33,652 bases of DNA. Origin: Rhizobium sp. Q54 (GTDB taxonomy: Bacteria; Pseudomonadota; Alphaproteobacteria; UBA2966; CAIVPW01). Positions 1 through 33,652 of this stretch are shown here, in pieces (position 1 is the first letter of the stretch; each line of letters begins with the position of its first letter). The DNA lies in contig CAMDCA010000023.1 of NCBI GenBank assembly GCA_945889645.1, forward strand, positions 1 through 33,652. Direction: 5' to 3'. Under the pieces are notes generated by a model that saw only the letters and a list, made by a program, of their open reading frames with translations, made no database searches and had not been told where the DNA came from. The position numbers and the translations under genes are program-made.

Positions 1-245
1 GGGGCGGCCGTCTTGCTTTGTGCGGCGACGCCGAGTGTGACCATGTTGGCGACCTCGCCCACCAACCCGATCTCCAGGCCGCCATCGACGGGGGGAGCAC
101 GACCCGTTCAACGAGGCCGCGCAGGATTTCAAGTGCCTCGGTTCGGGTCTCGGGATCGGCGACGGCGCTCTTCAGGTCGGCCACCTTGCGGCGATAGAGC
201 TCGCCGAGCTTCGGCAATAGGCGGACCGGGGTCGGTGCAGGCGCG
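1..245 (-). pseudogene. Serine site-specific recombinase, C-terminal fragment, frameshifted
   Basis: Read on the minus strand, the frame ending near 96 gives RLLPKLGELYRRKVADLK followed by ETRTEALEILRGLVERVVL. This resembles the extreme C-terminal region of large serine recombinases in alphaproteobacteria. After the six-G run at 90-95 the similarity continues in another frame (GGLEIGLVGEVANMVTL), so there is a one-base frameshift in a homopolymer. The catalytic N-terminal domain is absent; the similarity stops near 245, where a lipocalin scrap begins on the other strand. The 3' end runs off the window. It is not a working recombinase and is best read as the residue of an integrated element. 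The family call rests on remembered family sequence, not a search. Confidence 0.6.
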
Positions 246-306
246 CATGAAGGCGATGGGCCTCGACATCGACAAGCTCGCGGTCACTAAGAATACCGGC
301 GCCTGA
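241..306 (+). pseudogene. Lipocalin (Blc-type) C-terminal remnant
   Basis: The last codons before the stop at 304-306 read MKAMGLDIDKLAVTKNTGA, almost the same as the C-terminus of the intact lipocalin at 5393-5953 (LRAMGLDINKLATTKQTGA). Nothing upstream of 241 looks like lipocalin; there the minus strand carries recombinase sequence. Only about 20 residues survive, so no lipocalin barrel can form. The scrap overlaps the 3' end of the convergent terC gene. It is inverted relative to the intact lipocalin, which points to duplication plus rearrangement rather than simple tandem copying. Confidence 0.7.
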
Positions 307-1319
307 CCGCCCGTGCGTCGTCCTTCGCCGCCTCGTCGCGCGGCGGGATGGAGGGGCTGCCGGGAACCCAGCCCGTCGGCAGGGGCTGCACTGCCGCACC
401 GGTACGCGTACGCAGCAACGACAGCGCGATCGAACCGGAAATCAGAACCGCCGTCGCCAGAAGGGCCCAGTGCGTCGGGATGAACTTTCCGCCGTAGAAG
501 TAGTTGGCAACCATCTTGCCGCCGATCATCACGAGAATCAGGGAGAGGCCGTATTTCAGGTACACGAACCGCGGCACGATGTCGGCGAGCGCAAAGTACA
601 ACGCCCGCAGCCCCAGAATGGCAAACACGTTCGCCGTGAAGATGATGAACGGGTCCTGCGAAATCGCCAGGATGGCCGGGATGGAATCGACCGCAAAGAT
701 GAGGTCGGTGAACTCGATCAGTACCAGCACCACGAACAGCGGCGTCGCGTAGAGAAGCCCGTCGCGGCGCACGAAGAAGCTATGACCCGCGTACTCCTTC
801 GCGATACGCATCCGCTTCTGCAGCAGACGAACGACGACATTGTTCTCGACGTCGGCCTGCGCATTCGCCATCCACAGCATCTTCACGCCTGTGAAGATCA
901 GGAACGCACCGAACACCACCGCAATCCACGCAAAGCTGTGGATCAGCTGGACGCCCAGCACGATCAGGATGCCACGCATAACGACGGCGCCGATCACCCC
1001 GTAGAACAGCACCCGATGCTGGTACTGCGGCGGCACCGCGAAGAAGCCGAACGTCAACACGATGACAAAGATGTTGTCGATGCTGAGCGACTTCTCGATC
1101 AGGTAGCCTGTCAGGAACTCGATGCCGGCCTGTTCCCCGCGCCAGGCAAAAGAGGACAACGGCAAATAGCAGCGCCAGAGCGATGTAGAAGAGGCTGAGA
1201 AACAGGGCCTCGCGTACGCGGATGACATGATCCCGCCGGTGCAGCACGCCGAGATCGAAGGCAAGCAGCGCCCCCGTGAATGCCAGGAACGCAATCCAGA
1301 ACCAGAGTCCCGTTTCCAT
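287..1319 (-). pseudogene. TerC/Alx-family membrane protein, frameshifted near the N-terminus
   Basis: The natural start at 1319 gives METGLWFWIAFLAFTGALLA, the usual TerC/Alx N-terminus. The reading then jumps frame at a four-A run (1148-1151, TTTT on the coding strand). Removing one base joins it to WRGEQAGIEFLTGYLIEK, followed by SLSIDNIFVIV, the family's signature intramembrane motif, and the rest of a protein of about 343 residues. Eight or nine hydrophobic segments are visible, and acidic residues lie in membrane segments (EFTDLIFAVDS). Family members such as E. coli Alx handle manganese and other metals at the inner membrane. The break may be a sequencing error, because everything downstream of it is well preserved. 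The 3' end overlaps the lipocalin scrap. Confidence 0.85.
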
Positions 1320-1414
1320 CTTCAGTCCCTGTCAGCGGCGCGCTGGCTGATGCGGAGGGATCCGACATGGCGGCAGCGCAGCGCCGTCAGACGGGCCCGG
1401 ATGCGGTCGTACCG

Positions 1415-1490
1415 TTGGGAGATTGGTATGAGGGCGTTGGCCCCAAAGAGTGAGGCAGAATCACTTCGCGGTGACTCCCCCGCGGGTGCG
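1415..1490 (-). promoter_or_regulatory. Candidate yybP-ykoY (Mn2+) riboswitch in the terC leader
   Basis: On the minus strand the leader reads GGGGGAGUCACCGCGAAGUG. The GGGGAGU is like the conserved 5' segment of yybP-ykoY elements, and a UCAC/GUGA hairpin follows directly. About 40 nt later comes CCAACGCCCUCAUACC, then CUCCC that could close the outer stem with the first GGGAG. Elements of this class commonly precede TerC/Alx genes and sense Mn2+. The conserved UAG after GGGGAG is not exact, and no covariance model was run, so this remains a candidate. It would lie about 100 nt upstream of the terC start. Confidence 0.35.
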
Positions 1491-1510
1491 GAACTTGTCG
1501 CGTTCAAGCG

Positions 1511-2269
1511 TCAGTCCTTAGGCACGATCCGGCGCATGAGGCGCAGGTAGAGTCCGATCGGGAGCAGGCGCGCCACCTTCAGAATCAGCGCGAAGGAACG
1601 CGGGAAGACGATTTCGAACCGGGCCGACTGCATGCCGGCGTACAACGCCGCGACCGCATCCTCAAGTTCCATGCGGAATGGCATCGCGAACGTATTGTGG
1701 TCCGTGAGCGGCGTACGCACGAAGCCGGGATTGGCCACCTGCAGGATGACGCCGGTCCCGGCCAGTTCCGGCTGCAGCGCCTCGAGCATGTGGATCACCG
1801 CCGCCTTGCTCGCGCCATAGGCGGCCGACGTCGGCATGCCGCGATAGCCCGCCAACGACGCCACCGCGACGATGCGCCCACTGCCGCGCTCCAACATGCC
1901 CGGCAGCAAGGCCTCCAGGCAGTGCGCCACCCCAAGCGTGTTGAGCGACAGGGTGTCCTGCACGACGCGTGCGGAAAATTCCTTGGCGCGCATCGGAACG
2001 TACGTTCCGGCCGACAGCACCGCCACGTCGATTGGCCCTACTTCGGAGCGGACGCGTTGCACCGCCTGCGTCACCGCCGCGGCGTCCGTGACATCCAGTG
2101 CCAGCGGCACGATCGCGGGACCCTCGGCACCGCGAAGACCGGCCAAAACGTCCGCCCGCCGGGCACTTGCCACCACGGTCCAACCGTCGGCCTGCATGCG
2201 CAGCGCCAGGGCGCGGCCGATTCCCGAACTCGCGCCCGTGATCCACGCCACACGCTTTGGGGCTACCAT
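1511..2269 (-). CDS. Short-chain dehydrogenase/reductase (SDR)
   Basis: A classical SDR of 252 residues. The N-terminal Rossmann motif is TGASSGIGRAL (residues about 10-20), the acidic DVTD segment is near residue 65, and the active site has the expected Ser (VASLAGYRG) and YGASK. The C-terminus ends in a hydrophobic and basic stretch (LPIGLYLRLMRRIVPKD), suggesting loose membrane contact. The start at 2269 was chosen because the Rossmann strand begins straight after it; no strong ribosome site precedes it. It is divergent from the chalcone isomerase-like gene at 2341, with about 70 bp between them. SDRs of this kind often sit in neighbourhoods with CFA-like methyltransferases and DUF3833 proteins, so a lipid substrate is plausible but not shown. 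Confidence 0.88.
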   Translation of the reverse strand: MVAPKRVAWITGASSGIGRALALRMQADGWTVVASARRADVLAGLRGAEGPAIVPLALDVTDAAAVTQAVQRVRSEVGPIDVAVLSAGTYVPMRAKEFSARVVQDTLSLNTLGVAHCLEALLPGMLERGSGRIVAVASLAGYRGMPTSAAYGASKAAVIHMLEALQPELAGTGVILQVANPGFVRTPLTDHNTFAMPFRMELEDAVAALYAGMQSARFEIVFPRSFALILKVARLLPIGLYLRLMRRIVPKD

Positions 2270-2340
2270 GTCTTGAATACGCACGAAATCGTTGCCCGGA
2301 TCACCTGATCCATACGGCCACCGCCGTCGTATGCAGGAGC

Positions 2341-2901
2341 ATGAGAATTCTGCGGAACCACGCCCCCCTCTGTCTGGTGCTGGCCTGCGTTCTTCTGTCC
2401 GGGGTGTCGGCGCGCGCGGAGCCTCTGCCAGTCGCCATCGCTGAATCGCTGCCGGCAGCGGAGTTGCGTGGCACGGCCACGGCCCGGTGGTTCGGCATCG
2501 CCTTGTATGACGCGGCGCTGTGGGTGGACCGCGCGATGCCCGCCGGAGCCGTGGACTATTCGATTCCGTTCGTGCTGCGCCTGCACTACACCCGCGCCAT
2601 CCCTGGCCGCGCGATTGCCGATGCATCGCGCGCGGAGATCGCCCGCCTGCACGCGCCGGCGCCCGAACAGCTTGCGCAATGGCATGCGCGCATGCTCGCC
2701 GCATTTCCCGACGTAGAAGCGGGAACCGAGCTCGCGGGAATGCACATTCCCGGGGTCGGCATGCGCCTGTTCTACAACGGGGTGGTCCGCGCCGATCTGC
2801 CGGGGGACGATTTCTCCCGCGCGTTCTTCGATATCTGGCTCGACCGGCGCACCCGCAACGCAGGGGTCCGCGCCCAGCTTCTTGCGACGGGCGCACCGTG
2901 A
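2341..2901 (+). CDS. Chalcone isomerase-like exported protein
   Basis: 186 residues. A signal peptide (MRILRNHAPLCLVLACVLLS, cleavage near ARA-EP at about 27) is followed by a domain resembling the bacterial chalcone isomerase-like family: GTATARWFGIALYDAALWVD, then LRLHYTRAIPGR, and GMRLFYNGV near the end. Bacterial members are mostly not true chalcone isomerases; some relatives bind fatty acids. GCAGGAGC at 2333-2340 supports the ATG at 2341. Its TGA overlaps the GTG start of the next gene (GTGA), so the two are translationally coupled. It likely acts in the periplasm together with the neighbouring MFS and DUF3833 proteins. Confidence 0.8.
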   Translation: MRILRNHAPLCLVLACVLLSGVSARAEPLPVAIAESLPAAELRGTATARWFGIALYDAALWVDRAMPAGAVDYSIPFVLRLHYTRAIPGRAIADASRAEIARLHAPAPEQLAQWHARMLAAFPDVEAGTELAGMHIPGVGMRLFYNGVVRADLPGDDFSRAFFDIWLDRRTRNAGVRAQLLATGAP

Positions 2902-4154
2902 CTGGCCTGTCGCGCGGCGCGCTGGCCGCCTATGCGGTCTTGGCGCTGCCGCTCGCGGCGGGCGCCCTGCCGCTCTACATCCATGTCGCCAGCATCTATT
3001 CCGACTCGTTCGGCGCCCAACTGGCGGGCATCGGCATTGCGCTGCTGGTGGCGCGCGCCGCCGACGCGCTCGTTGATCCCTGGCTCGGCATTCTGATCGA
3101 CCGGCTGCGACGCCCGCGGCTGGTCATCTTCGCCGGCGTCAGTCTGCTCGCGCTTGGCCTCGTGCTGGTGTTCCACCCGCCGTGGCGGGGCACTGCCGGC
3201 ATTGCGTGGCTGATGCTGTCGTTGCTGCCCGCTTACCTCGGGTACAGCAGCGCCGCCATCGCGCACCTCGCCCTCGGCGCAACCTTCGGTGCCACCAGCG
3301 CCGATCGCGCCCGGGTTGCCGTGTGGCGCGAGGGGTTCGGCCTGGTGGGCATCCTGCTCGCCTCCGCGGCCCCGCAATTCGTCGCCTCCGATGCGGCCGC
3401 CGCGCTCGCCCAAAGCTCGCTGGTGTTTGCGGTCGTGGCGCCGCTCGGCGTCGCCCTCGCCTTGTCGGCTGTGCCAACCAGCCAAGGAGTGGCGCCCGCG
3501 GCGCGCCCGTCGTGGACCGACGCGCTGCGCCAATTCGCCCGCGCCCCATTCGCACCGTTGCTCGCTGCGTTCGTCGTGAACGGCATCGCCAACGCGCTGC
3601 CCGCCACACTCGCCCTGCTGTTCGTCGCCGACGTCCTCGGTGCACCGCAATTCGGCGCACAGTTCCTGCTGGCCTACTTCGCCGGTGGAGCGATCGGCCT
3701 ACCCGCTTGGCTGGCGCTCGCGCGCCGCCTCGGCAGTTGGCGCGCGTGGCAGCTGTCGATGCTGCTCGGCGCCGCGGCCTTCGTGGGGGCAACAGCCCTT
3801 GGCCCCGGAGACTTGCTGCCGTTCCTGGCGGTGTGTGTCGCCAGCGGCCTGATGCTGGGCGGCGATCTGGCACTTCCGGCTGCGTTGCTCACCGACGCGC
3901 TGCGCGAGCGGGGTCGCGAGGCCGCCGCGGCCAGCTACTTCGGAGTCTGGACGCTCGCCACAAAACTGACCTTGGCGGCCGCGGCGGGCATCGGCTTGCC
4001 GCTGGTCAGCGCGCTTGGCTACGTGCCCGGCCAACCCGCCACGGCAGCGCCTCTGCAGCTTGCCTACTGCCTGATCCCCTGCGCGCTCAAGGTCTTCGCC
4101 GCAGGCCTGCTTCCCCTCACCGTTCGCCCCCGACCCCAAGGAGCGTTGCCATGA
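2898..4154 (+). CDS. MFS transporter (MFS_2 / sugar:cation symporter-like)
   Basis: 418 residues with about twelve hydrophobic segments. The N-terminal half carries ARAADALVDPWLGILIDR, the D-x-x-x-D-P motif between TM2 and TM3 typical of the GPH/MFS_2 symporter group. The second half begins with the soluble LRQFARAPFAPLLAAF. The GTG start at 2898 overlaps the preceding stop by 4 bp and is the only start consistent with a full TM1. The 3' end overlaps the DUF3833 gene as ATGA. The substrate is unknown; the company of a chalcone isomerase-like protein and a lipoprotein suggests lipid or envelope traffic rather than sugar uptake. Confidence 0.85.
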   Translation: MTGLSRGALAAYAVLALPLAAGALPLYIHVASIYSDSFGAQLAGIGIALLVARAADALVDPWLGILIDRLRRPRLVIFAGVSLLALGLVLVFHPPWRGTAGIAWLMLSLLPAYLGYSSAAIAHLALGATFGATSADRARVAVWREGFGLVGILLASAAPQFVASDAAAALAQSSLVFAVVAPLGVALALSAVPTSQGVAPAARPSWTDALRQFARAPFAPLLAAFVVNGIANALPATLALLFVADVLGAPQFGAQFLLAYFAGGAIGLPAWLALARRLGSWRAWQLSMLLGAAAFVGATALGPGDLLPFLAVCVASGLMLGGDLALPAALLTDALRERGREAAAASYFGVWTLATKLTLAAAAGIGLPLVSALGYVPGQPATAAPLQLAYCLIPCALKVFAAGLLPLTVRPRPQGALP

Positions 4155-4684
4155 AATACCCGCGCCTGCTTGCGTTGCTGACCGCGCCGATCCTGTTCGT
4201 GACAGGGTGCGCCGGCGTCTCGCCCGAGGTATATGCCTCCGAAAAGCCCACGCTCGATCTTTACGAGTACTTCAACGGCCGCGTCGATGCGTGGGGCTAC
4301 TTTGCCGATCGTTCCGGCCGCGTCGTGCGCCGTTTCACAGTGGCGATCGAGGGTTCGACTCAGGGCGACGCGCTGGTGCTCGACGAGAACTTCACCTACG
4401 CCGACGGCACCACCTCGCGCCGCGTGTGGACCATCCACAAGTCCGATGCGCACACCTATACCGGGACCGCGGGCGACGTCATCGGCACCGCGCAGGGCCG
4501 AGCCTATGGCAATGCGTTGCAGTGGGTGTACCGCCTCGCGCTCGAGGTGGATGGGCGCACCTACAACGTTACGTTCGACGATTGGATGTACCTGCAGGAT
4601 TCGCGCGTGATGCTGAACCACTCGGTCATGAGCAAGTTCGGCTTCCGGCTGGGCGAGGTGGTGCTGTCCTTCCGCAAGGCGTAG
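4151..4684 (+). CDS. DUF3833 family lipoprotein
   Basis: 177 residues starting at ATG 4151 with AAGGAG upstream. A lipoprotein signal (LFVTGC, Cys at about residue 20) precedes a soluble domain matching the DUF3833 pattern: LDLYEYFNGRVDAWGYFADR, FTYADGTTSRRVW, then DDWMYLQDSRVMLNHSVMSK near the C-terminus. Molecular function of the family is unknown; it is expected to be anchored in the envelope. It overlaps the MFS gene by 4 bp, making it the third gene of a coupled chalcone-isomerase-like/MFS/DUF3833 operon, an arrangement that recurs with SDR and CFA-like genes in other Proteobacteria. Confidence 0.82.
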   Translation: MKYPRLLALLTAPILFVTGCAGVSPEVYASEKPTLDLYEYFNGRVDAWGYFADRSGRVVRRFTVAIEGSTQGDALVLDENFTYADGTTSRRVWTIHKSDAHTYTGTAGDVIGTAQGRAYGNALQWVYRLALEVDGRTYNVTFDDWMYLQDSRVMLNHSVMSKFGFRLGEVVLSFRKA

Positions 4685-4774
4685 GCGGCGCGGAATCTGG
4701 CCTCGGGACGGGAATGGCGGCATACTGCGCCGCCATGACCACCCCCGTCCGATAATCCGCTGGCGCTCGATGCC

Positions 4775-5215
4775 ATGGCGGTGGCGCCCAACAAGGTGCC
4801 CTCTGTTTCGCCGGAGCCGTTCTATGGCCTGCTGAAGCACCGCGTGCGCCGCGCGCTCGGCAACGCCTTCGGGCTGAAGAACTTCGGCGTCAACCTCGCC
4901 CTGCTGCCGCCGGGCAGCCGCTCGGCGATGTTGCACCGGCACAGCAAGCAGGACGAATTCATCTACGTGGTCGAGGGAACACCGACGCTCGTAACCAACC
5001 AGGGGGAACAGCAACTGGCGCCGGGCATGTGCGCGGGCTTTCCGGCGGGCGGCGTCGCCCACTGCCTGGTAAACCACAGCGGTGCCAACGTCGTCTACCT
5101 CGAGGTCGGCGACCGCACGCCCGGCGACGACGCCACCTATCCGAACGATGATCTGAATGCCGAACTTGTGGACGGCCGCTGGGTGTTTAGCCACAAGGAC
5201 GGGCGGCCTTACTAG
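4775..5215 (+). CDS. Cupin-domain protein, start probably displaced by a frameshift
   Basis: The open frame gives 146 residues with a single cupin barrel: motif 1 HRHSKQDEFIYVVEGTP (His, His and Glu metal ligands) and motif 2 around PAGGVAHCLVN (His). It resembles small stand-alone cupins without an assigned substrate. The true start is probably ATG 4735: dropping one C from the five-C run at 4742-4746 gives MTTPSDNPLALDAMAVAP and joins the frame in use here, whereas as read that ATG meets a stop at 4753. This is either a sequencing slip or a mutation that forces use of ATG 4775. The catalytic barrel is complete either way. Confidence 0.8.
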   Translation: MAVAPNKVPSVSPEPFYGLLKHRVRRALGNAFGLKNFGVNLALLPPGSRSAMLHRHSKQDEFIYVVEGTPTLVTNQGEQQLAPGMCAGFPAGGVAHCLVNHSGANVVYLEVGDRTPGDDATYPNDDLNAELVDGRWVFSHKDGRPY

Positions 5216-5227
5216 ATGCGCCTACGG

Positions 5228-5393
5228 CGCAGCGACGCCGCCAGCCTCGCGCGCCATCTTCGCCGCGCCCGTTGTGGATCACGTCCTCGATGAAGTCGTA
5301 GGACCAGAGTTGATTGGCACGTAGCCCCTCCGCCCGGCAGACGAAGGAACGCCCCAAGGGCGATGCCGAGTAAGTGCCGCCTTTGCGGTGGCT
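5228..5393 (-). mobile_element. IS3-family transposase (OrfB) remnant
   Basis: The minus strand reads LRANQLWSYDFIEDVIHNG (about 5268-5330). This matches the start of the rve integrase core of IS3-group OrfB proteins, usually written NQVWSYDFV-D, where the D is the first catalytic carboxylate. The flanks lose family similarity within about 20 codons on the 3' side, and the second D and E of the triad are absent. The fragment sits directly downstream of the lipocalin stop, so insertion or deletion by an IS has shaped this end of the lipid locus. No terminal inverted repeats were found. Confidence 0.55.
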
Positions 5394-5953
5394 CAGGCGC
5401 CCGTCTGCTTCGTGGTAGCGAGCTTGTTGATGTCCAGGCCCATCGCCCGCAAGCGAGTGAGCAAGGCGCGGTAGGTTTCGGCATCCACGACGGGTGAGCG
5501 TGACAGGATCCAAAGGTACTCGCGCTTCGGTTCACTGACCGCAGCAAGCGTGTAATTGGCGTCCAGGTCGATGATCCAGTAGTCGCCCCAAACCACCGGC
5601 AGGAACGAGAGCCATGCCGGAGCGAAGCGCACCTGGAACTTGGGCGACTCGGCCGCGCCAATCTGCCGCGCCACGCCGACGGCGTCCTCCACGGTGCCAT
5701 CCTGCAGACCGCACCGGTTGCGGACTTCGACGCGCCCATTGCCGAGCGGCCGATACTCGGCGACCGTATCGGACACACATTGGGTTTGAAATCGGTTCGG
5801 GAATTTGGCGACTTCGTACCAGCGCCCCGTGTATCGCGTCACGTCCACGCTCGGGATAGTTTGCAGTGGGGCGAGTGTTGTGTCCTGTGCGCCGGCGGCG
5901 AGCGTGGGCAGCAGCAAACAGGCAGTCCAGAGGAGCCGGCTGAAAGACCTCAT
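5393..5953 (-). CDS. blc: Bacterial lipocalin (Blc-like)
   Basis: 186 residues. A signal peptide (LLWTACLLLPTLAAGAQD) has no lipobox cysteine, so a soluble periplasmic protein is predicted rather than the lipoprotein form. The lipocalin signature GRWYEVAKFPNRFQTQC (residues about 43-59) is present, then NRCGLQDGTVEDAVGVA and the WGDYWIIDLDANYTLAAVSE strand. Blc proteins bind fatty acids or lysophospholipids and are linked to membrane repair. The start at 5953 is 11 bp downstream of the CFA-like gene stop, so the two form a CFA-lipocalin operon, a sensible pairing for membrane lipid modification and salvage. A C-terminal copy lies inverted at 241-306. Confidence 0.9.
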   Translation of the reverse strand: MRSFSRLLWTACLLLPTLAAGAQDTTLAPLQTIPSVDVTRYTGRWYEVAKFPNRFQTQCVSDTVAEYRPLGNGRVEVRNRCGLQDGTVEDAVGVARQIGAAESPKFQVRFAPAWLSFLPVVWGDYWIIDLDANYTLAAVSEPKREYLWILSRSPVVDAETYRALLTRLRAMGLDINKLATTKQTGA

Positions 5954-5964
5954 TTCATCCCCGC

Positions 5965-7194
5965 TTATGCGTCCACGACAAGGGCGATCTGATGGAGGTC
6001 AATGCTGCGCGCCCGGAATGCGCCCTCGCAGTACGCAAGGTAAAAGTCCCACAAACGACGGAAACGCGCATCGAAGCCAAGCGCTCCGATGTGCGGCAAT
6101 GCTGCCCGGTATCGTGTCCGCCACTCCGCGAGAGTGCGCGCATAGTGCTGGCCGTAGCGCTCGTCGGCGGCGATACGAAAACCGGCGTCCACCGCGCCGC
6201 CCGCAAGCTTGGAGGGCGACGGCAGCATTCCGCCGGGGAAGACGCGAGTCTGGATGAAGTCCGGGTCGCGGCGATATTCATCGAATAGCGCGTCGTCGAT
6301 GGTGATGACTTGGAGCGCCGCCCGACCGCCCGAATTCAGGAGCGAGCGAAGGCCGCGAAAATACTGCGGCCAATAGGCCTCGCCGACCGCTTCAATCATT
6401 TCGATGGAGACAATGTGGTCGTACTGGCCCACAAGCTCACGATAGTCCGCTAGGCGGAGTTCAACGCGATCAGCCAATCCTTCGGCCCGCACCCTGGCGC
6501 GTGCCCACTCGAACTGCTCGCGAGACAGGGTGACGCCGGTAACACGCATACCGCTCCGCGCGGCAGAACACGCAAAGCCACCCCATCCGCACCCGATCTC
6601 CAGGATGTGTTGGCCCGGTGTCGCCTCGAGAAGATCGAGCATGCGCCGGCACTTCTCCTCTTGGGCTGCCGCCAGTGTGCTGTCATTCTCCGCGTAAATT
6701 CCGGAGGAATAGGTCATGCTCGGGTCGAGCCACAGGGCATAGAACTCGTTGCCGAGGTCGCAGTGCGCACTGACGTTGCGCTTGCTGCGCGTCCGCGTGT
6801 TGGCGTTTCGCACGTGGCGAAGTCGGGCCGCGACGCGCGCGATCAAGCCCCCGGCCAACGCGCCGGTCATCGCCTCGCGATTGCATGCGGCAAGCTCCAC
6901 CACCTTTGCCGGGTCTTCGCTGTCCCACTCGCCATCGAGGTAAGCATCCGCGAACCCGATGCCGCCATCCGTCACGAGCCGGTAAAGCGCCCTCCATCGG
7001 TGCACGGCGATTTGCGCATTAGGCCCGGGCAACGGCGCGTCAATTCGCTCGTGCGACCCGTCCGGTAGGGTGACCGAGAGGCTCCCGCGCCGCAGTTCGC
7101 GCCTCAGCACAGCTTTCAGGTGCGCGCGCGGCAGAACCGCTTCCGGGAGCAGCAGGCGCGCGAGCGGAAGGGGAAACGTGGTGGCAAAAGTCAT
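5965..7194 (-). CDS. Cyclopropane-fatty-acyl-phospholipid synthase-like methyltransferase
   Basis: 409 residues from ATG 7194. The N-terminal region (1-130) precedes the CFA core: VSAHCDLGNEFYALWLDPSM, TYSSGIY, the SAM motif LEIGCGWGGFA (about 198-208), and the acidic EMIEAVG. The tail EFYLAYCEG-like segment (DFYLAYCEGAFRARSIDL) is typical of the group. The family methylates or cyclopropanates unsaturated acyl chains using SAM; some members act in furan fatty acid formation. The usual HYDLGN motif has Cys for Tyr here. The track could be extended upstream, but the frame there is not protein-like and 7194 fits the family N-terminus. It is probably co-transcribed with the lipocalin. Confidence 0.88.
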   Translation of the reverse strand: MTFATTFPLPLARLLLPEAVLPRAHLKAVLRRELRRGSLSVTLPDGSHERIDAPLPGPNAQIAVHRWRALYRLVTDGGIGFADAYLDGEWDSEDPAKVVELAACNREAMTGALAGGLIARVAARLRHVRNANTRTRSKRNVSAHCDLGNEFYALWLDPSMTYSSGIYAENDSTLAAAQEEKCRRMLDLLEATPGQHILEIGCGWGGFACSAARSGMRVTGVTLSREQFEWARARVRAEGLADRVELRLADYRELVGQYDHIVSIEMIEAVGEAYWPQYFRGLRSLLNSGGRAALQVITIDDALFDEYRRDPDFIQTRVFPGGMLPSPSKLAGGAVDAGFRIAADERYGQHYARTLAEWRTRYRAALPHIGALGFDARFRRLWDFYLAYCEGAFRARSIDLHQIALVVDA

Positions 7195-7767
7195 GTCGTT
7201 GACCTGTCCTGTCCGGACGCGGGGTCGCTGTTGAGTGGTACGGGGGCGTTCGTTCGGTGGATCGCCGCCGAATGTCGGACGAGTGGCGGTCAAGTGGCGG
7301 TCTCGGAGAGGGTTGCGGACTTGCCGGAGTGTGGATGCACCCAGGCGCATGATGAATGAGTCAGTTGCTGGCTCAGCTCGAAAAGAAGGGCATGGTCCAA
7401 CGCCGTACGGGCTCCAAGGTGGCGGCCGGGAAGTCCCCGCCAGAGAAGGATTGGTCGGCGCTGCGCCCGGCCGACCAACATTGCGCCCGGACCACCAAGT
7501 GCAGGCAGTCCAGGCCGGCGAAGAGCACGGCGTCCGGCCGAACAACCCGCAGAAGCAGGGTAGGTCGGCGGTGGCCGTCACGTAACAACGGCTTACCGCT
7601 CTGCAGCGCACACGCCAACATACTACGTATACGAGGAAGCAGTAGCGCGGATCACCATAGCGCGCATTCCGGTGATCCGCCGGCCGTCCCGCGGCGTATG
7701 CAGAACCAGCGTACCGGTCGCCCGCGCGGGGGCGACCGGATACTTCGGCAGGGGAGCAGGGAATATC
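7195..7767. other. 573-bp stretch without a supported gene; repeats and likely element debris
   Basis: No frame here gives a recognisable protein. Features seen: a direct repeat of AGTGGCGGTC at 7282-7291 and 7293-7302, which resembles the internal repeats near ends of some IS elements; a perfect 10-bp inverted repeat GCGGATCACC/GGTGATCCGC at 7647-7656 and 7671-7680; and a GC-rich dyad CCGGTCGCCC/GGGCGACCGG at 7714-7739. Promoters for the CFA gene (minus) and the fused fragment at 7768 (plus) should lie here, but no convincing -35/-10 pair was found. Small frames such as the one on the minus strand ending near 7636 look protein-like but were not recognised. Confidence 0.5.
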
Positions 7768-8214
7768 GTGCGACGGATTGCGGTTGCGGGCGGCGGCGGC
7801 GGGCTTGCTGCGGCGTGGCTGTTGCCCCGGCGGTATGACGTGGCCTTGTTCGAGGCGAACAAGCGCGTCGGCGGACATGCCCACACTGTGCACGTACCCT
7901 GGCGCGGCGGGTCGGTTCCGGTCGATGTCGGTTTCATCGTCTACAACGAACCGACCTACCCGAACCTCGTGGCACTTTTCGCTGCCCTGGGCAGCAGGCC
8001 GGATTCCGCCACCAACGCGCGCTACGGAGAGCACTACGCGCGCACTCTCGCCGAGTGGCGGACCCGGTACCGAACAGCCCTGCCGCTGGTCGAGGCGCAG
8101 GGCCTCAACGGTCGATTCCGTCGGCTCTGGGAATTCTACCTCGCCTACTGCGAGGGAGGATTCCGGGCCGGCTGCATCGACCTCCGTCAGGTGGCGCTCG
8201 CCGTGAACCCCTAG
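7768..8214 (+). pseudogene. Chimeric remnant: FAD amine-oxidase-like N-terminus joined to CFA synthase C-terminus
   Basis: 148 residues from GTG 7768 (GGGGAGCAGG upstream). Residues 1-77 match the NAD/FAD-binding oxidoreductase found next to CFA genes: AAAWLLPRRYDVALFEANKR, VGGHAHTV, VPVDVGFIVYNEPTYPNLVA. From about residue 84 the sequence is CFA C-terminus: RYGEHYARTLAEWRTRYRTA, then RLWEFYLAYCEGGFRAGCID, about three-quarters identical to the end of the intact CFA at 5965. An in-frame deletion has therefore removed most of the oxidase, whatever lay between (DUF1365 in typical clusters) and the CFA N-terminus. The GxGxxG FAD motif is one residue short (VAGGGGGL), so cofactor binding is unlikely. 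An open frame survives but neither catalytic domain does. Confidence 0.78.
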
Positions 8215-8232
8215 CCCCCAAAGGACGACTCC

Positions 8233-8865
8233 ATGCGCATTTTGCACGCAGCCATGATGGTCTTGGCGCTCACCGTTGCCTCACCGGCCATCGCCCATAA
8301 GCCTTCGTTCAGCAACGGGCAGTACAGCGGTCCCGACCGCGCCTACCCGGTGCAGAACATCGACCACTCCATCGTCGTGTATCACGACATCACCTGCGAC
8401 AATCGCCAGCTGTGGCTGCGGTTCAGCGCGCCGGAAGCTGGGAAGGGGCTGTTCGTTCAACTCGGTGTTCCGACGATTGATCGACTGGAACGGTATCGTC
8501 CCACTCTCGCCGTTATCGCCCCGGGCCTGCCGTCCCCGCAGGGCCAACTGCCGTTCGCGATTCCGGCCGGAATGGGTGTCGAAGTGCTGAACGCCGAAAC
8601 GGCTCGAGCCTTCCGCGAGCCATTTACCGGAACGGATTCGTGGATTCTCGTCGAACGGACTTTGACGCTACCGTCTGCCGGTGTCGGCTACATCGTCGCT
8701 TGGGATCCGGACGTACGCCCAGGCAAACTGTGGGTCGCCGTCGGCGAGAAGGAATCGTTCGGCCTCGCGGACTTATTCCGGTTCGTCGGCTGGCGCGCGA
8801 GCGCAAGAGACTTCCACGAGGTCGGAGCGGCGCCAGCAGGCGGGCCCGCAGCGCCATGCGCCTGA
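8233..8865 (+). CDS. Exported protein of unknown function
   Basis: 210 residues. ATG 8233 has AAAGGAC in front. The signal peptide MRILHAAMMVLALTVASPAIA ends at AIA-HK. The mature part begins HKPSFSNGQYSGPDRAYPVQ and appears rich in beta strand, with SIVVYHDITCDNRQLWLRF, a FVQLGVPTIDRLERYRPTLA segment, then PFTGTDSWILVERTL and WDPDVRPGKLWVAVGEKE. The pattern looks like a conserved secreted family that I cannot name. No catalytic motif is evident and there is no C-terminal anchor. It follows the chimeric remnant by 18 bp on the same strand and may once have belonged to that operon; its frame is intact. Confidence 0.72.
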   Translation: MRILHAAMMVLALTVASPAIAHKPSFSNGQYSGPDRAYPVQNIDHSIVVYHDITCDNRQLWLRFSAPEAGKGLFVQLGVPTIDRLERYRPTLAVIAPGLPSPQGQLPFAIPAGMGVEVLNAETARAFREPFTGTDSWILVERTLTLPSAGVGYIVAWDPDVRPGKLWVAVGEKESFGLADLFRFVGWRASARDFHEVGAAPAGGPAAPCA

Positions 8866-8940
8866 CACGCGCTCCGCGAATGCCGTCGTCCGTCTCGTAG
8901 CGCACGGACGGGTTAGTCAGTGTACTTGGAGGGGCCGACG

Positions 8941-9039
8941 ATGGAAGCAACCGTTTGGGGCTGCCTCGGCTCCATCCTGTTCGTCTTGGCTCGCTTGCCG
9001 TTGATCTTGGTGAACGACCTACTGCAGGGGTTACGTTAG
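8941..9039 (+). CDS. Possible 32-residue single-pass membrane protein
   Basis: A small frame starts at ATG 8941 with a strong Shine-Dalgarno (GGAGGGG) about 6 nt upstream, and encodes MEATVWGCLGSILFVLARLP followed by LILVNDLLQGLR. It is largely hydrophobic, compatible with one membrane helix. It lies between the exported protein and the GNAT remnant, where nothing else is coded. Evidence is only the ribosome site and composition; no homologue is known to me. Confidence 0.35.
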   Translation: MEATVWGCLGSILFVLARLPLILVNDLLQGLR

Positions 9040-9080
9040 AGGGCGCATAGCTCAGCTCGCGTTGCGCCGGCTCGTGCAGG

Positions 9081-9240
9081 CTAGGCGCAGGTAGCCTTGC
9101 GTGCGGTGCCGGATCTGTCGCGCGCCTCGGTTGGCGTCGCGCGCCACACCATGCACCAGCAACCCTTCGGGCCGCCACCCGCCTCGAACAGACGCTCGAG
9201 GTCGGGCCACCGTGCCCGATCCACCTCGTGGAACGTCAGG
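9081..9240 (-). pseudogene. GNAT acetyltransferase N-terminal remnant
   Basis: Directly after the stop of the pentapeptide gene the same strand encodes LTFHEVDRARWPDLERLFEA, then GGPKGCWCMVWRATPTEARD, and ends at a TAG (9081-9083). This matches the N-terminus of a GNAT-family N-acetyltransferase group with the CWCM motif, normally about 180-200 residues. The acetyl-CoA binding motif and the rest are missing, and the fragment has no start codon of its own. It marks a deletion junction just downstream of 9241. Confidence 0.6.
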
Positions 9241-10710
9241 CTAGCGCGGCGTGAAGCCGGCCGGGAACTTGGCGCCGTCGGTCTTCGCGCCATCAAATCT
9301 CGCATCGAGGAGCTTCGTGCCGGTGAGCAACGCACCGCGTAAGTCGGCGCCAGCGAAGTTGGCGCGCTGTAGGTCGGCATCTTCCATCTCGGCGCCACGC
9401 AAGTCGGCGCCGGTCAAGTCGGCGCCGTTGAGCAGCGCACCATACAGGACCACCTTCTCCGCCAGAGCATTGGTGAGGTCGGCGCGCTCCAGCCGCGCAC
9501 GATAGAACCAGGTGTTGTAGAGCGTCGCACCGCGCAGGTTGGCGTTGCCTAGGCGCGCTTCCCCCAGGTCCGTTTGCGTCAGGTTGGCGCCGGAGAGATT
9601 GGTCGTCAGCAGGTACGCCTTGCCCATCGCCGCCAAGGTGAAGTCCGCTCCGGCCGCGTTAGCCCCATCCAGGCGCGCCTCGTACGCCATGATGCCGCCA
9701 AGTTGCGCGTTGCTGAGGTCGGCACGGCGCAGGTCCGCCTTGTTCAGGTTGGCGCCGGTGAGGATCGCGCCTTGCAGTTTGGCGCCGGCCAGAATGGCGT
9801 CATGAAGGTTGGCGTCGGTGAGGTTCGCCCCCGCCAGGTTGGCGTTGCGTAGGTCCGCCCTCTTCAGATCGATGCCGGTCAGGTCGCAGCCGGGGCAATC
9901 GCGAGCCTTCAACGCCGGCGCGGACGGCGGCGGCTGCCAGTCCTGGTACCGCGCCGCCGTGGCGGCCCGGTTCACAATCTCAGCCGTCATGCGCTCGAGC
10001 AGACGCGTCTCGCTCCAGAACTGACCTTCGAGCGGAACCTCGCCCTGGACGCGTGGGTCGAACGCGAACTGTCCCGCCTTGCGGTAATAGTTTCCCTCCC
10101 CAACCAACGTGCGCCCCGGAGTTTCAGCGCGGCAGCGCTCCTTGATGAAGCGCGGGCCCGCGGCCGTCTCGTCCGCGGTCGGCGGCAGGCTCTCGCACTG
10201 GAATGCTGCATCGGCGTACAGCGACAGAAAGAAGCTCAGCATCGCCACCGAGCGGCGGCGCGTCTCGGTATCGGTGCGCGGGTCGGTGACGATGCGCAGG
10301 CCGGTCACGAATCCATCGTCGGTGAACAGTGCCGACACGACGACGGGATGGCTGAACACCATCGTGCCACCGAACACCTGGCCGCGCAGGTTGTTGGCTA
10401 GCGCCCAGTACTCGTCCTCGTCGTCGTAGCGGAAGTGGACCTCGTGCAGGCCGGTTTCCTTCTCGGCCCCGCAGCGCGCGTACTCGTGCCAGCCGGCAAT
10501 GGCCTGGGACGGTGGCCCGCCGTTGGTGCCGCAGGCGAAGTCGGTGAATTGCGCGTACGGCAGCTCGGCGAAGTGCCGCCCGAGCGGCCGGAGGTCCCAG
10601 ATCGACGGCTTGCCGGGCGCAACGCCGCCCGGTGCTGTCACCTGCGCCACGGCAACGCAAGCGCCGCCAACCGCCAGCAGCGCGGCAAAGACGGCCGCAC
10701 TCAGTCTCAT
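9241..10710 (-). CDS. Secreted four-cysteine domain fused to pentapeptide repeats
   Basis: 489 residues from ATG 10710. Signal peptide 1-23 (cleavage after VAQ). Residues 35-240 form a domain shared with the protein at 18647: [12 protein letters not shown] (about 59-66), [30 protein letters not shown] and EGQF. Cysteines at 60, 80, 172 and 193 are all conserved in that relative, suggesting two disulfides. A linker leads to DCPGCDL (about 271-277), then roughly 40 pentapeptide repeats (A[D/N]LxG type) to residue about 480, expected to form a right-handed quadrilateral beta helix. No function is assigned to the N-terminal domain. The start overlaps the upstream cytochrome stop as ATGA, so expression is coupled to a gene that is itself broken. 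Confidence 0.88.
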
Positions 10711-11097
10711 GGATAGCGGGCGCAGACCGGCGACGTCGGGCCGTAATAGTCTTGGCACACCGCGTTGGTGATGGGACCCTTGCCCACGACTTTGGCGAAC
10801 AGGTAGTCAACGACCGCGTCGATCTGCGCGTCTGAAAGAAACGTCTCGGCGTTGGGCGGCTTCTGGGTGCCGATCTGGGCGCCGTTCATTCCGAAGCACG
10901 CGACCGTCGCGTAGGCGTTTCTGCTGAAGTACGGCATCTCGCTGCCGGGCAGCCCGCACATCACGACCTCGCGCAGCGCCGCGCGATCGAGTGTGGTGAC
11001 CCGCAAGTTGGCGCCGGTGGGAAAGCCGGGACCTTTCGGCGCTCCGTGCCCTGCCCAGCCGTGGCACCGGACACTGGGCCTTCGCCAAGCGGCCGTC
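10707..11097 (-). pseudogene. Cytochrome c, 5'-truncated with disrupted haem motif
   Basis: The frame ending at 10707 contains RCHGWAGHGAPKGPGFPTGA, ALREVVMCGLPGSEMPYFSR (Met ligand region), [20 protein letters not shown] and a Cys-rich end ([16 protein letters not shown]), the plan of a single-haem c-type cytochrome. The first cysteine of CxxCH lies in another frame: restoring a GT dinucleotide near 11065 would give AQCVRCHG. No signal peptide or start was found upstream, and a stop precedes the preceding frame. The gene is therefore inactive as read, by decay or error. It directly precedes the pentapeptide fusion (ATGA overlap), as the intact cytochrome at 20180 precedes the other pentapeptide gene. 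Confidence 0.65.
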
Positions 11098-11107
11098 GCA
11101 TCACTCG

Positions 11108-11155
11108 GTGCGCGCCACACTGCGCGAGGCGCGGGCGGCTCGCGTAGTGTCGCAC
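11108..11155. repeat. Imperfect inverted repeat
   Basis: GTGCG-ACACT-CGCGAG on the left pairs with CTCGCG-AGTGT-CGCAC on the right, with small bulges and a GC-rich loop. It lies where the cytochrome remnant loses similarity and upstream of the groESL promoter. It could be a terminator-like hairpin or a small mobile-element end; there is no T-run. Confidence 0.4.
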
Positions 11156-11294
11156 TAGGCCGACCGGGCCGGGTAGGGCGCCGCCGCGGCTTGACCGCGG
11201 CTGGGCGCTCCCTATCTAACGCCGAGACCCCCGCGGGCAGGCTGGCGCGCACACTTTTTTTGTCAGTTCGCAAACCGCCTTCACGGGGCGGTGA

Positions 11295-13475
<2,181 letters not shown>

Positions 13476-13510
13476 GCCGAAGCCTCCGAAGCCAACGCCA
13501 AACGAAAAGA

Positions 13511-13538
13511 GGGGCCGGTCCGCAAGACCGGCCCCTTT
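13511..13538. terminator. Bidirectional intrinsic terminator between groEL and ydfG
   Basis: GGGGCCGGTC-CGCAA-GACCGGCCCC, a perfect 10-bp stem, followed by TTT on the plus strand and by TCTTTTCG on the minus strand. It can end both the groESL transcript and the convergent mazG-ydfG transcript. Confidence 0.88.
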
Positions 13539-13539
13539 G

Positions 13540-14289
13540 CTATTTGCGGCTCACCGCGAAGCCGCCGAAGGCCTGTTGGGTGGGCATCAACTCGATCAGA
13601 TTTATGTTGATGTGATCAGGGAGGGTCGCCACCCAATGGATTGTTTCGGCGATATCTTCTCCGGTCAGCGGCACGACGCCCTGGTAGACCGCGGCGGCCT
13701 TCGCCTGGTCCTTGAAGCGCACCAAGGAGAACTCGGTCTCGGCCATACCGGGCTCGATGCAGGTGACGCGGACGTTCTTGTCCACCAGGTCGGCGCGCAG
13801 ATTGAGCGAGAACTGGTGCACGAACGCCTTGGTGGCGCCGTAGACATTGCCGCCGGGGTAGGGGTACCCGCCCGCCACCGAGCCGATATTGATCACATGG
13901 CCGCGGCCGCGCGCGACCATGCCCGGTAGCACCGCCCGGGTCAGAACGGCGAGGCCGCGCACGTTGGTCTCGATCATCTCGATCCACTCGTCGAGGCTGG
14001 CCCGGTCGGCCGGCTCCAGGCCCAGCGCCAGGCCGGCATTGTTGACGAGGACGGTCACGCCGGCGAACGCGGCGGGCAGGGCGTCGATTGCCGACAGCAG
14101 GGCCTGGTCGTCGCGCATGTCGAGGACGACCGGGTGCAGCCGGTCGCCCAATTCCTCGCGCAGCGCGTCGAGCCTGTCCTTTCGCCGGCCGGTGGCGATG
14201 ACGCGGGCGCCGTCGGCAATGAAGCGCCGCGCCGTCGCGGCGCCGAAGCCCGAAGTGGCGCCGGTGATGAAGGCGACGTGGTCCTTCAT
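13540..14289 (-). CDS. ydfG: YdfG-like NADP-dependent 3-hydroxy acid dehydrogenase (SDR)
   Basis: 249 residues. It follows E. coli YdfG closely: FITGATSGFGAATARRFIAD, VIATGRRKDRLD (Arg residues favour NADP), LVNNAGLALGLEPADRAS, INIGSVAGGYPYPGGNVYGA with catalytic Ser, Tyr and Lys (YGATK), and IEPGMAETEFSLVRFK. YdfG oxidises L-serine, L-allo-threonine and 3-hydroxy acids and reduces malonic semialdehyde. ATG at 14289 overlaps the mazG stop (ATGA), so it is the second gene of a coupled pair. Substrate is inferred from similarity only. Confidence 0.9.
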   Translation of the reverse strand: MKDHVAFITGATSGFGAATARRFIADGARVIATGRRKDRLDALREELGDRLHPVVLDMRDDQALLSAIDALPAAFAGVTVLVNNAGLALGLEPADRASLDEWIEMIETNVRGLAVLTRAVLPGMVARGRGHVINIGSVAGGYPYPGGNVYGATKAFVHQFSLNLRADLVDKNVRVTCIEPGMAETEFSLVRFKDQAKAAAVYQGVVPLTGEDIAETIHWVATLPDHININLIELMPTQQAFGGFAVSRK

Positions 14290-15167
14290 CGCGGGCTCGT
14301 CATCGGATTGGCAGGGGCCGCTCGCTCCTCAGCCTTGGCGCGCTGCCACAACTCCTCCATCTCGGCCAAGGTCGAGTCTTGAGGCGCCTTGCCGCGCTCG
14401 GCCAGGAAGGCCTCGATGCGGCGGAAGCGGCGGTCGAACTTGGCGTTGGTGCTGCGCAGGGACTCTTCGGGATCCACGTGGTGTACCCGGGCGAGATTGA
14501 CCCAAGAGAACAGGACGTCGCCGAGTTCGTCGGTGATGCGCGCTTTGTCGCCTTGGGCGAGCTCGATGCGCAGCTCGTCGAACTCTTCCTGCAGCTTGTC
14601 GAGGATCTGGTCGGCGGCCGGCCAGTCGAAGCCGACGCGGGCGGCGCGCTTCTGCAGCTTTTCGGCGCGGACCAGGGCGGGAAGGGGCTTCGGCACCCCG
14701 TCCAGCGCGGAAGGCCGCTGGCCCTGCGCGGCGGCCTTTTCGGCCCGCTCGCGCTTCTTGGTCACCTCCCAGGCCTCGACCTGGGCGGCGGAGGTGGCAA
14801 TCGATGCATCGGCGAACACGTGGGGGTGGCGGCGCACCATCTTGTCGCTGATGCCGGTAGCGATGTCGGCGAAGTTGAACCAGCCGCGCTCCGACGCCAT
14901 CTGTGCGTAGAACACGACCTGGAACAGTAGGTCGCCAAGCTCCTCGAGCAGGCCGCCGCGGTCACCCGACCCGATGGCATCGGCGACTTCGTAGGCCTCC
15001 TCGATCGTGTAGGGGGCGATGGTGGCGAAGCTCTGTTCCCGGTCCCACGGGCAGCCGGTCTTCGGGTCGCGCAGGCGGGCCATAATGTCGAGCAGCCGTG
15101 CCATGGACGCGGCTGTGTCCGGCCGCTGGCCGGCGCTGGCGGCGCCGCGGGTGGTCGTATCGTCCAT
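14286..15167 (-). CDS. mazG: Nucleoside triphosphate pyrophosphohydrolase MazG
   Basis: 293 residues with two MazG domains. The first has LRDPKTGCPWDREQSFATIA, YTIEEAYEVADAI and LLEELGDLLFQVVFYAQMA, the EExxE-12-28-ExxD metal-binding helices; the second has LQEEFDELRIELAQ and ITDELGDVLFSWVNLAR. MazG hydrolyses NTPs or dNTPs, including damaged ones, to the monophosphate and PPi. ATG 15167 has GGAGGAAG at good distance. The first 25 residues are a variable extension. It is coupled to ydfG and divergent from the small membrane genes at 15222, with about 55 bp in between. Confidence 0.95.
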   Translation of the reverse strand: MDDTTTRGAASAGQRPDTAASMARLLDIMARLRDPKTGCPWDREQSFATIAPYTIEEAYEVADAIGSGDRGGLLEELGDLLFQVVFYAQMASERGWFNFADIATGISDKMVRRHPHVFADASIATSAAQVEAWEVTKKRERAEKAAAQGQRPSALDGVPKPLPALVRAEKLQKRAARVGFDWPAADQILDKLQEEFDELRIELAQGDKARITDELGDVLFSWVNLARVHHVDPEESLRSTNAKFDRRFRRIEAFLAERGKAPQDSTLAEMEELWQRAKAEERAAPANPMTSPR

Positions 15168-15221
15168 CAGGCTTCCTCCGGAGTGGGCGGACAACCTACC
15201 ATCCCGCTCTGGGTCCGCATC

Positions 15222-15422
15222 ATGATCGGCTATCTCCTCATCCTCGCTCTGTTGGGGCTCCTGTTCGCCCGCGTGCCGGTGATTCGCTTGTATGAGAAGC
15301 GCCAACGGCGCCTGCAGTACGAGCTGGACCTGGTGCGACGTTCCCCGGCGTATCGCAAACACATCCAAGCGACTCTGCACGGCATTGGTCTGGTGATCGA
15401 ACCCGGCGAGGCCGACCAATGA
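15222..15422 (+). CDS. Small membrane protein of unknown function
   Basis: 66 residues from ATG 15222 (a GTG at 15183 would add 13 residues). One N-terminal helix (MIGYLLILALLGLLFARVPV) is followed by a basic cytoplasmic stretch (YEKRQRRLQYELDLVRRSPA) with Tyr and Arg repeats. No family recognised. The stop overlaps the next ATG (ATGA at 15419), so the two small proteins are made together and may form a complex. Confidence 0.6.
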   Translation: MIGYLLILALLGLLFARVPVIRLYEKRQRRLQYELDLVRRSPAYRKHIQATLHGIGLVIEPGEADQ

Positions 15423-15910
15423 TCGACCAGGCCTTAGCGCCACCGCTATTGCTGGTTCTGCTCGGAGCTGTGCTGTTGGTGCGGGATTTGAGCTCCAGCA
15501 AGAACTTAGCGGCCTTGTTTGATATGGCGGAGAAGCTGATTGAGCGTGGTGAGGCCGCGCCGATCGCCGACGATCTTGGCGAGATCGGACGCAGCGTGCT
15601 GAGCGCGCGCCTGGCGCGCCAGATGGCCCGGATGGCCTTCACCGGCAGGTTGTCGCAAGAACTCCGGTCGCCCGGCACCCGGTCGCGCGCGTTCCTGACA
15701 CGCTGGCAAGGCGGCAATCCCGAGCCGAACGCCCTGCGCACCGCGGTGCTGCGCCGGTTCGTTTGGGAGCTGACGCGGGCGAGCTTGGTGTTCGGGTCCG
15801 CCTTGGCACTGTGGTTGCTTTGGCGTTTGATGCGGCATGGCGATCATGCGCGCGATTGGGCAGTTCTGGCGGCGGCTGGGATTGGGGTTCGCGCGGTGGA
15901 TCGCCGGTAG
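15419..15910 (+). CDS. Membrane protein of unknown function
   Basis: 163 residues. A hydrophobic N-terminal helix (APPLLLVLLGAVLLV) and a second one near the C-terminus (ASLVFGSALALWLLWRLM) flank a mostly soluble middle rich in Arg and Ala (SARLARQMARMAFTGRLSQE). Not recognised. It is translationally coupled to the 66-residue membrane protein before it. No terminator is evident; the downstream 150 bp hold the promoter region of the gene at 16067. Confidence 0.6.
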   Translation: MIDQALAPPLLLVLLGAVLLVRDLSSSKNLAALFDMAEKLIERGEAAPIADDLGEIGRSVLSARLARQMARMAFTGRLSQELRSPGTRSRAFLTRWQGGNPEPNALRTAVLRRFVWELTRASLVFGSALALWLLWRLMRHGDHARDWAVLAAAGIGVRAVDRR

Positions 15911-15943
15911 CCCGGTCCTATGCCAAAGATCGCATAAGATGTA

Positions 15944-15963
15944 TTATCGGAAATATTCGATAA
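15944..15963. promoter_or_regulatory. AT-rich dyad upstream of the DUF3299-like gene
   Basis: TTATCG-GAAATATT-CGATAA, a perfect 6-bp inverted repeat in an unusually AT-rich island of a GC-rich sequence, about 100 bp upstream of the ATG at 16067. It has the form of a dimeric repressor site or promoter region; the cognate protein is unknown. Confidence 0.35.
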
Positions 15964-16066
15964 GCTGCGGGATGGGCCGGTCAGGCGCGCCGCAAGCCCG
16001 ATTGAATCGCCGTATCAATGGTCTACATTCTCCGCAACCGGTCGGCCACTCTGGAGTTCGCAAGCG

Positions 16067-16555
16067 ATGGCTCTGATCACCCGCCGCCACTGGATTGCAG
16101 GAGCTGCTGCAAGCGTTGCGCTTCCGTCCGCGTTCGCGCCGCTGGCTGCCAGTGCAGCCGTGACCAACCTGAAGGTGTCCGACCTCTACGCCGGTGCCGG
16201 CGCGCTCTCGAAGCAAGCCACTGACCTCGAGGGCAAGGACGTACAGTTTCAGGGCTTCATGGCCCCGCCCCTGAAGCCCGACTCCAAGTTCTTCGTCCTG
16301 ACCACCATCCCGATGGCCGTCTGTCCGTTCTGCGCTGAGATCAGCGAATGGCCGGAAGACATCGTGGTCATCTACGCCAAGCGCGTCATCGAGACTGTGC
16401 CGTTCGATATCAAGGTCGCGGCAACCGGCAAGCTCAGCCTGGGCGAATGGATCGATCCGCAGACAGGATTTGTCAGCAAGGTTCGTGTGCTTGAATCCGA
16501 TTACCGGATGCTGCCGACGACCACCCAGGGCGGCATACGCGTCTTCCAGTTTTAG
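16067..16555 (+). CDS. Tat-exported DUF3299-like protein with CPFC motif
   Basis: 162 residues. The N-terminus LITRRHWIAGAAASVALPSA has a twin-arginine motif, so export in folded form, probably with cofactor, is predicted. The mature domain has VQFQGFMAPPLKPDSKFFVL, then PMAVCPFCAEISEWPEDIVV with two cysteines (86 and 89), and SDYRMLPTTTQGGIRVFQF at the end. It resembles small DUF3299-type proteins found with MacB/FtsX-like ABC permeases, one of which lies at 20719. The CPFC could bind metal or be redox active. The gene stands alone between a dyad and a terminator. The family call is from memory. Confidence 0.6.
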   Translation: MALITRRHWIAGAAASVALPSAFAPLAASAAVTNLKVSDLYAGAGALSKQATDLEGKDVQFQGFMAPPLKPDSKFFVLTTIPMAVCPFCAEISEWPEDIVVIYAKRVIETVPFDIKVAATGKLSLGEWIDPQTGFVSKVRVLESDYRMLPTTTQGGIRVFQF

Positions 16556-16582
16556 CGGCTGAAAGCCTGCACTTCTTCTGAG

Positions 16583-16614
16583 CGGCGTCCTGCCTCAAGC
16601 AGGGCGCCGTTTTT
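16583..16614 (+). terminator. Intrinsic terminator after the 16067 gene
   Basis: CGGCGTCCTGC-CTCAA-GCAGGGCGCCG followed by TTTTT. An 11-bp stem with a single mismatch, and a T-run on the plus strand, 28 bp after the stop codon. Confidence 0.9.
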
Positions 16615-16755
16615 ACGTGTGGACGCGCGTCTCTGCAACCACCGGATTCGCAACCCACGCCTTGTTCTGTGATTCCGATTCCCGTAGCCTGCCGCACAGG
16701 CGCGCCGCTTTTTCGGGGTCGCGCGTCCTGGATCTACTGGGAGGAGACCACAACC

Positions 16756-18555
16756 ATGACGAAGCATTCCCATCGGCTTCTGCCGATGATGCTGGCGGGT
16801 GTCGCCACCGTGGCTTTTGCGGTGCCGGCGTTCGCACAGAACGCCGCACCGGCCGCGCCTGCCGCACCGGCACCGGTCGCTCAGCTGCCGCCGGCAAACT
16901 ATACGCTGTCGGTCAGCAACGACCGCCTGCTCAACGCCGACAACGAGCCGCAGAACTGGCTCACCTCGAACCAGAATCTGAAGTCGTGGCGCTATTCGGG
17001 CCTGACTCAGATCAACCGCACCAACGTCGCCAACCTGAAGATGGTCTGGGCGATGTCGCTAGGCGGCGCCAATGACGTGGTGGGCAACAACGGCCCGAAC
17101 GTCATGTCGAACCCGCTGGTCGACAACGGTTTCCTCTATGCCAACTCCGAGTGGGGCCGCACCTTCAAGATCGACGTTCGCAATCCGAAACGCGGCGATC
17201 TGCTGTGGGTCAATGATCCGGCGATCATCCACACCGGCAACTCGTCGTTGACGCGCGGCATTGCCATGTACGGCAACGCCATCATCAACGCGACCCAAGA
17301 CGGCCGAGTCGTGTCGATCAACCGCGACAACGGCGAGTTGATTTGGGATCAACAGGTGGCAGTCACCAACGAGTGGGGCAGCCGCGAGCGCTTCAACAGC
17401 CAGCCACTGACGGTTGAAGGCAAGGCCATCGTGCAGAACGGCGCCGGCGACGGCGGCGCCAACGGCTGGGTCGCCGCGATCGACCTGACCAACGGCCGCG
17501 AGTTGTGGCGCTGGGAAGTGATTCCGCGTCCGGGCCAGCCGGGCGCCGAGACCTGGAAGGACATCGGCAACAACGCCTGGCAGCACGGTGGCGGCGGACT
17601 GTGGACGGTCGGCTCCTACGACAAGGACACCCGCAGCTACGTCACCGGCACCGGCAACCCGGTTCCGCAGTATGACGTCGAGTTCCGTCCGGGCGACAAC
17701 CTCTACACCGACGCCGCGGTCGCGCTCGACATCGATACCGGCAAGCTGAAGTGGTACTTCCAGTACACGCCGCAAGACGGCTGGGACTACGACGAGAACG
17801 GCATCCACCTGATCTACGACATCCCGGTGGACGGCACGATGCGCCACATCGTCGGTCATTTTGGCCGCAACGGCTTCTACTACAATCTCGACGGCCGTAG
17901 CGGCGCCTTCATCAACGCTGGCCTCTACGCCAACGAGATGAACTGGACGAAGGGCATCGACCCCAAGACCGGAAAGCCGGTTGAGTATCAACCGGGCTTG
18001 GCGGTTCAGACCTACATTCCCGCCACCCGCACCCTGCGCGGCGACCCCGCAGAGCGCGTGTGCCCAACTTGGCACGGCGGCCTGGCGCACCAGCCGCCGG
18101 CGTTCAACCCGGTCAAGCGCATGGTGTACTCGGTCGGCACCGAAGGCTGCTACACCCAGAACGGTGGCACGGGCGTCAACGCCACGACCGGCGCGATGGT
18201 CGGCCGCACGTTCAACTCCGACCTGTACTACGGCGGCATCACTGCCGTGGACGTGGTGACCAACAAGGTCGTTTCCAAGGTGTCGGTCCCGGTCGAGATC
18301 CGCTCCGGCGTTCTTGCCACGGCCGGCGGCTTGATCTTCACGACGCTGACCGACGGCGAGTTCGTCGCCTATAACGACGACACTCTGGAAGAGGTGTTCA
18401 GCTTCAACGTCGGCACGCCGCTCAAGGCGGGTCCCATGACGTTCGCAGTGAACAACAAGCAGTACATCGCGTTCCAGACCTCTGGTCTGCACGTGCATCC
18501 GATCCGTTTCACGGACCTGATGCACTCCAGCTACTTGTTCGTGTTCGGTCTCTAG
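16756..18555 (+). CDS. PQQ-dependent quinoprotein dehydrogenase
   Basis: 599 residues from ATG 16756 with GGAGGAG upstream. Signal peptide 1-28 (VPAFAQ-NA). The mature protein shows the beta-propeller of PQQ alcohol dehydrogenases: NPLVDNGFLYANSEWGRTF, GNPVPQYDVEFRPGDNLYTD with Asn 301 as metal ligand, and QDGWDYDENG (about 340-349) where Asp 344 corresponds to the catalytic base. Asp 346, two residues on, matches the extra carboxylate of lanthanide-dependent enzymes. The Glu ligand position appears as Asp (NGAGDGGANG). Only two cysteines (436, 465) occur, so the vicinal Cys-Cys ring of methanol dehydrogenases is absent. No haem motif: electrons would go to a separate cytochrome c, several of which are nearby. 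The substrate is unknown. Confidence 0.88.
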   Translation: MTKHSHRLLPMMLAGVATVAFAVPAFAQNAAPAAPAAPAPVAQLPPANYTLSVSNDRLLNADNEPQNWLTSNQNLKSWRYSGLTQINRTNVANLKMVWAMSLGGANDVVGNNGPNVMSNPLVDNGFLYANSEWGRTFKIDVRNPKRGDLLWVNDPAIIHTGNSSLTRGIAMYGNAIINATQDGRVVSINRDNGELIWDQQVAVTNEWGSRERFNSQPLTVEGKAIVQNGAGDGGANGWVAAIDLTNGRELWRWEVIPRPGQPGAETWKDIGNNAWQHGGGGLWTVGSYDKDTRSYVTGTGNPVPQYDVEFRPGDNLYTDAAVALDIDTGKLKWYFQYTPQDGWDYDENGIHLIYDIPVDGTMRHIVGHFGRNGFYYNLDGRSGAFINAGLYANEMNWTKGIDPKTGKPVEYQPGLAVQTYIPATRTLRGDPAERVCPTWHGGLAHQPPAFNPVKRMVYSVGTEGCYTQNGGTGVNATTGAMVGRTFNSDLYYGGITAVDVVTNKVVSKVSVPVEIRSGVLATAGGLIFTTLTDGEFVAYNDDTLEEVFSFNVGTPLKAGPMTFAVNNKQYIAFQTSGLHVHPIRFTDLMHSSYLFVFGL

Positions 18556-18579
18556 TCACGAACGGCTGAACGAAGTTGG

Positions 18580-18605
18580 GGCGGCCGGGAGCAATCCCGG
18601 CCGCC
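18580..18605 (+). terminator. Hairpin after the PQQ dehydrogenase
   Basis: GGCGGCCGGGA-GCAA-TCCCGGCCGCC, an 11-bp perfect stem 24 bp after the stop. No T-run follows (TCGGCATTTG), so it may be a weak terminator or an mRNA-stabilising hairpin. Confidence 0.6.
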
Positions 18606-18646
18606 TCGGCATTTGCGGAGCCTCGGCCGTGCGTTAGATTGCAGCG

Positions 18647-19399
18647 ATGAACTTGCGAAACCTCGCGCGCACCGGATTGACGGCCGGCGCAGTATACATG
18701 GCGGTCGCCCTGCCCGCCTCGGCCGCACGCCTTACGATCTGGGACCTCAAGCTCGGCACGCCCGTGAGCCAGATGCCGGCGTGGATCGAGTTCCGCGCCT
18801 ACGCCTGCGGCAGCAATGGCGGCCCGGTCCTCACACCGCTCAAGGGCTGGGAGGAGTTCATGCGCTGCCGGCCCGACGACAAGGGCCTGCACGAGGTCTA
18901 CTTCGAGTACGACGACGAGGAAGAATTCATCGCCCGTGCACTCGAGGACGGGCGCCTGGCGCGCAACGCCGGCACGGTGGACAAGCAGTTTCCGGTCGTC
19001 ACTTCGGCGCTGTTTGATGACAACGGCATCTTGCAGGCAGTGCGCCTGATCACCGATCCCCGCCCTGACTACAAGGTCGACAACTTCCTTGCCTTCCTGA
19101 AGGTGCGCGATGAGCACTACCTCTACGGCGCGTTCATCACATCGCAGTTCAGCATCACGATCGCGCGCGACTGCAAGCGACTAGAGCTTGCCGAGGGTGA
19201 ACACGATATCGGTGGCCAGTTCACCAAGCTCGATTGCGAGCGGATCGACGAGGCACAGCGCAAGCGCTACGTCGTGCAGGTGCGCTACTACCGCAAGCCC
19301 GGCCAGTTCGAACGCGACCCAACCACGGGTCAACCGACCGAGGGTCAGTTCGAAAGCCAGACACGTGCCGAGGTGTATTGGCTCGGGCCGGCGCGCTAG
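18647..19399 (+). CDS. Secreted four-cysteine protein, stand-alone copy of the domain in 9241-10710
   Basis: 250 residues. A signal peptide (cleavage near ASA-ARLT, about 27) precedes a domain that aligns end to end with residues 35-240 of the pentapeptide fusion: IWDL, YACGSNGGP (52-60), GLHEVYFEYDDEEEF, SALFDDNG, RLITDPRPDY, YYRKPGQFERDP and EGQFESQTRAE. Cysteines 54, 73, 175 and 197 match the four of the fusion, so two conserved disulfides are likely in the periplasm. No fold or function is known to me. It lies between the PQQ dehydrogenase and a convergent pentapeptide gene (4 bp gap). The paralogue's fusion to pentapeptide repeats argues that these two neighbours interact. Confidence 0.82.
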   Translation: MNLRNLARTGLTAGAVYMAVALPASAARLTIWDLKLGTPVSQMPAWIEFRAYACGSNGGPVLTPLKGWEEFMRCRPDDKGLHEVYFEYDDEEEFIARALEDGRLARNAGTVDKQFPVVTSALFDDNGILQAVRLITDPRPDYKVDNFLAFLKVRDEHYLYGAFITSQFSITIARDCKRLELAEGEHDIGGQFTKLDCERIDEAQRKRYVVQVRYYRKPGQFERDPTTGQPTEGQFESQTRAEVYWLGPAR

Positions 19400-19403
19400 C
19401 CGA

Positions 19404-20174
19404 TCAAGGAATTACGGTACCGTCCGGCATCATCGTGCCGGCAAGTTTGACCCCGTCGAGCGGCGTCCCGACCATGTCGGCCTGACGCAGGAGCGATCGG
19501 CTGAAATCGGCGCCGGTGACCGTGGCGCCGCGGATGCTGGCCTTGCGCAGATCAGCGTCGGTCACCATCGCCCGCGTCAGGTTGGCCTGATTCAGGTCTA
19601 CCAGGGCCAACCCCGCGCCGCTGAGGTTGGCGCCCGTCAGATTGACGCCGCGCATCTGCGATTCTTCCATCCATGCCTTTGTCAGGTTGGCGCCGCTGAG
19701 GTCGGCAAGCGCCATGCGAACCTGGCGGAAATCGCTCTGCGTCAAGTCGGCGCCCACCAGCTTGGCGCGCGTCAGGTCGGCCGTGCGGCCAATGACCCGC
19801 GTCAGGTTGCTGTTGGAGAGGTCGGCCTGGCTCATGCGCGCCGCGTACGCCATGGCGTCGGTCATGTCGGCGCCGATCAGCTTAACGTTGCGCAGGTCGG
19901 CCTTGTTCAGGTTGGCGCCCACTAGCACCGCGCCCGTAAGGTCGGCGCCCATCAGCTTGGCGTCGTGGAAGTTGGCCTCGGTGAGGTTGGCGCCGGCAAG
20001 GTTGGCGTTGGTGAGGTCGGCGCGCTTGCGGTCGACCTTGGTCAGGTCGCATTTTGGGCAGTCGTTGGTGCGCCCGGCAAGGAAGTCCTCGCGCGGGTCG
20101 GCAAGCGCGGGCGCGGCGATCCCGGCGCTGACACCGACCGCGACCGCGAAGCCAAGGCGAGCGAGACGGCGCAA
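19404..20174 (-). CDS. Secreted pentapeptide-repeat protein
   Basis: 256 residues. The start is TTG 20174, six bases after the cytochrome stop; the signal peptide (cleavage after ALA-DP, about 26) supports it. Residues about 36-245 are pentapeptide repeats, opening DCPKCDLTKVDRKRADLTNA and including [20 protein letters not shown]. The opening C-x-x-C and first repeats closely match the fusion protein at 9241, so the two are paralogues. A beta helix of about 40 repeats is expected in the periplasm. It is downstream of, and almost certainly co-transcribed with, the cytochrome c gene at 20180. It is convergent with the four-cysteine protein. Confidence 0.87.
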   Translation of the reverse strand: MRRLARLGFAVAVGVSAGIAAPALADPREDFLAGRTNDCPKCDLTKVDRKRADLTNANLAGANLTEANFHDAKLMGADLTGAVLVGANLNKADLRNVKLIGADMTDAMAYAARMSQADLSNSNLTRVIGRTADLTRAKLVGADLTQSDFRQVRMALADLSGANLTKAWMEESQMRGVNLTGANLSGAGLALVDLNQANLTRAMVTDADLRKASIRGATVTGADFSRSLLRQADMVGTPLDGVKLAGTMMPDGTVIP

Positions 20175-20179
20175 GGGTC

Positions 20180-20587
20180 CTACTTCGGGATGATCATGTT
20201 GGCCGGGGGCGGGCCGTCGAGCGGCTTGTCGCCGGCCGGAACCTTATTGAACTGCAGGATGTAGGCGATGATGTCGGCGTAGGTCTGCGGCGACAGCGTG
20301 CTCGGCTTGTCCTGAGGCATGTACATGAAGGCGAAGTCGTACAGATCCTTCACCGTGCCGCCCTTCCAGGTTTGGACGAAGCGCGGGCCCGACAGCGCCG
20401 GCGCCTCGAGCAGCCCCTGCAGCGTGTCGCCATGGCAGCTCTCGCAGCTGGCGGCGTAGGCTGACTTACCACCGCCTGCCTGGCCGTCGGTGTAGACCAC
20501 CGGAACGGTCTGCGCGAGCGCTGAACCAGCGACGACGGTTGCGGCAAAGGCGAAAACGGAACGCGTCAGGATCGAGATCTTCTTCAT
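20180..20587 (-). CDS. Monohaem cytochrome c
   Basis: 135 residues with a signal peptide (SVFAFAATVVAGSALAQ) and one haem site, SCESCHGDTL (CxxCH). The likely axial Met is in FMYMPQDKPSTL. The C-terminal part, TYADIIAYILQFNKVPAGDK, is shared with the cytochromes at 22020 and 22469, so the three are paralogues. It should be a soluble periplasmic electron carrier, a fitting acceptor for the PQQ dehydrogenase, though direct pairing is inferred from location. ATG 20587 has GAGGGG upstream. The pentapeptide gene follows directly. A promoter candidate lies about 25-55 bp upstream. Confidence 0.9.
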   Translation of the reverse strand: MKKISILTRSVFAFAATVVAGSALAQTVPVVYTDGQAGGGKSAYAASCESCHGDTLQGLLEAPALSGPRFVQTWKGGTVKDLYDFAFMYMPQDKPSTLSPQTYADIIAYILQFNKVPAGDKPLDGPPPANMIIPK

Positions 20588-20611
20588 AGGCCCCTCGGAA
20601 AATGGCCCGGC

Positions 20612-20641
20612 TATGTAGCGGTCGCCCGCCGGTAGCGTCAA
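20612..20641 (-). promoter_or_regulatory. Promoter candidate for the cytochrome-pentapeptide operon
   Basis: On the minus strand TTGACG (20641-20636), 18 bp, TACATA (20617-20612), ending 24 bp upstream of the ATG at 20587. Both hexamers are near the sigma-70 consensus although the spacer is long. Confidence 0.5.
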
Positions 20642-20655
20642 TCTTGCGCGAAAGT

Positions 20656-20671
20656 GCCGCAAAATTGCGGC
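20656..20671. promoter_or_regulatory. Palindrome in the divergent cytochrome/permease region
   Basis: GCCGCAA-AA-TTGCGGC, seven-base arms with a two-base centre, 14 bp upstream of the -35 of the cytochrome promoter and about 50 bp upstream of the permease start. The position suits an activator or shared regulator site. The protein is unknown. Confidence 0.35.
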
Positions 20672-20718
20672 GCGGCCGCGGCGGCAAGCCATAGTTGGTG
20701 GGCCGCCGATTGGCTATC

Positions 20719-22014
20719 ATGGCCCTGCCTATGCCGAATCCCCTGCCCGTCATCGCCGCCGACTTCAAGCAATCCCGCGCCGGCATTGTCGCGGTCATTG
20801 CGCTGATCGCGTTGGCGGTGGGCCTCGGCGTTGGCGTCTCGGCGCAGGAGCGCGCCTTTCGCGAAGGCAGCACGCGGGCAGCCGATGCCTTTGACCTGCT
20901 GATCGGGGCGCGCGGCAGCGAAACCCAGCTTGTTCTGTCGAGCATTTACCTACAGCCGAGTCCGCTCGATCTTGTCGAGGGCGCGGTGCTGCAGGACCTG
21001 ATCGACGACCGCCGGGTGCAGTTCGCCTCGCCGATCGGTTTCGGCGACAGCTATCGCGGTTATCCGATCGTCGGTGTCACCGGCGCCTTCGTCGAAAAGA
21101 ACACCGGGACCGTCACACAGGGCACTCCGTTCCGGGCGATCAACCAGGTGGTGATCGGCGCCGACGTCGCACTGCAGGTTGGCGAGACGTTCGTGCCGAC
21201 CCACGGGCGCATCGCCATGGTCGAGGGCGCCGACGAGCACGCGCACCTCGCCTACCGCGTGGTCGGACGCCTGTCGCGTCTTGGCAATCCGTGGGACCGC
21301 GCCATTCTGGCGCCGATCGAAGCGGTGTGGTGGGTCCACGGCTTGCCCGTTGGCCACAAGGGGTATGAGGACCTCTATGACCTCGGCGAAGCGCACGAGG
21401 CCGGTGCGGTGCGCGACCACACGGACGCCGAACTGGAGGCGCTGCCGTTGGGGCCGCCGTTCGATCGCGCCTTGCTGCCGGGCGTGCCGGCGATCGTCGT
21501 GAAACCGGTGTCGTTCGCGGCGGCGTACCAATTGCGCCAGCAATACCGCACCGACGATCGCACCATGGCGTTGTTCCCCGCCGAGGTGCTGCTGCAGATC
21601 TATTCGCTGGTCGGCGACGTGCGCGACCTGCTCGCGGTCATTTCAGTCATCACGCAGGTGCTGGTGGTTGGCGCGATCCTGCTGGCGGTACTCGCCGCCC
21701 TCGCCCTGCGGCGCAAGACCATCGCGGTGCTGCGCGCCATGGGCGCCTCGCAGGGGTACATCTTCCTGACGGTGTGGCTGAACGTGACGCTGATGATCGC
21801 CATCGGCGCCGTGCTCGGCCTCGGCGTAGGCTGGGGCACGGCCAAGCTGCTCTCGGCCGTGTTCGCCAGCGGCACCGGCCTGGTACTGCCGGTCGCCTTG
21901 TCCTTCCAGGAATATGCCCTGGTCGGAACCATCATCGGGATCGGCGTGCTTCTGGCGGCGATCCCGTCGCTCCTGACCTACCGCCAGTCCGTGTCGGCAG
22001 CGCTCCGCCAGTAG
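20719..22014 (+). CDS. FtsX/MacB-like ABC transporter permease
   Basis: About 431 residues; ATG 20719 was chosen, and ATG 20731 is nearly as good, since neither has a clear ribosome site. An N-terminal helix (AGIVAVIALIALAVGLGVGV) is followed by a periplasmic domain of about 230 residues, then three C-terminal helices (LLAVISVITQVLVVGAILLA, IAIGAVLGLGVGWGTAKLL, YALVGTIIGIGVLLAAI), the FtsX-like plan with the cytoplasmic LRRKTIAVLRAMGAS coupling segment. It needs an ATPase partner, none of which is in the window. Mechanotransmission or lipoprotein export is usual for the type. It is divergent from the cytochrome operon and ends 5 bp from the convergent cytochrome at 22020. Confidence 0.82.
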   Translation: MALPMPNPLPVIAADFKQSRAGIVAVIALIALAVGLGVGVSAQERAFREGSTRAADAFDLLIGARGSETQLVLSSIYLQPSPLDLVEGAVLQDLIDDRRVQFASPIGFGDSYRGYPIVGVTGAFVEKNTGTVTQGTPFRAINQVVIGADVALQVGETFVPTHGRIAMVEGADEHAHLAYRVVGRLSRLGNPWDRAILAPIEAVWWVHGLPVGHKGYEDLYDLGEAHEAGAVRDHTDAELEALPLGPPFDRALLPGVPAIVVKPVSFAAAYQLRQQYRTDDRTMALFPAEVLLQIYSLVGDVRDLLAVISVITQVLVVGAILLAVLAALALRRKTIAVLRAMGASQGYIFLTVWLNVTLMIAIGAVLGLGVGWGTAKLLSAVFASGTGLVLPVALSFQEYALVGTIIGIGVLLAAIPSLLTYRQSVSAALRQ

Positions 22015-22019
22015 CCTCC

Positions 22020-22406
22020 CTACTTCGGGATCGTGCCGGGCGGATCGATCACCAGCGGCATCGGGCTCGCCGGCACGCCGTTGAGCTTCAGAATGTGCGC
22101 CATGATCAGGACGTAGGTTTCCTTCGGCAACGTGCCCGGTTCGTCGTACGGCATCGCGTTCGACATCTTCTCGTACAAGGCCTTGGCGGCCTTGCCGCCG
22201 AAGTCCGTCTTGAACTTCTCACCGACGAGCGGAGGTCCCTCGCCCCCGGTGGCATTGGTGCCGTGGCACTTGGCGCAGGACGACTTAAAGGCGTCGTTGC
22301 CGCGCTGTGCCTGGGCGTCGGTGTAGGTAACCGTCTGCGCCGAGGCCGAACCGGCGGCGGCGATCAACAGGGCTGTCGCCCCGTAAACGAACGTGCGGAT
22401 GTGCAT
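22020..22406 (-). CDS. Monohaem cytochrome c
   Basis: 128 residues. Signal peptide MHIRTFVYGATALLIAAAGS (cleavage near ASA-QT), one haem motif SCAKCHGTNATG, Met ligand in SNAMPYDEPGTL, and the shared tail ETYVLIMAHILKLNGVPASP. Closely related to the genes at 20180 and 22469. GGGGAAGGA precedes the ATG. It follows the 22469 cytochrome by about 60 bp on the same strand, so the pair is likely one transcript. It is expected in the periplasm as an electron carrier. Confidence 0.9.
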   Translation of the reverse strand: MHIRTFVYGATALLIAAAGSASAQTVTYTDAQAQRGNDAFKSSCAKCHGTNATGGEGPPLVGEKFKTDFGGKAAKALYEKMSNAMPYDEPGTLPKETYVLIMAHILKLNGVPASPMPLVIDPPGTIPK

Positions 22407-22468
22407 GGAAACTTATCCTTCCCCGGGCGGGACTATCCCCCCGCGCGCGATGGCGAGGGGATCACATC

Positions 22469-22906
22469 CTAGCGACGACGCTGGATCAGTAGGTTGGCGG
22501 CCGGGGCGATCGGGAACGGTTCGTCGCCGGCGGGGATGCCGTTGAACTGCATGATGTACGCCATGATGTCGGAGTAGGTTTCCTTAGGCAGTTCGCCCGG
22601 CTTATCGAACGGCATGTTCATGACCATGAAGTTCCACTTGCCGATGACCGGGCGGCCCAGCCACTGCGAATTGAACTGGTCGGCGGCGAGCGGCAGCGCG
22701 CGGTCCCCGTCCCCCTCCATTTTGTCGCCGTGGCAGCCGGAGCAGGCGTCGGTGTAGGCCTTCTTGCCGCGCTCGGCCTGTGCCGTGGTGTAACTGGCAA
22801 CCGGCGATGCCTGCGCGAACGACTGGCCGGCGGCCAGAACACCGGCGAGGACTACCATCGCGGCGGAGAGGAGTACGGCATTCGGCGAATTCGCTTGTTG
22901 ATTCAT
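22469..22906 (-). CDS. Monohaem cytochrome c
   Basis: 145 residues. A signal peptide or anchor (LLSAAMVVLAGVLAAGQSFA) leads to YTTAQAERGKKAYTDACSGC with the haem motif CSGCH, a likely Met ligand in VMNMPFDKPGEL, and ETYSDIMAYIMQFNGIPAGD. It carries an extra loop before the Met compared with its two paralogues. The ATG at 22906, with GGAGAG upstream, is only 15 bp from the stop of the MBL hydrolase gene. The cytochrome pair is therefore probably the tail of the long housekeeping transcript, or it has its own promoter inside the MBL gene. Confidence 0.9.
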   Translation of the reverse strand: MNQQANSPNAVLLSAAMVVLAGVLAAGQSFAQASPVASYTTAQAERGKKAYTDACSGCHGDKMEGDGDRALPLAADQFNSQWLGRPVIGKWNFMVMNMPFDKPGELPKETYSDIMAYIMQFNGIPAGDEPFPIAPAANLLIQRRR

Positions 22907-22921
22907 TTCTCTCCGGCTTCC

Positions 22922-23692
22922 CTACGCCTCGATGGTCATTCCATCGTATGCGGGCTCGATCCAGTCCGGAAGTTCCGCGGCGAGAGTGCGGTAGTCAAGC
23001 CCGCCCGTCATGTGCGTCAGCACGCCACGCTCCGGACGGACTTCGTGCAGCAGCCGCAGGGCGGTTGCGACGTTGGCGTGGGTCGGATGCGGCTCGCGCT
23101 TGAGAGAGTCCACGATCCAAACCTTGACGCCGCGCAAGGTCTCGATCGATTCGGGCGGAAGGTCGACGAAGTCCGTCGAATACGCAATCGGCCCGAAGCG
23201 AAATCCGAGGGACGTGATGTTGCCGTGATGCTGCGAGAACGGCGTCACGGGGACGTCTCCGATGACGAACGGCCCCTTGATGACGTCCGCCTTGGCGAAC
23301 GGACGGTATCCCGGGTCATCGGGTTCGAACGCGTAGGCAAACCGGGTGGTCAGCGAATGGTATGTGCTGGCGTCCGCCCAAATCGGAATGGTCTTGCGCG
23401 AGGCATAGTGGAATCGGCGCAGTTCATCGATTCCGTGGGTGTGGTCGGCGTGGTCGTGGGTATAGAGAACGCCATCGAGCCGTTTGATCCCGAACTGCAG
23501 GCTCTGTGCGCGCAAGTCCGGCGACGTGTCGACCAGCACGCGGCTGGCGCCCTCCTCCACCAGGATCGAAGCGCGCATGCGGCGGTTGCGCGGCTCGGCC
23601 GGATCGCACTGACCCCAGTCTCCCTGCCCGTCGGCGCCGCCGATCTGCGGCACGCCGCCGGAGGCACCGCAGCCAAGAATGGTGACCTTCAT
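22922..23692 (-). CDS. MBL-fold metal-dependent hydrolase (PhnP-like)
   Basis: 256 residues. MKVTILGCGASGGVPQIGG is the start shared with PhnP-like proteins, then the metal motif YTHDHADHTHGIDELR (HxHxDH), SQHHGN and a late THANVATALRLL with His. PhnP hydrolyses cyclic phosphodiesters; in alphaproteobacteria this gene follows tatD in the same order and its substrate is not known. Two Cys (GCGASGG and GQCDP) are present, but the fuller Cys set for a structural Zn in E. coli PhnP is not evident. The start overlaps the tatD stop by 4 bp (ATGA). Confidence 0.88.
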   Translation of the reverse strand: MKVTILGCGASGGVPQIGGADGQGDWGQCDPAEPRNRRMRASILVEEGASRVLVDTSPDLRAQSLQFGIKRLDGVLYTHDHADHTHGIDELRRFHYASRKTIPIWADASTYHSLTTRFAYAFEPDDPGYRPFAKADVIKGPFVIGDVPVTPFSQHHGNITSLGFRFGPIAYSTDFVDLPPESIETLRGVKVWIVDSLKREPHPTHANVATALRLLHEVRPERGVLTHMTGGLDYRTLAAELPDWIEPAYDGMTIEA

Positions 23693-24492
23693 GCCGCGGC
23701 CGGAACGAGCTCGGCGCGATCGGCCCGGGTGAACAAACGGAAGAAGTTGTCCGTGGTGGCGCTGCCAAGTTCATCCGCGCTGACACCCTTCAGCGCGGCG
23801 ATGTACGCGGCCGTGTGGGCCAGGAACGACGGCTCGTTGCGCTTGCCGCGGTTCGGCATCGGGGCCAGGTACGGCGAGTCGGTCTCGACCAGGAGGCGAT
23901 CGAGCGGGAGGTCGGCGACGATGGCGCGCAACTCCTCCGCCTTCTTAAAAGTGACGATGCCGGCGACGGAAATGTAGAAGCCGAGCTTGATCGCTTGCTC
24001 CGCCAGCGCTCGGCTAGTGCTGAAGCAGTGGATCAGGCCGGTGAACGGACGCACGGCCATCTCTTCCGACAGGATCTCGATGGTGCGCGTGTCGGCTTCG
24101 CGGGTGTGGACGATGACCGGCAGGTCCGTTTCGCGCGCCGCGGCGATGTGGGCGCGAAACAGGCGTTCCTGCGCCTCGCGCGGCGAATGCTGGTAGTAGA
24201 AGTCGAGACCCGTCTCGCCCAGGCCAATGACGCGCGGGTTGGCATTCACCGCGTCGCACAGTGAAACGGCGGTGACTGCGGAGTGACTCTCCGCCTCGTG
24301 CGGATGAACGCCGACAGTGCACCACACGCCGGCGAAACGCTGCGCGATGGCCGACAGGCTCGGGGCGCGATCAAAGTGGGTCGAGATCGTCACCATGCCG
24401 GCCACGCCCGCGGCGCGGGCACGCGCAACCACGCCAGCGATGTCGTCGGCGAAGTCTGGGAAGTCGAGGTGGCAGTGGCTATCGACCAGCAC
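23689..24492 (-). CDS. tatD: TatD-family DNase/hydrolase
   Basis: 267 residues. The metal-binding HxH of the first strand is seen in MLVDSHCHLDF, with TVGVHPHEA, the Glu ligand GLGETGLDFYY, PVIVHTREAD, and ETDSPYLAPMPNRGKRNEP near the end, all family signatures. TatD enzymes are 3'-5' nucleases acting on DNA ends and RNA. The start is GTG 24492, immediately after the metG stop (TAG-GTG), and the stop overlaps the MBL gene. It belongs to the conserved holB-metG-tatD-MBL array. Confidence 0.95.
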   Translation of the reverse strand: MLVDSHCHLDFPDFADDIAGVVARARAAGVAGMVTISTHFDRAPSLSAIAQRFAGVWCTVGVHPHEAESHSAVTAVSLCDAVNANPRVIGLGETGLDFYYQHSPREAQERLFRAHIAAARETDLPVIVHTREADTRTIEILSEEMAVRPFTGLIHCFSTSRALAEQAIKLGFYISVAGIVTFKKAEELRAIVADLPLDRLLVETDSPYLAPMPNRGKRNEPSFLAHTAAYIAALKGVSADELGSATTDNFFRLFTRADRAELVPAAA

Positions 24493-26043
24493 CTACTTCG
24501 CCGCCCCCGTCTCCTCGGTGACGTAGCGCGGGAAGATGCCCTCGGGCTTCGGCAACGTAACGCCCGAAACCAGTTGCGACGACCGCGCAGCGAACGTCCT
24601 CTGGTCGGCTGGCACGACGAGCTGGTCGAGGATACGGCCTGCCGAGTCGGGGATGAAGGCCTGCAACAGCAGCGCGATCTGCCGCACCGTCTCGGCCAGG
24701 ACATAGAGCACCGTTCCGGCGCGCACGGCGTCGGTCTTGCGCACGGTCCAGGGCTTCTCCGAATCGACGTACCGGTTGGCGTCGCTGACCACGCGCCAGA
24801 TCTCCTGCAGCGCGTCGTTGAGGGCCTGGCGCGAGACCGACGCCGCAACCGTCTGGTGCAACATCGATGCCTGTTCCAACAGCGTCTTGTCGCGATCCGA
24901 TAGGTGCTCCGGCTTCGGCAACACGCCGGCGAAGTAGCTCTGGATCATGCTCAACGAGCGCTGGCATAGATTGCCCAGGTCGTTGGCAAGGTCGCTGTTG
25001 ATGCGCTGGATCATCGCCGCCTGCGAGAAGTCCCCGTCGTTGCCGAACGGCACCTCGCGCAGCAGGAAGTAGCGGAGCGCGTCGAGGCCGAAGCGGTCGA
25101 CGAGCACATTCGGGTCGATGGCATTGCCGAGCGACTTCGACATCTTCTCGCCTTCGACGGTCCACCAGCCATGGGCGAACACGCGGCGCGGCGGCTCGAG
25201 GCCGGCGGCCATGAGGAAGGCCGGCCAGTAGACGGCGTGGAAGCGCACGATGTCCTTGCCGACGACGTGCACGTCGGCCGGCCAGAAACGTTTGAACGTG
25301 GGGCTGTCGGTGTCCGGGTAGCCGATTGCGGTCAGGTAGTTGGCGAGCACATCGAGCCACACGTACATGATGTGCTCGGGCGCGCCCGGGACCGGAATGC
25401 CCCACTTGAAGCTGGTGCGAGAGATGGACAGGTCGCGCAGGCCGCCGGAAATGAAGCTGACGATTTCGTTGCGTCGCGAGTCGGGCTGGATAGCGAGCGG
25501 ATTCTGCTCGTAGTAGCGCAGCAACGGTTCCTGCCACGCCGACAGCTTGAAGAAGTAGCTGGGCTCCTTGACCCACTCGACGTCGGCGCCGGTCGGCGCG
25601 CGTTTCTTGCCACCGGGTCCGGGCACGAGCTCTTCTTCGGCGAAGAATGCTTCATCGCGCACCGAGTACCAGCCCTCGTAGGCGCCGAGGTAGATGTTGC
25701 CGCTGGCCTCAATCGCCTTCCACAGTGCCTGGCTCGCCTTGATGTGGCGCGGCTCGGTGGTGCGGATGAAGTCGTCGTGCGAGTACTTCATCCGTTGCGC
25801 GAGACTGCGGAAGTTCTGCGACACCTTGTCGGTGAATGCTTGCGGCGCCACGCCGGCGTTGGCGGCGGCCTTTTCGACCTTCTGGCCGTGCTCGTCCGTG
25901 CCGGTGAGGAACATCACCTCGCGGCCGTCGAGGCGCATGAAGCGGGCGATGACGTCGCACGCCAGCGTCGTGTAGGCGTGCCCGATATGGGGCGCGTCGT
26001 TGACGTAGTAGATCGGCGTGGTGATGTAATAGCGGTTGTTCAT
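24493..26043 (-). CDS. metG: Methionyl-tRNA synthetase
   Basis: 516 residues. HIGH motif as PHIGHAYTT (residues about 18-26) and KMSKS as EKMSKSLGNAID (about 325-336), with DEHGQKVEKAA and the anticodon-binding helical domain after 380. There are no zinc-knuckle cysteines and no C-terminal EMAP/tRNA-binding domain, so it is the short MetG form common in alphaproteobacteria. It charges tRNA-Met and initiator tRNA in the cytoplasm. ATG 26043 has AGGGAA upstream. The leader holds overlapping hairpins (see 26065-26098). Confidence 0.97.
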   Translation of the reverse strand: MNNRYYITTPIYYVNDAPHIGHAYTTLACDVIARFMRLDGREVMFLTGTDEHGQKVEKAAANAGVAPQAFTDKVSQNFRSLAQRMKYSHDDFIRTTEPRHIKASQALWKAIEASGNIYLGAYEGWYSVRDEAFFAEEELVPGPGGKKRAPTGADVEWVKEPSYFFKLSAWQEPLLRYYEQNPLAIQPDSRRNEIVSFISGGLRDLSISRTSFKWGIPVPGAPEHIMYVWLDVLANYLTAIGYPDTDSPTFKRFWPADVHVVGKDIVRFHAVYWPAFLMAAGLEPPRRVFAHGWWTVEGEKMSKSLGNAIDPNVLVDRFGLDALRYFLLREVPFGNDGDFSQAAMIQRINSDLANDLGNLCQRSLSMIQSYFAGVLPKPEHLSDRDKTLLEQASMLHQTVAASVSRQALNDALQEIWRVVSDANRYVDSEKPWTVRKTDAVRAGTVLYVLAETVRQIALLLQAFIPDSAGRILDQLVVPADQRTFAARSSQLVSGVTLPKPEGIFPRYVTEETGAAK

Positions 26044-26064
26044 CTTGTTCCCTGCGCGCGCCGT

Positions 26065-26098
26065 CACGCCGAAGGCGTGCCGTGCACGCCTAGCGTGC
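26065..26098 (-). promoter_or_regulatory. Overlapping hairpins in the metG leader
   Basis: Four short segments, CACGCC, GGCGTGC, GCACGCC and GCGTGC, can pair 1:2 (loop GAA), 2:3 (loop CGT) or 3:4, giving mutually exclusive hairpins of 6-7 bp, about 22 nt upstream of the metG start. This is an attenuator-like layout, but there is no U-run and no leader peptide was found. It may be only GC-rich coincidence. Confidence 0.3.
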
Positions 26099-26149
26099 CC
26101 CCCGCACGACGCTTGCAACACCCGCGCGCCGGGTCCCTGGTTCCTGTTG

Positions 26150-27253
26150 TTAGCCTCGGGCGGCGCGGCCGAGCGTCGACAGGACGACCAACCCAAGCTG
26201 CTTGCGTTCGAGGTTGAGGGCAATCCCCCGCGCGAGGAGGAGAGAAACCTTTTCCCATACGCGTACCCAATGATCAAGGTTGCCCGGCCCGACAAGGCGG
26301 CTCAGCACCTCGACTTCGCCGGGGACCACCTCGTGGTCGGGGTGGAAGCCGGCGCCGGCGCGGATGGCGCGGATGAGGCCCCACTCCGGCAGAGTCGCTA
26401 CGGCGCGGAAGCCGCGTCCGAGTTCGCGTCGCGCCAAACGGTCGGCGATCTTGTGCATCAGCGGCACGTCCATCTTGGGCAGCGCACCAAGCCAGTCCAG
26501 CAGGTCACGATAGAAGCCAACGCCGTCGGCCTGGGCGAGCGCGATGGCGCGACCGGGACTGCCTTCGGCCATCGCCATCAAAGCGCCCACGTCGTCGACG
26601 GCGAGTTCAGGCCACTGCAGCGACAGGACGCGGGCGACGTCGCCCGGCCCCAGCGGCTTCATGCGCAGGATGCGGCAGCGCGAGCGGATGGTCGGCAGTA
26701 CGAAGGCCGGCCGGTGCGCGACGAGCAAGACGAGGCCCTTCTCGGGCGGTTCCTCGACCACCTTGAGGAGCGCGTTGGCCGACTCCTCGTTGAGTTCATC
26801 GGCGGCGTCGATGATGGCGACGCGCCAGCCGCCTTCCGCCGATGTGTGGGCGAAGAACGTCACCGCGGCGCGGGCGTCGCCGACGACGATCTGCTCGCGC
26901 GCGACGCCTTTGTCGGTGACGCCGGTCTCGACGGTGCACAGGTCGGAGTGGGCCTGCCCGGCGACGCGGCGAAAAACCAGATGGTCGGCCGCTACTTCGG
27001 CCGGAAGCTCGGCGCTGCCGCCGCCACCGAACAGCGCGCCGCCGTTGGTGCTGGCCAGAACGGCGCGGGCGAATCGGTAGGCCAGAGTCGACTTGCCGAT
27101 GCCACGCGGGCCAGCCAGCAGCCAGGCATGGGGCATGCGGCCGCTGTCCCAGGCACGGCGCAACTCGGCCTCGGCCGCGTCCTGGCCCAGCAGGATGCTG
27201 GTATGGCGCGGGTGGAAATCGAGGTCGTCTTCGGGCGCGGTAGAACTAGCCAA
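26150..27253 (-). CDS. holB: DNA polymerase III delta' subunit
   Basis: 367 residues. The start is given as TTG 27253, as no better start precedes the PRHTSILLGQDAAEAELRRA opening; there is no clear ribosome site. The clamp-loader AAA+ fold shows WLLAGPRGIGKSTLAYRFAR (Walker A, about residues 45-64), IIDAADELNEESANALLKVV and the SRC-like RSRCRILRMKPL. The usual four-Cys zinc module of delta' is not seen, as is common in alphaproteobacterial forms. Delta' opens the beta clamp with delta and tau/gamma. The gene follows tmk in many relatives; here dusB and a cyclophilin lie between. Confidence 0.92.
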   Translation of the reverse strand: MASSTAPEDDLDFHPRHTSILLGQDAAEAELRRAWDSGRMPHAWLLAGPRGIGKSTLAYRFARAVLASTNGGALFGGGGSAELPAEVAADHLVFRRVAGQAHSDLCTVETGVTDKGVAREQIVVGDARAAVTFFAHTSAEGGWRVAIIDAADELNEESANALLKVVEEPPEKGLVLLVAHRPAFVLPTIRSRCRILRMKPLGPGDVARVLSLQWPELAVDDVGALMAMAEGSPGRAIALAQADGVGFYRDLLDWLGALPKMDVPLMHKIADRLARRELGRGFRAVATLPEWGLIRAIRAGAGFHPDHEVVPGEVEVLSRLVGPGNLDHWVRVWEKVSLLLARGIALNLERKQLGLVVLSTLGRAARG

Positions 27254-27308
27254 GGCGGGACATCAACGGACGCAGGCTTGCCATGATTGGCGGGCAGGAT
27301 ATCGCACC

Positions 27309-27596
27309 ATGAGGCAGTATTTTTCGATTTGTGCAGGGCTCTTCGCCCTCTTCCTGGCGGCCGGCGCCGTGGCTGCGATCACTGCCAACAGCATGGCAAT
27401 GAGCTGTGTCTTCGCAGCATTGCGGGCCGGCGGCATCCCGGAGCGCGCGCTGCAGACATCGGACTTCTCGGTGCAGCCGGTCTACGCCCAGCAGCGCCAG
27501 GACCAAGGCAACGAAGCGGCGCGCATCGCCGGGTATCGCGTCAGCAACAAAATGCAGGTGCTGGTGGACGACCTCTCCGCACGGCCGGCACGGTGA
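27309..27596 (+). pseudogene. SIMPL-domain (DUF541) protein remnant
   Basis: 95 residues from ATG 27309. A signal-like start (YFSICAGLFALFLAAGAVAA) runs straight into ANSMAMSCVFAALRAGGIPE, ALQTSDFSVQPVYAQQ and IAGYRVSNKMQVLVDDLS, the middle of a SIMPL domain. Family members are about 230 residues, with an N-terminal strand block after the signal peptide (missing here) and a second half after the VxVxDL strand (also missing). Internal deletion plus early stop makes a non-functional remnant. It is opposite in strand to the housekeeping array and convergent with the cyclophilin gene. Confidence 0.7.
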
Positions 27597-27620
27597 CTGA
27601 GCTGTTATGGTGATGATCGG

Positions 27621-27646
27621 AGTCGGGCCGCAATCGCGGCCCGACT
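27621..27646. terminator. Hairpin between the SIMPL remnant and the cyclophilin gene
   Basis: AGTCGGGCCGC-AATC-GCGGCCCGACT, a perfect 11-bp stem with a four-base loop, between convergent genes. It is T-poor, so termination may be weak or Rho-assisted. Confidence 0.6.
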
Positions 27647-27712
27647 TGATCTACGTGACGATCCTGGTGTTCTACTCGCGGGCCTTGCGGCGGCGATGCG
27701 GCGGCGCTCGGC

Positions 27713-28351
27713 CTAGCGCGCGGCGGCCGGAGCGGCGGACTTCATCCGCATGGTGATGATGGTGTCCGGGTTGACGACCTCGCCGTTGCGGTTGGGGTCG
27801 CCCTTCTTGATCTTGTCGACGAGATCCATGCCCTTGGTCACGCGACCCCAGGCAGTGTAGTTGCGGTCGAGGAAGGTCGAGTCCTTCGTGACGATGAAGA
27901 ACTGGCTGTCGGCGCTGTTCGGGCTCTGTGCGCGGGCCATTGAGACGATGCCGCGGACGTGCGGCTCGTTGGAGAACTCGGCGTTGATGTTCTTGCCCGA
28001 GCCGCCGGTGCCGTTGCCCAGCGGATCGCCGGTTTGCACCATGAATCCCTCGATGACGCGGTGGAATTTCAGTCCGTCGTAGAACTTCTGGTTCACCAGC
28101 TCCTTGATGCGCGCGACGTGGGTAGGCGCCAGGTTCGGCAGCATCTCGATCTCGACGATGCCGTCCTTGAGTTCGAGCAGGACGAAGTTCTCGTCGCCTG
28201 CCGCGGGTGTCGGCGCGGGACGAACGGCGGGTGCAGCGGTTTGTTGCGGCGTGGGCGGAGTGCTCACAGGAGGCTTCGGAGTCATGAAGATTGCGATCAG
28301 GACTGCGGCGGCAACTGCCACCGCGACAACGACGTAACTGATGTATCGCAC
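27713..28351 (-). CDS. Peptidyl-prolyl cis-trans isomerase, cyclophilin type
   Basis: 212 residues from GTG 28351, with GGAGGAG upstream. An N-terminal helix (YVVVAVAVAAAVLIAIFM) and a Pro/Ala/Thr-rich linker (to about residue 52) precede the cyclophilin fold: FHRVIEGFMVQTGDPLGNGT, MARAQSPNSADSQFFIV, YTAWGRVTKGMDLVDKIKKG. The helix is likely an uncleaved anchor, putting the catalytic domain in the periplasm. Catalytic Arg is in FHRVI; the Gln/Phe pair is in SQFFIV. It assists proline isomerisation in exported proteins. It follows dusB by 53 bp on the same strand. Confidence 0.92.
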   Translation of the reverse strand: MRYISYVVVAVAVAAAVLIAIFMTPKPPVSTPPTPQQTAAPAVRPAPTPAAGDENFVLLELKDGIVEIEMLPNLAPTHVARIKELVNQKFYDGLKFHRVIEGFMVQTGDPLGNGTGGSGKNINAEFSNEPHVRGIVSMARAQSPNSADSQFFIVTKDSTFLDRNYTAWGRVTKGMDLVDKIKKGDPNRNGEVVNPDTIITMRMKSAAPAAAR

Positions 28352-28404
28352 CGGAACTCCTCCTGGCTAGCGCTTACCGCCCGCCGACATGGATCTTTTC
28401 TTCG

Positions 28405-29421
28405 CTATCGCGCGACTACAGCCGACGCCACAACGGGCTCTGCGAGCCACAAACGGGTCAGGGCGTCTTCAACCGTCGCCGGATCGGCGATCTGGCACAA
28501 ACGCGACTTGGCTGCCCGCCGTTCCTCGGGGCCAAGCGGCCACGGGGCACTCTCGACGTACCAGCCAAGGTGCTTGCGAAACGTCTTGAGCCCGAGCGCG
28601 TCGCCGTAGAACCGTAGCGTCTCCCGGAAGTGATCTAGAGCGATGCCGAGGCGGGACGCAAGACCCGGTTCCTCGGGTCCCTCGCCGCCACTCAGGCCAC
28701 GGTCGATTGCCGCCGCCACCCACGGGCGCCCGTAGGAGCCGCGGCCGATCATGACGCCGTCGGCGCCAGACTGAGCCAAGGCGCTGCGTGCCGAGGCGAG
28801 GTCGGTGATGTCGCCGTTGACGATGACCGGCAGCCGGGTGGCCGCCTTGACCGCCGCCACGGCGCGCCAGTCGGCAGCGCCGCTGTAGAACTGTTGGCGC
28901 GTACGCCCGTGCACCGTGATGGCTTGGATCCCTGCCCGTTCGGCCCGAGAGGCGAGTTCGGGTGCGTTGCGGCTGTGGTCGTCCCAGCCGAGGCGCATCT
29001 TGAGGGTGACCGGAACTGTGGTGGCGCCGACCGCGGCATCGATCAGGCGCTCGGCCTGGTCGAGGTCGCGCATCAGGGCCGAGCCGGACAGCCCGCCCGT
29101 CACTTCCTTGCATGGGCAGCCCATGTTGAGGTCGATGATGTCGGCTCCGGCGGCAGTCGCCAGCCTGGAGCCTTCGGACAGCCAGCGCGCCTCGCGCCCG
29201 ACCAACTGGATCACCATGAGGGGCAGCCCCTCGCCCACCGCCGCGCGGCGCACGACGTCGGGGCGGCCGCGCGCGAACTCGTCGCACGCCACCATCTCGG
29301 TCGCGACGTAGCATGCACCGAGGCGCGCAGCGACGCGCCGGAACGGCAGGTCGGAGACGCCGGTCATGGGCGCGTTGAGCACGCGGCCCGCCAGAGTGAT
29401 GTTGCCGATGCGCAGGGTCAT
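28405..29421 (-). CDS. dusB: tRNA-dihydrouridine synthase DusB
   Basis: 338 residues. It shows the FMN barrel of Dus proteins: NAPMTGVSDLPFRRVAAR, IDLNMGCPCKEVTGGLSGSA with catalytic Cys in GCPC, VTLKMRLGWDD, ITVHGRTRQQFYSGAADW and VNGDITDLASAR, GADGVMIGRGSYGRPWV. DusB reduces uridines in the D-loop of tRNA with NADPH. In other alphaproteobacteria dusB heads the ntrBC operon; here it is placed after tmk with 20 bp between. The variant GCPCKEVTGGLSGSALM is close to the DusB consensus. Confidence 0.93.
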   Translation of the reverse strand: MTLRIGNITLAGRVLNAPMTGVSDLPFRRVAARLGACYVATEMVACDEFARGRPDVVRRAAVGEGLPLMVIQLVGREARWLSEGSRLATAAGADIIDLNMGCPCKEVTGGLSGSALMRDLDQAERLIDAAVGATTVPVTLKMRLGWDDHSRNAPELASRAERAGIQAITVHGRTRQQFYSGAADWRAVAAVKAATRLPVIVNGDITDLASARSALAQSGADGVMIGRGSYGRPWVAAAIDRGLSGGEGPEEPGLASRLGIALDHFRETLRFYGDALGLKTFRKHLGWYVESAPWPLGPEERRAAKSRLCQIADPATVEDALTRLWLAEPVVASAVVAR

Positions 29422-29441
29422 GCAGTGCGTCGCGGCGGACC

Positions 29442-30056
29442 TTACAGTAAGCGGCGGTCTACCGCGGCCAGGATTGCGCCGGATACGGCCACGATGGAAT
29501 GGGTAGCATCGATGACGACGCAGCGCTTGGGCGCACGGCGGGCGATGTCGAGGAAGGCATCACGGACCTGCTGGTGGAAGGCGACGCCCATGCGGGCATA
29601 GCGGCCCTTGTTGCGCTCGCGCTGCAGGCCGGTCTCGACCGGAAGGTCGAGAACCAACGTGAGGTCGGGGCGCAGGTCGCCAAGCACGGCCTTCTCCAAT
29701 GCCTCGACGGCGGGGCGGCCTAGACCTTGGGCGTAGCCTTGGTAGGCCATGGTCGAGTCCGTGAAGCGGTCGCAGATCACCCAGGTGCCGGCATCAAGCG
29801 CCGGCTGAATGGTGCGCACGACGTGCTCGCGCCGCGCGGCGAAATGCAGGAGCGCTTCCGCAAGCGGATCCCAGCGGCCTGTCTCGCCCGCGACCAGCAG
29901 TTGGCGAATCTCTTCGGCGCCGGGCGCGCCGCCGGGTTCACGCGTGGTGATGGATGCAATGCCGCGTGCGGTGAGCGTGTCGCACAGGCGACCTGCTTGG
30001 GTGGTTTTGCCCCCGCCTTCGCCGCCTTCGAGTGTGATGAAGCGGCCGCGACTCAA
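29442..30056 (-). CDS. tmk: Thymidylate kinase
   Basis: 204 residues. P-loop LEGGEGGGKTTQAGRLCD (about 8-25), the TMP-binding TTREPGGAPGAEEIR, VICDRFTDSTMAYQGYAQG with DRF, and NKGRYARMG lid. It phosphorylates dTMP to dTDP. The start is TTG 30056 with a G-rich ribosome site (GGGGGGA). It follows the carboxypeptidase gene by about 46 bp, which hold a GC-rich palindrome, and precedes dusB. The dac-tmk-holB order is typical of alphaproteobacteria. Confidence 0.96.
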   Translation of the reverse strand: MSRGRFITLEGGEGGGKTTQAGRLCDTLTARGIASITTREPGGAPGAEEIRQLLVAGETGRWDPLAEALLHFAARREHVVRTIQPALDAGTWVICDRFTDSTMAYQGYAQGLGRPAVEALEKAVLGDLRPDLTLVLDLPVETGLQRERNKGRYARMGVAFHQQVRDAFLDIARRAPKRCVVIDATHSIVAVSGAILAAVDRRLL

Positions 30057-30074
30057 GAGGTCCCCCCACCCCTG

Positions 30075-30097
30075 CCCTCCCCCTCACGGGGGAAGGG
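30075..30097. repeat. Short GC-rich palindrome between dac and tmk
   Basis: CCCT-CCCCC-TCAC-GGGGG-AAGGG, with a small bulge. Similar C/G-tract hairpins occur as intergenic repeats in GC-rich bacteria. It may be a REP-like element or an mRNA-processing hairpin; no second copy was found in this window. Confidence 0.4.
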
Positions 30098-30102
30098 AGG
30101 AA

Positions 30103-31263
30103 TCACTCGGGGCCCCAGACCAGATAGTTCACGGCGGCGCCGAGGCGGCCGAATAGGCCAAGCCGGTCAACGTCGGCGCCGGCGACCAGCGGCAACTGGA
30201 TGGGCTGCATGTCGGGCGCCTCGATGCGCAGGGTGGCGATCTGCTGGCCTTGCTTGATGCCGGCCGGAATCGGCCCGTCGTAGATCGCTTTCACCGTCAT
30301 CTGGCGCCGCGCGGTGCGGCTCATGGTGACGGTCAGGCCTTGTGGCACGATCAGCTGCACGGTGGGCCTTTGGCCGAGCCACACGGGCGCCTCGGCGACG
30401 ATGTCGCCCGGTTTGAAGAACTCGTAGTTGCCGAACTCGCGAAAGCCCCAATCCATCACGCGCTCGGTCTCGCGGGCCCGCTGGTCTTCGCTGGCCATCC
30501 CGGTGGCCACCAGCAGCAGGCGGCGGCCGTTGCGCACGGCGGTGCCAACCAAGCCGTAGCCGGCTTCCTCGCTGTGCCCTGTCTTGAGGCCGTCGGTGCC
30601 GGGATAGCTGAACAGCAGCGGATTGCGGTTGGGTTGCTGGATGGCGCTGTAGGTGAAGCTCTTCTCGCTGAAGATATCGTAGTACTGCGGGAAGTCGTGG
30701 ACGAGGTGCATGCCCAGGATGGCAAGGTCGCGCACCGTCATGACGTGGCCGTCCTCGGGCCACCCGCTGGAGTTCATGAAGACGCTGTTCGTCAGTCCAA
30801 GTTCGCGGGCACGGTCGGTCATGCGCTGTGCGAACGCCGCCTCGGTGCCGCCGAGGCCTTCCGCCACGACGATGCAGGCGTCGTTGCCCGACTGCACAAT
30901 GATGCCGCGTAGAAGGTCACGGATGGACACGCGGGTGCCGACGCGCACGAACATCTTCGAGCCGCCCATGCGCCAGGCCTTCTCGCTGACGGGGAACGTA
31001 TCGTCCATCGTCAGTTTCCCCTCGGCGAGGTTCTCGAACAGGATGTAAAGCAGCATCATCTTGCTCATCGAGGCCGGCGGAATGTGACTGTCCGGGTCTT
31101 TGGCGAAGAGAACCTGTCCGGTCGAGTACTCGATCAGGATGGCGCGTTGCGCCACGGTCTCGATCGTCGCCTGGGCGTTGGCGACGCCGGCCGAAATGGC
31201 CATCATCGCCACCACCGCCAGGGCGCGCAGTGCGTGATGCAGGGTGCGAGCGAAGTCCGGCAC
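30103..31263 (-). CDS. D-alanyl-D-alanine carboxypeptidase (PBP5/6-like)
   Basis: 386 residues from GTG 31263, with AGAGGAA in front. Signal peptide (MPDFARTLHHALRALAVVAM, cleavage near ANA-QA). The serine active-site motifs are present: PASMSKMMLLYILFE (SxxK), IVQSGNDACIVVAEG (SxN) and PGTDGLKTGHSEEAGY (KTG). A C-terminal beta domain (PVWLGQRPTVQLIVPQGLTV) and membrane-associating amphipathic end (GLFGRLGAAVNYLVWGPE) follow. It trims the terminal D-Ala of peptidoglycan stem peptides in the periplasm. It is preceded by rlpA and followed by tmk. Confidence 0.95.
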   Translation of the reverse strand: MPDFARTLHHALRALAVVAMMAISAGVANAQATIETVAQRAILIEYSTGQVLFAKDPDSHIPPASMSKMMLLYILFENLAEGKLTMDDTFPVSEKAWRMGGSKMFVRVGTRVSIRDLLRGIIVQSGNDACIVVAEGLGGTEAAFAQRMTDRARELGLTNSVFMNSSGWPEDGHVMTVRDLAILGMHLVHDFPQYYDIFSEKSFTYSAIQQPNRNPLLFSYPGTDGLKTGHSEEAGYGLVGTAVRNGRRLLLVATGMASEDQRARETERVMDWGFREFGNYEFFKPGDIVAEAPVWLGQRPTVQLIVPQGLTVTMSRTARRQMTVKAIYDGPIPAGIKQGQQIATLRIEAPDMQPIQLPLVAGADVDRLGLFGRLGAAVNYLVWGPE

Positions 31264-31322
31264 GGCTGGTTCCTCTCTGGTTCCCCTGGGGGACGTCGGC
31301 GGCGCCCGATGGCGCACGCCTA

Positions 31323-32276
31323 TCACTCGACTACGATTCGGGCTTCCGTGTGGCCGCGCGCGATGACCATGCCGAGCGTGCTTTCGGCGCGAGGCACGGA
31401 ATCCAGCGGCCCCAGGCGCACGCGGTAAAGCTGCCGGCCGTTGACGTCGACCGAAGAGATGGCCACGGGTCCAAGCGACGAAAGCGCCAGCCGCACATTG
31501 TTGGCGCTGTCGTACGACGCGAACGCCCCCGCCTGGACGTAGAGACGGTTGACGACCGGCACGCCGACCAGGGTTACCTCTGGCGGCATGGCGGCGTTGA
31601 CTACGCGAGGCAAGGGATTGAGCGGCACTTGGCGGGCGACCGGGACGCCTGTGACCGGCGCCAGAGCTTCGACGGCAACCGCCGGACGCGGCGCAGCCGC
31701 GATCTGGACCGGAGCCGGAGTCGTTGCGGTCCGCGGAACGGCGCCGCGGGCGGCGATCAGGTTCTCGGTGGGTGCCGAGACGGCTTCGACGCGCGTCAGC
31801 GCGGTGCCCTTCTCGACGAAGCCAAGCAACTGGGCCGCCTTGTTCGAAACGTCGATGATGCGGCCCTGCACGAACGGGCCACGGTCGTTGACCGTCAGGA
31901 TCACCGAGCGGCCGTTCTCGAGGTTGGTGACGCGCACGTAGCTCGGCATGGGCAGTGTCTGGTGCGCCGCCGTCATCGCGTTCATGTCGTAGATGTCGCC
32001 GTTGGCGGTGCGCTGGCCGTGGAACGGATTGCCGTACCACGATGCGATTCCGGACTCGTTGTAGACCGGATTCTCGCGCGGCTGGTAGGTGACGCCGTTT
32101 ACGACGTACGGGTTCCCTACCTTATAGGTGCCCCCGCTCGCGGGCGTCTGGGCCACCGGCGCCGGTTCGCGGCCGACCTGCTTCGCGCCGAAGACCGCGA
32201 GCTGGGTCTGGGCACAACTGGACAGGACTAGGCACGCGCCCATTGCGGAGAAGACGCGCATCCCCCTCCGCCGCAT
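31323..32276 (-). CDS. rlpA: RlpA-like septal ring lytic transglycosylase lipoprotein
   Basis: 317 residues. The lipobox LVLSSC (Cys about residue 21) marks a lipoprotein. The double-psi barrel is clear: GIASWYGNPFHGQRTANGD, TAAHQTLPMPSYVRVTNLE, ILTVNDRGPFVQGRIIDVS. A long Pro/Ala linker leads to a C-terminal SPOR domain (LYVQAGAFASYDSANNVRLA). RlpA cleaves naked glycan strands at the division septum; SPOR binds them. ATG 32276 was used; ATG 32261 (MRVFSAMG) is an alternative that lies too near a GGAGGGG. It lies 40 bp after mltB on the same strand. Confidence 0.94.
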   Translation of the reverse strand: MRRRGMRVFSAMGACLVLSSCAQTQLAVFGAKQVGREPAPVAQTPASGGTYKVGNPYVVNGVTYQPRENPVYNESGIASWYGNPFHGQRTANGDIYDMNAMTAAHQTLPMPSYVRVTNLENGRSVILTVNDRGPFVQGRIIDVSNKAAQLLGFVEKGTALTRVEAVSAPTENLIAARGAVPRTATTPAPVQIAAAPRPAVAVEALAPVTGVPVARQVPLNPLPRVVNAAMPPEVTLVGVPVVNRLYVQAGAFASYDSANNVRLALSSLGPVAISSVDVNGRQLYRVRLGPLDSVPRAESTLGMVIARGHTEARIVVE

Positions 32277-32316
32277 CTAGTAGGTACCCCCAGAACTCAC
32301 AACCGCATCTTGTATC

Positions 32317-33300
32317 TTAGCCATCCCCGATTCGATCAGCAAGAGTCCCGACCGCAACCGCGAACAACGCCGCGTTGTTCCAGCGCAGGAGGGTCCGATA
32401 GTTGTTGTAGATGAGGTATGCCGGCGCCTTGGTGCCGGCGGTCGGGATCACGATCGACGACTCCAGCTGGCGCGCCGGCAGTGGACCGCCGTCGGGTAGC
32501 CGCACACCGAGTGCCTGCCAGTCTGCGATCGGCTTCCGCGTTGCGAGGGCGGCGAGCGAGACGTCGAAGTTGTCCGGCAGCTTGATGGCCCTGCCCCACG
32601 TCTGGTCGCCGAGCCAACCGCTCTTAGCCAGATACTGCGCCGACGAGGCGAACACGTCGGCCTTGCTGCCCCAGATGTCGCGGCGGCCGTCGCCGTCGAA
32701 ATCGACTGCAGCGAGCAGAAAGGTCGAAGGCATGAACTGCGCCTGACCCATGGCGCCGGCCCACGACCCGCGCATGTTGGCGGCGGTGATGTGGCCGTCG
32801 TCGATGATCTTGAGTGCGTTCAGGAGTTCGCCACGGAAATACGCGGCGCGACGATCATCGTAAGCGAGCGTCGCCAAGGCCTGTACGACGGAGAAGCCGC
32901 CGAGGTTGCGGCCGTAGTCGGACTCGATGCCCCACAGTGCGACGACGAAGCGCGCCTGCACGCCGTAGCGCGCCTCAACCAAGGCCAGAAGGGCGCGGTT
33001 CTCGTTTAGCATCTGCTTGCCGCGGATGACACGCGCTTCGCTGACCGTGCCGGCCAGATACTGCTCGAAGGTGCGGGTGAACTCAGGTTGGGCGCGGTCG
33101 AGCTCGACCACGCGGGCAAGCGGGGAGATGCCGTCCAAAGCAGTGTCCAACGTCTGCGCACGGATGCCGCGACCGATCGCCTCGGTGCGCACGCCGCTCA
33201 GAAACGTGTCGAAGGTTTGTGCAGGCTGCGCCTCAGCAGCAACTGGCGCGAGCGCAGCGGCGGCGGCAGCAAATGCGAGAGCGCGAAAGCGAAACGTCAC
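32317..33300 (-). CDS. Lytic murein transglycosylase (MltB-like)
   Basis: 327 residues from GTG 33300; an upstream ATG (33348) would add 16 non-signal-like residues, whereas the GTG gives MTFRFRALAFAAAAAALAPV and has AGAGG upstream. The catalytic Glu is in VALWGIESDYGRNLGGF, followed by MRGSWAGAMGQAQFMPSTFL and FDGDGRRDIWGSKADVFAS, all MltB-family hallmarks. There is no lipobox, so the protein should be periplasmic. It cuts peptidoglycan to 1,6-anhydroMurNAc. It is probably the first gene of the mltB-rlpA-dac-tmk array; no promoter was recognised upstream. Confidence 0.92.
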   Translation of the reverse strand: MTFRFRALAFAAAAAALAPVAAEAQPAQTFDTFLSGVRTEAIGRGIRAQTLDTALDGISPLARVVELDRAQPEFTRTFEQYLAGTVSEARVIRGKQMLNENRALLALVEARYGVQARFVVALWGIESDYGRNLGGFSVVQALATLAYDDRRAAYFRGELLNALKIIDDGHITAANMRGSWAGAMGQAQFMPSTFLLAAVDFDGDGRRDIWGSKADVFASSAQYLAKSGWLGDQTWGRAIKLPDNFDVSLAALATRKPIADWQALGVRLPDGGPLPARQLESSIVIPTAGTKAPAYLIYNNYRTLLRWNNAALFAVAVGTLADRIGDG

Positions 33301-33652
33301 CCCGGGGCCTCTGCGTCCACAAACTCTGCGCGCGTCGATGCAGGACAAAAGCGCGCAAGAAACGCCGACCGACGAATTGACTGTTAGCGCAACGACTCAC
33401 GCGACGCAATGACATGTGTGCGTGCTCTGTTCGCGTCAGTACACCGCGGCGATTCTTTTTTGTCGGCTCCGAGTGAGTCGTCACTGCGTGGCGACGTCAC
33501 CGTACAGGTCAATCGGCGCTCTCGCGGCCAGGGAGGGGATGTCTCCGTTTCTTCCTGAGCGGAAGGGTGGCACCCGCGCCAATCGGAACGTATCGGTTGG
33601 CCGCCCGGCTGGCCGCCGCAACACGCTGTGACGGGGTCGCCACAAAGCCGAT
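33301..33652. other. 352-bp right edge without a recognised gene
   Basis: It should contain the promoter of the mltB array, but no clear hexamer pair was found. A nine-base inverted repeat ACGACTCAC (33392-33400) and GTGAGTCGT (33473-33481) is separated by 72 bp, and a six-T run at 33455-33461 lies inside it. A protein-like frame on the minus strand (RRPAGRPTDTFRLARV near 33560-33620) continues off the window and was not identified. Confidence 0.5.

Follow-up and report, generated by a model that had tools for sequence, protein, structure and literature searches.

Genes of the window

The DNA analysed here, a stretch of 33,652 nucleotides from Rhizobium sp. Q54 referred to as the window, harbours within 6.2 kb (16756-22906) a set of genes which a first-pass annotation had taken to suggest an undescribed periplasmic electron-transfer assembly. 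The label "4C" was coined here for the four-cysteine protein or domain.

16067..16555, + strand: Tat-signal-like secreted protein with a CPFC motif; no Pfam match
16756..18555, + strand: PQQ-type dehydrogenase (methanol/ethanol family-like), predicted to be secreted; Pfam PF01011, E 3.5e-50
18647..19399, + strand: 4C protein with exactly four Cys, predicted to be secreted; founder of an unnamed family
19404..20174, - strand: pentapeptide-repeat protein with N-terminal cap DCPxCDL, predicted to be secreted; PF00805, E 4e-50
20180..20587, - strand: monohaem cytochrome c, one CxxCH, 5 bp upstream of the pentapeptide gene; PF13442
20731..22014, + strand: FtsX/MacB-type permease; PF02687, E 9.5e-12
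22020..22406, - strand: monohaem cytochrome c paralogue, 43% identical to the 20180-20587 cytochrome; PF13442
22469..22906, - strand: monohaem cytochrome c paralogue, 38-40% identical to the other two; PF13442/PF00034

All genes of this set correspond to open frames near the positions initially given and the PQQ, Pentapeptide, Cytochrome_CBB3 and FtsX domains are confirmed by Pfam, hence the gene set as initially described is real. With 38-43% pairwise identity the three cytochromes are indeed paralogous, and each shows the single CxxCH and the cytochrome c domain of a class I monohaem cytochrome c. The assignment of the pentapeptide protein, whose tandem A(D/N)LXX repeats are expected to form a beta-helix, is based on its Pfam match and on the fold match of a relative encoded at Locus A (see below). 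Export of all products except the permease, as proposed earlier, agrees with the signal-peptide-like N-termini seen by eye on every other product. A single operon can be discarded as the quinoprotein gene, the 4C gene and the permease gene reside on the + strand while the pentapeptide gene and the cytochrome genes reside on the - strand.

A second site of the window, Locus A, had been described as repeating the order cytochrome to pentapeptide with a 4-bp overlap.

9241..10710, - strand: 4C-pentapeptide fusion of 489 aa; 4C domain sharing about 38-40% identity with the 18647 protein, pentapeptides detected by Pfam
10707..11011 (upper bound approximate), - strand: cytochrome c remnant with the first haem Cys missing; ATGA overlap with the fusion gene

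While the overlap is present, the pentapeptide gene turns out to be a 4C fusion, the model of which (pLDDT 86.6) features a pentapeptide beta-helix, and the cytochrome is not intact. Since no CxxCH is found in the latter and its similarity to the intact cytochrome G000:C87 (G000 being the window's genome) starts inside the haem motif, we consider it a truncated remnant which, in contrast to the three cytochromes listed above, does not qualify as class I monohaem cytochrome c. As a quinoprotein is missing as well, Locus A does not constitute a second intact module; it is a decayed copy of the cassette.

The 4C family

Searches of Pfam, NCBIfam and the PDB revealed no sequence or profile match to 4C, and a model of the protein (pLDDT 84.9) gave no PDB fold match at E<=0.001, so that its assignment to a known family was rejected. 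Plasmid sequences contained no 4C match. In a 49-member alignment the four Cys are invariant and an ACGxNGGP motif is kept with small changes; both features are present in the 4C protein of the window. The four Cys are also retained in remote members, save for L197 whose frame ends early. They presumably form disulfides within an exported protein.

Conservation of the gene neighbourhood

The collection was scanned for 4C using a 16-member subset as query as the full alignment is too divergent. Among the homologues found, 114 distinct 4C domains are present, within 6 kb of which a quinoprotein is encoded in 106, a pentapeptide protein in 104 and a c-type cytochrome in 96 cases. For the 54 4C loci with full flanks the corresponding counts amount to 50, 52 and 42. 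The window's genome contains nine 4C genes in 2.33 Mb, seven of which have a quinoprotein gene at a distance of no more than 6 kb, compared to about 0.07 expected per site (P ~2e-7, presuming random placement and independence of sites). The neighbourhood comparison could thus have exposed the initially proposed module as a random association, yet it did not, and the cassette very probably represents a functional module. The window holds one copy of a cassette which has been repeatedly duplicated in Alphaproteobacteria and which recurs in lake and marine metagenome-assembled genomes as well as in Devosia, Maritimibacter, Bauldia, Chelativorans, Rhodopila, Beijerinckiaceae and Xanthobacteraceae, including the named isolates Devosia insulae, Maritimibacter alkaliphilus, Rhodopila globiformis and Chelativorans sp. 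J32. Among loci its content is kept while gene order, strand and spacing vary.

4C tracks one quinoprotein subfamily: in genome G007 all eight close quinoproteins neighbour a 4C gene, whereas the distant quinoproteins do not. Divergent 4C homologues of other Alphaproteobacteria are found in quinoprotein-cytochrome-4C operons. Because these remote operons, located in genomes of 6-9 Mb, have no pentapeptide gene nearby, the pentapeptide protein is not required in every case.

In 34 of the 114 cases 4C and pentapeptide form one polypeptide, and according to the tree at least five changes between fusion and separation have taken place, four of which are forced by well-supported branches. A DCPxCDL-type cap is common to the fused and the unfused pentapeptide partners of other cassettes. 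Since the two are so often fused into one protein, 4C and pentapeptide probably work together. The divergence of quinoproteins correlates with that of 4C across 101 cassettes (Mantel r ~0.74), a value which owes part to species relatedness. Within single genomes co-divergence is seen in G000 (r 0.75, p 0.0025), G007 (r 0.80, p 0.001) and G006 (r 0.89, p 0.0075), is only marginal in G002 and G004, and G001 shows it weakly or not at all (r -0.09). Co-divergence of 4C with the cytochrome is about equal in strength to that with the quinoprotein.

Features of the quinoprotein

The window's quinoprotein covers nearly the whole of model TIGR03075 (PQQ-dependent dehydrogenase, methanol/ethanol family) but, at 368.5 bits, does not reach the curated cut-off of 480, and from its sequence is regarded as a divergent relative. 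Its second-best NCBIfam match, the acido-empty-quinoprotein group A (TIGR04528), is discarded as 295 bits are far below the cut-off of 650. Furthermore, PqqC and PqqE are encoded in the window's genome, which leaves an empty quinoprotein for want of host PQQ unsupported. The closest solved structure is PedH (6zcw, E 9e-64); among solved structures PedH is also the closest to a Devosia cassette quinoprotein. In the active site, the Asn of GTGN and the Asp pair of WDYD are retained, while the metal-ligand Glu is replaced by Asp. According to a motif table the vicinal Cys-Cys disulfide is absent from the window's quinoprotein and most cassette copies, although some possess it. PQQ-dependent oxidation of alcohols is the predicted activity, with the substrate class equally a prediction. 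Since metal-ligand residues are lost in some cassette quinoproteins, not every one of them may be an ordinary enzyme.

Relation to known systems

The lanthanide-dependent enzymes PedH/ExaF and XoxF share with the window's quinoprotein the extra Asp (WDYD) which is typical of lanthanide enzymes, but differ from it in the vicinal disulfide, in the Glu at the metal site and in its score below the TIGR03075 cut-off. HetL, Qnr and MfpA exhibit the same right-handed quadrilateral beta-helix as the cassette pentapeptide (the Locus A fold matches HetL, 3du1, with E 1.3e-12); in contrast to them, the latter is predicted to be exported, carries a CPxCDL cap, is fused to or encoded beside 4C and has no gyrase-related context.

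In gene content the cassette resembles the ped/exa system, for which, to our knowledge, no cassette-by-cassette amplification is known. In pedD-pedE-pedF of Pseudomonas a secreted pentapeptide protein is encoded beside a quinoprotein alcohol dehydrogenase (PedE) and the monohaem cytochrome c550 (PedF) (PMC12997753, PMC7188995), and a truncated pedD led to poorer growth on short-chain alcohols (PMC12997753). A literature search on pentapeptide proteins with quinoprotein, lanthanide or Devosia brought up the ped papers as the only relevant ones. Also, the ABC system of PQQ-dependent alcohol catabolism (TIGR03861/3863/3864/3866) is shared by ped/exa and some 4C loci; in the window no gene of this system was seen (no ABC ATPase motif pair). 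Membership of the window in a ped cluster was nevertheless rejected. None of its cytochromes passes the PedF model TIGR04494 (best 18.7 bits, cut-off 122 bits), 15 PedF loci contain neither a 4C domain nor the 4C-associated cytochrome type, and the PedD-like proteins present at four of these 15 carry caps other than that of the cassette. Accordingly, "undescribed" is appropriate only in part: the link between pentapeptide protein, quinoprotein and cytochrome is known from ped, while the 4C family, its fusion to what its sequence suggests is a distinct pentapeptide subtype, and the apparent paralogue-by-paralogue amplification are new.

Possible function of the cassette

The conserved gene set, the fusions, the co-divergence and the PQQ synthesis genes of the host are established observations. 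The explanation we consider best, with a probability of roughly 0.45, is a cassette, present in multiple copies and differing in gene order, which serves the respiration of alcohols (or aldehydes) in the periplasm and in which 4C-pentapeptide is the docking or scaffold subunit. The PQQ-type dehydrogenase would oxidise the substrate and pass electrons to at least one dedicated monohaem cytochrome c. The 4C domain would be a disulfide-stabilised periplasmic accessory dedicated to the cassette quinoprotein and would act together with the pentapeptide beta-helix; in about one cassette in three the two are covalently linked. Together they would tether the quinoprotein to the cytochrome, each paralogous cassette supplying its own matched set. 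That 4C is a dedicated partner of the quinoprotein we regard as likely. The specific role as scaffold or docking subunit is the leading mechanism, albeit a tentative one. Still more speculative is the combined notion that 4C is a dedicated structural subunit fixing a complex of quinoprotein and cytochrome c, and that aquatic Alphaproteobacteria with small genomes duplicated this assembly up to nine times for different alcohols.

A close rival, which fits almost as well although we hold it to be rather unlikely, is that 4C-pentapeptide remains outside the electron-transfer complex and serves as a dedicated maturation factor, either in folding of the apo-quinoprotein or in loading of PQQ and Ca/lanthanide. 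Such a role is ascribed to MxaJ/XoxJ-type and other accessory proteins, and a review of the ped system groups the uncharacterised PedD with the maturation and activation functions. A separate copy accompanies each quinoprotein paralogue, as would be expected of a specific chaperone, and most cassette quinoproteins, lacking the vicinal disulfide and having Asp in place of Glu at the metal site, may need special help. A generic factor, however, would not call for up to nine copies per genome, and both the ATGA overlap of 4C and cytochrome genes in L051 and L059 and the co-divergence of 4C with the cytochrome favour an electron-transfer assembly.

In an improbable alternative, 4C-pentapeptide handles the substrate, by capturing it or delivering it to the dehydrogenase, or has a matrix or biofilm function at the cell surface, and the permease and ABC genes belong with it. 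The ABC system mentioned above and a gene for a secreted SNase-like protein are recurrent neighbours of some cassettes, and for PedD an extracellular location has been predicted and a link to biofilm speculated upon; yet most cassettes, and the window too, lack these extra genes, while the quinoprotein is nearly always present. Linkage without functional contact, cassettes having been duplicated or transferred as whole blocks, is very improbable because block duplication, though clearly documented within genomes by cases such as the nine 4C genes of G000 and by itself sufficient to yield co-divergence, explains neither the reshuffling of order, strand and spacing with content retained nor the repeated fusion and separation of the same two partners.

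No role had so far been defined for pentapeptide proteins whose genes lie next to those of quinoprotein alcohol dehydrogenases, and an unnamed partner domain repeatedly fused to them provides a concrete lead which, given the presence of the cassette in named isolates, is testable. Should 4C-pentapeptide connect the quinoprotein with the cytochrome as the docking model assumes, it would represent a new kind of subunit in periplasmic alcohol respiration. That a genome of 2.3 Mb contains nine 4C genes suggests that the oxidation of many different alcohols makes up a large part of the ecology of this aquatic lineage.

Accessory genes

The permease had initially been counted among the members of the module. 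Homologues of this FtsX protein are, however, confined to a small subclade (L031, L033, L156 and L158), and we regard it as accessory rather than core. Homologues of the CPFC protein adjoin FtsX and quinoprotein genes in L031 and L156; this protein is probably an accessory of the FtsX-bearing subclade of cassettes.

Composition and recurrence of the cassette

The genes which the first-pass annotation had reported are indeed present within 6.2 kb of the window (16756-22906). They lie on both strands, which rules out a single transcript for the whole set.

Genes of the main locus (export judged by eye from signal-peptide-like N-termini)
16756-18555, +, PQQ-type dehydrogenase (quinoprotein)
18647-19399, +, four-cysteine (4C) protein, putatively secreted
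19404-20174, -, pentapeptide protein, putatively secreted
20180-20587, -, monohaem cytochrome c, first
20731-22014, +, FtsX-type permease
22020-22406, -, monohaem cytochrome c, second
22469-22906, -, monohaem cytochrome c, third

The three cytochromes share 38-43% identity with one another. A motif search found no ABC ATPase near the permease. A Tat-signal-like protein with a CPFC motif and without Pfam family (window 16067-16555; L156:889-1554) adjoins the quinoprotein and the FtsX permease even in genomes that are only distantly related.

With the 4C protein as query, related genomes were searched, long flanks fetched and named genomes scanned, which upon removal of duplicates yielded 114 distinct 4C domains. 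Within 6 kb of these, a quinoprotein is found in 106 cases, a pentapeptide protein or fusion in 104 and a cytochrome in 96, some "absent" cytochromes possibly being misses, as detection relied on a single profile and on CxxCH within short frames. The association is thus non-random: the neighbourhood comparison, named beforehand as its possible refutation, shows the set recurring, with all three partners in 86 of 114 cases. For the 54 4C domains with full flanks the respective numbers are 50, 52, 42 and 41. In the window's genome a quinoprotein lies near seven of nine 4C genes, compared to about 0.07 expected per random site (P ~2e-7, assuming an independence which duplicated cassettes violate).

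By sequence, 4C matches nothing in Pfam, NCBIfam or the PDB. Its AlphaFold model is a confident mixed alpha/beta structure (pLDDT 84.9) without match among PDB folds at E 0.001. The four cysteines are invariant in the alignment and are expected to form two disulfides in the periplasm. 4C was found in 8 of 385 genomes of a class sample and 5 of 399 of a phylum sample, both lower bounds as few candidates were scored per genome; all these genomes are Alphaproteobacteria, by kinship to the window.

Some 4C loci contain ABC genes whose family names refer to alcohol dehydrogenase systems that depend on PQQ. A secreted SNase-like protein, none of which was seen in the window, lies near 28 other 4C loci (e.g. 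L163:8457-8981; Devosia, Maritimibacter and others), and a MotA/ExbB-like protein and two family-less membrane proteins recur at 12-16 loci (Maritimibacter, Devosia, Chelativorans and others; examples L071:5412-6209, L132:9735-10391, L121:9907-10494).

Fusion, decay and co-divergence

At Locus A, the N-terminal half of gene 9241-10710 (-) is homologous to the 4C protein (~38-40% identity), so that 4C and pentapeptide, separate neighbours at the main locus, make up a single polypeptide. The first-pass annotation had regarded this locus as repeating the cytochrome-pentapeptide order. The 4-bp overlap (ATGA) does exist, and the same four bases overlap in the intact relatives L051 and L059, but Locus A is no intact second copy. 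It is a truncated, decayed one, since it harbours no quinoprotein and its cytochrome (10707-11011, -) lacks CxxCH, similarity to an intact copy on another contig of the same genome beginning only inside the haem motif. This remnant sits between the fusion gene and groES.

Fusions account for 34 of the 114 4C domains. On the 4C tree the fusion label requires at least five changes, four of them forced by well-supported branches, versus about 30 for shuffled labels. The modelled fusion shows the expected pentapeptide beta-helix. Fused and unfused pentapeptide partners have the cap DCPxCDL ... GANLAGANL in common, which marks them as one pentapeptide subtype and not as arbitrary repeat proteins. 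In other genomes of Alphaproteobacteria, remote 4C homologues occur in compact quinoprotein-cytochrome-4C operons with no pentapeptide nearby.

Quinoprotein and 4C distances correlate over 101 cassettes (r 0.74). Within single genomes, where species history cannot account for it, r amounts to 0.75 in the window's genome, 0.80 in G007 and 0.89 in G006 (p <=0.0075), whereas co-divergence is absent in G001 and little in G002 and G004. Diversification as a set is thus the rule for the cassettes, though with exceptions.

Quinoprotein and PQQ supply

The closest solved relative of the window quinoprotein is the lanthanide-dependent PedH. In the window copy, Asn at the metal site, the catalytic Asp and the lanthanide-associated additional Asp are all kept, while the metal-ligand Glu is replaced by Asp and the vicinal disulfide is missing. 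At these residues, quinoproteins of other cassettes vary widely, full conservation and strong alteration being the extremes. The window's genome encodes PqqE and PqqC. In G007 (98% complete, eight close quinoprotein cassettes) and likewise in G003 neither had a match over cut-off, which may reflect either uptake of external PQQ or an assembly gap.

Possible role and relation to ped

Since 4C tracks both the quinoprotein and the cytochrome, each paralogue comes with its own copy of it, and a rigid helix is joined to it, we favour a role in which 4C-pentapeptide would serve as docking or scaffold subunit; the closest competing reading is that of a dedicated maturation factor. We infer the export of the proteins, the flow of electrons, the substrate and the assembly.

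The assembly had been proposed as undescribed. Its quinoprotein-cytochrome-pentapeptide association is of a known kind because the Pseudomonas genes for the pentapeptide protein PedD, the quinoprotein PedE and the cytochrome c550 PedF adjoin one another (PMC12997753), but for 4C, its fusion and the cassette amplification the libraries and open-access papers searched appear to hold no description. PedD is uncharacterised and alcohol-induced, and a truncation impaired growth with short-chain alcohols (PMC12997753); with some substrates its level drops along with PedE when lanthanum is supplied (PMC7188995). Fifteen PedF loci contain neither 4C nor a 4C-type cytochrome, and the PedD-like pentapeptides at four of them differ in their caps from the 4C-cassette partners. 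PedD-like pentapeptides adjoining a quinoprotein (L220, L223, L224, L234) show a similar stretch at the N-terminus, C(P/A)xADLRGADL, and the motif CxxCPxxW at the C-terminus.

Elsewhere in the window, frame 7672-8214, read by eye, resembles an FAD-dependent amine oxidase at its start and, at its end, the cyclopropane-fatty-acid synthase whose gene lies at 5965-8247; it has the look of a remnant in which a deletion joined two genes.
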